Source: Ochotona curzoniae (taxonomy: Eukaryota > Chordata > Mammalia > Lagomorpha > Ochotonidae). Taken from it: a stretch of DNA of 64,000 bases. The translations under genes and the position numbers were made by a program. Positions 1-64,000 of this stretch are shown here, piece after piece (the stretch's first letter is position 1; each line of letters begins with the position of its first letter). The stretch spans positions 4,960,001-5,024,000 of the forward strand of contig NW_024466459.1 of the NCBI RefSeq assembly GCF_017591425.1. The letters are read 5' to 3'. The notes under the pieces were generated by a model, which worked only from the letters and a program-made list of their open reading frames with translations, was not told the origin of the DNA and did not search any database.

Positions 1-187
1 GAGCTGATTTGAGGCTGAGACAGGAGCTTCCTCTGGGTCTCCCATGTGGGTGCAGGATCTCAGGACTTTGGGCCATCCTCCACTGCTTTCCCGGGCCATA
101 TGTAGAGAGCTGAATGGAAAGTGGAGCAGCTGCGGTACATACCCAGCACTTACAAGATGAGCCCTTAAGTCACTGTACCAGGCCCAG
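1..187 (-). mobile_element. CSINE, cut by the window edge
   Basis: The tRNA-derived lagomorph SINE is read on the minus strand, so the tRNA-like head lies at the right (around 187, ending in CCAGGCCC). The conserved body blocks TGGGTGCAGGATC and TTTGGGCCATCCTC are visible. The tail of the element lies left of base 1, so full length cannot be judged. Confidence 0.85.
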
Positions 188-409
188 GTGCCAAATGTTG
201 AGATTTAGACAGAAGAAAGAACTATTTCTTGTTTTCCATACTTAAGGTATAGAATTGAGACTCTGAGGGGGAGGGAATACTTCCCAGTGAGAATGCTGTG
301 AACTTCTGGATGGGACCAGCATTCTAAGTAACACAGCTCCTGGGGTTTCCTAAAATGCTGTACATGTCTCCCAACTTTCAGACTTAGTATGAAACCCAAA
401 GCAGGAGTC

Positions 410-739
410 TTTAAGATTTGTTTATTTTTTTTATTAGAAAAGCAGAGTTACAGACAGAACAAGCCACAGAAAAAAGATTTTCCATCTGCTAGTTCACTCT
501 CCATATGGCTACAATGGCTGGAGCTGAATCAGTCTGAAGCCAGGAGCCAGGAGCTTCCTCCAGGTGTCTTTTGTGGCAGCAGGATCCTGAATCTTTGGGC
601 TATCCTCTACTGCTCTCCTAAGCCACAAGAAGGGAGCTAGAAGGGAAGTGGAGCAGCCGGAACATGAGCTAGTGCCTAGAAGGGATCCTGATGTTTGCAA
701 GGTAAGGATTTAGCTATTGAGCCATTACACTGGGCCCAG
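410..739 (-). mobile_element. CSINE, near full length
   Basis: On the plus strand it begins with the reversed tail (TTTAAGATTTGTTTATTTTT) and closes with ACACTGGGCCCAG, the reversed head. Many point changes and small indels suggest a moderately old copy. The open frames across it are SINE sequence, not genes. Confidence 0.88.
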
Positions 740-2794
740 GGACAGGAGTTTTGAATAATGCCTTTTTCAGCCAACTTCATGAAATAAGGAAGAGCAAGGG
801 CTTGAATTGAAATCACGTATTCCCTTCACGACACAGAAATCTTCCAGAATAGCAATTACAAGTCCATGTTCCGCTGAAGAGTTTTATTCCTGAAGAACAA
901 CAAACACAAGCTGTATGTCTTGAAAGTGCTTTGCAAAATACAGTTAATTCCCTTTATTCGCAGTTGTACTTGCTCAGATTAAACCCAATATTTGGAAAAA
1001 AGAACTTCACCTAGTGAGCATGTGCATTCACTTTTCTTGTCACTGTTCTCTAAAACCACACACCCTTACAACTATTTGCACAGCATTTACATTATGTTAG
1101 GCATCATGAGTAATTTAGAAATGACTTACTGTAAAAGATGATGTGCATAGAGCATAGGGAAGTGCTGGAACACTTTGAACAAAAAAAAAATGTATATCCA
1201 TTGATCTGGGGATCAACAGAGGGTCCTAGAAACAAGTCAAAGCAGACCCCAAAGGATAGACAAACTAAGAATTGCATTGCACAGTCATGGAGGCTCAGGC
1301 ATCCCGCAATCTGTTGTCTGCACTGTGGAGACTGATGAAAACCAATGGAGTCATCCAGTGTGTGAGTCCAAAGTCCCAAGGAACAGGAGAGCTAAAGCGA
1401 TTCAACTCAGTCTAAGCACCAGGCAAGACGAGGTGAAGTACACCCAGCTCCAACCCTAATCTTCTGTCTGCCCCTTTCCATACCATTCTGTGTCTCTGCG
1501 CACTCACATGGTGGACAGCCACCTCCTTCACTGATTCCAACGATTCCAAAGTTCCCACATCTGAAATACCAGCAGGGACACACCCAGCAAGGATGCCTCC
1601 TTGGGGCCCCTGTGGCTAGCCAACTGGACTTAGGGAATTAGCCATGGCAGCAGGGGTAGACAGGAAGGGTATGCTCACTTTCAGTAATGTTGTACTAAAA
1701 GCAATAGGGATGCATCATTACGTTTTCCGTCATATTCATGTAAAAAGGATTTAGTTGTCATTATATCTTCATTTTTGTCTTATTTATTTGACCTCAAAAA
1801 TTTAAAGAGATCTTTACTGAATCATTCGTCACTTCTAAAATAATTCTATACTGAGTAAATTGGAAGGAACTGTGAATAAAGCTTAAACGAAAGATCATGT
1901 AGTAGGTTATGCTGTGGTTCGCAACGGCACTCATGCCATGGTCATTGAGTATGCAATGTGACCCCTCAAATTGGGCTGGTTCTTTCGCTCCCATGACCTG
2001 CTCTTAGGGTATTCCCTCTGGTAGCAATGACCAACATGTCACAATGTTAAAAGATGCCTGAGCTTCCTGGGTAGAGCTCTTTCCCTTAAGGAATGGAAAC
2101 ATCAATGACCAGAACTTTTGAAATCTCAATCTTGCCTCTTGATACATTTTTAACTTGGGTGTATTTTAAATCATTTTTCTCTCAGAAGCTGTGGCTTTTT
2201 GTAATCTGTCTTACCATTTTTTTTAAACAATGTGAATATAGTACGTGACAATGATTATGTCCTGTCTGGAAAGAGTGACTTCTGAACGAAGGTCTGCCAC
2301 ACTTCAACACCAGAAATCTCACAAATGCATGCGTTGTTCTTAGATTCAGGCTAATGTGGAAATTGGAAGTCCACTTCCCCAGACCAAAGCCTGAGCTACT
2401 GTGTCAGGGCTTTAAGATCCTGACCATGTTCACATGTCTATCATCCTACTCCCTGTCGTCCATGTTCCAACTACAAAATGATATTTCTGTGACTTTCTCC
2501 CTTAAGCCCTGATGACGACCTATTGCTAACTCTTTACAAAATCTTTTTCTGCTATCCTATTCATCTATCAGCTTGGAAAACAAGTCTAATGCTTCAAGAT
2601 ACAACTTAACATTTGTTCCTTCTGACCTCTTCAGGCAGGGTTGAATGCTTGCTACTTACAGGTTAAATGAAGTCCTATTGTTCACATAACTTTTTATACT
2701 TTATGTCTGTTTACCTAATGATGTGCTTGCAGCTTATTTCCTAGCTTTTGTACTTGAAAGGTACAAATGGTTCATTTAAAAAATAAGGGCATAT
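740..2794. other. Unique sequence, no gene recognised
   Basis: About 2 kb of ordinary AT-rich sequence. I see no SINE, LTR or coding signal, only short open frames of 60-90 codons on both strands that look like chance. A run of ten A's occurs near 1,181. Confidence 0.6.
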
Positions 2795-3112
2795 GGGCCT
2801 GGCACAATGGCCTTGAATGCTCTGGGATCCCTTATGGGTGCTGGATCTAATCCTGGTGGACCCGCTTCCCATCCAGCTCCCTGCTCGTGGTGTGGGAGAG
2901 CAGTCCAGGATGGCCCAAAGTCTTAGGATCCTGCACCCACATGGGAGAGCTGGAAGACACTTCTGGCTCCTGGCTTCGGATCGGCTCAGCTCCGGCCACT
3001 GCTGAGCTCTGGTCACTTGGGGAGTAAATCATTGGACAGAAGGTCTTCCTCTCTGTCTCTCCTTCTCCTCTTTGTATATCTGACTTTGCAATTAAAAATA
3101 AATTTTAAGAAA
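2795..3112 (+). mobile_element. CSINE, full length
   Basis: Starts GGGCCTGGCACAATGGCC, carries a box-B-like GGATCTAATCC, then the body with CCCAAAGTCTTAGGATCCTG, and ends in an ATTAAAAATAAA tail. It is the first of two same-strand SINEs in close tandem, the next starting about 40 bp downstream. Confidence 0.9.
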
Positions 3113-3149
3113 CATAGACTGTACAATGTGCTCAAGAGACGCGTAGTTA

Positions 3150-3427
3150 GGGAGTGGCATTTTGGTACAGTGGGTAAAGCTTGTGCCTGTAATACTGGCA
3201 TCCCATATGAGTGTCAGTTTGTGTCCTGGCTGCACTGCTTCTTACCTAGTTCCCTGATAATGGTCTGGGAAGAGTTGTAGATGTTCCCACGTTTAAGCCC
3301 CTGCCACCCTTGTGGAAAGATCCTGTTTCTTCCCTGGCCGTTGCAGTCATGTGGGGAGGGAACCAGCAGATTAAGATATAACCTTCCCCCACACCCCGTA
3401 ACTCTGACTTCCAAATAAATAAATGCT
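3150..3427 (+). mobile_element. CSINE, older divergent copy
   Basis: Begins with a variant head (GGCATTTTGGTACAGTGGGTAAAGC), keeps CTGGCATCCCATATGAG and finishes with CTGACTTCCAAATAAATAAATGC. It differs in the body from its neighbour at 2,795 and looks like an older subfamily. Confidence 0.75.
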
Positions 3428-3949
3428 TAGAAAACCACACAGATGTGTAAATAATCCAATGACTATCACCAGGAAAGCGATTACAATATGCTTTATTCAG
3501 AAACTGATTACAAGGGCAAATAAAAAAACTGATAAATGACATCTTCAATAGAAGACACAGATCTTTCATTGGAATGCGTGTTAGGTTCCAAGTTACATCA
3601 GCCAGAATTCTAATTGACACCTTTGACCTCTCCCGATGTTTTCAGTGAGTTGTCTAGAAATCAGCTTTATGGCTCTTTCTACGATTATTGGTCGCATCCA
3701 CAAGTATAGTATGTAGGAAATATGAGACCAAGAAGAAGGTCCTTAACATTTCTTAGTGTGTGTGACTTTAGCCCCATTTATTTTAGTTTAACCATACTTA
3801 TTTTTTTCTGTGATTAGGAGGATATTGTGCTGTCAGGCGAAGAGATTACATATTTGGGGATTAACCAAAGATTTTGTGACAATCTTGTCATTTCCTGGAT
3901 ATGGCAGGAAGTCTGTAGGAAAGAGGAATTGGGGCTGGTTTTTTAAACC
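3428..3949. other. Unique sequence
   Basis: No repeat or coding feature recognised. Open frames here run into the neighbouring SINE and have no domain-like features. Confidence 0.55.
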
Positions 3950-4072
3950 GCCGACTGCAATGTTGATGTGCCGTTAGAGTGTTCGTTTCAGTACTGGCTT
4001 CAAGTCTAGTTCTCCACTGACACACTTGGGAAGGTAACGGACGATGGCCCATGTTACCTGCCACACAAGTGA
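3950..4072 (+). mobile_element. CSINE fragment, 5' half
   Basis: The piece CTGCAATGTTGATGTG followed by TGGCTTCAAGTCTAG and GACGATGGCCCATG fits the head and first third of an old CSINE. The rest is missing; an unrelated T-run follows at 4,101. Confidence 0.5.
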
Positions 4073-4584
4073 GACTTCATGGTTTTCTTGGCTCCTGGCC
4101 TTTTTTTTTTTTTTTTAATAACACTTTTACTGATTTCTATTTGATTTACTCTCTCTTGTAATTCACTCCCATAAACTATGGCTCTAAAATTACCTTTATA
4201 AATCACATCTAGCATGCCTTTTAAGTCATTGATCTTTCTTAATGAAGAGAAGCAAGTAAAATGGTAATACGGTAGTAATTGTCGCTCTTTCAAATTTATT
4301 CAACACACTTATTACACATCAAGTATACAAAATACCGAGCAAGAGACTCATGTAAAAGCTTATATTTCTATTAACGTTTAGGTATGGATTAAGGGTTAAA
4401 TGTATTAAGAAAGACAGTCTCATTGGGTGTCTTCTTAACTCTGTGTTAAGAAGGAATGAGCAGCTGTCTTCAGTTGTAAATGGAAGTCACTCTAGGTAGT
4501 AGAGCTTTACCTCGAGTCTTTGTTCTGATGTACAATACGTCAAAATTACTTCTATTGTCATTTTTATTTCATCATTTTCTCTGT
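4073..4584. other. Unique AT-rich sequence
   Basis: Contains a T-run of about 16 near 4,101-4,116 and otherwise nothing I recognise. Confidence 0.5.
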
Positions 4585-4866
4585 ATTATCATTATTAGAA
4601 AGGGATAAAGAGAGAGAAAAAGTGTCACCATCCGTTGATTCATGCTCAAATGTCTGCAGATACTGAGGCTGGACTGTGCACAAAGCCGGAATCCAGGAAT
4701 GCAACTGTGTTTCCCACTTAGGTGGAAATAATCCGATTAGTTGAGACATTACTGCTACTTTCCAGGATCTGAACTGGCAGGAATTAGGGGTCAGGAACTG
4801 GAGCAAAAACTGAGCCCCGGTGTCTGATGTGGGAAGTGATTGCATTAACTTCAAGGTAAATGCCTG
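4585..4866 (-). mobile_element. Old CSINE, degraded
   Basis: Reversed-tail AGAAAGGGATAAAGAGAGAG, then GTTGATTCATGCTCAAATG and GGAATCCAGGAATGCAACT fit the antisense body of an old CSINE. Divergence is high; the minus-strand open frame of 96 codons over it is not a gene. Confidence 0.6.
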
Positions 4867-4961
4867 CTCTATTGATGCGTGATTGAGCGATAAATCAGTT
4901 TATTAATTAGGAGAAAGAATGAACAGTTAATCACAAATGCTTAAAAGAAGAATGAAGTATT

Positions 4962-5296
4962 TTTTGAAGTTCTAAGTATTTGTAAGGCAGGATTACAGAG
5001 AGAATGAGAGCAAGTGAGAGAGAGAGAGGCAATGGAGAGAGATCTTTGATTGCTGATTCATTCTCCAAATGATGACTGCCAAAGCTGGACTGGTTTTGAA
5101 ACCAGGAACCAGGAATTTCATCTGGGTTTCCCATGTGGCTGCAGGGTCCAATCACTTGGAAAGTCATCTGCTGCCTTCCTAGGCAAAGTAATAGGAGCTA
5201 GATCAAAAGTGGAACAGCCTTGACTTAAACCAGTACTCAAATGGAATAATGGTGCTGTAGGCAGTGGCCTTATTCGTTATGTCATTGCAAAGTCCC
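4962..5296 (-). mobile_element. CSINE with (GA)n-rich tail
   Basis: The reversed tail includes GTGAGAGAGAGAGAG. The body shows GAAACCAGGAACCAGGAATTTCATCTGGGTTTCCCATGTGG. The head at the right end is degraded (TATGTCATTGCAAAGTCCCA). Confidence 0.8.
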
Positions 5297-5430
5297 AAGA
5301 ATGAAACACTTAACTGCTATTCTGTCTTTGTTTGGTTCTCTTTGGACACTATTGGACAGTTTCAATAATCTTACACAGGTCTTGAACAGAAAGAAGCTTA
5401 GCATTATTTACTTAATAATTGTCACTCCTT

Positions 5431-5752
5431 GGCCCAGTACTAAAGCCTCGTGGCTAAATTCCTTGCCTTGCATGCAATTGGGATCTCATATGGGCTCTGG
5501 TTCATATTTCAACTGCTCCACTTTCCATCCAGCTTCCTGCTTGTTGTCTGGGAAAGCAGTCAAGGACAGCCCAAAGAAAGAGACATAGTCTCTGCGTGGG
5601 AGACCTAGAAGAAGCTCCTGGTTCCCAAATTCAGATCAACTCAGCTCTAGCTGTTGTGGCCACTTGGGGAATGAACCAGTGGATGGAAGATCTTTCTCTC
5701 TGTTTGTTCTTTTCTCTGTATAACTGCCTTTCAAAATGTATATAATTAATCC
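5431..5752 (+). mobile_element. CSINE, near full length
   Basis: Head TTGGCCCAGTACTAAAGCC, body CTTTCCATCCAGCTTCCTGC and TGGGAAAGCAGTCAAGGACAG, tail TGCCTTTCAAAATG. It abuts the coding-like fragment at 5,906 with about 150 bp between. Confidence 0.85.
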
Positions 5753-5905
5753 TGAAAAAATTGTCATTCCTGTATGTTTTCAAACAACTTTGACATCTGT
5801 GTTCTGTGTTATATTTCGTAGCATTGGATGATTTGTAGGGGCTCTTTGATGGGCCCCTCCATCCCAGCTGCACAGTCCCTGAGGTAGGTTGAGAAGATTG
5901 GCTGC

Positions 5906-6061
5906 CTAGTCTGAACGTTTGAGAGGTTGATTCCCAAGATCGTTGAGGACAGCACGGAACGCAGCGATGACCTGAGCCACGTGGCTGATAATCATAGTGC
6001 TGAACGTCTCCTCTTTGCCTTTCCGGTACAGAATCACTGCCAGGGGGATAGTCTCTTCTTG
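5906..6061 (-). pseudogene. Coding-like 51-codon fragment, unidentified
   Basis: Read on the minus strand from 6,061 to a TAG at 5,908-5,906, one frame gives 51 sense codons (QEETIPLAVILYRKGKEE at the start, ending NQPLKRSD). Codon choice is rich in CTG, GTG, ATC, GTC and GCC, unlike the AT-rich surroundings. An in-frame TAA lies two codons before the first residue, and I see no polypyrimidine-AG splice acceptor, so a truncated processed pseudogene is more likely than an exon. About 150 bp of possible 3' UTR follow before the SINE at 5,752. I do not recognise the parent protein. A longer overlapping open frame on the same strand (5,631-6,098) is in a different frame and runs into the SINE. 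Confidence 0.4.
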
Positions 6062-6085
6062 TTATTTGTTTCGTTTCAATAGGAA

Positions 6086-7075
6086 AAGTGACTCTCAAAA
6101 TGTGATCTGTGGATCCTTGGAGGCCTCTAAGCTGCTTTCAGGTAATCTATGAGGTCAAAGCTATTTTTATAATGACACCAAGGCATTGTTTTCCCTTTTA
6201 TACTGTGTTGACATTAGCGCTGATATGCACAAGCCGTGGTGGAGAACTGTGGAAGCCGTAGCATGGATTAATGTCTTCTTCATATCGTCTGAGGGAATGG
6301 AAAGTACACACAAAGCCCCTGCTGGCTTCAAGGACAATGGCTGTCTTGAGGAGACGCTCTTGCACAGTCGTTTGAGTTTAAGCTGAACTGTTTCTTTTTT
6401 CTCACGGGACTATTCTTTAAGAAGACAACTAAATGGGGTAGATGTTGTAGTGCTGTGGGTGAAGCCACTGCCTGGTGCACCAATACCCCCATGACATGCT
6501 GCTGTGAGCCTGCCTCTTCCGAAAACATCTTGGCATGCTGTAGATGATAACCCAGATTTTTTTGGGCCCTTGCTGCTCATGTGAAGTGTTCCTAGCTCCA
6601 GGTTTTGGTCTGGCCCAGTGATCAGTGGATGGAGGATCTTCCTCTCTGTAAATCTGATTTTCCAATAAAAATAAATAAATCTTTTTTTTTTAAAGGAAGA
6701 AACTACCATATTGGACAGTGTCCTGCAAATATCTGAGAAAATATATTTCTGTACTCTGATCTTTCCCCAGCTGTGTATGTATGCGAGGCTGTTTACATGT
6801 CAGTGAGAACAATGTGTCACAGCCTCGTAAGTGCAAAGTGGCTATATGAAACTGAGTGTTTCCAGTTCAGCTGACCATGAATGAGATTTATAAAACATGA
6901 AGCAATTGCATTCTTTGGACTTATTCTTGAGGGAAAATGCAGTTATTATTAATAAATATTTATATACAAAAATATTATTTATGATGCGGTATTATAGGCT
7001 TATATCAAGAAATAACAATGTATACATTTTTCAGTTAAAATTCCTAAGATGGTCGACAGGAGCTTTGGCTCTAAA
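6086..7075 (+). mobile_element. hAT DNA transposon remnant (Buster/ZBED5-like)
   Basis: The left end GTGACTCTCAAAATGTGATC resembles the TTCTCAAA-type terminal repeat of mammalian hAT elements. It is followed by GAGGTCAAAGCTATTTTTATAATGAC and TACTGTGTTGACATTAGC, which fit an old hAT family as I remember it. Around 6,297-6,390 a degenerate transposase stretch reads MESTHKAPAG then LHSRLSLS, comparable to the GSTHKALL...LFELR region of Buster/ZBED5-type transposases. The right part (TTATTATTAATAAATATTTATATAC at about 6,940 and CAGTTAAAATTCCTAAGATGG at 7,034) fits the family's AT-rich 3' portion. A CSINE interrupts it at 6,434-6,692. The family name is from memory and unverified. Confidence 0.55.
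6434..6692 (+). mobile_element. CSINE inserted in the hAT remnant
   Basis: Head-like GTTGTAGTGCTGTGGGTGAAGCC, then the 3' part GTGATCAGTGGATGGAGGATCTTCC and tail CCAATAAAAATAAATAAATC with T-run. The body is shortened and divergent. Its position splits the hAT element, so it inserted later. Confidence 0.75.
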
Positions 7076-7314
7076 AACATGTGTTGTGGTTCCTGGGGAG
7101 ATCAGACATATACGATGGCTATCTGATGAATGTATAGATCTCTCTCTTGAAGGACTGGGCTAAATACTTAAGAGTATCAATCCCAAGCTGATGCTAACAC
7201 CATAGAGCACAATGACTCGCCAAAGTATAGGAATACATACAGTGTAATGCCGTATAAAGTTATTGCTGCGGAACTACAAACAGGGACGATGTTGGTGGTA
7301 GACACACAAAGAAG
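7076..7314. other. Unique sequence
   Basis: Short spacer between the hAT remnant and the next SINE; nothing recognised. Confidence 0.45.
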
Positions 7315-7595
7315 GATGTGTGGTTGGCACAGTGTTTGGACGTTTCGACGCGAGTTCCTGGGTTCTAGCCCCAGCTGGGCTTCCGAGTCTAGCTTCCTGT
7401 TGAGGCCTGCACTGGGGTGCAGCAGCTGGTAACTCCAGTGCTTGAGGTCCCATCATGCACCTGGGAGTTCAGGGCTTTGTTCCATGCTCCTGGCAAGAGC
7501 GCAGCCCCGAGAGCTGCAGACAGGTGCAAAGTGAACCAGCAGATATTCTCTCTGATTCCGTGCCCATCTTTCTCACTCAAATAAAATAAATAACA
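7315..7595 (+). mobile_element. CSINE, GC-rich divergent copy
   Basis: Head TGTGGTTGGCACAGTGTTTGG, a box-B-like GGTTCTAGCCC, and tail CTCACTCAAATAAAATAAATAAC. The middle is more GC-rich and rearranged compared with the other copies, suggesting an older subfamily. Confidence 0.7.
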
Positions 7596-7954
7596 ATTCT
7601 ATTTTAAAAAAATCACTAATTCACCAGGATAAACACTGAATTCAGGACAATGCTTAACTTACAGGAGTCAGAGAGGATATATAATTGGAACTTGAATTGC
7701 AAGCCTAAGATTTTTCAACTGTGTCGGTATTGCTTTATTTCTTAAGCTGGGAATGTTAAGCTTATTAGAATTCAACACACAGTTATACATTTTTGGCATT
7801 TTTTAATTGTTGAAAAACTTTTAAAACTTTTAAAATTCTTAAAAAACTACTTAAAGTGTAGAAATTGATGCGAATCAGAGAAGAGGAATTGATACAAATA
7901 AGAGCCTGTTAATTCCACCTGTTTTTATGCCTTTTTATAATCTGGTAAGACAAA

Positions 7955-7972
7955 TGTGTGTGTGTGTGTGTG
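7955..7972. repeat. (TG)9 microsatellite
   Basis: Nine uninterrupted TG units, followed after TTTT by CACATACACACA, so the two sides could pair as a small hairpin. Confidence 0.95.
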
Positions 7973-9596
7973 TTTTCACATACACACATAGATGTATAAA
8001 ATCACATAAGCCAGCAGGGAAAAATTTCTCATGTGTAGCACTTTTCTTGCTGTCTATGCTGAAATCTTGAAAAATACCATTTTAATTAGCTGGTGAACTG
8101 CAATTTCCACTTGCAAGAGATGATTAATAGAAGGTGTAAACACTGAGTCTGGAGGGGCCAGGGGTAAAGTGAGGTAATTATTGTGAAGTATCTTCAAGAA
8201 TAGCACTACACTTTAAAATGGATTTTTCTCAAAGGAGCTTGAGTTGCAATTAAATCCTGTGACTAGGTTTTTATCACTTCCAGGGGGAGCTGTGGTAATT
8301 CCTTAGCGAAGAGGATTTCCAGGAACGATAGCACAGTCTGTCTGGTTCTTGCACAGTAGGGCTAAAGCCATTATTTACGCAACAGTGCAGAAGGCAGACA
8401 CCACCACCGAATGGCAAGGACACAAGAAGTCGCATTTTCCTCCTGTTGCTTTTTCTTGTGACCAGATCCTGTCATTATTCTCCCCGACTGTGAGTGACGT
8501 CAAAGCAAAATGCCCCTTCTAAGGGAAAAGTGGGAAAGAGCTCAGAGATCATACTGGAATTCTTCACTTGCAATTAAAGCATTCGGCTTAATGATAAGTA
8601 CCAAAACTCCCCAAGAAAGAAAGATACTCAAATCAACCAGAAGATGCTGATGTTTTCTTCGGACAATTGTGAAATCATTCTGATGACAAGAATACAATTT
8701 CACAAGGAGAAACCCCTGTCTGTGGCTGTGTGTGTGTGTTTTTTTTAAAGTAAAATTAAAATCAATCCTTTGTTCCCTCCAATGTATTCTACTAGCTCCC
8801 AAGCGTAGCGCTGTATCTTTGGATGCTGGACTTTGGATGCTAAGTCTTATTGTAATTTTTATAAGTGGAGAGACTGTACTTCATCTTGATGTTTTATTCA
8901 GCAGCCCAATAAAATGGAATCTGTGGATGTTTGCTGGAAAGGTATGTCCTGAGTTTCTGGCTAGCTAGTCACAAGGGAAGAAAGAGCCAGAGATTTTCAG
9001 TACAATTTGAAAGGTCAGACCTTTGTTTCTTTTTTCTTTTAGTTTTGACATTTCCTTGTTCTCACAGACCGGGAAAGCAATGATGATAATCTGGTTCTGG
9101 TTTCCCCAGTGACACAGAAGAGACAGGATTTCAGGAGCCATCGACCCTTCATGAAATGTGTCTCAAGCTGCTGACTCTGTCTCGCGTGTGTTTATGTGTG
9201 TTTGGGCGGGTTGGTGAAGGGAATATTGGGAGGGTCCTATGGGTGGAGCCGCTTATTCTCCTTTATGTACAATTGCCTCTAAAAAGCTGGTCCATTAGTC
9301 ATTGAGATTTCACTGTGAATTACACTAATTAGATCATTTCATTGCTTTTTATGTTTTGGAATGGCAAGGATAAAAACACTTGATATTCCTTAATTCAGGA
9401 AATTTTTCATTCAACTATTTGGCTTTAGACATTTTGCCAGAATTGAGATTTTGCCAGCATCGAGAAGGGGTGGGGGAGGGTGTGAATAAAGGAGGAAAAA
9501 TCTGGGACAGTGAAGCTCTTTGGGTGGGTAGTTCAGGCAGTTACTCAGCAGCAGAAAGAGTAGGATGTTTAGGAATTTGGAAATTCAGGGTGTGAC

Positions 9597-9598
<2 letters not shown>

Positions 9599-9630
<32 letters not shown>

Positions 9631-9641
9631 CACATGTGTGT
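9599..9641. repeat. (TG)14 microsatellite with TATACACATGTGTG end
   Basis: Fourteen TG units run from 9,599 to 9,626, then TATACACATGTGTG. Alternating purine-pyrimidine continues through most of the tract. Confidence 0.95.
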
Positions 9642-10993
9642 AGGGGGGCTGTATTTGGGAGAGGGAGTGTTGTCGTCTTTTAGAGCCTGAACCACAAGTG
9701 GTAAAAACATCTTGAATTTGCAGTGGGCAGTGTTATGCAGAGAAGTGACAAGCTCTGAGATCTAAGTTCTTCTATTGAAGAACGCTTCAATGAGAAAAGG
9801 GATGAAGAAATAAACTGAACCAAGGAATCCAAACTTTGGTACTTTGTAGCTTTGCTCAGCACCCTGGTGACTACAAAAGGAAATCACTGGGTAATTTAGC
9901 TACTGCTACTAACCTTGATGTTCTCATCGTCTGTGCTGAGATCTAGAAATCAGTGAAGCAGTTGAGAGCCAAGTTGAAGCAACAGCCAACAGCAAAAGTA
10001 GGCTATTAACTTGTCTGAAGTATCATAAATTATGCCCAAAGCAGAAGATGTGTTTATTATAAAGCTTTACAGAAAAAAAGAAAACGTGTTATTTGTCAGC
10101 AAGTTAGAATACCTGCTGATCTTATACTTCCTTTGCTTCTCCACTAATCAGTTACATGTCATTTTTCTCTTCCTTACATCATTGAAAAGCAATGTTTCAA
10201 GTTTTTAGAAAAATGTTAGCAATGCTGTCAATATCTTGAGGTGGTAATACATCTCTGGTACTCTACGGAGTAAGCACTTGCCCAGTCGAATCAAGACTTT
10301 GAACTAAACCACACAAGGGTGAACATGCACATAGAGTCTTCAGCTCCTCCAGTTTGTTGGGTGGCTTTGAGCATTCATTTGGAGCTATGAACACGTTGGG
10401 ACCATGGCAGCCAGCAGATGTTTTCAATTCCACTTTTTCCCTCTTTTTTTTGCCGTGGCACAGGCGCCTTTCCTGAGCTTGGCTGTTGAATGGTCCTCGC
10501 TGAACTTGTCAGCCTTCACACACTGGTTGCTGATTCGTGTTGAACTATGAAGCATGAAAGAAAAGTAATATGGTCTTTTTTTTTTCAGGGAAAGGATAAA
10601 ATGTCCATGAATGAGTACTAGCAAGGTGTTATGACTTTTTAAAGTTGGCTCAGACAAGTCTTACTTGCTGAGAGGACCCTTGGAATGGAATAAATCATGA
10701 GTAATGATAAAAATAATTTCTTTAAAATATAGTGTGGAAAAGCAACGTCTATTTTCAAATATCATATCTAGAGTCCAGGAAAAAAGTATCTCTACTTTTC
10801 TGAGATGGGCCTATGTACTTAAACTGCAAAGAAGTTTTAATGGCCCTTGCTAAAACAAACGCTTTGACAAAGTAACTAGAAAACAACCAAGGCAAGTGAG
10901 TAGAGAAGTTTTTGCTGGTTATTTAAGGATTCATTACAATAGAAGGAATTGATGTTCAAATAGTCCATGCAGCTTCTCAATATTTGGTTCAAA

Positions 10994-11016
10994 TTTTTTT
11001 TTTTTTTTTTTTTTTT
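10994..11016. repeat. T23 homopolymer
   Basis: A single uninterrupted T run. No SINE or LINE body adjoins it that I can recognise, so it may be an expanded T-tract or the tail of an unrecognised minus-strand retrocopy to its right. Confidence 0.9.
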
Positions 11017-11979
11017 GCGCCCAGTTAACTTAGCTTTTGGTTCTGTTTTCCCAGAAACATCACAAGGGCCCCTGGTTCTCTTTTGCACTGCGATTTACTT
11101 TCCATGACTTTACCCATATGAACAGGAAGAATCACAATTCAGGCTAACGCCCATTCTTGTACAACACTGGGATTTCCAAATAAGCAGGGATTATCTCAAG
11201 GTAAGTTTTGAGATCACCTAAAGCTAGAAAACAAATGCAATGATTCTGTTTCTATGCTGATTCAGATTCTTCCCTTGGGCACAAGCTCAGTGGAAAAGAC
11301 TATAAAGGTGTGAAAAGAATTTCTCTTGAGCAAGCAGGGCCTGAAGAGTGTCTTGAAGGGTTGCCAGGAGCTCAGGTTTTTCTTTACCCAGCAGGGTGAG
11401 GACCAAGCTTATCAACTCGAGCTTTCTGTTGCTGGGGAATTCATCAAGCCTGCAGATTATAATGATCTCTCAAGAGAATTACAATGTGAACCTCTTTGAT
11501 AGATGTCCAATTACTTTGGATTACACGAAGTTTATGAGTTTCTCAGGAAATTATGTGTGACCCTTACTTTGCCAAAGTTAATTGCCCTTGAAGCGTTGGT
11601 ATTGCACAGTCCGCATCCAGTAGGGGTTTGATTGAAATGGCTAGGCCTGCCTGAGCTATTGTACCAATTGCGATTTGGGGTTAAGAGATTAAAGTGGCAG
11701 AAAGGTTAGAGAGAAAAAGAATTAGAAATGTGATATACGGCTTTGCAGATTTAATTCTAGGCCCGAGCAGAGAGACGCCAACTACAGACTCATTCAGTTT
11801 AAAAGGGGATTTAGATGATCTGAAATTCCTTCTAACTCTAGGGATTTATGATTTTTGTTTTAGTGATGACTAATACAAAAAGGAAAAGAGAAGTGATATA
11901 GGCCCTGTTGGTGAGGTTGGCCTGGTAACGGTGCAATGGTCAGTGTGAGTTTTATTAGAACAAAGCTTCATGTCTCAAT

Positions 11980-12036
11980 CTCTGTCTCTCTCCCTCCAAC
12001 CTCTCCCTGCCATTGGTCCCTCCCTCGGTCCCTCTA
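11980..12036. repeat. Pyrimidine-rich low-complexity tract
   Basis: A CTCTGTCTCTCTCCCTCC-type stretch followed by CCCTCCCTCGGTCCCTC. No associated SINE tail. Confidence 0.7.
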
Positions 12037-12214
12037 GCAGTCCACATACAGGTGCATCCCGTGCAGTACAGCTCTCTGCTTTTACTGCCTTGTGGGGTCC
12101 ACTCTGCAAAATAGAAGTCCAGAAGCCATCACTGTTCTGATCGAAAGTGAGAGCTCCTAGGAGAGAACGCCTGACTACAAAGACAAGCTTTCCCTGTTGC
12201 TAGAATATTAAGGA

Positions 12215-12415
12215 ACTTCCTGAGCCTCAATTTTCTTCCTTGCAATGGGGAATTATAAGGTGTCCACCTCCTAGAGCTCTTTTAGCAAATACCTTCATGT
12301 TACATTGCTTATGATCTGTTGATGCATGTGAGTAAGGATTTCTATGTATTTTATCCGCTGGCCTGCCCAGGCCGGAACATTGTGTAACACGAAGTAGATG
12401 CTTGATATTTGCTAA
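12215..12415 (+). mobile_element. MIR SINE fossil
   Basis: CTGAGCCTCAATTTTCTTCC followed by GCAATGGGGAATTATAAGGTG fits the MIR core and 3' region. ACACGAAGTAGATGCTTGATA fits the MIR 3' end (…CATAGTAGGTGCTCAATA…). Ancient mammalian repeat, heavily diverged. Confidence 0.65.
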
Positions 12416-13334
12416 GTGAGGTGATACATGCAGTATTTTAAGCAGTGGCTGGAATCCAGTAAGCCCTTGCAAAGTGTTGGCTCTTGGCATGGTTTTCCTC
12501 TACCGTGAATTTTGTGTTTGTGTGCTTTCACCATTTAATACAGAGCTAGCGTGCAGAAGGAAGATGTCCCGGTAGGAAAAATAATACTCCCATCGTCAAC
12601 CATGAAGTTAGGGTGAAAGACTAGAAAACACCATTTCTCTCTAAACAATGTTGGAATAGAGTTCCATTTGTAATGCTAACAACTCTGTCGCAAGAACATG
12701 GGATTTGCTTAGGAGCTTGCCTCTCTTAGGAAGCTCAGCACGTACAAGGCCTACTATGTAAATGATGTCAGCTCCTTGTTTGGTTTGTTTGTACTTTACA
12801 TTTGGAGTGAGTCACTTCTGTATTTTGAAGGAAAACATTAAACATGTTTAGAAACCTAGCAGTATCAAAATATTAATGGATTATCTCTGATTTTGTTTTG
12901 CTAGCACCCTTGCTGAGTTGGCTTGTCAAGGGAACTCTTGCTGATGGTATTTTTAATAAAATCATTCAGTGATGTGTTTTCGGGATCTGAATCAAAAGAA
13001 CATTTTTTCTGCAATCTGTACAAACCTGCTTGGCGTGCGCTCTTGTTTATGGAAAATCAAAATGTATATTTGTATTCTTTTAAAAGTGGTAGGAGTTGGA
13101 AGGGAGGTCACATAGGAGATGAAGACTCTAGGTTTCCACTCAGCAAGTTGAATTCTTCAAGTCTTATCTGATTTCATAATGTAAGCAGAAGTTTGAGCTC
13201 AGTCTAGACTCCAGCCCACAAGCCGACCAAAGAAAGGAATTTGCTCGATTGAGAGGTGGCAGCAGATTGCTCCTGGAGGATGATCTGAATGGAAGAAGTG
13301 ATGAAGGTGTCCTACTGTTTTCAGGTCATGATCT
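12416..13334. other. Unique sequence
   Basis: No repeat family or gene recognised. The open frame at 12,923-13,171 has no similarity that I can name. Confidence 0.55.
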
Positions 13335-13440
13335 CATTCGTTTCTCACAGCAGCTTTCAGAGGCAGCTAGTACCATGAAAACGAACAGAGAAAACAGGCT
13401 CACGGAGACATCCTATGTACGCAGTGCAGAAGTGGTGGGG
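13335..13440 (-). mobile_element. MIR fossil fragment
   Basis: ATCTCATTCGTTTCTCACAGC with CAGAGAAAACAGGCTCACGG fits the antisense MIR segment that normally reads TCCTCACAACAACC…AAACTGAGGC. Confidence 0.45.
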
Positions 13441-13889
13441 GGAGACCCACAGTACAGATAAAATACATAAGATATTCTCATATGTCCCGAAGAGTGAGAG
13501 CATGTTATTAACCATCCTGAATCCATCCATATATTTCAAAAATCATCAATTTCTTGACAGTCCTACCCATCTCTGTCACCCTGACTCCAGCCCTTGCTTC
13601 GGCTATTGTGACGCAGATCCAACATAGAACATTTCAGCATGTGTTTCCAAAAGAGAAACATTTATTATTAAGTCGCTAGTGAAAAACACCCCTTTTCACA
13701 TTTCAGTGATAATAACTATTAATACCATTCAGTGTGCAATCAATGTGTGAATTTCCTTGATTTGGGAGCTAGGTTTTCAATTTAAAATCTTCACAAAAGC
13801 TTGGGCTACAGATGTGTGACCATGTGGGTGAGCATATTTAGCCCGTTCTGAAAAACCAGCCCTGCAACAACAGCCTTCTGTCACAAATT

Positions 13890-14216
13890 CTTTTTTGTTG
13901 TTGTTTCAATGCAGAGACAGAGATCGGCTAATAGATAAGGATAGCTGTTAGATACATAGATACACTTGCATTTGTTGGTTCACTGTCTAAATGTTGTCAG
14001 GGACTAGTGCTGAGTTAGGCTGGAGTCTCTAGGAGCTAGCAACTCAACCTGAATCTCCCACATGAGTTCCAAGAACTTGAAGGACCATTCGCTCCCTCAT
14101 CGATTGTACATTAGCAGCAGGTGGGAGTAAAGAACAGAGCTGACCCTCAAATTCGGATCTCTACCATGAGATGTGGCCATGTCAGTTTCTTTCCCACGTG
14201 CCAATATCTACCTCCC
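13890..14216 (-). mobile_element. Old CSINE, full length but degraded
   Basis: Reversed tail with AGAGACAGAGATCGGC, then GTTGGTTCACTGTCTAAATG, GAGCTAGCAACTCAACCTG and AATCTCCCACATGAG. The box region is eroded. It is the only CSINE between 7.6 and 16.9 kb. Confidence 0.7.
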
Positions 14217-14261
14217 ATAAATCCTTTGAATTGAAGCTTGCTTAGAAATGAGCCTGAGTTC

Positions 14262-14335
14262 CTTTGGAATCCCCACAAGTAAGGAACTATTATAATTCCA
14301 TTCTAACACACTTCATAGATAGAATAAATAAAGGA
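14262..14335 (-). mobile_element. Possible MIR fragment
   Basis: GGAATCCCCACAAGTAAGG with AACTATTATAATTCC resembles the antisense MIR stretch reading AATCCTCACAA…TATTATTATCCC. Short and diverged. Confidence 0.35.
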
Positions 14336-16604
14336 AAATATGAAAACAAACATAACTCAATCCCACGCCCAAATCTCCAACAAATACTGAGTGGGGAGAG
14401 GGAAGAACAGCAAAGCAGATGGGAAAATGGAGGAGAAGGACCATTATTTTCCCAGAAGGCACAGAAAAGCATTGTTTTTTTTCTTCCAGTCCTAAAGTAG
14501 TGTTTTAACTCACGGTCATTCTGTTCTTGTCAATGTGAAGAAATGATTACCTAAGAGAAGACAGCATGCTCTGTGCTCAAGTTGATTAACTGAGTCTCAT
14601 TGCCATTTCCAACAAAGGGTTTCAGCTGTATTAGATCAGTAGCCTTTGATTTTTAAAATCAGGTATAAATCCAATTGTGCTTTTTTTTTTCCCCATGGAT
14701 TCTGGGAATTCATTAGTTTTGTCCTGAATTTTGTAGGAGCAAGGAACACAATTTGGACCCAACTTCTCACTCAATGCAAGCGTGGTCACGGGCTCACTTT
14801 CCAGAGGTTAGCTTGTGATATGACTAAAGGCCTCACTCTGCTGCGTGCAGCCACCGAGCAAATGAACACACACTCCTGAATTTCTGCAAAGTGTGAGCAG
14901 AGTATGTGGCTAGAGCTGCAGCTGGCTTTTTAATCTGGGTGTTCTCTCAATGGGCACTGTGTTTGAGCACATCACACAGGCTTATGGGTCATATCAGAGA
15001 ATGCAAATGTACTTTTGGCTTGCAGGGGTAGATAAACAGGCAGGGGCAGCTATATCATCAGTGTTTGAAAAATAGAAACGCGATGCCCCCTTGCTCAAAA
15101 TCCATTAAGAATTTCAAGCTGACAAGAACAGATCTCTAAACTTGCCCAGGCAGCACTTACCGAAAGCTGCACCCGGTCATGAAAAGCAAAGCGGGCAGTT
15201 GGGAAGGGACAGGTTAACTCTTCATGGTGCTATTACAGTGGAGAAAAAGAAGACTGAGAGCTGAGAGTCTGACTCAGTTGGGTTCAGAATTGTAGCAGGC
15301 GTGCAAAATCCCTTCTAGCCGCAGATGCTCAAGGGCTGGAAAGGCTTCACCTTGCTGATGTTACTTCAACAATTGAGTGTCACTGTCCCCTGATCCGGGT
15401 GGATTGGAAAGAAATGGAGCTCCCCAAAGAGAACCAGCCTAAAGGCAAGAGAAAATGGTTATTCTCCTGCTTCCAGACTTCCTAACCAGTCCCCCCTCCA
15501 ACCCCCCAAAAAAACCTGCTCACAGCCCAACAACTAAAGACCCAGAGCAGATTTTTTCATAGTCTGTGAGCTGATCTTGAACTTTCCGGAGGCTTGTACT
15601 TCACAGAAAAAAAAAAATCTAGGCACTTTCTCCATGTTCCTGCATCTGGAAAGGGAGGCCTCTCTTTTCAAGTGTTGAGTGACATCTTAGAGCTTATTTC
15701 TTTCCAGTAAAAGTGGAAAATATCAACCAAGGTTTCAAAGGAAAGGAAATGTAATGTATTTTCTCATCAATTTTGGCATTATCTATCTAGCAGGCAGCCC
15801 TTTAATCTTCAGCGCAGTATTTTTCCATTGTATAATTCCGAGTTTGCCTTAAATCTGTTTTGCTCTTTCAACTTCTCTTTTCTAAAACACGAATGGGGTT
15901 TGCACAACTTATCTCCCTTTCTCATTTGCTTCCTTAATATTTTTGATTATCACTTGCCAGGGCTTCTCCAGAGAAATTCACAAGTTTGCTTCTGCAAATA
16001 GTGATTTTGTGAAAACTCTTGTTAGCTTTTTACAGTCACTTCTGTCCAGGACTCAGACTATAATGAAAGAATACCCGCTCTTGCCACCATTCTTCCCTCC
16101 AACAACCTGAAACCAGAGACATAGAATTCATCTGTAGGAATTAAACTTGAAGCCAATGCATTATTACATAGATCAAAAGAGAGAGATGTGAAGACAAGCC
16201 AGGAAGGAAACATTGAACTTTAGCCTGATGAAACGGGTTAGAAAAGCATATGTCAGTCAGATGGGTGAACAACGCAAACAGAATATTGGCGAGAAGAATG
16301 TTGGCAGGGGCCTGTCCAAGGCTTTCTAAGGGAACCTTAAGTAGTTGCCCTTTAGGCACTTCTGGCCTGTCAGCAAGGCCACCTAGTTGTTCAGAAGGCT
16401 ATATTATGTCTCCTTAGATTTGTCTAACGAGACAGATTGCATCTTTTCTGTCTTTGTTAGTCTTCTGTATTTAGCACCCATCCAGATGAATATTGAGACA
16501 CCAGTTAACAACTCAGATTCTGGGGCTGTTTGTAAGTTAGTAAGTCAAAATTCTGCTCCTTTCCAGGTAGCTTCATGAAGACAGTCAATTTTGAGAGGAA
16601 AACT
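14336..16604. other. Unique sequence
   Basis: About 2.3 kb without a recognised repeat or gene. It includes moderately GC-rich stretches (15,060-15,560) and a C/A run near 15,491-15,516. Confidence 0.55.
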
Positions 16605-16819
16605 GAGCCAGCGTCACAGGCTTAGCCTGGGGAAGGATGGGTGCACTGAGCCAGGGTCACAGGCTTAGCCTGGAGAAGGATGGGTGCCCTGAGCCAGGGT
16701 CACAGGCTTAGCCTGGGGAAGGATGGGTGCCCCGAGCCAGGGTCACAGGCTTAGCCTGGGGAAGGATGGGTGCCCTGAGCCAGGGTCACAGGCTTAGCTT
16801 GGGGAAGGATGGGTGCACA
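16605..16819. repeat. 43-bp minisatellite, five units
   Basis: Five head-to-tail copies start at 16,605, 16,648, 16,691, 16,734 and 16,777. Each starts GAGCCAGGGTCACAGGCTTA and ends in GGAAGGATGGGTGC plus three variable bases. Units differ by only one to three bases, so amplification or homogenisation is recent. The array ends about 40 bp before a CSINE. Confidence 0.97.
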
Positions 16820-16868
16820 GATAAATTTTTTTTGTTATTGTGAAGGCACATACTCATTGTGTGCCTTT

Positions 16869-17200
16869 AAAAAAAATTATTGGAAAGGCAGATTTTACAG
16901 AAAGGAGAATGAGAGGGAGAGAGAGAGAGAAAGATCTTTCATCTACTGTTTTACTTGCCAAGTAGCCACAATAGCCAGAGCTGAGCTAATCTGAAGATGG
17001 GAGCCAGGAGTCTCTTCTCAGACTCCCATGTGGGTGCAGGGTCCCAAGGCTTTGGGCCATCCTCTATTGCATTCACAGTCCACAATCAGGGAGCTGAATG
17101 GGAAATGGAGCAGCTGGGGTATGAACCAGTGCCCATTATGGGATCCTGACACGTGCAAGGCGAGGAATTTAGCCACTAGGCTATTATTGCTCCTGGCCTG
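16869..17200 (-). mobile_element. CSINE with near-perfect target duplication
   Basis: Reversed tail AAAAAAAATTATTGGAAAGGC with GAGAGAGAGAG, full body and reversed head. Flanks TTGTGTGCCTTT (16,857-16,868) and TTGTGTGTCTTT (17,201-17,212) differ at one base and are the likely target-site duplication. Confidence 0.9.
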
Positions 17201-17212
17201 TTGTGTGTCTTT

Positions 17213-17613
17213 TTGAAAGCTACTAGTCAAGAGTTTTGTGTGCTCATTTAGCTCCTTAGGAAATTATCTCCTTGGGTGTTCCACCAAGCTTGACTTCTAT
17301 TTTCTTCCTGACTGATCTTAAGACACTGGACTTTCAGGAACAGTAATGGATTGCACTCTTCCTTCTTTTTGGACTTGAATCCCTCTGTTTCCTTTTCATT
17401 TATGATTCCTAATTTAGGAATCATCTGGCCTCAAACAGGCCCCTCAGGATACAAATGGGAGATTGACACAAACAAGTGTCAGGTTTTTATGTTGGATGCA
17501 ATCAAACAATCAACTCATTGTGCATATAAAATTTGCTTGAAAAAATGAGCACTCATCATGACTTTTGAGGTGAGTTTTTAGTGCTTTTTTTTTTAATCTT
17601 CTAGCCATTTTTA
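17213..17613. other. Unique sequence
   Basis: Nothing recognised; AT-rich with a T-run at 17,584-17,594 next to the following SINE. Confidence 0.5.
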
Positions 17614-17937
17614 AAAAGATTTATTTTATTTTTATTGGAAAGTCAGATATACAGAGAGGAGGAAAGGCAGAGAGTAAGAGCTTCTGTCTGCTCGTTCACT
17701 CCGGCAGTAACTGGAAGGACCAGAGCTGAGCCAATCCGAAGCCAGGGCCCTTTTCCAGGTCTTCCTCCCAGGTACAGGGTATCAAAGCATTGCGCCATCC
17801 TCAACTGCTTTCACAGGCCACAAGCAGGGAGCTGGATGGGAAGTGCAGCTTCCAGGATTAGAACTGGCACCCTTTTGGGATCCTGGGGCGTGCAAAGGGA
17901 AGGGTTTTAGCCAATAGGCTACAACATTGAGCCCAGC
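17614..17937 (-). mobile_element. CSINE, full length, fairly young
   Basis: AAAAAGATTTATTTTATTTT tail on the left, CCAATCCGAAGCCAGGGCCC, GCAGGGAGCTGGATGGGAAG, and a reversed box B (GGATTAGAACTGG) before the head at 17,937. Confidence 0.92.
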
Positions 17938-19587
17938 ACTTCTCTTTTTTAAAAACACTTTCTTAAAGCTACTTCAGCTTGCCCAGGTGAGTATATATAT
18001 ATTTTTTGTATTGATTGTATGCTGCAAACTGCTTTTGCTTTATATACTAGGGTTTGGCATATGTCATTTCCCTTTGTTTTTGGATAGCTTGTCTCAGTTT
18101 TGTGTGTATTCAATGATTTTGCTTTTGTTAAATTTGTTTCCATAGTAGCTACTTCCAGTAACCCCAAGGATTTTGCCTGAGATCTCCCTCCTTGCCTCCT
18201 TAGTATGGCTTTTTTTCCTGGCATCTATTTCTTCAATGTCTGCTATGCTTAAGTAATGTCCTAGGAAGTTATATGACTTTTTTCAATTACCCTGCTTTTT
18301 ATTTTGAGATCGATTCAGTAACAGCAAGTGGGACTTGGAGAAAGCAATGAAATGAAGGCATCTGATCACCACTGCTGATAAAATGCCACAACAAACTCGG
18401 ACAAGGAATTTTCTTCCTCTCTAGGTTGCAGCTGGGCAGCTCAGGTAGGTCTTGCAGTTGGTACCGTGATAAAATGGAAAGGAACCTGGAAGTGTCACGG
18501 CCTCAGGGAGAAAAGCTGTTATGTAATAACCCCCCTGTTTCAACCGTCATCATGAACACCCTGGGGTCCTCGGTGGAAAATCACCATGAACCAGGTTTGG
18601 ATCAACTGTGTCTGGAACAGAGCAGAGATAAGCCATGTGGGGATTGATTATGGAGTTACCATATTCAGGAAGCCTCGCCCATGCACCTGTTTTCCATCCA
18701 CAGCATGTGGCGACTTTGTGGAAACATGATCCCTGCTTTGGAAAATATACATTGATATCAGGTTGGAATCCCAGGAGGCAATTTCAATTCATATTAATTC
18801 TCTGGGGTTACAAGGTTAACAGTAAGTCTTTCCATTCTTAGGTAACTTTGTGGTTTCCGCAATTAGAAAACGGACTCATGAAAATGTAGGACTTTGGTTT
18901 TGTAAAAAAATAAATAAATAAATAAAAAGACTTCTAAAATATTTGTTTTTCATTCTTGTTCCCTACCTCACCACCCCCATCTCTTGTCCCCTTATTTTTA
19001 CTACTCAGCTTTTATTTTAGTTGAATTTAGTCTTTCCATTATTACATATCTGTTCTTCAGAATCTCCTGGTAGGAATGTATAAAATATTTTTTTAAATAA
19101 ATGACACAAATTTAAAGAAAAAAAATCACCATCAAGAAGGTAAACCAAACTGACACATGTTTCTTTAAGTGAAGCTAATTGCATGGAATATTTTATGACA
19201 TTTCCATGGAAAATATTACAGGACATCCCTAGAGGATTTCAGGGAAACGTTTATGGCTATTTCCTGCTCCATCAGCATTTTACAGACTCTTGTGGAAAGC
19301 AGTGGTGGTTGTCGCTGCGTTGGGTTAGTCATGGGTATTGGTCTGTTGGTTAATGGCCGAGGCCAACACACCAATATAATTGTGCACTTTGCTGAGATGA
19401 TATTATGAACTGCTGTGACCTGCAGTAACCAGAAGCTTCTAAGACTGGTTTGTAACCGGGGCTGTTGGATCAAATGCAGAGAGATATCCTAAACTTTACA
19501 TTTTTTCAACTGAATGTGGCTCATTGAGCTGCCATCTGCTTCCTTACTAAAACCCTAAGATTAAAAAAAAGTTTTTAAAAATCCTGC
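17938..19587. other. Unique sequence
   Basis: Contains an (AAAT)n tract at 18,904-18,928. No gene or repeat family is recognised in the remainder, including the GC-richer 18,420-18,720 stretch and the 19,180-19,480 stretch. Confidence 0.55.
18904..18928. repeat. (AAAT)n microsatellite
   Basis: Imperfect A-rich run followed by four to five TAAA units. It resembles a SINE tail but no SINE body precedes it. Confidence 0.85.
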
Positions 19588-19885
19588 AGGAGATAGTATT
19601 TGGCACAATGGAATCACTTGGAATTAGAATGCACTTGAGGCATCTCATAGCAAAGTGGTTGGGTTTGAGTTCTGGCTGCATTCCTAATTCCAGCTTCCTA
19701 CCAACGTGCACCGTGATCGGTAGCAGGTGCTGGGTTGTAGTATCCCTGATATCCAGGTGGGAGACCTGAACAGTGTTTCTGACTCCTGGCTTCAGCCTGG
19801 ACTAGGTCTGGACACTGCAGGATTTGGATAGTGAACCAGTGGAAGGTCTCTCTTTCCAATCTGTGAAATGATTAAATATAAGTTT
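19588..19885 (+). mobile_element. Old CSINE
   Basis: Contains GGGTTTGAGTTCTGGCTGC (box-B region), GGTGGGAGACCTGAACAG and GACTCCTGGCTTCAGCCTGG, then a degraded tail. Many substitutions. Confidence 0.7.
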
Positions 19886-20281
19886 AAACAAATAAAATTC
19901 TCATATATTGTAGAGATGGGCTACTTTGGCTCTTGCAGTTTATTGAGATGTTTTGAATGTTTTGTAAGTGATGACAATTAGTGCTCATCTCAGCATAGAC
20001 ATGTCTATGAGCACGTGAAAAAAACAAGGTCTCTACTTCAGAAAGGGGAGCTCTGCAGATTATGCTCTTAATGTACAAGACATCTTACAAAACTCGTGTA
20101 CTCAAGCCCTCTGCTACTTCCTCTTGAAACAGACATTAACACAAAGTTACAAAGACTCTCATGCTATCATTTCATGAAAATTTGAAACAAAATGCTAAAA
20201 TATCTAGTCAGTTGTCGATAATTAAAATTATATATCCTTTATATTACCTCTGCATAGATAGATGGTAATTTTTTCCTTATA
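19886..20281. other. Unique sequence
   Basis: AT-rich; nothing recognised. Confidence 0.5.
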
Positions 20282-20572
20282 TCTACTTATTTATTTAATG
20301 AGTAAAAAGAATCCTGTGGAAAGCATATAACAAAGATTTTACATCTAGTGGTTCGCTCACAAAGTGCCTACTTATCAGAGGCTTAGCTAGACAGGGCCTC
20401 AATTTGGGTTCCAAATTAGCAGAGACCCAACAAATACTTGAATTGCCATCTACTGCCTCTCAGAATGGGTATTGGCAGGAACCTGGACTCAGCAGTGGAA
20501 GTAAGAGTTGAACCCAGGTGGTTGGTACAGAACCAAGCGTTCCAAACAACGTTTTAACTGTACTCCAAAGTC
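20282..20572 (-). mobile_element. Old CSINE, strongly diverged
   Basis: Reversed tail TACTTATTTATTTAATG, then TTTTACATCTAGTGGTTCGC, CTTGAATTGCCATCTACTGCC and AGAGTTGAACCCAGGTGG fit the antisense old subfamily. Confidence 0.6.
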
Positions 20573-23169
20573 TGCACTATACTGCAGAGTCATTACGTGG
20601 TACCTGCACTGGAGACTAATTGGCAGAATTAAGGGTAGCCATCTGATAGGAAATTTACATCTGCCTATCCATGTTGTTCTAGACTTCACAGTCAAGTGAG
20701 GTGATCCAGTTGAGAAGTCAGACAACTTGGGTGCTGACACTGACTGGTTGTGGGACCATAACAACTCAGGGTTTTCTGGTTGGAAATCCTTAAAATACCA
20801 CCTGTTACTAATTCCCACCTACAAAAATATGGAAGATATACGAGGCAGAAGCCATTATCCCGTATCTACGTAAGAGGTTCACAACTTTAATTCTTGAAAG
20901 GATGATAATAGAACCCAGGAATTCAGATTTCCACTGCTGAGAACTTATGGACTCTCAGAAGACTTTTCTTGAAAGGTGCTTATTTCTCAGGCTGTGAAGA
21001 GACCACTGTGCCCTGAGACTGAGCTGCCTGGTCATTTGACATGGCCCATGGCCCTCCCTCGTTGGTCCATGTTATTTTCCTTGTTCACATAGTGTGAGTC
21101 TCCATGATGCCAAAATAACTAATCAGTTCAAGATACTCTTTGGAAAAAAGTAAAACCAGTCGTGTTTAGTGTCATGGAGACAAAACAACCGGTTGATTTG
21201 ACTTTTCTCCATTTTCAATCAGTGGTTTTAGAGTCATGGAGAAATAGCCTGCCTATTTTCATTTCATGAGGTGTTTTTCCATTCTCTCTCTCTCTCCCTC
21301 TCCCATTCCCTTCATACTTTCTCTTAGTATATTTTATGCTCTCTCCATCCCAGGTAACAGATCATTATTGTAAGAAATTTGAAATACAAATTATAGAGAC
21401 AAAAAATTAACATGGCCACTGTAGTGGTAATATATAAAAAGGCTGTTTGATGTGGAACTATTTATTGTTTCTTTCCTATCTCTTTTACCAGATTGCTGAA
21501 TTTCAATACATATTGCAAATGTCCTCTTTATTTCTGATCTGTTTATTGTACACTGCCTGATCTCTGACTTTAGTCAAATACTCTTGACATGTCAGTGAGC
21601 AATGCTTGTAACCTATTTCAGCTCATCGAGAATGGTGTGATTTGGGCAAATTTGCCTTGCGTTTTGAGATAAGGATCAAATGTGGGAGTGGTAGAATGCA
21701 TTTGGTGTGCAACATCCTGCTGTGATACTTACTCATTCATTCAAAAAAAAAAGCATTCATTAATTATTTACTGTGTTCCAGGCCATATTCTAGATAATGG
21801 AGATTGGTTTTTAGAACATCAAACAGTTTGGTCTTCATGGAATTTATTAGCTACTAAGTACTGTATGCATCAAATGAGTTATTATAGAACAGGAAGAAGA
21901 AATGCAAGTACTAGGGTGAAATCTTGTTTTAACAACTGCTGTTTTTGTGGAGTATTTTGTCCCTAAATCCCATGGATCTTGACATCTTATGTGCTGGGCC
22001 ACAAAACACCAACAAAAGACAAAAACCTTTAGCTGTCTGGTTGTCATGGTATCATCACTTAACAAATGTTCTCCTGCAGATAGGAAATAGTGTGAGAAGA
22101 CAGTAGCATCAGGGCTACCTGAACTAGGAAGATCATTACACACACATACACTCTCTCACATATACTTTTGTTTATGCATCTATCAATCAATCATGAATTT
22201 ATCTATAGCCAATCTATTTGCTAAGGTAGACTTTTTTCAGGGATCCTATTGGGTAGAGAATAATAAGTGGCAAAGAATCATTTGGTTTCTGTCTGTCTTT
22301 GTCTCTCTTTCCCACAGTCACTCGTTTTTGGGTTTCGTGTTTGTCAGGTGCAAGAGGTACAGGATACAGCGATGGCTGTGTAGGTTTCTCATGGATAGTA
22401 TTGTATTGATCTGGGCAGCAACATGCCATGGGACTTCTCTGCAGATATTGATTCCTCTTAGTAACTTTTTGTTAATATCAGAGTCCAAACTTTGTTAGCA
22501 AGCATCTGTTTGGCAATCTCATTGAAGGTTGCTTTAGAATTTGAGGCCATTTAGGTTGTTTCAGATGGAATGAAAATCCAGTGACAGAGTCATACAGTTT
22601 AACATCATGACACTTGGTTTATTTCAGGAGGCCCTAAGCTAGCTTCCTGCTAGGAGAGATAACGTGTAGCATAGAAACTTAAAATGAAGGATTTATATGG
22701 CCATATTTAAATTGTTGATATATTTTTAACATTCAAAGAATTGTTTAGCAAAACACTACAGCAGCAAGAGAAATGCTGAAACAGGCATAATAGATCTGTG
22801 GTCTGTTCTTGTCTGTATCTGCAACCATGTGGAAACACACTGACAATTTGAGTCTATTTTTTTATTTGAAATATGAGAATAAGAAGTGGAGGGCTTCTGT
22901 TAACGCTCAGAGCTCTGAAATATTGTGATGTGAGACATAACAAAGTTACTTTACAGGGAGTAGATCTGACCAAGGCATTTCTCTGGACTTCCTGTTAAAT
23001 GTTTAGCCATAATCATGGGATCAGAACCTTAGAGACACCTGCAGGGTAATTTCAAATAACAAAAACAAACTCTGAATCTGGAGTTAGTAGTCTCAGAAAA
23101 TTGTGTGGCCCTAGGAATATTTTACAAGGGTAACTCAAAAAATCAGAATTCAAAGTTGAGTAGGTATAT
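20573..23169. other. Mostly unique sequence
   Basis: Apart from an L2-like fragment near 21.75 kb and a pyrimidine-rich patch at 21,282-21,306 I recognise nothing. The 20,700-20,820 stretch is faintly MIR-like but too diverged to call. Confidence 0.5.
21733..21850 (-). mobile_element. L2 LINE 3'-end fragment
   Basis: ATTCATTAATTATTTACTGTG, then CCAGGCCATATTCTAG and TCTTCATGGAATTTATTAGC match the antisense L2 3' end (normally TTCAACAAATATTTATTGAG…CCAGGCACTGTTCTAG…CATGGAGCTTACA). Confidence 0.55.
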
Positions 23170-23372
23170 TCAAAGTTGGCCACAAACAGCTTGAGTTAAG
23201 CCAATGTTAGTCTATTCTGGTTCTCCCACATGGGTGTAGGGAGTCAAGGACTTGAGCCATCCTCTGCCATTTCCCCAGGCTGCAAGCAGGGACGTGAACT
23301 GGTACCTACATGGGATACTGGTGTTATAGGTGGATGCCCAGCCTGTTATATTCCAGCACCAGACCGTGGTGC
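23170..23372 (-). mobile_element. CSINE fragment, 5' two-thirds
   Basis: GGTTCTCCCACATGGGTGTAGG, CAAGGACTTGAGCCATCCTC and CAGGCTGCAAGCAGGGACG are antisense body; CTGTTATATTCCAGCACCAG is the reversed head. The tail third is missing or unrecognisable. Confidence 0.75.
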
Positions 23373-23403
23373 AACAACAGACTTTAAACTACATGTATAC
23401 ACC

Positions 23404-23534
23404 AGGGAATTTCAAAAAAATTCATGAATATGCATATTCTGAAAAAAATGTGCGCAGATTTTGAAAACTTTTGCCCTCAGATAAATTTGATTTGCTTTTA
23501 TTCCATTTTCCACAATCATCTTGAAGTATCAGAG
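23404..23534. mobile_element. Palindromic mariner-like short element, copy 1
   Basis: The left arm GGGAATTTCAAAAAAATTCA and the right arm ending CACAATCATCTTGAAGTATC are roughly inverted. Between them lie ATATGCATATTCTG and TGCGCAGATTTTGAAAAC. This fits the short mammalian element that I remember as starting GGTACTTCAAAAAGTTCATGG and ending in its inverse. A second copy lies at 46,583. Confidence 0.5.
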
Positions 23535-23540
23535 TACCCC

Positions 23541-26404
23541 ATTTCTTTGAGTCTCACCTTCCTCTTCTGCTTAACAGGGCCTCAAGGATCTTTCATGAGA
23601 ATCCCTCAGATGTTCCATGAGCAAATCTATCACATGTGAACAAACAGCAAAGCTCAACTGACCAGTCTTCCTGCATTGTCCTTCATCCTTCTGTACATGG
23701 TTTTCCTCACTTTTTAGCATGTTCTCCAGTCAAGCCTGACCCTTCCAGTCTAATTGTTCATAACCTCCAATGCACATTAGGCTTTTCTCCAAGGATTATC
23801 TGTTCTGAAATTCTTTTGATGAAAGCTTGTGTTTCAGACTGAGTTTGTGTCCTGTACAACTTTACTGTTGTGAAGTTATGCTGGGACCACTAGCCTTGGC
23901 GTCCCACGGGTTAGCACTTTGAATGATACCCTGACTTTGATCTGAATGCGATCATGAGATAGATAGGTGGGAAAATGCAGCTACTGCAGATCTCAGTTTC
24001 ACAAAATCTCCCAAGGAAGACGGATCTCGGTACCCCTCAGTAGGCTTTTTTCTTATGGCAGGAATGTGGGGCAGAAGTCAGCTCTATGGGCAACCCCATC
24101 AGGAAACTCTACAAGGCTCCCTGGCTGAAGTGTGGAGCATGTTTAGAAGTTTTACAAAATGTTGGAAAGGCAGAAGAGTAGGAGAAGGGGGAACGAGGTC
24201 AAAAGGAGAGGGAATGTAAGGTAAATGGGAAATAGAAATAGGAAGGAAGGATAGTATGCCAACAAGTTTTATAAGATCCATAGTTTGGTTTTCGCAAACT
24301 TACTAGAATCAGGATATAATGCACAGGGGGTCTCTCCAAAACCGCAAACTTTCAGAAGTCCAGAATATTGTATTTCTCTAAGAATTCAACAGTCTGGGAG
24401 TGGGTCCAAATGCTAAATCCATCACATGGGCCCATGGACTGGCTGCCTCAAAATCATTTGAGTATATGCAGTTGTGTGCTGGGTTATGGGCTGAAGTTAT
24501 GGGCTGCAGACTCAGAGAGAATGGATGGGACGCCTCTGAGATGGGATAAGGAATTTGCATTTTTAGCAAGCACCCAAATGATACTAATCTGGTGTTGATT
24601 CCACTATTCCAGAATTATATGGTGATATTTCATTTTTTTTTCTCCCAGAATCAGTGACTAAAATGTTCTGTATAATGGCAGTTCTTCAAGAATAAAAACA
24701 CAAAAAAACAAAAGCCAGAATAAACCCTGGGATTCAACCAAACATTAGAGACATAAATGTTCAAGATCATGTGTATAAGTGTATCATGTCATCATGTACT
24801 TAATTATATGTTATGTAAGAATATCTTCAGTTCTGAGGTCCTCAGACTATTAGAGACCACTCACAGCAGGAAAGAAAGAGCAAACACAGCTGTCTTCCAT
24901 CTCAAGCCTGCCAGCAGTTATTAAGTAGTAGTTGTAAGAGGTTTGTTTTGTGTTGTCATATGCAGATCCAATGAGACTCCTGGTGGGAAGTTAGGGAAGC
25001 CAAGCCACTGGAGCAGAGGAGATGGGCAGCAGTGAGTATTGCATGCCTCTATAGAAGGATACATGCCTGAATCTATCTCCTTACCTCGTACAAGAACTCT
25101 CCTATCTGTCATGCCTTGTTTTTGTGGATTTCCTTGATGTGCCATATTTCTAATTGGCTGAAATTTGGCATATCATAGCTGCAGAAAAGCTTCAAACTCG
25201 AATCTGTTGCCCTACCTGTCTTTCTGTTTCTATAAACCAAATGACCTCAACTGACAGTGACTTGGGTGACTGAGACTCAATGCAAATGGGCTCTGGGATT
25301 AACGGCATGTCCCAGTGGGACTGTTTCTTTCCATTGGCTGCGTTGCACTAGATGTGCATGAAAGATGGAGCTGAGGCCAACCCGCAGCTGCTTAGAGGGT
25401 GTGGACTGTCATTTTGGTCAAATTCTGTCATCTACCATCTATCACAAGCGTCTTTCTTCAAAGGGAGAATAGAAAAATAAACTTTGACTTTTGCAAACAA
25501 AAAGAACAGGGAATTGGTTCAAAATGATATGAATTTTACTAATTATGCAGCTCTTTTTTGGGACGAGAGATAGAAGTCTGCCCTGTGTTTGGAAATGCCA
25601 AAGAATTTAGCAGTTTATATCCTGATTTAAGCAATATACTCATATATTAGTGTATTCAGCCTACTTCTATGGAGCCGTGTAGAAGACATTTAGGAAGCCC
25701 AAAGTTTCCCATGGCTGCAATTCTGTCTTTTCGTTGGTTATATTTCCAGAATCTTTATGAGTAAAGAGAATGTTTCCCCTTTATTTAAATGATATACTTC
25801 CTTTAAAAATATTTTGTACAATGACCCCCAAACACTTGCAAAAAATTGACAGTGTGAAGAATTATTGCATTTATTTTTGTATTTGTGTTCAGAGAAAAAA
25901 ATTGGGTAAAGCTTAAAAAATATCCAAACAGCAGATGAACTTACTGTATGAACAGTATTTTACCATTTAATAATTAGAGAAAACAAGCTTAACTTGGGTG
26001 CTAATTCAACTTCAGCCACCTGTGAAGTCCTTGAAAGTATCAGAAACTTTGGGTTATAGCCACAAAATCTTTGTTTATATTTTTTCCACAGAGTTGTTCA
26101 TTTGCAAAGATTACATAACATGGATATTAGTACTATTTCTTCTGTGTGAGAACTCCGAGCTTTAAGTAAAAACTTAATAAGAATCTGAACTTCAACATTA
26201 TTTCTAAATAAAGAAAGGAAAAGGAGAGGAATTGGACAGATATACTGCATTCAAGGCATGGGGTCATGACCCCCTGCTCATATTCCCTTTAAAATTGCTT
26301 ATCTTCAATCACACTTCTGATGACTAGTGCGAGGCAAATTTGTTAGCAGCAGGAACCCATCTGCCAGCCTAAACTGAGTTGATTATTCTCTAACTCCCTG
26401 GGTT
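23541..26404. other. SINE-free unique sequence
   Basis: About 2.9 kb without a recognised repeat or gene. Nothing resembling an exon with splice sites stands out. Confidence 0.55.
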
Positions 26405-26510
26405 AGTTGCATGCTCCCAGACAGAGAAACCTGAGATCCAGAGATAAGTTACTTTGCTTGGGAGGAGCAATACTGGAGCTGGAGCCAATGTTGGGACCAT
26501 CTGCAAGGCC
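26405..26510 (-). mobile_element. MIR fossil
   Basis: AGACAGAGAAACCTGAGATC, GATAAGTTACTTTGCTTGG and GGAGCTGGAGCC fit antisense MIR (AAACTGAGGCAC…AAGTAACTTGCCCAAG…AGAGCTGG). Confidence 0.5.
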
Positions 26511-26776
26511 TAGATAAATAAAATTGTATGTATGCATAAAAACAGAAATCAATGTGGAGAGGGCTGACATATAATAATAGAATACATATTGATATGAGGA
26601 TGTAATGTTGCTTTAAGTTAATGTGAATTTACTGGCTTACATTTATCTCTTTTTTTGTTAGAATCCAGGATCTGGGCAGGATTTACTTGGATTCTCTGCT
26701 TCAGGGTTCTCAGTTATACATGGCCATAATTAAGGTATCAATTTGTACTAAGATCGCATCTGAATACTTGTCTGGC

Positions 26777-26836
26777 AAAACGAAACGAAACAAAACAAAA
26801 ACAAAAACAAAAACAAAACACACACACACAAAACAC
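26777..26836. repeat. (AAAAC)n / (CA)n compound microsatellite
   Basis: AAAACG and AAAAC-type units grade into about six CA units. No SINE body adjoins it. Confidence 0.92.
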
Positions 26837-26974
26837 CACGTGCAAGCTTACAAAGTTGTTGGCAGGATTCATTTCCTATTCTGTTGTCTGAGGGTGTTGG
26901 TTCTTTGGCATAGGGGTCACTCTGGTGCGGATAGGAGGTATGTAGAAAAAAGGAGGCAAGGATTGTCAGTACCT

Positions 26975-27385
26975 GATCTGTAGTTCCCTGTGCTCTGGCG
27001 GAAAACCACCCTCCTTTCTTGCCAACAGCAACTCTGTCTCCTCACTTCACTGCCAGCATCAGCCAGAAATTCAATTCCAACAAAGTTATCATGACTGACC
27101 ACTTGTATCATGCACCTGATGCCATTGCATTTCCTAGATTTCCATAAAAGGGCATGGAAATTGGTGACACTCGGTCTGTCCTGCAGCTCATCTCCTTTGA
27201 ATATACGATTAGCCCCTGCACCAGATTGACCACCTACGTTTGACAATGCGGATGGGTAGTTCCAAAGCTTATAAAAGACTTACACTGTCTCTCGAGGTTG
27301 CTTGTTCTTCCTGAGTGTGTTCCTTCTCTTGGCTTGTAAATAAATCTTGTTTTCCTGGCAACTTTTATTTGTATATCTTGTGTGG
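26975..27385 (+). mobile_element. Candidate retroviral LTR (solo), 5' limit uncertain
   Basis: A TATA box (TATAAAA at 27,270-27,276) is followed by a leader-like CTGTCTCTCGAGGTTGC and, about 65 bp later, a polyadenylation signal (AATAAA at 27,339-27,344) with a T/G-rich tail. The spacing fits an LTR promoter-R-polyA layout. No primer binding site or coding region is seen, so it would be a solo or partial LTR. The left boundary is a guess. Confidence 0.4.
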
Positions 27386-27394
27386 AGGAGACAG

Positions 27395-27580
27395 AACCTG
27401 GAACCACACCTAGCCAGGCTACTCCCATAGCAATGTGAGTCTGCTTCATCCGTGCTGGTGATGGAGAGCTTATGCTCGGCAGGCAGCTGATAACAATATA
27501 ATGCAGTGTAATCACACACCCTCCCCTTGACAATAGTTTATTGGTTAGAAGCGAGTCACAGGGGCTGCTTTAACAGGGGC
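27395..27580 (-). mobile_element. MLT1-type (ERVL-MaLR) LTR fragment
   Basis: On the minus strand TGTGACTCGCTTCTAACCAA followed by AATAAACTATTGTC, then GTGATTACACTGCATTATAT and GATGAAGCAGAC fit the MaLR LTR stretch as remembered (CTTGCTTCTAACCAATAGAA…GTGATTA…GATGAAGCAAGC). Ancient. Confidence 0.5.
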
Positions 27581-27789
27581 AGAATCCTTACGTAAGTATG
27601 CAAATAGTCCAAGGCAGGAGTAACACTGGGGGCACTACTAAGTGTATCTGCAGAAACAAGTTGTCAATCAGAGGAAAGAAGAGTGGGTGAATGGAGGCGA
27701 GTGGAATCAGGGAGAGAAAAAGGAGGAGGAAATCACTACAAGATTGTTTTTTTTTCTCTGCTTTTCAGCAAGGGTCTGATTCTACTTCC

Positions 27790-28215
27790 CAGGAACTAGG
27801 TCATATTATAAGCAGTTAGGCAAGCTCGTAAGCAAGTTAGCTCAGGTCCCAGTCAAGAGTGGCCAAAGTACTTATCTCCTCCTGGCGACTCCCCTGAGCA
27901 ATGCTTAGCTTTATCTTGAGAACCACATAGACAGGATCACAAACGTGAGTCCTCTGATAGATTTTTATTGCTGTGTCTGATGAGTTGTAATCTCAGACCT
28001 CTGATTGGTTGGTACCACAGCCTTCTTGTTGGCTGTTATCCTGTTCCTGTTCTGATTGGTTAAACCCAGATAGCCATTTTTACGCATAAAAAGCCTGTAC
28101 TTCAGGCTTTCCTTCCAGCTTCTCTCTTAGAGCCCCTCTTCTGATGGCTGGGGCAAAAAGCGTCTCATTTCAGTAAATCTAGCTCTGTGCAATGCGTCTG
28201 AATGCATGGAAATTC
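27790..28215 (+). mobile_element. Candidate class I ERV solo LTR
   Basis: Two CCAAT boxes in reverse (GATTGGTT at 28,003 and 28,053), a TATA-like CATAAAAAG at 28,085, then a pyrimidine-rich R-like segment, and a variant polyadenylation signal AGTAAA at 28,172 followed by a T/G-rich stretch. This order is typical of gammaretrovirus-like LTRs. No primer binding site follows, and the left end is estimated. Confidence 0.5.
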
Positions 28216-29199
28216 TTCCTTGTTAGAAAACAACTAAAATCACCTTTGTTGTCCCATCATAAAATGAACATTTCCCAGCAGCATTATGGTGATGGCCTCT
28301 TGCAAACATTATTTTTTAGAAAATTGTAATTGTGATAATGTACATATAGCAATATTTTCCCTCTTAATCCTTTTACAGATACACCTCAATAATATAAAGT
28401 TCATCCTTGTTACTGTGTAACCAATCTTCAGAATTTTTTTCAACTCGTCAAACTCCAAGTGTATACTCACTGATGATGCTGCGAATCTTTTCATATCATT
28501 ATTTCCATTTCTACATTTTTACAGAAATGTTTACCAAAGTCCTCTGCCTACTTTTAAACTTCTTTACCAATTTAATTTTAATATTGTTTACACTGTTGAG
28601 AAGAGTGGAGGGATGAATGCCCTTGTGGGCCTCTGATTAGGGTGAGGAGGGTCAGGTGTGGAGGAAGGTGGGCGAGACACATATTTCAGCTATTTGTGTG
28701 TGTGTGTTTTGTTTTTGCTTTTTATTTTCCCTGCATCCTCAGGGGAGAAAAAGGAGAGTGCCTTTCTTTGCTGTCAAACTCATCAGCACCCAGGGATGGA
28801 AGACAGTCCTTTGATGACCACTTAGAAACCCTGTTGTAGGGAAGAGTGTTCTGAAAGTGCTCACTTGAACGTGTCTTAATAGCCCTGAGACATTGCTAAT
28901 TTTCTTGCTACCGGATTGGGAAAATATTCCCAAGATCTATTGGCTTGCAAAGTCTGCCTTAGCACATCCACAGACCCAGGAACATGCTGTAAAGTTTGGC
29001 CAGAAAAATGGCCTAGCTTGGGTGGCTTTCCATTTTCTGATGAGGCTGAGGCAGTTGATGTCCCCTGCTGACCCAGTGGAGCGGGTTGTCATGTCCCCTG
29101 TGTGCAACTGGACATGTTGTCCAATCCCAATACATTCATTCCAAGGCAGGACTACGTATCCTGTGATTTTCCCGGTGGCCAGGATTCCACTCAGTGAAT
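28216..29199. other. Unique sequence
   Basis: No repeat family recognised apart from a (TG)n patch near 28,697. The 165-codon open frame starting at 28,893 continues into the degenerate tandem repeat and is not taken as a gene. Confidence 0.5.
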
Positions 29200-29775
29200 T
29201 CTCTTATGTGCACCACCCAGTGCAGGGTCTGGTTTGGTCTGTCACCTGTATCAACCAACACAAAAGCTGGTGGATGTACCTTGGTCAGTTCCACTCCAGC
29301 CCAAATCTCACGTGTACTGATGAGTGCTGTGGCCACAGTCTCACACATCATAATGGGTGCCATGGTTTAATCGGGGATAATCTCCAATAACTCCCATAAG
29401 GCTTACTCCCAGACTTGGCTTTTGAGCCTGTCAGCCTCTGTTGTGGCCTTGTCCAGCACAGCCCACATCTCATCCAGCTCTTATGCATGCAAGTGGGTGT
29501 TGTGGTTTAGCTCAGCCCCACCTGCCTTTTGAACTGACCCTCACGTATGCCAACAGGTAATGCTGCCTTGTACAGCCTGGCCCAAACCCAACCCTGGTTC
29601 CTGTGCTTACCACTGACAGGTACATTCTAGCAGGGGAGTGCCCATGATTCCCTGGCAGGCATTTTTCCAGCCCTGGATCTTGTGCCTGTCAGGGAGTACT
29701 ATGATCCAGCCTTGGGGTTGTACCCAGTCCCGGCGCTTACCAGCTGTGCAGCAGCCTAACTCAGCTGGCCCACAT
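29200..29775. repeat. Degenerate tandem repeat (GCCAACAGGT type)
   Basis: Loose units of roughly 60-90 bp recur, each with variants of TGCCAACAGGT (29,554), GGTGTTGTGG/GTGCTGTGGCC, and CAGCCTGGCCCA. Examples are at 29,316, 29,484, 29,550, 29,610 and 29,740. The composition is CpG-poor but GC-rich against its surroundings. A similar unit occurs at 63,516. It could be an old lagomorph LINE-1 5' UTR or a separate satellite; I cannot decide. Confidence 0.5.
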
Positions 29776-29788
29776 TAACTGTTTTTCT

Positions 29789-30110
29789 TTTTAATATTTA
29801 TTTATTTGTATTGGAAAGTCATACAGAGAGTAGAGACAGAGAGAAAGATCTTCTGTCCGCTAATACTGATTTGCTCCCCAAGTGGCTGCAACTGGAGCTG
29901 AGTAGATCTGAAGCCGGGAGCCAGAGCCTCTTCCTGGTTTCCCATGCAGGTGCAGGGTCCTAAGGCTTTGGGCCATCCTTGACTACTCCCCCAGGCCACA
30001 ACCAGAGAGCTGGATGGGAAGCAGGCCACTGGGATTAGAACCGGCGCCCATATGGGATCCCGGGACATGCAAGGTGAGAATTTTAGCCACTAGGCTATCG
30101 TGCAAGCCCA
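29789..30110 (-). mobile_element. CSINE, full length
   Basis: AATATTTATTTATTTGTATTGG tail, TCTGAAGCCGGGAGCCAGAG, GGATTAGAACCGGCGCCC (reversed box B), head CTAGGCTATCGTGCAAGCCC. Well preserved. Confidence 0.92.
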
Positions 30111-30289
30111 ACAGGGTTGTTTTTTAAATTAAAATTTTGTGTAAGAGTATGTATCCAGATCATGATATATTTTTTTGCTTAAAATAATAAAAATGAACCA
30201 AATACTGTCTTTTATACAAATAAACTCTCTGTAAGAGTTGCAAGAGTTATTTGAACATAAAACTAAGGATTATAGTCAATGTTGTAGAA

Positions 30290-30595
30290 CAGCATTCCCT
30301 ATTGGAGTGCCTGATTTGAGTCTTTGCCATTCTGCTTCTGATCCAGTGAGCGGACTTGGGAGGCAGTGGGTGATGCACAAGCACTTGGGTTGCAGCCACA
30401 CACCTTGGAGACCCAGCTGCAGTTCCTGCTGCTGGAGTCAGCCTCCATAGCCCTGGGTGTTGGGGGTTTTTGAGCAGTGGAATGATTGCAAAATCGCTCT
30501 CCCTCTCCCTTCTCTCTCTCCCTCTCTCCGTGTTCCCTGTTATGTGCATGTGTCACTGAACCCTTCAAGAAATAAATAAAGCTTAAAAACATAGT
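30290..30595 (+). mobile_element. CSINE, rearranged old copy
   Basis: CCTGATTTGAGTCTTTGCC (box-B region), then GATGCACAAGCACTTGGG, a CT-rich segment near 30,500-30,528 and tail AAGAAATAAATAAAGC. Older subfamily. Confidence 0.6.
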
Positions 30596-31988
30596 AAAGA
30601 GGATCAACTATGTTTGAGGACAGACTTTTGCCTACAGAGGAGTGAGGTGGATGTGGAGTTGTAAAGACTCTGGATGGACTAGCTTCTGCAGTTTCACCTT
30701 TTCTCAATCTCTTTGATCTATTGTTTGACAGATATTTTGTGTTCTAAGATTGTTGAAGTTGGCCTTGGCAAAGTCCATGTTGCTTGCAGGAAAGGCTATC
30801 TGTATATATTATATACTCAACAGGTGATTTCCAAAGCCATATCTACCTACGTTTCTTTGCTAAACCAGGGGTGTGAGATCCTAGGATACAAGTTATCTTA
30901 ACTCTACCCTCACCTCACCTCTTTACCCGTTTCTGGGCTGTACAAAGGCTCGGACTGAGTGATTGGGTTTGAATGTTGCTGTGAACAGGAATCAGAAAAC
31001 TTCTCTTTCCTTCTTCTCCTCCCCCTTCTACTTTTTTCCACCCTGCTAATGAAATTTGCAGACATGGAAAGGAAACTGAGTTATTTATAGGAGTGGGAGG
31101 AATGAGAGCACTAATTGTGCTTAGTCTATTCCTAAGTGCATAACCTGTTTGCTATTAAATTTTACAATCTTTCAGCAATATACACATTTCTTAAAGGAGG
31201 GAACTTCATAAATCTGACATAGAGAAAATTGAAGTTAAGTATTCTAAGGGTTCAAATCTCCTAATCAAAGTCAGCTTTACGTTTTAAAAAAGATATATTT
31301 GTGGGATTAACCTCTATTGCAGCGCCAATCTTTTCCATTCCTGCTTCACTGTATTGATTCATTTCCCTTCTATATGAGTCTGAGATGGGATGCAGCTTTG
31401 CATGGGTGAAAGAAATTGAAGCGGTGTTTGCACACTCATGTGCAGGGCCAATCGGGTCAAATGGGAACTACTTGGACTGAATTCTTTGAAGCAAGTCCTG
31501 GAACGGTGAAGCTCCAGTCTGATAGTTTGACAGTCTAATCCTGAGAGTAGTGCAAATTATTCTGTTTTGCATAAAAATCATTCTGGGAAGAATTGTCTGG
31601 GGGATTAAGTATTTCCTGGAGTTTTCCCCATCTCTGATTGCCTGGGAGCCTGCTTATTAAAAATGAAATACTTGTTAAAAGGAACTAATATAAAAAACCC
31701 ATAATTATTCCTGGGTGAATTTTCTGTGGTAGGACTTATTTTGTGTTTGAAATTTGTTATAGTTTGGCTGTCAAAGCTTCAGGGAATAGAGAATTACTCA
31801 AATTACTTTAAGAAAATATCACTTTATTAAAAAGTGGTAATGTATTCAATTCACAACTGAAAAGCTACCAGGATGCCAGGCAGCTTCTGGGGAGTGTGCA
31901 GGGTCTCTGGCACCCAGCTCTTTTTCCTTTTTAATTGCTGCCTAATTCCTTCTTTTTCGTGGTATTAGTAAATTATATTCACTTGTAT
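30596..31988. other. Unique sequence
   Basis: About 1.4 kb with no recognised repeat or gene. Confidence 0.55.
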
Positions 31989-32324
31989 TCTTTTTAAAAG
32001 ATTTATTTGTTCTTACTTGAAAGTTGGGATTGCAAAAAGAGACAGAGAGAGAGAGAGGAGAGTGAATCTTCTACCCATTGGTTCACTCTCTAAATGTTTG
32101 CAATGGCTGGAGCTGGGCTGGTCTGAAGCTGGAAGCCAGGAGCTTCTTTCCAGAGCTTCTGCATGAGTGTAGGGACTCAAGGACTTGAGCCATCCTCTGC
32201 TGAATTTCCACGTCATTAACAAGTAGATGGCTCAGAAGTGGAGCAGCCAGGGCTTAAACTGCCACCTCAATGGGATACTGGTACCACAGGTGGAGTCAGC
32301 CTGTCGTGTCCCAACGCCGGCCCC
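31989..32324 (-). mobile_element. CSINE, older subfamily, full length
   Basis: Tail TTTTTAAAAGATTTATTTG with AGAGAGAGAGAGAGG, body with the old-subfamily block CATTAACAAGTAGATGGC and GAAGTGGAGCAGCC, head CCCAACGCCGGCCCC. It lies 90 bp from a younger copy in the same orientation. Confidence 0.88.
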
Positions 32325-32414
32325 AGTATGACATAGTTCTGCCTCGCACATGCCATCATATTGGATTCAGTTAGCTGCTGTGATCATTCAGTACTTTCAT
32401 TTGAAATTATTCTT

Positions 32415-32741
32415 TAAAAAGATTTATTTATTTTTATTGGAAAGGCAGAGGTACAGAGATAAGAGATAGAGAGGAAGATCTTCCGTCCAATGGTTCACTC
32501 CCCAAGTGTCTGCAACTGCCGGTGCTGCGCTAATTCGAAGCCAGGGGCCAGGAACTTCCTTCTAGGTCTGCCACGTGGGTGCAGGGTCCCAATGCTCTGG
32601 GCCATCCTCGACTGCTTTCCCAGGCCACAAGCAGGGAGCTGGATGGGAAGTGGAGCTGCCGGGATTAGAACCAGTGCCCATATGGGATTCCCAGCACATT
32701 CCAGGCAAGAACCTTAACCGCTATGCTATTGTGCCGGGCCT
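32415..32741 (-). mobile_element. CSINE, young subfamily, full length
   Basis: AAAAAGATTTATTTATTTTT tail, GGAAGATCTTCCGTCC, GCAGGGAGCTGGATGGG, reversed box B GGATTAGAACC, head TTGTGCCGGGCC. Flanks TTCATTTGAAATTATTCTT and TTCATTTCAAATTCTTG are an imperfect target duplication. Confidence 0.93.
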
Positions 32742-32975
32742 TCATTTCAAATTCTTGAGCAAGAGAATTAATTTGATCGGTTTAGTTTAACTTTTTTACA
32801 TCACTCCAAATCATGCTTTGGGTTACTGCTCATACTTAGGCCACTTTGACCTACTTGTTGGGTGCTTTCATCACCCGTGGCTTGGGTTGGAGGAAGTATG
32901 ATAATATGATCCACACTGGGACTCTTAATCAGTTGGTGCTATAAACAATTGGCTGTTTTGACTTATGGTTCTCTT
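32742..32975. other. Unique sequence
   Basis: Nothing recognised between the SINE and the 5S pseudogene. Confidence 0.45.
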
Positions 32976-33057
32976 GTCTACGGTCATACCACCCTGAACA
33001 CGCCCGATCTCTGAAGCTAAGCAGGGTCGGGCCTGGTTAGTACTGGGATGGGAGACT
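32976..33057 (+). pseudogene. 5S rRNA pseudogene, truncated, internal deletion
   Basis: Begins GTCTACGGTCATACCACCCT, the 5' end of mammalian 5S rRNA, and stays near-identical through GCAGGGTCGGGCCTGGTTAG and GGGATGGGAGAC. Ten bases are missing after GCCCGATCTC, where the gene normally has GTCTGATCTC; one copy of a GATCTC direct repeat and the bases between were lost. The 3' third after GGGAGAC (about base 91 of 121) is absent, including the terminal stem and the T-run terminator. The internal box A and most of box C are present. A functional gene is excluded by the deletion and truncation. Confidence 0.95.
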
Positions 33058-33864
33058 ACAGTCCTCTAAAGGAGGAACCAGTACAATGAATGGCGTGAAC
33101 TTGATCATTTGAGTTTCTGAAACTTCGTTTTTCACCTGTATAAATAAGAACTCTATTGAGACGGTTTAGGTAGATAACTGCTTCAAATTTTAGCAATTTA
33201 GTAAAAGGCAAAAGATTTATACAATCTGAAGAGAAACCAGAGTATAAATTTTAGCAATTTAGAACAACATATTATTTTTTTTTTCTTATGATTTTATGGA
33301 AGTTCTGCCTCGTGGATTGTCATTCTTCAGAGTCTGGTAGGATCACCATGTTTTTACTTACAGGGGTGGAAAATATTCTTGGCCTTTTTATGGTGTTATT
33401 TGGGTTTCATGGGAGTACAGGAGTTAGGATCCGTGGGAAATAGTTCATGAATATAAACCTCAGAGTACAAGCATGTATCAAACCTCCACTCCATTATTCT
33501 TGCTAATATGGTGTTGATCAAACAGACCCCATGGCTAACGGCATCCCCAGTGTGACTGGATATTTACCAGGTATGGATCTGAGAGAAACAGTTCACTGGA
33601 CTCTCCTAAATAGCCATCTACAATGCAAGTTTTGTTGTCACATAAAATGACATAGTAGATTGCAAATGGTTTTCAGTGCACATTATTGGCAATAAACATT
33701 TAAAGAGTATTTGTGTTGAATAATGTGTTGAAACTTTTTTGGTCAAAATAACATGGCTATAGTGCATCGTACAGTTTTGTGTTTAAAAAAAACTATTGAA
33801 TTTAATGTGAGTATTACTACTATGTCACGCTTTTTATAACCATGTTTAGGAATTTGCTCAATAG
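33058..33864. other. Unique sequence
   Basis: TTTTAGCAATTTAG occurs twice (33,189 and 33,247). Otherwise nothing recognised. Confidence 0.5.
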
Positions 33865-34187
33865 GGACCCGGTACAATGTCTCAGTGGATAAATCCTTAC
33901 TTTTCACATGCCAGGATGCCATATGAGCACTAGTTTGTGTCCCACATGCTTCTCTTCCCCATCTAGCTCCCGGTTTACGGCATGGGAAAGCAATAGAAGA
34001 TGACCCAAAAGCTTTGGAACCCTGCAAACGCAAGGAGACCTGGAAGAAACTTGTGGCTCTTGGCTGCAGATTGGCCCAGCTCCAGCCATTGCAGCCAAGT
34101 GAGGAGTGAAACAACTGCTGGAAGATCTTTTTATCTGCATCTCCTTATTTCTCCAAATATGCCTTTCCAAGAAAATAAATGAATCAA
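33865..34187 (+). mobile_element. CSINE, full length
   Basis: Head GGGACCCGGTACAATG, CATGCCAGGATGCCATATGAGC, body with GGGAAAGCAATAGAAGATG, tail CCAAGAAAATAAATGAATC. Open frames on the minus strand (123 and 132 codons) are antisense SINE. Confidence 0.88.
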
Positions 34188-35069
34188 AAAAGAAAAGATT
34201 TTGTTCAATGCTTGAAAGATATTCCAGGCTTCTGAGAAAACTACAATGATCCAAGGTATGTAGGCAAGGTGTTGGCTGGCAGTTAGGGGTTGAGGTCCTC
34301 ATCTACCAGCAGTCTACTTGTGTTGCCCAAACCTAGCAACCTTCTCTCAGAATCAGCACAGGTGGCAAATAACCAATGTGACTGCTAGCTGCTTCTCAGC
34401 GAAGACCTTTAGTTCATCCTCATGTCATTATAACAATGACTGATATTCCTATTCTTCTCATATACCCAGTGTCATAACACTTGAGATTTCCAAAAAGATC
34501 AATGAAATGAGTGTCATTTGAATTCTACCTAAACCTCATCCTTGATGAAAATTCAACTAAGTCCCATCCCTCTATTCCTCCACATGCTATAGCAATATGG
34601 TTTGGGACCTTGGTGAGTGCATCTCACTCCGGTATAGACCTGCACTCCCACTTGATTGTGTAATTTCACTGTGCGTAGAAGTTAACCTTATTTCTTTGCT
34701 GTACTTTATGTATATTTCATCTCCAGAGAAAAAAAACTTGACACAACCGCCCCATAACACAACATTTTTCCCCCCAAGAGCCACTGTCTCCTATGTGCAA
34801 GAATTTCACAGTGACTAAGAAACAAGCACACAGTACTATTTCAGTAGACTCCATGAAATCAGATGAGCTGGTTAAAGGAGAACCTCTCAGCAAGGGGATC
34901 TTGGGAAGTGAATGTCTCAGAAAGGGGCATCTTGAGAAGCTCCCAGGAAAAAGCCATGTTAGTCCTGGATCTCCTGATTTTGCAAAAGAAGGAATTAAAG
35001 CTTACAAAAAGAAAATAATCTCAAATCTTTGCTTGCATGTGAGTCACAAGTTGAATCACACTCTTAAGT
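34188..35069. other. Unique sequence
   Basis: No repeat or gene recognised. An open frame at 34,793-35,110 (105 codons) has no recognisable domain. Confidence 0.5.
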
Positions 35070-35650
35070 ATTCATGTACCAACAAGCATTACCTAAGCAC
35101 TAAACCCTAAACTAGGCTTCATGTATATGAGACCAAAGAGCAAACCAAGTCCCTGACTTTATGAGGCTTACTGCCTAACATGGGATCAAGACAATAGGTA
35201 AGGAAGCAGATGGACTGTTCAAAACGATGATATACACAACGAACAAACCCAGCTCAAAAGAACGATAAATAATATTGTTGGAAAGAGAAGGTAGAAAAAT
35301 TCTTTCAGATGAAATAAAAATGATACTCAAGGAGGAATTAGAACCTGTAATGCAGTGACTGAGAGAAACACATTCCAGAAAGAAGTGGCATTTGTCAAGG
35401 TGTTGGGCCTAGAAAGATTTAGAAATATTGGAGGAAGTTAAAAATTAACAAAAAAGCAACCTGTGGCTGGAGCACCAAGAAGAATGAAGAAGTTTAAGAT
35501 ATGAGATGAACCAGGTGATACAAAGGTTCTGTATTATGCAGGATAGTTTAGGTCATGGAAAGAAATTTGGATTCAGATACCATAAGAAACCAGTGAAATA
35601 TTAAAGTAAGAGAATGACAAAATTCGATTTACAATTTAAAAGGCTTATCC
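35070..35650 (-). mobile_element. Ancient LINE (L2-like) 3' region
   Basis: AGAGCAAACCAAGTCCCTGAC then TTTATGAGGCTTACTGCC and AAGACAATAGG fit the antisense L2 3' end. GTCATGGAAAGAAATTTGG and GAATGACAAAATTCGATTTAC further right fit the longer repeat I associate with it (GTAAGGAGTTTGG…GAGTGACATGATCTGATTTAC). Related stretches occur at 42.24 and 52.55 kb. Confidence 0.45.
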
Positions 35651-36557
35651 AACAAACATTGATCAAAAGTCTGTTTATTTGCCTAGAACACAACCAAATG
35701 ATAAAGCAGCAGCAGATTAAGATGTGGCCATGGAGTAGTGTAACAGGTTGCAGTTGTGTGTAGGGAGGCAGATACATGTATTAGTGAAAACAAACATGTG
35801 ATAAATTATGTAACAGATACTTTGTGTGTTGCCCACAAAAAAAATTCTGCCATAAACCTCTCCACGGCGTTACTTAATTGATAAACTTGGAAGGTGGACA
35901 CCCCAGCACTTAGTCATCCAAGGTAGAACAAGAAATCCAAGGAAAAATACCATGGTCTATTAAGAATATTAAACTCTCCCTAAGTATTAAGCTAAGCAAC
36001 ACAGAGAATGCCATCACTGATGGTGAGCACTGGGTCTTGGAGGTGATAGTGCTGTGAGGCTACTGTTTGTGTTGGATGCTATACAATCAGAGGAAACTAT
36101 CCATCTAAAAAAAAAAAAGAAAAAAAAAACGAGGCAGAAAAGAGACAAGGAGAAACAGAGGACAGGAAATAGATTACGGCATTTGAAAACATGGAAAATT
36201 TTATGTTCCCATGGGGACGTGGGGGTTCCCAGTTCCAATCTTTTCAACTCTGTGCTCATTTTTGGATATTTGAATGTAACAGTACCTATTGGGTCTCGAT
36301 TGGTCCCCTATACTTGAACTGGATCTTAAAAGATTTGTAGAATTTTCAGTCAAAGAAGCAAAAGTAGGGTGTTTCAGAAAAACACAGTAGATCTCTAACA
36401 CCATGAAAGTATAAAGCTGCTGAAAATGAACCACTTCAGAGGATGCTTTCAATGAACGCTGTGTGAAATCTTGATTAGGAATGAGAAGACAACCAACCCT
36501 GATGTCTGGAGCATAGTGAACACACACATCCAAATCACTACCTAGAGGACAAAGAGT
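35651..36557. other. Unique sequence
   Basis: Includes an A-rich run at 36,106-36,131 without an adjoining SINE body. Nothing else recognised. Confidence 0.5.
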
Positions 36558-36850
36558 TGGTGGTGCAGGTTTAGCCTAATATTTAAGATGCTTGCAATCT
36601 CATATGAGTGAAACTTGGTTCCATTCCTGGGTCTGGCTCCTGACTTGAGCTTCTTCCAGTGCTGACCCTGGGAATAAATGATGACAGCTCAAGTAGTTCA
36701 GTTGTTGCCAGCAATGTGGGAGACTGGAATTAAGTTTCTAGTTTCTGTCTTTGGTCTAAGTTCCACTTGTTGTGAGCTTTTGGTAAGTGCACCAGTTTAT
36801 GGAAGTGTTCCTTCTCCACCCTATGGTTTGTAGATTAATTAATTAATTAG
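36558..36850 (+). mobile_element. Old CSINE with (TTAA)n tail
   Basis: TAAGATGCTTGCAATCTCATATGAGTG, CTGGGTCTGGCTCCTGACTTG, then GTGCACCAGTTTATGG and a tail expanded to ATTAATTAATTAATTAG. Confidence 0.6.
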
Positions 36851-39159
36851 TAAAAATAGTTGGTGGTGATGTGAATAGCATAATTTACATTATTTCTAAG
36901 AACTGCCATAACAATATAATATGCTCATGGACAGCTGTCAGTACCAAATATACTCCCTTACATTAACAAGATACTTAATAAATATTTGAGGTGTCGCTAT
37001 GATCTTTCCTTTGCTTCTCCAGTTATAGGGCACAATGTGCAGCATAGACAGTTTATTACAAATCGAGTTTCAAGTTGTATACTTGAAAGATAATCACTGA
37101 GGCATGGAGGGGGCATTTCCAATAAAAGGTCAGTTTCTCTTCCATCATGAAGAACTAACTGGCTTCCATTTGGATGATCATCAATCCTTTCCAAACTGGC
37201 AACAGATTCCTCTTGGAATTTGCAGATGCACAGGAGACAACGTAGGAAAGCGTTGTTTTACAGCAGCAATTAGTTTATTCCTGGGGTAAATAGTAGAACC
37301 TTAAGGATAATTGCATCAAGAAATTTGTTTCCTGCTGCGGTGTCAATAACCAAGCATACAGTCAATTGGCTGGTTGCCCTACAAATCCCAAAAGAAATGA
37401 TAGGCAAATTTCTGCTTTTGTTTCTAGTGGGGATTTTTGGAGGAATATTGCGGAGGGACGGAAAGAGGAAGGGTAGCGTTCTTACGTATGTTTCCAAGGT
37501 TCACGGTGATTTTGTAAAAGGGGTTAAACCAGGGGAGGAAATGTATGCTGTGTGCAGGGGAGCTGCTTTCTCTTTAAGATGCAAGCTGCAGCCTGTGTGC
37601 CAGTTGGCATCCACGGACTGTGTTATAGGGCCAACGTACACGCAGACAGCAGTCACTTCATACCTCTGATGTCGCTGTTTGCTGCCTGTGACTGTGCTAA
37701 GCCTGCTGGAGCTTGAAGCAACATACGACGAGGAGGCTGCAAGCGGCCAGGAGCCAGCCTTCCATGGCCTGGGGTGAACTGACTGTATCAATCGCTACAC
37801 TTTGCTTCTTCAGCCAAAGTTGGCTGTTTCCCTGAATTTCTCTTTCACATACGTCATTACAGAGGCTATTGTTACTGCTGTTGTTTCTGCATTTTATGAG
37901 AACATAGATACAATAATTTCCAGCCTGCTTTTGTGCACAATTTTCCTAAATACGCTTCTATCCCCAGTGTAAGCTTCAGTTGGAAATGACAACACAGGCA
38001 GGCAGTGGCAGTATTACATACTTGATAGTTTTTCCTTTATGATTATTGTAAATTATGCGTTAATACTTAGGTATGGCTCTTTAAAGGAAGAATTCTTTCT
38101 GCTGTACAAACATGAAAAATCACTGGAAAAGTAAATGAAATCCAGTTGTAGCTTATGTTAGAAATATTGATTCTGGCCACAATGGGTCATTTAATCTTTT
38201 CCTGTGAAGCTGAGAAGTGTAGGTTCTTGTTAGTAAACTGAACTCTCACTTGAACTCTGATTGCAAATAATTTATAATTCCTTATGCATCCCTTGTCTCC
38301 TAACTGGCTCTCTGGAATTTGTCATTGCATAGCCACCCTAATCAGTTCTACATATGTAGTATTCTGGTAGGGACAAAGCCTAAAATATTCTTATTGGCAC
38401 GAAGAGAGCATGATTCGCATGGCCTGGTATGTGTTCATTGGGTTCCCGTATCCTCTCTTAGAAATCCTAAATGCTTTCTTTCTAATCCAGTCACGTGATA
38501 TTTCCTCTGATTGTCAAATGAGTCATGATTCTTATTGCCACATAACTATTGTGCTTGATTCTTGCTTCTTGGAATGTTCTTCCTATGGGTCTCCATAATA
38601 GTTAAGTTCTCTCTCTCTCACACACACACACACACTCTCTCTCTTTGTGTCTTAATGCCCTTTCTTCAAATCTCAGATCACACTGCCCTATCTAATGCTA
38701 TCTAAATCTGCATATATGTAAGTATAACTCTGCCATTTCCTCACATAATCTCTTCATAACCCATTATAGTACATAGATTTCTGATTTTTATTTTTCATTG
38801 ATAGTTATTTTCCCTTTTCAGTAAGAATAAGGACTCCAGATGTTTCAGGTGCCCTAATATAAGTCATGGATGATTGGAAGGATGTAATGCTTGAAGGTTC
38901 TTGACACCCCTTGTCACCACTCCAGCGATTTTTGTTGCTTGTTTGTTAACTTCATGTTGATGAAAGATCACTATTTTTCTTCCCATTGAGGACGGTGTAC
39001 ACTTGGCTCTGTATTTAAGGAGATGAAGAATGGAAGTGTAGTGGAAATTGATATGTTCAGAGTTGGAGACAGAGAGCCGTATGTCTCTATGCATACAGAA
39101 CAAGGATGGACTCCCAGTGAAATGACTGAAAATATCCTAAGAGATGGGTGTTGAACTCT
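36851..39159. other. Unique sequence
   Basis: 2.3 kb without a recognised gene. Contains a CT/CA compound tract at 38,609. The 37,540-37,790 part is GC-richer, with several CpGs (ACATACGACGAGG), but no CpG island or promoter motif is evident. Confidence 0.5.
38609..38645. repeat. (CT)n(CA)n(CT)n compound microsatellite
   Basis: CT units, then about eight CA units, then CT units, with no attached SINE. Confidence 0.92.
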
Positions 39160-39351
39160 CCAACATTGCCCATGTCCACATTGTTGGGAGGCACTCCAGT
39201 GGCAGCACGATGGATTTATGAATGTTCATGAAAGACACCCATTGTTAAACTGGAGGGGTTATCCTTGGGCGGGGAGGAGGATCTGGGGCGGGGCAGGCAA
39301 ATCCCAGTGCCTATTAAACAATCTCATTAAACAAAATAATGAAAAAAAAAG
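39160..39351 (+). mobile_element. Possible LINE-1 3' UTR end with poly(A)
   Basis: A G-rich segment (TGGGCGGGGAGGAGGATC) followed by AAATCCCAGTGCCTATTAAAC and an AATAATGAAAAAAAAA end. It resembles lagomorph LINE-1 3' ends, but I see no ORF2 sequence upstream and no clear target duplication. Confidence 0.35.
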
Positions 39352-41277
39352 TCACAAGAAAAGAAGAGCTATGGGAAAAGGACATGAGTGAAGTAATATG
39401 TGAAGGAACAAAATTTAAAATTGAGAAGAGGTAGAATTAAAGAGGGACTTTAAGGAAATAAATCAAGGTCAGTCTTGATTTTAGTTTAAAGAAGCAAAAG
39501 CGGAACAGGCTCTATAACCTGGAAGAAGGACCAATGTATTCAAATAAAGTTTATTTTCTCTGTCAGAAATTTATTTGGTCCTTACTATGGAAAGAGTAGG
39601 TTCAGTGGCCTTGGTATCAAAAGCAGAGAGGGTTCCAGCTGTGGCAAGGACTCCATTTGGTTGAAGACAAGAACTTCTTTAGGGGGCTCTAATTGGTCTA
39701 TGATAGAAGCGATAGCTAACAGTATGCATGGAAAGAAGAAAAAAAAAAAGAAAAACGTGAAAGCATAAGGCCAAATGGAAGAAAGGAAGGGAAAGAGGAA
39801 AGTCTGGCAGGAAGGTGCTGAGACAGCACAGTTCACATATTGCAGGGTAGGGATTGTTAGGAAGGAGGGTGAAGTAGGAGGAGAACAGAGAAACCACCTG
39901 AGATTTATTTACAATGAGGTTGTTGAGGACCATGGAGAAAACAGAGTATAAGGGGTGTTGAGGGATGGAAAGCAGAGAGCAGGATGCTGTGAAAGGCTTT
40001 CTGAGAATGTGTGAACGTTTGAACGGTACGCTTAGGTTGAAAGATCTTTAAATCTTTCAGCCATCTAAGAATGTTGCCAAAAGCAAAAACCTTTTCTTGC
40101 CATGGAATTTGGACAGATTGTTCCCCACCCTATTTTTTTTTTTTTCTTCCTGATAACTGTTCCGAGAAAGTACAGGGCAGTGCGATTCTGCCAGATGTGT
40201 TGATGGTCAGAAGTGAGACAGACGTCTTAGAAGATGGGGTTGAAGGATCCGGGGTGCTGTCCACTCACACTTTTGGTAATGTGAGTGGGCGGGAATCCAT
40301 CCTTAGGGATGTTCCTCCTTAGCCTGACCAGCTATTAGTATAGTGTTATTGTTTCTCATTTCCATGAAGACAAAATGTATCACAAAATATTAAACTGGTG
40401 TTTGGAGTGTGAGTATGATCTAATTAATGCATTCCACTCTCTCTGTACTCCATGGCAGAAGTGCTGGCTTTGAACTTTCATCTCTTGAATGGCGTGGTGG
40501 CACCAGGACAGTGATTTGAGATTTAGAAGGCATGATCATACTGACAACACAAAATGCAGGCAAGGAAGGCAGGCATTAGGTGAGTTAGCTTTACTGGTAG
40601 GATTTGAACCAGATACTGTCAACGTAGGTAAAAAGTACAGGTGCATGCGAAATACTCTCAACAGCAAGGCTCAGGGTAAGATGGCTACTGGAGAAAGTTT
40701 CTCATTAGGAAGTAGCATAGACAGTAGTTAAGGACCGCTTAGCTTGTTGAGCCTTGATGCAGTCTGTTTCCAAGGTGAATTCCATTTTCGGGTCAGAGGT
40801 TGTTCTGTTTGATGGCTGTAATCATCTTACAGCCGTGGGTTACTGACAGTGCCAGCTCCCCCCAGCAGATTCACAGACCCTGGTGTTGAGAATTCCTTCT
40901 TTTGGGAACCACACGTTTGAGGAAGTCATCATGTTTAAACAGAGATCCCCAATTTGAAATTATCTTTCTCTGGTGCTTGTTAGAGTGGCGGTGAGGGAAT
41001 CCCCATGAATACCGTCCTGGGACTTCCTGACCTTGTCTTTGGACCCTGTATCCTGTAGTACATAGTAACTACTGCCATCCTCTTGCACCTGGAGTGAGAC
41101 AAGCATCATATATTTGTACTTTGCTGATGTAGTTCAACTCTCATCCTAAGTGTGACTCTAAACTTGAAACAGAATTATAGTTAATGGATGAGGCTTCTCT
41201 GGACCTGAAATTTTAAATTATGGGAATCAAGAGATTGACTCATATCATCATGGAAGGCTCATGTCAGCAGAAATTTC
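39352..41277. other. Unique sequence
   Basis: Purine-rich in places (39,720-39,820), with a T13 run near 40,133. No gene or repeat family is recognised with confidence. Confidence 0.5.
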
Positions 41278-41278
41278 T

Positions 41279-41614
41279 TTTTTTTTTAAGTTTTATTAAT
41301 TTTTATTGCAAAGTCAGATATACAGAGGGGAGCAGAGACAGAGAGGAAGATCTTCTATCCGATGATTCACTCCCCAAGAGGTTGCAATGGCCAGAGCTGA
41401 GCCAATCCAAAAGCAGGACCCAGGAGCCTCTTCCTGGTCTCCCACACAGATGCAGTATTCCAAGGCTTTGTGCCATCCTCGACTGCTTTCTGAGGCCACA
41501 AGCATGGAGCTGGATGGGAAGTGTGGGTGCCTGGATTAGAACCGGCATCCATATGGGATCCTGGTGTGTGTAAGGTGAGGACTTTAGCAGCTAGCCTATT
41601 GTGCCAGGCCCATA
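41279..41614 (-). mobile_element. CSINE with perfect 13-bp target duplication
   Basis: AGCAGAAATTTCT at 41,266-41,278 is repeated exactly at 41,615-41,627. Between them lies a full-length antisense CSINE: T-run/TTTTATTAATTTTTATTGC tail, GATCTTCTATCCGATG, reversed box B GGATTAGAACCGG, head TTGTGCCAGGCCC. An intact duplication marks it as one of the youngest insertions here. Confidence 0.95.
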
Positions 41615-41857
41615 AGCAGAAATTTCTAAGCTGTGTCACTCCTTTGTGTAAGAAAGGAGACTTACCATGTGGAAGACAGAACTCTCTCTTTAGATGTTAA
41701 GTGGGAGGAGCTTGCCTATTGGTGAATGTCTTATAGAGGTCGGTAATAAGATTCAAAGGTAATAGGATTTTATATCCTCTTATAAATGAAGAAGGTGAGG
41801 TCTTGCAGATTGGTGTTCAGGTGGTCTGCGGTCTCCAGCAACTGGGAAGAAATGACT

Positions 41858-42070
41858 CTTAAAAATTCTTTTCTTATTGCAGTGGTGATGGGAGAGAGAG
41901 AGAGAGATGCCAATTAACTCTCTCCAAATACCTGCATGAACTAGTGCTGAGGCTAGACCAAGCCAAAGATCGGAGCTGGGAATTGAGTCCAGGTTCCATG
42001 TGGGCAGTAGACCACAATTACTTGACCCATCACTTGCATAGTGCACGCATTAGCAGGAAGCTAACACTGA
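41858..42070 (-). mobile_element. Old CSINE fragment
   Basis: GGGAGAGAGAGAGAGATGCC, AACTCTCTCCAAATACCTGC and TAGCAGGAAGCTAACACTG fit antisense old-subfamily body and tail; the right end breaks down. Confidence 0.5.
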
Positions 42071-42239
42071 AGTCATATATCAGATCCAGACACTTCATTA
42101 TGGGGCTTGATGTTTTAAAATGGCACCTTAATCAAAGAACCTCATTCGAAGTAGCAACTTCAAACTCAGCTTGGAACAGTTGCTATGGCTTCCATCTTGA
42201 AAAACAACTCCAAAACCAGCTAAATAAATGACGGGGCTG

Positions 42240-42716
42240 GGTTAAGGAAGAAGGAAGAAGCAACGGAAGGCATTGTAGAATGAAGGCTCTGTGGAAGTGT
42301 AGGGGCCTTGCAGCTCTGAAGAGTAAGATACATTAGGGGAATATACTGGAAAGTCTGACTGAATAGATGAGCTGGTAAAACACAAAAATGGTCTCAAGTG
42401 TTAATATAAACGATTTGAATTTTCAGCCTAGGAAGAAAACATTTTCTGTAGGAGTTGTTTGGTGATGATTGAAAAAAAAAATGTATTTTTGTCAAAATTG
42501 CTCTTGAAAATTATGTGAAAATGGGCATATTTTGGGGAAGGAATAGAGAAGATGATGAACTGAAAAGATGAGACACACTGAGCTTCTGAATAACACTTTG
42601 TAGAAAGGAGGAGGCTGTGTTTTGGAAGCACTGGCTGTTAGTCGTGGTATGTGAGGAGAAAGGAGAAATCTAAGATGAATTCCAAGAGTCTGCCTTTGTG
42701 GAAAATGGTCGTGGGA
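42240..42716 (-). mobile_element. Ancient L2-like repeat, interrupted
   Basis: GTGGTATGTGAGGAGAAAGG with TGAATTCCAAGAGTCTGCC, and earlier purine-rich stretches, fit the same antisense repeat as 35.07 kb. It is cut by the SINE at 42,717 and may resume at 43,020-43,130. Confidence 0.35.
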
Positions 42717-43012
42717 GGTAGTGGCACTATGGCATAGCAAGCTAAGCCTTCTCTAGCATCCCGAATTGATGCTGGTTCAAGTCCTATATGTTGCGCTTGT
42801 GACCCAGCTCCCTGCTAATGAACCTGGGAAAGCAATGAAAGATGACCCAAGTACATGGGTCCCTACACCCATGAAGAAGACCAGGAAGAAGCACCTGACT
42901 CCTGGTTTCAGCCTGGCCAGGCCTTGGCTGTTGTAACCATTTGGAGACTGAAGATTCTGTCTCTTCTTCCTGTAAACTTGCCTTCTAAACAAATAAAAAC
43001 TAAACAAATTTT
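42717..43012 (+). mobile_element. CSINE, full length
   Basis: Head GTGGCACTATGGCATAGC, box-B-like GGTTCAAGTCC, CTCCCTGCTAATGAACCTGGG, tail CTAAACAAATAAAAAC. Confidence 0.87.
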
Positions 43013-43213
43013 AAAGAGTATGGAAGAAGAAATAAATATCCAAAATCTAAAATAGCGAGAAATATGGAGAGTGTGATGACTTGGATAAACTGGGACAAGT
43101 CAAATTGGTTATGTTGGGCTTTGCAATTGGAAATGGTAAGGAAACAGACACACAGTTTTAATGCATGCATAAAAGAATTGCATCAATGATACAACTTGGG
43201 ACTCTACATTCAA

Positions 43214-43380
43214 TGGAGACCCAGGAGACCCAGGAGAGGCTCCTGGATCCTGGCTTCAGATTGGCTCAGCTCTGGCTGTTGCAGCTACTTGGGGAGTGAA
43301 TCATCGGATGGAAAATCTTTCTGTCTCTGCTCCTCTCTGTATATCTGACTTTGCAGTAACAATTAATAAACCTTTAAAAA
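43214..43380 (+). mobile_element. CSINE, 5'-truncated
   Basis: Starts mid-body at GAGACCCAGGAGACCCAGG, continues through GGCTCCTGGATCCTGGCTTC and GGAGTGAATCATCGGATGG, and ends with AATTAATAAACC. The tRNA-like head is absent. Truncation at the 5' side is usual for retrotransposition. Confidence 0.88.
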
Positions 43381-43954
43381 TGTGTTAGAAATTCCTGAGA
43401 ACTCATAACTAATGTTAAGGCTCATTACCATAAATAATCAATTTATTTCTTTTATCCCAAACATATTCATTCTTAATGACACAGAAAAAAAACAATGGTT
43501 GAGAAATAGAATGATTAATATTTTTCAAACTGCTATGCATCTTCCCAATATGAAGTTTTGGCTACTTTGGCATTCCAAATGGAAGGATTAAGAGGTGAGC
43601 AAGCTACTGTTTGCTATCAATGTAAACAAGAATTGTAAAAACATGGTTGCATAATGCCATTGTTAGAATTAACGACAGGATTCACTAACCGTTATATTAA
43701 CTGTTTGTTTCAGTGCTCACGATTTTAAGGAGCCCAGGTGCTGCATTTATAGCATTTCAAGTATTATGATCTTCACTACATAAGGTGTTGAGATGTAGAG
43801 ACAGAAAACAGCACCCTGACATTGTCTACATACTCAGCTCAGGAAAAATCTAGGCACCGAATCCTAGTTGCTTGACATTAAAGAACACGTGTGTGACCCC
43901 TTCACTCTGTGTCACTTCACGTATTCCACAGTAAAACACTTAAGGGCAGAATCA
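43381..43954. other. Unique sequence
   Basis: Nothing recognised. Confidence 0.45.
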
Positions 43955-44090
43955 TTAGAACCGGTTTCAGATGATGATCCAACATTCAGATAAGGACTGT
44001 GCCAGGATCACACAGCTCATAAATAGTGGAAGGAGCTTTCCAGTTCAGAGAGTTGCTTTTCTTACCACTATGTTTTCCTGGATCCTAGTT
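43955..44090 (-). mobile_element. MIR fossil
   Basis: CAGGATCACACAGCTCATAA followed by TAGTGGAAGGAGCTTTCCAG is the antisense MIR core (AAGGTCACACAGCTAGTAAG…GGCAGAGCTGGG). Confidence 0.7.
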
Positions 44091-45394
44091 TTATAACCAC
44101 ATGAACTGTCACAGACTTAACCGATATGAGGAAAATCAGAGAACTGAAAAGCTGGCTGAGACCCAGAAGCTCATCTTATTCTCCTGATGCCTGGCAAGTC
44201 TGTAATGCTACCTGCCTGGAAACAGGCTGAGTAACAGCATCAATAATATGATGAAACCTACCATGTTTTTGGAAGAAAACCTAGGATTCTAGAAAAAGGA
44301 AGATATTTACATTTATTAGTATTATCCATAAAAAAGCAAATACACCTACCCATACCTCTAGCATGTCTTTTAAAAAATATTTTCCATATCTTCAAATATT
44401 TTCTATAAAATGATTAATAGAGCAGCTTTAGAGTGCTATTGCATGGCAAAATCCAGTTCGTCTAAATGATTTATGTGGTTGCCATTGAAGTGAGCATCTT
44501 TGATTAACATCTAGGGTGGCTTTTTTATGTACAGCTTCATTGAATTGAATTTCTAAAGGAAAATGAAACTTAGAAATTGTTGATACATGGTGCAATGTTG
44601 CTGTTAAGGAAATGTATGCTATTTGGTGTTCTTACCAACTGACTTTGAGTCAGCCTATTTTCTATACTCTTGCCAATCCAACCAGTGAAAAATAAAAGAG
44701 GACTACAGCAACAACAAAAGTCTTTGCTGTTTTAAATAAACATTTTGTTTATTGCTGATATAAATTGAGTCCTATTTCCTTCACATATCTAACATGCCCT
44801 AATTGCCAGAACTTGTGAATGTGTAACTTAGTTCAATAAAATACATTGCTGACGGGATTAAACACAGAGTTTTGAGTTGAGGAGGTTATCCTGGCTCTCC
44901 TGGTGGGTTCCTGTAAGAGAAAAGAAAGGGGTATCAGTTGTAGACAAGTTGTAAAGAAAGAAGCAGAAGTCCAAGAAGGAAGAAGTGATGGTACTGTAGG
45001 GGGTAGAGGAAAGAGACGTGAGCCAAACACTATGAGCATCTTCTAGAAGCTGGGAAAAGCAAGAAACAGATCCCCAAAGGACTTCGACAAACACACACCT
45101 GAGCACTCCCTTTCAATTTCCAAGCTGCAGAACCATGAGCTAGCAGCTTTGTGCATTTTTTTTTAATCCTGGTTTCTTCTTACTATTGCATTTGTTTTTT
45201 CTTGGCCCTTCGCTTGTGCTTTACAATATCAATATTATGCTTCCCTTATGGATTTATGAAGGGTTTTTCAATGTTAAGAATATTAATCATTCCTCATCCA
45301 TGGGTTGTCAATATTTTCTGTTGCCTTAAAATTTTGTGTTTAATTTTTGTGTGTGGATATTTTTTGAATCAGATTTCGTCACATAAATTGTGGA
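44091..45394. other. Unique AT-rich sequence
   Basis: No repeat family or coding exon recognised. Confidence 0.5.
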
Positions 45395-45530
45395 CTGTAG
45401 AATCAGAAAGTCCTGGATTTGATTTTTAGTTCTAATGTTTGACAAATTGCTTTACTTTCCAAAGCTTTCACGCCCTTTTTACAAATTTGCAGAAATGATT
45501 AAATGAGATAATGATTGCAGAGAGCTATCA
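45395..45530 (+). mobile_element. MIR fossil
   Basis: GAATCAGAAAGTCCTGGATTTG, GACAAATTGCTTTACTTTCC and AAATGATTAAATGAGATAATG follow the MIR order (GCCTGGGTTC…CAAGTTACTTAACC…GGATTAAATGAG). Confidence 0.6.
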
Positions 45531-46582
45531 TGTTTCACACGTGATAAGAAATACATGCTATGTGTTCATTTCATTGCTACTACATTCTCTCTTATGGCTT
45601 CCATTTCACCTTGGGTCTATTCAGTGTTGACACATTTCATAGAGTTAAGAATTTGTCACTTTTTAAAAATCTTTAATATCTCCATCATTAAGTACTATCT
45701 TGTAAGTACTACTTGTCATGACAGTCAACTGGGAATCCTAGTGGCTAATGTAGACTTTATTCTTTTGCTCTCCAAGTGGTGGCTCTAGAAAATGGAAGCC
45801 AAAATAAGGCTGCTCCCTGCTTCTCTGTCACGTCTGCAGAAGTTCTATTTGATATGAGTAAAGGAAGTTGATGAGACCTCCCAAAGTTCCAGGCTTACCT
45901 AACAGCTGACCCAAGGATGATACATATAGAACAGTCAGCTCTAGTCCAAGCTCCTGGAAAAATAAAACAACTGGGAGGTCGAACACCTGTGAGAAGAATG
46001 CATCATTTTAGACTGCATCTATCCAGGAGCAATTGGTGTAAGCCTCCAGTGCTGTATGTTCTCATGATTTTTTTTTTTTTTGTAATGCATTTGCTTTTTA
46101 GAAGTGGTGGGAGTGGGTAGAAATGAATAGAAATGTCGTTAAAGCACCTCAAGTACATTGAGTTTTCTTTCCTTTGATCTTGGGTCAACATCAATTTAAC
46201 AGAATTTGGGGCTGATTTTGTTTCCTTCTGAGAAGGAAAGAGCTTCAGTCCAACGTGTTGTGTTGTCTTTATCAGGGTTCTGAGGTTATCATCACAGAAA
46301 ATGATGAGGTGTTCCTGAAGCTGGCAGATCATTTTGTGCAGAGATTAACTCTCCGATTACCTGCTGTGTGACCCAAGGGTGGCTGCCCAACCCCTCTCCC
46401 AGTGTCAACCTTCTCATAAGTCATTCAGGCCAGAGAATAACGAATGGGTTCTTGCACATTTTGCTCTCTCTGATATACCAAATTTTCTATTTAGGAATAT
46501 TTGTTAAATGTTTAATTCATCAGAAATTCTGGGTAAGAGAGAGAAAAGAAAGCAAGATAACTTTTGCACAGCATAGTGCATA
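45531..46582. other. Unique sequence
   Basis: A T15 run lies at 46,067-46,081. The minus-strand open frame at 46,003-46,332 (109 codons) has no recognisable family. Confidence 0.45.
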
Positions 46583-46708
46583 CAAGGGCTCTTCAGCAAA
46601 TTCATAGAAAGTACATATTATAAAAATAGAAATGGATTTCAATTTTTTTAAAAAAAATATAAACATTTAAAAAATTTTGTTTTTCCCTGAACTGTTTGAG
46701 ATACCCTC
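46583..46708. mobile_element. Palindromic mariner-like short element, copy 2
   Basis: GGGCTCTTCAGCAAATTCAT then ACATATTATAAAAATAG, AATGGATTTCAA and the right arm TTTCCCTGAACTGTTTGAGA with TACCC. Arms are rough inverses and the internal order matches the copy at 23,404. Confidence 0.55.
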
Positions 46709-48304
46709 ATCCTGGACATTTACATTTGGAATATCTTCTCTATTCATTTTCCTGGAATGTGTGATATTCTGTCCCTTAAAAACCATCATTCTGGCTGGAG
46801 GTTTAATGGATCATCTATAAAATAGAGAGCTACTGGTTCCAAACCTCCTACCTGCTTCAGAAACATGCTACAAGGTTTAATGAAAAGTACTTTGACCTTT
46901 CGGGTGGGGGTGACGGATAAAAGAAGCTCTCCGTAAATGGGACTTGTTAAACTTTTTTTTTTCCATTAAGTCTTGGGATCCCCTTATGCAAACTCAGGCT
47001 ACCTAATGGATGAGGATTTATAAATAGCCAGTTATAAAAGCACACCCAGGCACACTCAGACACAAAACAAACACAGATGTACAAATGAGATCATGAAATT
47101 GCTTGACAACAGTACAGCTTGTACCTGGGAATTGATAAGACAGACTGATTTTATTTTTATAACCATGATTATTCTATCTACCATATATCGAAGACTTAGA
47201 GTGAGCTGGCCAACATTGAAATGACAATTTTTTTTTCATAAAATTCTTAATATTGATCAAAGGGAAATGCAAAATTAGGAGCAGATTGCCCCAAAGTGGG
47301 TCCATACCACCCTTCAAACTTTTGGGAGATTTAAAAACTCATCTAGGTTGCCAGAGATCATGGGTGGCAATCCTGAAGGACTTTTCCTGAAGGCTTTTTC
47401 TTCGTGAGTCAAATGTATGAACTCTTGATGGTGTATTGTCGATTTCAGGACTTGGTATAGAAACAGCCAAATTGAGGAAACATCCGGGTCTGCCTAAGGC
47501 TCTGTTTACATTTGTATCCATCTGTTCTAAAGGGTAACTCTGCAGTGCAGTTCAGGGGACGCTGATCCAAGGTCCTGATTTTTAGACTTTTAAGACTTCC
47601 TCCTTCAATAAACCCTTGAATGACACAAACGAGAGGCGATTCTAATGATGACAATGAAACATTGTGATTCGAATTATCTACACTGGTGGCCTCCTCTCCC
47701 AGATTCACTAAAGCGTTGCTCAACCTTTTGCTTGACTCTCACTGGCCATCTTCTGTTACCATCTGGCAGAAGCTTCCTACCCTAAATGTTCCTGTCTTGC
47801 ACAATAGAAATGGCGCTCATAAGGTCTCAATCAAATTGTCATGTGAATTATTTTACATTTCATAAGGAAGATAAAAATAAACTGAATGAGGATTGGAAAA
47901 ACCATTTCATATCATCAACCTCAAGCAATCTCCATCTGTAGTCATTCTAGCATGGTTTCATCCACTTTCTAACCTATCACTGAATTCTTTTCTTGATGGT
48001 GTGACTCACACCACTTCTATTGCCCAATTCTTGCTACAACTTGGGAGGTTGTTGTGGCTGGTTTGTTTTTAATATCTTGCCCAATTTTTCCATTTTTAGT
48101 TCCAGGCTATTGCTTTTAACCACTTTCAAGTATCTCATTCTTTAAAGAATGATACAAGACTGTATACAGTCTAGTTCAAGTATTTTGTTTTTCTATCTAA
48201 TTCCAGAATAGCTGCATTGTACGCACGTAAGTGCAAGTGAGAGGTTGTTGTATAATTTATTTTTAGCCTCTTAGGAATCCAGATCTAAGAAATTCACAAT
48301 TGCT
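46709..48304. other. Unique sequence
   Basis: No SINE, LTR or coding exon recognised in about 1.6 kb. Confidence 0.5.
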
Positions 48305-48480
48305 ATCATATGGATTATTATAACCATCCTGTGATGCAGACATCATTTGATGAACGAAGAAGTTGAGGACGAGACAATTTAGTCAGCCCTCCAAAATCAT
48401 CCCTTTTGTAACTGATGGAGCCAGTGACTTGAATTCAGGCCTATCGACTCCAAATTTCATTCCTGTTTGTTTCCCATTCA
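48305..48480 (-). mobile_element. MIR fossil
   Basis: ATCCTGTGATGCAGACATCA, then GAAGAAGTTGAGGACGAGAC and AGTGACTTGAATTCAGGCC fit antisense MIR (ACAACCCTATGAGG…GAAACTGAGGC…GGATTCGAACCCAGG). Confidence 0.55.
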
Positions 48481-48567
48481 TCTGTTCTAATGCAGTGTTT
48501 TACATATTTTTCTTACTGGACCCAATGTCAGCGCATAGTAAGCTACTCCTCTGCCTGCATTGCTAGC

Positions 48568-48832
48568 AACCCAGATCAGCACCTGCTCATGTCAAAGCTG
48601 CTCCACTTCCCATCCAGTTCCCTGCTTATAGCCCGGTAAAGCAGCAGAGAGGAACCTAAGTCCTTGGGCCCTTGCACCCTTTTGGGAAAACCAGAAGAAA
48701 CTTATGGCTCCTGATTTTGGACTGGCAAAGCTCCAGCTGTTGCAGCCATTTGGGGCGCAAACAGGTAGATAGAAGATCCCTCTCTGTCTCTCCTTCTCTA
48801 TGTGTAATTGCCTTTAAAATAAAAATTTAGAA
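48568..48832 (+). mobile_element. CSINE
   Basis: Begins near the box-B side (CAACCCAGATCAGCACC), continues with CTGCTCCACTTCCCATCCAG and GTCCTTGGGCCCTTGCACCC, and ends in TTTAAAATAAAAATTTAG. The head is partly missing. Confidence 0.85.
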
Positions 48833-50559
48833 AAAGCCATATTATTCTCTGTCAAAAAGTCATTCTGCTGATATCGACACCAATGTTAGACTCCAAAACG
48901 GTTGTGTAACAATTTTGCCAGTGTTTTACCTATGATGTGGTTCCATGTTGCTTGAGAGAAATAAGCACGTGTGGTGTATACCAGACACATTGTCTCTATC
49001 CTGCTTCAGGCGAAGGGCACACCCTGGGAAGGCTGCAGAGGCATCCATCAAACCATCTTGTGATGAAATGCAGCTAAAGCATCGTTCAATGGTGCAGCGT
49101 CCACAGCAGCTTTAGGAAGTTCATCAAAATAAACAAGCATGTTTAATTCTGAGGTCCAAGAAACAAGGTTTGGATCTATCTGTTCAAATAAACAGTGTTC
49201 ATCTCATCGAACTGTCAAAATTTAAAGATTTGGAATGTGGTTGGAAAATTATCCTCGATGCGTCTTTCTCAATCATATAGTTTAAGCATCTGATTTGGTT
49301 AAGAACTGTTGTTTGTTTAGAGAGAACTGCTGTTTATTGCCAATGTGAACTGAGAGTGGACCTATAAAATATTGTCTGTCATTCAAAATGTGCTAAAAGC
49401 CTCCGATAGCCGACTGTTTATGTGGGTGGTAATGGGACCAAGCATAAATAGCTGTCACATTTTATGAGTGAAATTTCACGATCAGTTTAGATCATGCAGA
49501 ATAACCGTGGGCCAATAACTATTACTTTCTTAGAATTATTTATTTTCTGCAGCATGTTTAATTTAGTAAAAGTCAGGCTATCATTTTGGATTTTTCCTCC
49601 ATCCGCATGAGCCTGGTCTTTATCTAGGTAGCTTCAGATGCCATGAAACAACTTCACTGTGAGTAAGCAGGTACCGTCACTGAATTAAACATCAAAATCA
49701 ACAGATCAATAAAGTTTAAAAAGTAACCAAGATCTCAAAACCAAGATCTCTGCCACTACCTGTTCCTTAATTCATGAATTTCACTTTCTCAGATATATTT
49801 GCCTCATTTTGTGAGCAGCAGCAAAGTCATTAGAAAATGATTGAAATAAAAAAAATCACTCAAATGCATTTCTGAATGTAGTCTGAATTTTATTTTAGTG
49901 AACTAGAACTGACACAACCTGTGTTTTCATAGAGTTCTGTCTCATTAATTTTTTTTGTCAAATTGACCTCCGATTCCAGTCCAAGTGCAATGGAGCTGTA
50001 AGTTTTCAGTTCCTTTAAATTGTTGAACTGATTTCTTCCTAAGTGGAATTTTTAATATTCTTGGGTTTATATTATTGTTCTTTGTTAGCAGGCCTAGACT
50101 TTAGTTAATACTTGTAACAGAGGGAGTTGGATCGTGTGGTGAAAGAGCATTGGTGAATCAGTATTAAAAGTTTAATTATATGCATGCCCAAGGTAATCAA
50201 TGCTCAAAGTTGTCATTTTCCAGATATTTTTCTGTGCCTGACTATTAAAACTGTGCTTTTTGAGGCTATTGATGTCTATTGTGTCAATGTTGTAGAAAAA
50301 TTATCTGATGATGGACTGCTATGTGTTTGGTGACTTCATATTGGTAGTTAGACATCTGTGACGGTTAGAATACTGACATTTTGGGAATTGTGAGACACTA
50401 ACTCTGATCATTGTGAAGTTCCTACCAGTCCACTGCAATAAATAAAGGAATAAAGAGGAATAGACCCAGGGCAGACACAGAATCTAAGCCTTTGCACAGT
50501 TTGGGGCAGATGACCGGATGGGACAGTAGAAACTTGGCAGAGAATCTCCTCACAGATTT
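48833..50559. other. Unique sequence, possible conserved noncoding
   Basis: 1.7 kb with no repeat recognised. The stretch 49,300-49,560 is low in homopolymers and carries many TTTATG/TAAATAGC-like cores, the look of an old unique segment, but function cannot be shown from one sequence. Confidence 0.4.
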
Positions 50560-50735
50560 TGAGGATTAAATAGATGAGAAGATTCTTGCGGAATACCTGA
50601 CCCAACAATCTCATTTGGACAAATAAGAAAATGGAAGCTCCATGGGATGCTAATCTTCCTAAAACTATATGCCAACAAACAGCAGCTAAGGCTTGACTTC
50701 CGAACCCAGGACCCGTTCAAACGTACCACCATTCA
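50560..50735 (-). mobile_element. MIR fossil
   Basis: AATAAGAAAATGGAAGCTCC, CAACAAACAGCAGCTAAGG and CTTCCGAACCCAGGACC fit the antisense MIR order (GAGGAAACTGAGGC…CACAGCTAGTAAG…TTCGAACCCAGG). Confidence 0.55.
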
Positions 50736-51279
50736 TTTCTTACGAAACGCCCAATAGCAATAGTCAGCCCCATTCTGTGCTTCGTCTGTGATAGCTCCAG
50801 AACATACACTTCTTATGTGACCCACAAAGAATGTCATCAGGATGATCGAGAAAGGGCCTATGTATTGACGATCTACTGTGGCACTGGCTGGATAGCATTT
50901 CTGTTCCTTAAAGCACATTGCCCTATTCCAGTCAATGACTGATGCTTGCACATCGGCCGTGGATGGGTAAACTTGGCTGAGTCCAGGAATTCCAAAGGAC
51001 CACAGGAGTGTCTCTGATGATGCAGTGCTTGGGGGTGACAGGGTCTGTTAGGAGGAGGAGAAGTAGGTAAACTCTCTGATCCATTCAACCCCTCTTTAAA
51101 AGACTGGAGGTAATTTTTCTTTTTTTTAATTTTCTCCCCAAGCTGGATATCTATGTAGCCTTAATTTAAAAGTATTTGTTTAAAGAATGTCATTTTGGAA
51201 AGAATTATTTTTGTGGAAACACTATCTTTGAAATCAAGCTGCCCTGAAATAAAATGACCGGCATGGCCTTGGGTAAGCT
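50736..51279. other. Unique sequence
   Basis: Nothing recognised. Confidence 0.45.
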
Positions 51280-51598
51280 TTTAAAATTGTTTTTATTTAT
51301 TTATTCGAAAGGCCGAAACAGAAACAGGCATAACTACAGGATCTCTCCCGTGCTGATTTACCCACCAAATGCCCTTTACTACTGGGGCTGGGCCAGGCCA
51401 CAGCCAGAAGCTAGAAACTCAATCTGGTTCTCCCATGTGGGAGCAAGGAAACGACGAGACTTGCGCAGTTGCCTGCTAACTTCCAGGGTGTGGTTGACAA
51501 CAAGTTAAAATGGAAGGTTGAGCCGACTCAGGCATGCCAATGTGGCACATGGCTACCCTAGCTGGCATCGTAACTGCTCTCTAATGCCCACCCCGGCC
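51280..51598 (-). mobile_element. Old CSINE
   Basis: Reversed tail TTTTTATTTATTTATTCGAAAGGC, then GGGGCTGGGCCAGGCCACAGCC, GGTTCTCCCATGTGGGAGC and, at the right, GTAACTGCTCTCTAATGCCC. Body rearranged against the younger copies. Confidence 0.65.
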
Positions 51599-52544
51599 TT
51601 GGGTGAGATGATTAGCTCTTCCGTTTTTTGAACAGTGTATAAATGCAAATGTATTTGTGAGAATCAAGAGAAGCCAAGAGACAAAAGAGAAGCCTAGCCC
51701 CTGCATAAATGTAAGAACAGAAATGAAATGCCCTGTTAACTGATCTCATTACCGCTTTCACTTTGCTTTCTTTTGAGTCTCCTACTTCCAGTGCTGGAGT
51801 TACTGAGGTTTGTTATACACAGGCCAGTCTGACTCCAATTGATACTCAAGAAGTATTTAACAAACTGTTGCAATCCCATCGTCCCCAGGATCACCTATGA
51901 AGTTTCCTTCAAGTTTCTCTTTGGGTTGACTTGGAATTTCCCCTAAGTTTTACTTCTGTCTGTTACAGTCCCTCTAGTCCATGAATAGGGTTTTTATGCT
52001 TTGTACAACACCAGGACTTTATACATGTCAACATCTGGTACAAACAACTTGGCTAAAACAAAGCTGGGAATTCAAATGGTTTTTGACTTTTCCCACTACA
52101 CCACTTCTGTCCTGTCCTTCTGCCGTCTGTCCTTCTGTGTCTCTCCCTCCCCATGTCTGATAGGATTCAGATCTTCTTCTGGGCTTCTGAAAAGCCACAA
52201 CTTACCATAAGCTGCTGAATGTGCTCACCATACACTGATGGCGGCAGCGTGTCCATGCTGGGAAACACAAGCTGAGTTCTCATCATTCTCCACCCAAACA
52301 AAAGATAACTGTTCATAAAAATTGGCTGCAACAAGAACAAATCTGATTTATTCACATATTGAGTCAAGAATTACGGGAAATCAGTCCATCACGTGGAGTA
52401 TGGTAGGTACTAAGAAAATAACGGCAAATCATGTGCAAATTATAATATTTGAGGGCAATAGCATTCCTTTAGGATTGATTCTAGGTGAAATTTAGAGAGA
52501 TTTATACAGCCTGGAGACCAAATACTGATGGGGAAAAGAACGAG
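51599..52544. other. Unique sequence
   Basis: No repeat or gene recognised. Confidence 0.45.
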
Positions 52545-52790
52545 ACAGTTTAGAAAAAATATTATTTTAGGCAAGAAGAGAGAAAGGGCACAGATAAATT
52601 AGCTGAGGCAGTAATGTGCAAGCGAAATAATAGAGGATATGATATGAGCAGAGAAGAAGGAAGGGTTCGAAAGAATTTTGAAAGAACGGAAACTTGGACT
52701 TCTCATGATGGGGAGGGATTGGTGCAGAGATGTGGTTAGAGTTGAAGTCCGGAATCAGCACTGGCAAAGAACCTGCTCGTGGAATGTGGG
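52545..52790 (-). mobile_element. Ancient L2-like repeat fragment
   Basis: GAGGCAGTAATGTGCAAGCG, then GGAGGGATTGGTGCAGAGATG resemble the same antisense family as at 35.07 and 42.24 kb (AGGCAATTGCAGTAGTCCAGG… as remembered). Diverged, low certainty. Confidence 0.3.
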
Positions 52791-53164
52791 GAAAGATGGA
52801 TGAAAGAATATGTGAGATGAAAGGGAGGGAAATTGAGTCATAATTCCCCATTCCAAACAGTCACTGCCGAGGGGAATTGAGCAAACTGCACAGCTTAAAA
52901 TGGACTCATGGCTGGATACACTCAATGAGAGTGAAACTTCTTTCTTCCAGTTCCTGTTTGAAAGTATAAACAACATGCAAATTCAAATAAAAAAATTCTT
53001 CCTGTGTCATGTTGGAAAACTCTGTTTTCTTTGTTGTTGTGACTCACTTTGGGACTATTCTTACAAGAATGCTATTCGTAGGGATGGGCAGACCTGTTGG
53101 GAAGAAAACAAGAAGCTCTGAGATATTAACCCATTCTCGGGACCATGGCTGTTTTTTCTCATGC
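52791..53164. other. Unique sequence flanking the retroviral retrocopy
   Basis: No U3-like sequence, TATA box or SINE is seen immediately upstream of 53,182. This matters because a normal 5' LTR would have its U3 here. Confidence 0.5.
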
Positions 53165-53179
53165 AAAAATATCCTTTTC
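53165..53179. repeat. Left flanking duplication of the retrocopy
   Basis: AAAAATATCCTTTTC immediately before the element resembles the A-rich sequence AAAAATCCTTTTTC right after its poly(A) (to 53,968). Imperfect A-rich duplications are usual for LINE-1 insertions. Confidence 0.6.
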
Positions 53180-53181
53180 CT

Positions 53182-53369
53182 GGGTCTCTCTCTCTCTCCC
53201 CTTTCAAGAGGAACACCACCTCCTGGTTTTCTCTCTGGATGTGCTTTCTCTCTCCCTTCCCTGCTCACCTGGTCCCTTCGCAAATAAATTTTTCTGTCTG
53301 CAACAGATTTCTGGCTTTTTATTTCCATACTATGCTGAGGAAAGAACCCATCAGGCATTTCTGCTAACA
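53182..53369 (+). other. R-U5 of the left end
   Basis: Starts GGGTCTCTCTCTCTCTCCCC, carries AATAAA at 53,283-53,288 and ends R at GTCT (53,299), the point where the right-hand copy runs into poly(A). U5 then runs to about AACA (53,369), leaving a nine-base spacer before the primer site, or to 53,378 if there is no spacer. Confidence 0.75.
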
Positions 53370-53378
53370 TGTTTTCCC

Positions 53379-53396
53379 TGGCGCCCAACGTGGGGC
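53379..53396 (+). other. Primer binding site, tRNA-Lys1,2 type
   Basis: TGGCGCCCAACGTGGGGC is complementary to the 3' end of tRNA-Lys1,2, the primer used by Mason-Pfizer-type betaretroviruses and several ERV-K groups. All 18 bases match the expected site. Confidence 0.92.
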
Positions 53397-53633
53397 GTTA
53401 AAAAAGAGACTTAGATGGGAGCCATGTGACCCGACTCAACCAAGAGAAGACTTCACAAGGGGTCTTCAGACGCCACGTGGCCTTGAACATGCAAACTTGT
53501 ATCACAACCAGACCAACTTCTGCCATGGCAACTTGGATGACCCCACCCTTACCCAAACGATGCCCCGTTTCAGCAGGGAGCACCCAGAAGACACTGTGGC
53601 CCTTTACCCCTACAGAAGTAGGATGTGGGATTT

Positions 53634-53644
53634 CAAGAGGGGGG
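53634..53644 (+). other. Polypurine tract
   Basis: AAGAGGGGGG directly precedes TGTGGTCTGAG, the expected TG start of the right-hand LTR. This is where plus-strand DNA synthesis starts in retroviruses. Confidence 0.8.
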
Positions 53645-53947
53645 TGTGGTCTGAGACCATCCAGGCCTGCTGAAGTCTTGGGAACATCTTCAGGTGGGCG
53701 GCAACAGGATTGCCCACCCATTTCCTAACTGATTAAGAGACCATCAATGGGGAACATCTTACCTGTAGGTTCCCGCCCAAACCTTCCTCAAAGACCCTTC
53801 CTCAAAGACCCTTCCTCAAACCTTTGGTGTCTCTCTTCCTCCCCTTTCAAGATTCTCCCCACCTCCTGGTTTTCTCTCCCGAGGTGCTTTCCCCTCCCTC
53901 TCCCTGCCTTGCTCACCCGGCCCCTTTGCAAATAAACTTTTTTGTCT
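53645..53947 (+). promoter_or_regulatory. U3-R of the right end, with repeats and poly(A) signal
   Basis: U3 is about 180 bp and has no clear TATA box. It holds a diverged direct repeat (GAGACCATC…GGAACATCTT at 53,653-53,690 and 53,737-53,760) and a 14-bp repeat CCTTCCTCAAAGAC at 53,782, 53,796 and, partly, 53,810, just upstream of R. AATAAA at 53,931 lies 12 bases before the poly(A) start. Confidence 0.72.
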
Positions 53948-53968
53948 AAAAAAAAAAAATCCTTTTTC

Positions 53969-54377
53969 TTTAAAAGAATGGATTTGTTTGGGTTTGCAGA
54001 GAACAAAAGTCTCAGATATCACAGCATAACAGGAAAAGCAGACAAGACATTGCAGAATAGCCTGAAAGTAATTAATGATGACTTAAAAAAAAAAAAAAAA
54101 ACTCAACTCAAGTTTTACCCAAGTGGGTGTAGAGATGAAGATAGACTCGTAGGAGTAGGATGATGAATGGTCAGACTTGGGAAGTTCTGGCCCAGGAATA
54201 AAGAGTGAACAGTTTATAGTTTTCTTGGAGCTGGATGGTAGACAAAGAGATGGGGAAAGTAAAGGTTGCTCATGGCTCAATAGAATCATAACATCAAAAC
54301 CTAGTGAATAAAATAGTTTTATAGTAAAAAGTTTCTGCGTCAGGGGTATCAGTGTGGCAGTTTGGGGGTACTGCCTC
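53969..54377. other. Unique sequence
   Basis: Contains an A16 run at 54,086-54,101. Nothing else recognised. Confidence 0.45.
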
Positions 54378-54390
54378 AAAAATGAGCTTT

Positions 54391-54714
54391 TGGGCCTGGT
54401 GGCATGGCCTAGCAGCTAAAGTCCTCGCCTAGAAAGTGCCAGGCTCCCATATGGGCGCCGGTTCTAATCCTGGCTGCTCCACTTCCCATCCAGCTCCCTG
54501 CTTGTGCCCTGGGGAAGCAGTCGGGGACAGCCCAAAGCCTTGGGATCCTGCACCCGTGTGGGAGACCCAGAAGAAGTTCCTGCCTCCTGGCTTCGGATTG
54601 GCATAGCACCGGCGGTTGCAGACACTTGGGGAGTGAATCATCGGATGGAAGATCTTCCTCTCTGTCTCTTCTCTCTGTACCTCTGCCTTTCCAATAAAAA
54701 TGAATAAATCTTAA
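54391..54714 (+). mobile_element. CSINE, youngest-looking copy, perfect target duplication
   Basis: AAAAATGAGCTTT at 54,378-54,390 recurs exactly at 54,715-54,727. The copy starts GGGCCTGGTGGCATGGCCTA (box A region), has a perfect box B GGTTCTAATCC at 54,460-54,470, the full body and tail CCAATAAAAATGAATAAATC. The intact promoter boxes and duplication make it the best reference copy in the window. Confidence 0.97.
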
Positions 54715-54997
54715 AAAAATGAGCTTTCCTCCATGGACAGATGGAACAGACAAATGGGACAACCACGAGGCAAGTTCCCTGTAAGTTTACAGATGCTGTT
54801 GAAAGATCTGTGAACCTTCCTCTTTGTCTTTTTGTTCCTCCCCCCAACTTTTTTTCTTTAAGGGAGAAATATCTTCATGTACTGTATAAGGAAAAAAAAA
54901 AAGGAACAAGTGCAGCAAATTCCCTAGAGAGAAGAATCTGAGGTTATAACACTTCTTTGAGAACAAAATAATAATAATATTTCAATGATGGGAGATG

Positions 54998-55029
<32 letters not shown>

Positions 55030-55042
55030 GAGAGAGAGAGAG
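54998..55042. repeat. (AG)n microsatellite
   Basis: About 20 AG units with one GGG interruption, immediately upstream of a plus-strand SINE. Confidence 0.95.
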
Positions 55043-55055
55043 GCATTATTCACAC

Positions 55056-55302
55056 ACAGAGAGGCCACTGTGACAGTCTATCAAATTAATCCTCTGCCAG
55101 CAGTATTGGCATCCTTCGTGGGTACTGGTGTGTGTACCAGTTCTACTTCACGTCCAGTTGCCTGCTTAGGAGCTGAGGAGGTAGTGTAGGATGGCTCGAG
55201 GCCATGGACCCCTGCACTCACATGGGAAACCCAGACGAGGCTCAGTTCAACTCAGCTCCAGCTGCTGAGGCCATTTGGGAAACGAATCAGTGGACTCTGC
55301 CG
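55056..55302 (+). mobile_element. CSINE of the AATCCTCTGCC type
   Basis: Head GGCCACTGTGACAGTCTATC followed by AAATTAATCCTCTGCC, the form seen in rabbit-type CSINEs (CTAATCCTCCGCC). The body GGTAGTGTAGGATGGCTCG follows, and it stops near GAATCAGTGGACTC. The tail is missing. Confidence 0.7.
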
Positions 55303-58300
55303 TTCCATGAGAAACTACATATGAAGAACATGAGCCCAGAGACTAAAGATCAAGATGCTATTTTAAAGGACCGCCAGTCAATACTAATTTTCTGTTTTAT
55401 TTTATCTCCCTCTTTCATATTTTTTTTTCCTGAAGCACTTTCTTAAGAAAGGAAAGTTTTATTTGAGGAGATAATACACAGTCTTTTCAATTCTTTTGGG
55501 AAGCAAAATGCAACTCAGATACACTTGGAGTATCCTAATTTCTTTATATATCTTTTAGTCATATAGCTTAGTTGAAATAATAAGCAAACCTGCATTTGCC
55601 AAGGCTTTATATGAGTGCAGTTATGGAGGGTTTTATCATGCATATTTAGAATGAGGTAACTTAAAAATACAGTTACAAAGTATACACAGTTACAAAGTAT
55701 ACAAACTTTGGAAACGCTCTGGCAAACATGTCCATTAGACATTGCGTTACTGATTCACTGTGCGTGGCCCCAATGCCTGTTTACTGAAGACATGGAACTC
55801 ATGTTGAGGACCATGGACAGAGAATGGAAGAGGCCCAGACAAGAGCCTCAAATCCAAAGTCTCCAAGAAAAATAAAAGAAGTTTACAGGTCTGTATTGAC
55901 TGTTTTTCAAACGGAGAACTTTCAAAGGAACAGCACAGAGACCTTTATTTGGTAGGAGGTGAAGATCTTTCTAAGCCTAGCAGAGGAGGTACCCTAGTAC
56001 CCAGTTGGAACACTATGAAAATTCCTAGTGGTATTCACTGAGTTCAAAGATTGCCAAATATATAACTGCTTTCTTCTTCCATGTATACATGAGTTAATTC
56101 CATGAGGAAGGTAACTCTTTGTGTTTATAGTTTTATTTTTCCAACTAGACAAGAAGCTCCTTGTGTATAAGCTTTTCTTTATAAATATTTTATATTCATT
56201 CACGGCACTTAAAATAATGATGGGCATGCAGCGGTTGTTAAATGCTCTGGTTAATTGTGGCAACTAATATGTAGTGCACAAAATAAAATTAATTGAAAAT
56301 TCATGTGTTGAATCAAAACCCGATTTAATTCCTGATTCTAGAAGATTAGGCTTGCAAATCTGTAAGTCTTTCAAATTACTTTGACCACACAATGAAAGTA
56401 AAATGTATTCTTTTTTCATCAGAATTTGTTTTGCAATCTAAATTTTTTTGGACTTCGCTATGAAAAAGGTTGAAATGAAAGGCATGGCAATGAATCAGCA
56501 AGTTAAGAAGGTTAACAATTAGTCATAGCTTTAATAGATGAGACAATTACACCATCTCTACCTTTTAAAAATAACCACATTTTAATTAGATTTTAATCAT
56601 AAAGGTCAGAGGTAGTGTAAGTTTAGAAAATGAGAAACGAAGTCTGTGTTGGTACAACTGCTTCATATCAGATGTGTGAAGTTGGCCACATTTGCTAAAC
56701 CAGATGGCAAGAGGTTTTTGCTCCATGAATGATCAATTACTGATTGCGTGATTTAAATGCTCTTTAATATTTTACAACTGGGATTCGGGACTAAAGTTTG
56801 TGGGTGCCCTTTCATTTGTTCATTCCTTAAAATATCCTGTAAGAAGCCAGTTACTTGCTACTGCTTTACGAAAGGACAGTAGAGTCATTTAAAAAGCTTA
56901 GTGCCTCTGTTTTGACTTTGCTTCTGTGGAACAGATGAACAGCGTGCTTGCTTCCTCACGAAAATTTTAGATCTTAGTGAATTACCCATCTTGACAGTAC
57001 AAAACACAATAACTTCAGATGACAGGTGCATCTCTAGCTACCTTTGCATAAGTAACAACTCTATACCAGCAGATAGACAACGAATAAAATAAATCGCTTT
57101 GATCATGCTTGTGTTTTTGCAGGTTATAAATTGAAACAGGACAGATCTTGATTTGTTGGTCTGCGCTCTGTTGTGATGGAGGTCTCAGGTGCTCTTATCA
57201 CTGAAAGTGGATGAATAGCCTGGGATGTTAGGATGGGCTGTTAGCTGCCTTCCTTAGTGCTTGTTTATAACACACATGTTGGGATGGAATGTCCAAGATC
57301 TGAGACACTTGGGCTGAAGTGGTCAGAACAGGTGCTGCTGAACAAGCCCGGATTGGTCTCTTCCTCTCCTCTCTCCTTTCCTCCCCTCTGCTGCCCTCCC
57401 CTTCCTTTCCCTTCCTCTGCCTCCTTCTCCTCCTCCTGTTCCAGCCCCACATCTGCCTTCTCCTCCTCCTTCCCCTGACCCCCGCCCACATCACGTGATG
57501 CAGTGTTTATTCTTCTTATTTGTTGTCTGGCTTCCCCTGGCAGGCACTTCCTCAAAGGCTCAGGTGGATTCTACAAGACTTTGATATGGCCTTAGATAAC
57601 CTCCCTTGTAACTTCGGCCTTGTTGTATTGATCAGAGAAGTTACCAAGGCTAGATTTGATTGAAGAGGCTAAAAGAAATAGATTTAATGGGGAAAGGGAG
57701 GGAAAGGCTGATTGTCATTACTTAGAAAACAAATACATCAATTATCTTTTGCTGTATTTACTCTGTGAACCAGAATTTTGTAGCAGGGCACGTGTTCTTA
57801 GTCTAATCACCTTCTCCCCTGCCTAAGTTTCTTCTCTTACTTTTTTCTTCTTTTCTCTGTATTCTAGTTGCCGATAACTCCATGTGTATTTCAATTCAAA
57901 GCACCAGGCATCAAGACACTAACATTTTGTTATTAATTTTCTATTTAGATCCCAAGGTTTTATTTCATGTTGCTTACTTCAGTTTCCAATTCACAAATAA
58001 ATAAATGTATGTGTTTTTCCTCAGATATTCTGATCACAAAATTCAATTATGCTTTAATCTTCATTGATCATCTAGTGCTTGGTACTATTTCAGTTAGTGT
58101 TCAAAAGTTACTATATCAGTGGTACAATATTTGAGAAGCTTTAATTGTTCATGTCAGTAGTTTTCTGACTTTAAACAGACACAAGTGGACCTCCTAAGAT
58201 GACAAAAGCCCAGGTTATTATTAATGGCATTAGAAGAAGCTTCAAAAACTGTGAAAAAGGAACTGAAAGATAATGTGCATTTTCTATGAAGTTTCCTCTT

Positions 58301-58321
58301 CTTTTAAAAGCCCATTTTTAT
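55303..58321. other. 3-kb unique sequence
   Basis: No SINE or LTR recognised. Contains the polypyrimidine tract at 57,361. The direct repeat ACAGTTACAAAGTATACA occurs twice at about 55,669 and 55,685. Confidence 0.5.
57361..57480. repeat. 120-bp polypyrimidine tract
   Basis: Almost entirely C and T on the plus strand (TTCCTCTCCTCTCTCCTTTCC…TTCTCCTCCTCCTTCCCC) with a short interruption near 57,440-57,455. Purine-rich frames on the other strand (E/R/K/G-rich) are low-complexity artefacts. Confidence 0.9.
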
Positions 58322-58650
58322 GAGCCCGGCATGATAGCTTAGTGGCTAAAGTCCTCGCCTTGCACACGCCGGGATCCCATATGGGTGCTGGTTCTAATCT
58401 CAGTAGCCCTGCTTCCCATCCAGCTCCCTGCTAATAGCCTGAGAAAGCAGAAGAGGACGGCCCAAAGCCTTGGGACCCTGCACCCACGTGGGAGACCTGG
58501 AAGAAGTTCCTGACTCCTAGCTTCAGGGGGCGCAACTCTGGCTGTTGTGGCCACTTGGGGAGTGAATCATCAGGTGGAAGACCTTCCTCTCTGTCTCCCC
58601 ACCTCTCTATATATCTGACTTTGCAATAAAAAGATAAATCTTTCTTTAAA
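58322..58650 (+). mobile_element. CSINE, full length, well preserved
   Basis: Head GAGCCCGGCATGATAGCTTAGTGGC with a good box A (TAGCTTAGTGG), box-B-like GGTTCTAATCT at about 58,390, body CCCAAAGCCTTGGGACCCTG, tail TTTGCAATAAAAAGATAAATC. It sits directly against the LINE-1 remnant. Confidence 0.94.
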
Positions 58651-58669
58651 AAGCAAACCCTTTCTTATT

Positions 58670-60165
58670 CACGTGAAGGGAACACATTTTATAATACAGT
58701 TTTTAAAGCATAACAATATTTCCCACTGACCCTCCCACTTTCCCTGCCTCCCACTCCTGTCCTCCTTCCTGCTTTTCTCTGATTTTTTACGAAGACATCC
58801 TTTTAATTTGCTTATCATTACAAGCTTAAGCTTTCACTAAAAGAATTTAGTAAGGAAGAAGCAGAAAAACCACTGTTCTTCAAGAGTGTAGAGAAGGGTT
58901 TAAAACAATAGCTAGGTCTCAAAATGTCTGTTTTTCATATATATATATATGTATAATTTTTGTACTCTGCATAATGGGTAACAAGAAATCAGAGTCAACA
59001 CATGGTATTTCTTGTGGGGACTGGCTTATCTCACTAAGCGATGCGTTCTGCAGTGATTTCTGTCATGTTGTGAAAGACCGAGTTTTATTCTTTCTCATAG
59101 CTGAGTAGTATACTACAATTTTCTTTATCCGGCCACCAGTTGGTACACATCTGAATTGATTTCCTACCTTAAACCTTTGGGAACTGAGTATGGGGCTACA
59201 GATCACTTTTTCATAAGTTGGTTTCATTTCCTCTGGGTACATTCCCAACGGTGGAATGGCTGGGTCATAGGCAAGACCTTGTTCAGACTTCCGAGGAATC
59301 TCTCGGCGTGTTCCACAGTGCTTATACCACCAGCAATGTGTTCGCGTACTCTTTCCCCACATCTTCACAACATTCCGTTTAAACTTTGTTTTCTTTGTTA
59401 TGCAGAAGGGATTGTAGCCCGAGGTCATCCCATTCATCTATTTTTGTCTATTGCCTGTGCTTCTGCGTTCTTATTCAGGAAATCTTTGGACAGGCAAATG
59501 TCTTGCAATGTTTCTTCTATGTTCTCTCGCAATCCTGTAGTTTCAGGCTTCGGTTTAGATGCTTTTTCCATTATGAGTTGATTTTTGTAAAGGCATGAGA
59601 TTGGTCTCATTTCAAACTTTTGCATGTGGAGATTCAGTTTTCCCGTCAGCACTTACTGAACAGACTGCAGTTAATCCAAGGATTGATTTTAGATTGTCAA
59701 AGATTGCTTGGTTGTAAATGCATGGATTAATTTCTTGTGGGTCTCCTAGTTTGCCTTTGAGCTTGCCTTGAAAATCCCTTACACTTATGAAAAGAATTCA
59801 CATTCGGCAGCTGTGGGATGAAATGTCCTGCAGATATCAATTAGGTTCATTGGGTCAATTATCTAACTTAGTTCTGTTGCTGCTTTGTTAATTTTTTGTC
59901 CACTTGATTTGACCGCTTGTTCAACTTCGCCATTATTACTGTATTGTAGCCTATGTCTCCCATTAGATTCAGTTACGTTTGTTTTAAGTAACCAGGTGAC
60001 CTTGGGCAAATGTACATTTACTATCATCGTACCTTCCTGTTGAATTGATCCTTAATCATTATACAGTCATCTTTGTGGATCTCTTTGAATTGTTTTGTGT
60101 TAAAATCCACTGTCTCATATTAAGATGATTACTTCTAATCTTTTTCCCTCCTTTCACTTTCAGTC
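58670..60165 (-). mobile_element. LINE-1 remnant, internally deleted
   Basis: On the plus strand the 3' UTR comes first (CCCACTGACCCTCCCACTTT; then TCTCAAAATGTCTG and ATTTCTTGTGGGGACTGGC, as in lagomorph LINE-1 3' ends). The C-terminal ORF2 region follows (59,063-59,652), then segments from further upstream in ORF2 (TGATTTTTGTAAAGGCATGAG; TGCAGATATCAATTAGG; TTGATCCTTAATCATTATAC). The distances between segments are much shorter than in an intact element, so several internal deletions have occurred. Confidence 0.85.
59063..59655 (-). pseudogene. LINE-1 ORF2 C-terminal fragments
   Basis: Two adjoining open pieces. From 59,652 down, the first reads TGLRENIEETLQDICLSKDF…KNAEAQAIDKNR, matching the EENIGKTLLDIGLGKDF region that follows the reverse transcriptase domain. 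From 59,437 down, the second has THCWW (residues 33-37, the C-terminal cysteine region), LAYDPAIPPLGMYP (55-68) and VYYSAMRKN (109-117), the far C-terminus. Roughly 100 residues normally between them are missing. Frames are broken and it cannot encode a working protein. Confidence 0.85.
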
Positions 60166-61539
60166 TCGGTGAGGACTTCACAAGGTTTCAAGTTTTTTGA
60201 GTTTCTAAAGCACCTTAGAGCAATTGTCTTACCTCTCAGCCCAGGTCTCTATGGGAAGTGCTTGTGCTCATTGTAACCACAGCAATCAATATCTATTCAT
60301 GAGCTCAATGACAATAAACAACTTGAGTTGGTATTATCTTGAAATCCCTGGGAATATGCTTTCTTTTATTATAACTGATAGGAAATTCCTCTCAAATTGG
60401 TTTAATTAGTTCCATAGAAAGTCAAAGGCTAAAATTGTGGGAAATGTATTCCTCTGAGTAAACGTAGGGTATTCTTGCCAACAGGTAGCAATACAAGGTG
60501 GGAAAAAGCACTGGCTAAGCGTTGCAATCATGTTGTGTCTTTCTCTTTTTCTCTCTCTTCTCTGCAGTGTCAACATTGCTCTCTCTGCAGTCCCTTGGTC
60601 ACGTTTAGTTGCTGAGCTTTCGAGAAAAAGCAGTTACTTGGTAGTGAATGGCCTTTTCCAAATGTTTGCCTGCTATTGTTCACATGGACCCGTTGGAACA
60701 CTTTGTGTGCCTCAACTTATAAAAAAGGCATTCTTTCCAAATATAATCTCCTTTCCTCTGGACCATCTGCATTTATTCTTTGTACAGCCAAAAGGCAAAA
60801 TGCTCTCACACATGTTCATTTATACAAATAGACTCCTAATATTACTCACATCATTAGACACCAATTTCCATTTATATTCCTTTGGCATGAAAGGCAGAAT
60901 TAGAAGAAAGAAAATGAGGGAAAAGAGAAAACTGAAAATAAAACATGTGTGGGAAGCTATTACTTCTGTGGGCTATAGATTAGCTACCCATATTTCATGT
61001 AAGTATACAGGGTCATATCTGCTCTGTTGGTTTAAGGTTCAAATAGATGATTGGATCCATGCCCTACATTATTTTTCACTTTTATAAATGAAAATACTAA
61101 TAATTGAGTAGATATCAGAGCAAATTCACTTTTAGACAAATGGGATGACGTGCTGTGCTGCTTTAATTATCTAAGATAATTTGATGTTATATAGGTAGGC
61201 TTTTATCTTTAAATTTTGTACCTTGAATTTTTAGCTTGAGAATAATATTGAAAATTTACATAGAACAATCCATATTTTAAGTGCTAAATCCATTGATCTT
61301 CTACCTACCATAGAAACATTTCTATAGCAAAAAGTAGAGAGTGTAGGACCATCATTACTAGTTGTTTATCGCGTGCTTTTTGTTTAATAACTGGGCCTAG
61401 CACATATGAAACAAATTTAAAAAAAATCAAAACAGACATATTCCTGGAAAAACTAATAATTATTTTCTTGTGTTTTCTTTTTTTCCTCTGTAACGGTAGA
61501 AAAAGACTTATATAGGAGAAACAAAAGCTCACAAGCAAT
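60166..61539. other. Unique sequence with a 185-codon open frame
   Basis: The plus-strand frame at 60,530-61,087 opens with a hydrophobic stretch (MLCLSLFLSLLCSVNIALSA) resembling a signal peptide. The rest has no recognisable domain, and no promoter or splice structure is seen. One open run of this length is about what chance allows in 64 kb over six frames, so I do not call a gene. Confidence 0.4.
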
Positions 61540-61747
61540 ATAGTATATACAGTATACATTATATATGTATATATTTATAGGAATATATATATAGAGAGAG
61601 GTGTACCTACATGTATATAGTATATAGGTATATACCATATAGAGATAATTATATAGGCACATACATATGTATATATGTGTATATATGTATGTATATATAT
61701 TCATTAGAATACATGTGTGTACATGTGTGTATATATATTCATTAGAA
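61540..61747. repeat. AT-rich complex repeat (TATATG/TACATG)
   Basis: About 200 bp of mixed ATATAT, GTATATAT and ACATGTGTGT units. A 19-bp segment (GTATATATATTCATTAGAA) is duplicated at 61,691-61,709 and 61,729-61,747. The minus-strand Tyr/Ile-rich open frame over it is low complexity. Confidence 0.92.
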
Positions 61748-61937
61748 CTCTCAAGGGTAAAGACGCTTTGCAGTTCCCAACTGCATGGTCTGAAGTCTAC
61801 ATCAATAGGTAACTGAAGGGATAAATATTCTGTTATAATTGATAAGGTATGTCTCATTTATTTTCAAACTGTCACGAAGACTGCGCTGAAGTTATTTTTT
61901 TCCCCTTGTACCAAATATTTCTTTCCGAATATTGAAT

Positions 61938-62268
61938 GATGGCCCTGGCTCAATGACTCAATGGCCAAATCTTCATCTTGCAAGCACCAGGATCCCATAC
62001 GATAGTGGTTCTACTCCCAGCTGCTCCGTTTCTCATTCAGCTCCCTTCCTAACTGTGGCCTGAGAAAGCAGTGCGCGATGGCCTAAAGCCTTGGGAAAAC
62101 ATATGGAAAACTTGAAAGAAGCTCCTGGCTCCTGGCTTTGGATCAGCTTGGCTCCAGCCACGGAGGTCATTTGGGAGTGAACTAGCAGTTGAAAAGTCTT
62201 TTATTCCATCTTCTCTTCTCTTCATAAATCTGATCTGCCTTTCCCAGAAAAATAAATTAATCTTTTGA
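61938..62268 (+). mobile_element. CSINE, full length
   Basis: Head GGCCCTGGCTCAATGACTC, AAGCACCAGGATCCCATACG, box-B-like GGTTCTACTCC, tail CCCAGAAAAATAAATTAATC. Confidence 0.88.
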
Positions 62269-62552
62269 AAAATATGCCTACATATTTGATGTAAATTTTG
62301 GGGATTGGAGAAAGTATATATGTATACATGTATGTGTGGCTGGTAAGGAAATGGTGAACAGGACACTATTAATTATCGAGCTAATATTTTAGATTTTGCA
62401 CAGGTGGGCCCCTGAAATCTTCACTTATATTAATCACAATGACTTAATAGATTTAATTCTTTGATCATTTTTGAGTGAAAAATTATGGATCAGATAAATT
62501 AAAAACTTTGCAGTAACAGAGCTATGATTTGAAGTATGAGCTTTTTATGTTT
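62269..62552. other. Unique sequence
   Basis: Nothing recognised apart from a short GTATATATGTATACATGTATG patch. Confidence 0.45.
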
Positions 62553-62851
62553 CTTTTTCTAAGATTTATTTATTTTCATTGTAAAAACAGATTTATACAA
62601 AGAAGGAGAGATAGAAGATCTTCCCTCACCTAGTTGACTCCCCAAATGACTGTAACGGATGGAGCTGAGCCTGGGTCTTCCTCTGGGTCTTCCACATGGG
62701 TGCAGGGACTCCGGACATCCTCCAGTGCTTTCCCAGACTGCAAGCAGAGAGCTGGATGGGAAGTGGAACAACCAGAACACTAACCAGCATCCATATAGGC
62801 TGCTGTGCTTGGAGGTAGAGGATTAGCCAGTGGAGCTATCGTGCTGGCCCC
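62553..62851 (-). mobile_element. CSINE, full length
   Basis: Tail TTCTAAGATTTATTTATTTTC, GATCTTCCCTCACC, GGGTGCAGGGACTCCGG, GCTGGATGGGAAGTGG, head GCTATCGTGCTGGCCCC. Confidence 0.9.
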
Positions 62852-63454
62852 TAAAGTACAACTTCTAACTCTAAAAGCCTTACTCATACTTCCTGCCTCT
62901 TAGAATCTTCCTTAAAAAAAAAATACCACCACATACTTTGTCTGACTGTTAGCCTGGTATCTCCTTTTGCCAGGAACTAGCTTCCTTCCCATGGCTCTAA
63001 TTCTACCCTAGTGTACACTTCAGAGCACCTTGCTCTTTCTATTGCTTTTTTCTTTTATTTTGCACACTGGGGAAGAAATGACTGTCTATGTTTTGTCCTC
63101 TGTTTCAAAACCAAGAGCCATCAAATGGCTTCAATAGTGATGGTGCCACATGGTTCGGACTGCTTTACTTCCCATAGTACAGGTTGCATGCATATCTACA
63201 TCTGTGTCCATGTCTCATTTCCTGTCTATTTCCCTGTTTCCTCCTTCATCAACTACCAGCACTAGCAAGGTCCCATAACTAAGGGAAACTTGTCTACATC
63301 TGACCTTTGCTTCTTATTCCTCATCAACTTCATAGTGGTGTTCCTGAAGCTAACCTCTGTCTCATAGAACTTTTACAATGACTAAAAGTGATATTCCATT
63401 GTGAATGTGCAGGATAGTGTCTGATTTATGGTAAGGATGATGATAGTTGTTAGT
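62852..63454. other. Unique sequence
   Basis: No gene or repeat recognised. An open frame at 63,011-63,265 has no nameable similarity. Confidence 0.45.
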
Positions 63455-63625
63455 GGCCCAGCAAGGGAGTCTCCAAAGTTCCTCTTTCCAGCCCATTCCC
63501 AGCCTCAGGTCTTGCGCATGCCAACAGGTGCTGCAGCTAGTCTGAGATAGCTCACCACCAGTGATGGCATTTACCAGTAGGTGCTACAGCCTGACAGCCT
63601 GGCCTGCCTCCCGTAGCACTTCTCA
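63455..63625. repeat. GCCAACAGGT-type degenerate repeat, second locus
   Basis: CGCATGCCAACAGGTGCTGC (63,516) and TTTACCAGTAGGTGCTACAG, with CAGCCTGGCCTGCC, match the units at 29.2-29.8 kb. Two to three units only. Confidence 0.45.
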
Positions 63626-64000
63626 CTATTGGCTTCTGGTGTTTTCACATCTCCAGTCTGTCTTCAATTGGTTTGAAATATGTACATCAGACTATGTTAT
63701 TCTCTTTCTTGGAAACATGAAATGACTTCCAGTGGCCTAAGTGGTTTGCTCTAATTTGACCAGGTCAGACTTTTTGCCTAGTTCTGCATTGATTCACTGT
63801 CTTTCTCATTTTGCATCAATGGCCTTTTTTTCTAGTGCTGAAACCCACAAAGCTTATTCCTACCTCATGGATTCACAATTCCTTCACACTCGACTTGAAA
63901 CATTTTCCCCGGTTTTTGCAAGCGCCTGTTCAGTTGCCGTCTTAAAGTGATCTCTGGTGATCGTATTTAAAATCCCCCCTCTGCCTCCAACTTTTTAAAA
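63626..64000. other. Unique sequence to window end
   Basis: Nothing recognised; ends in a short A-run at the edge. Confidence 0.45.

Follow-up and report, generated by a model that had tools for sequence, protein, structure and literature searches.

A pika insertion and its relatives as probable LINE-1 copies of spliced gammaretrovirus-like RNA

Layout of the insertion

The window, a stretch of 64,000 nucleotides of the Ochotona curzoniae genome (contig NW_024466459.1), carries one short retroviral insertion whose features are listed in Table 1. The insertion begins at R with no U3 before it, ends after a second R with a run of twelve A residues, and is flanked by imperfect, A-rich duplications; all three features, claimed in the original prediction, are seen directly in the sequence. 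The A-tract follows AATAAA at a distance of 11 bases. Two alignments link the R copies, one of 82 nt (79% identity) and one of 53 nt (85%). The primer binding site string occurs once in the window, and we take it to be of the tRNA-Lys1,2 type, with 18 of 18 positions matching. Boundaries of R and U5 were set from the starts and ends of other copies and are accurate to a few bases; the 3' LTRs used for the U5 end (L018, L020) terminate in GTAACA, followed by unrelated flank. The 3' exon is shorter than that of other copies.

Table 1 Features of the retroviral insertion (slashes mark splice points)
Feature	Position	Strand	Remarks
5' target-site duplication, A-rich start	53165..53181	+	AAAAATATCCTTTTCCT, 17 bp, imperfect relative to 53953-53969
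5' R, RNA start, no preceding U3	53182..53299	+	same start in relatives
U5, end CTAACA	53300..53369	+	LTR end taken from the 3' LTRs in L018 and L020
Spacer, 9 bases	between U5 and primer site	+	
Primer binding site TGGCGCCCAACGTGGGGC	53379..53396	+	
Leader, end of exon 1, CACAAG as splice donor side	53397..53459	+	CACAAG/GTCTGTATGC in intron-keeping loci
3' exon, GGGTCTTCAG up to polypurine tract	53460..53634	+	TTTCCTGATTAG/GGGTCTTCAG in intron-keeping loci
Polypurine tract AAGAGGGGGG	53635..53644	+	
3' U3, most likely start TGAGACC	53652..53825	+	5' LTR boundaries of genomic proviruses
3' R, AATAAA at 53931-53936, no U5 behind	53826..53947	+	
A12 tail, poly(A)	53948..53959	+	
3' target-site duplication AAAAAAATCCTTTTTCT	53953..53969	+	overlaps A12 tail

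The polypurine tract was recognised correctly at the outset; the U3 start was not. It had been placed at the adjoining TG (53645), which we replace by TGAGACC seven bases on as the most likely start, because genomic 5' LTRs begin there beside unrelated flanks. Among 12 such LTR starts, 10 are exactly TGAGACC and two (L043, L067) carry one change. Within U3, positions 53783-53820 consist of CTTCCTCAAAGACC repeats, where other copies have GGTCAAGGAAGGCTTAAAA.

No further pieces of the element were found elsewhere in the 64-kb window, and no Rfam family matched near it. Two other features of the window are a 5S rRNA match at 32976-33094 on the plus strand (41.9 bits, family cut-off 38), probably a pseudogene, and a tandem array at 16602-16818 of five 43-bp units that are 95% alike.

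The splice junction and the family of spliced copies

The insertion is one member of many. Searching the genome (2.08 Gb, 1389 contigs) with 53182-53959 gave 1739 candidates, of which 40 were scored and 30 loci fetched; the counts below are therefore lower bounds. At least 16 other loci in the same build share 76-81% identity over most of the 778 bases. The order R-U5-primer site-leader joined to 3' exon-U3-R is present in 17 of the 30 fetched loci (L001-L016 and L023), the window copy included. These represent at least 13 independent insertions after L008 was merged with L012, and L010 with L013-L015, because of their common flanks. The latter four loci (on C974 and C1341) show one insertion four times with identical flanks, the two on each contig lying about 22 kb from one another. 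This is a duplication of local extent, and the assembly perhaps contains both haplotypes. Two further insertions (L017, L026) have the same architecture with an additional small exon.

The leader and the 3' exon meet at 53459/53460. In loci that retain U5, primer site, leader and intron, CACAAG is followed by GTCTGTATGC; in loci without the 5' part, TTTCCTGATTAG directly precedes GGGTCTTCAG. Because these intron-keeping relatives carry both a donor GT and an acceptor AG at the ends of the segment missing from the window copy, the join is a splice junction. What had been offered as "possibly spliced" is thus shown at nucleotide level, with the leader joining at the GT and AG sites of the intron-keeping loci, and internal deletion in place of splicing is rejected on the same sites. 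Genome-wide, with 28-base patterns and at most three mismatches, the joined form occurs at 20 sites (14 within loci examined; L004, L008 and L012 carry too many changes to match), the donor CACAAG/GTCTGT at 30 and the acceptor TTTCCTGATTAG/GGGTC at 46 sites in intron-keeping relatives. The same three patterns read backwards gave no site each in this genome. Donor and acceptor are paired on one strand in 13 loci, 1984-5884 bases apart, five of them at 4078-4108.

The small exon of L017 and L026 reveals a second, doubly spliced isoform, which uses GT and AG sites other than those of the single-spliced form. Here the same leader end is joined to ATGGGATYT..., and CTTGGTT is then joined to ACTCCAGG, the final join lying after TCTTCAG within the 3' exon. 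At the position where the small exon starts, which is the gag ATG, 17 fetched intron-keeping loci read TTG[C/T]TCAG followed by ATGGGATCTC, and GGTT/GTATCC lies 43-46 bases further in 12 of them (46 in 11). With AG before and GT after in these loci, the small exon is therefore 46 nt long (45 in L017); in L026 it has received a later insertion.

Two loci show atypical joins. In L021 the leader is joined to an intron point 734 nt before the acceptor, which may possibly represent a third acceptor and isoform; altered bases at the join make splicing and deletion indistinguishable there. L028 starts with TGAGACC, ends with GTAACA and is flanked by a 5-bp duplication (TTAGG) of the kind expected from integrase. 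In L028 with L040, U3 is joined straight to the 3' exon at CTTCAG/GGGTC, with possible GT-AG points. Because L028 is LTR-bounded with a 5-bp duplication, it would be either a provirus that suffered a deletion or the integrated product of a rare transcript whose splice donor lay within U3.

L028 also illustrates a rival account of the window copy, in which a provirus with an internal deletion, or else a solo-LTR recombinant, was made by integrase and later lost its outer U3 and U5. Deleted proviruses do occur in this family, as the LTR-type ends, the short duplication and the U3 joined to the 3' exon of L028 attest. Against this account, in the 19 spliced loci the first R is never preceded by U3 and the last R never followed by U5 (E 1e-3, within the fetched 1.5-kb flanks), the join is the same to the nucleotide in 13 insertions with unrelated flanks, GT and AG stand precisely at the ends of the missing segment in many loci, and the copies carry A-tails and duplications of 13-19 bp. 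We regard it as so improbable as to be close to negligible. The original prediction had staked its reading on the absence of relatives with U3 upstream or U5 downstream. Such relatives exist, among them L018, L020 and L029 with U5 behind R as in a 3' LTR, and they are solely intron-keeping or deleted proviruses, the expected sources; the reading stands for the spliced loci.

Source elements and their class

The source proviruses that the original prediction had proposed to look for were sought with the U5-to-intron piece of locus L032 (40 of 1050 candidates scored, 30 loci fetched), and U3-R-U5 loci were found: 17 of the 30 fetched 5' regions have this order, 10 start at R in unrelated flank and three lack R. 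L064 and L065 probably represent the same place, as do L042 and L051. Judging from their 5' ends, the ten R-start loci appear to be unspliced retrocopies, and full-LTR proviruses and unspliced R-start copies coexist in the genome.

In the source, the gag start lies 1496 bases into the intron (L045). A capsid piece (L033:5328-5816) matches the Pfam family Gag_p30 at 33.7 bits (cut-off 27.4, 3.4e-08), and a second piece (L033:5108-5515) scores 18.3, below its cut-off. The capsid piece also matches PDB chains 6hww, 6hwx and 6gza, which we take to be murine leukaemia virus capsid. Beyond the capsid, pieces match zf-CCHC (1.5e-07) and RVP (1.1e-04) in Pfam. The matrix piece (L045) has no Pfam family and no meaningful PDB match; a large protein search returned one unnamed protein at 96% identity. 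From the protease match to the acceptor there remain about 0.9 kb (L038), and eight open pieces between the two (L033, L038) have no Pfam family. No pol was seen in the loci read. Pieced together from partial loci, the source seems to be about 5.2 kb long, as estimated from the two exons, LTRs of some 0.38 kb and an intron of 4.1 kb. At that length it would hold gag and the start of a protease and leave too little space for a full pol; the intron at C733 is longer (5884).

On the capsid match to Gag_p30, the source is classified as a probable class I (gammaretrovirus-like) element. The original prediction had called it betaretrovirus-like, and only the Lys primer site had pointed there. A site taken to be of Lys1,2 type is indeed present in the window copy and in many relatives, as a class II, betaretroviral source would suggest. 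Yet the capsid matches Gag_p30 above cut-off, and no class II capsid family is listed among the Pfam matches of the source capsid; on this match we reject a betaretroviral source, which we consider very unlikely. Primer-site type is of low taxonomic value according to the passages of a HERV-W survey considered here (PMC5016936).

Copying by LINE-1, age and known counterparts

Target-site duplications were examined in 16 retrocopies (15 spliced and L021), with copy ends set by eye. The flank duplication score averages 12.8 for matched and 6.6 for mismatched flanks, and none of 100,000 random re-pairings reaches the matched sum. In 14 of the 16 the duplication is better than that of any mismatched partner, narrowly so in L008 and L021; L009 and L016 have none above background. 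Duplications are 13-19 bp long (17 in the window copy), A-rich at the start in most of the 16, and perfect in six (13-16 bp, L002-L007). The target is exactly TT/AAAA in three of 16 (L004, L006, L007) and GC/AAAAA in the window copy. Most relatives have A-tails, some of them changed to A-rich repeats (L002, L009, L016, L026). The 5' ends lie at or near GGTGTCTC, which is the R start and stands behind CCTTT in proviruses. L003 and L007 have an extra G at this end, possibly left by the RNA cap.

The family thus displays what LINE-1 retrocopies display: a poly(A) tract after the polyadenylation signal, target duplications within about 7-20 bp in 14 of 16 copies, and removed introns, those of the second isoform included. 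The window copy has neither the U3-R-U5 at both ends nor the 4-6 bp duplication of a provirus made by integrase. Together with the R start, these features strongly support the LINE-1 reading advanced at the outset. Counted against it are the missing duplications of L009 and L016, the imperfect duplication of the window copy and the few exact TT/AAAA targets.

Because of the R-to-R ends, the duplications, the recurrent splice join and the coexisting full proviruses, we propose that LINE-1 repeatedly copied spliced retroviral mRNA. On sequence grounds, 53182-53959 is very probably (about 0.95) a LINE-1 processed copy of a spliced endogenous-retrovirus mRNA from a gammaretrovirus-like source of about 5.2 kb, one product of a process that acted many times. 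The sequences show an RNA that began at R in a full U3-R-U5 LTR, lost the intron between a donor just past the primer binding site and an acceptor some 200 nt upstream of the 3' LTR (4078-4108 nt in five of the 13 loci with both ends paired), and ended in R with a poly(A) tail. The LINE-1 protein would then nick the T-rich target strand, prime on the tail and copy up to the capped RNA end. The same process may have run many times over a long span, also on unspliced and doubly spliced RNA.

R-R divergence is 0.184 (K2P, 117 sites) in the window copy and ranges over 16 copies from 0.009 (L005) to 0.356 (L016); an LTR pair at C1287 differs by 0.024. Mammalian substitution rates are about 2-4.5e-9 per site per year, which would make the window copy some 20-40 million years old and L005 one to two million, figures kept rough by the shortness of R and by differences in the source. 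For the 3' part, a tree of 24 rows was built that omits L023 and duplicate loci and counts L021 and L028 as not spliced. A single spliced copy could alternatively have turned SINE-like and bred the rest, so that splicing and capture happened once. L005 and L007 are indeed close sisters (100/99), and the tree is poorly resolved, with three of 21 inner branches starred as well supported. Against such a scheme, spliced copies are mixed with others: the spliced/other label changes 8 times against a shuffled mean of 7.9, and a single clade appears in 0% of 200 bootstrap trees, with the caveats that the starred branches alone force only two changes and that two rows of the non-spliced class, L021 and L028, are of atypical form. 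Two isoforms exist, and no promoter is evident in the spliced copies because their 5' end lacks U3. We judge this alternative very unlikely, and prefer repeated copying of spliced mRNA by LINE-1.

If this is correct, the copies record how an old retroviral transcript of the germline was spliced, and exon boundaries, transcript start, poly(A) site and ancient germline splice sites become readable from DNA, with no need for an RNA sample. In the passages considered, LINE-1 copies of retroviral RNA with such ends are already established for HERV-W, and one spliced env retrocopy has been published. Searches of an open-access library, judged by title and start of the abstract, turned up no paper on a family of spliced retroviral RNA copied by LINE-1 in lagomorphs; their scope leaves aside journals sold by subscription as well as repeat libraries, so a repeat-library entry for the family may exist. 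We put at about even the chances that LINE-1 mobilised a second retroviral group here, apart from the known human one, at large scale, with spliced and doubly spliced noncoding RNA as regular cargo.

HERV-W is described, in the passages considered, as the only human retroviral group mobilised by LINE-1, and why it stands alone "remains to be clarified" (PMC5537654). Tens of copies, some spliced and some not, make up an independent group that offers a comparison case for this question, and such a comparison could reveal the RNA feature that makes a retroviral transcript a LINE-1 substrate. According to the passages considered, the HERV-W survey counts 135 pseudogenes and 65 proviruses among 213 elements, and the HERV-W/ERV-W pseudogenes of primates resemble the pika family in their class I origin, R-U5...U3-R ends, poly(A), duplications, TT/AAAA-type targets and true proviruses alongside (PMC5537654, PMC5016936). 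They differ in that a GT-AG intron is missing from many copies here, with double splicing in two, spliced copies being undescribed in those passages. The primer site is of Lys type here and mostly Trp or Arg there, and the pika source seems to lack most of pol; the systems are compared by features, not by descent. In the portions of the reports considered, ARTenvV of Hippotraginae is likewise a spliced endogenous-retroviral transcript copied by LINE-1, with a 14-bp duplication; it is one copy of one two-exon env gene with other flanking exons, whereas the pika family repeats an apparently noncoding LTR-to-LTR transcript (PMC9604959). SpIREs (spliced LINE-1 insertions), as far as the passages considered describe them, are likewise spliced retroelement RNA that LINE-1 put back into the genome; in SpIREs LINE-1 copied its own RNA, and here retroviral RNA would have been moved in trans (PMC5860796).
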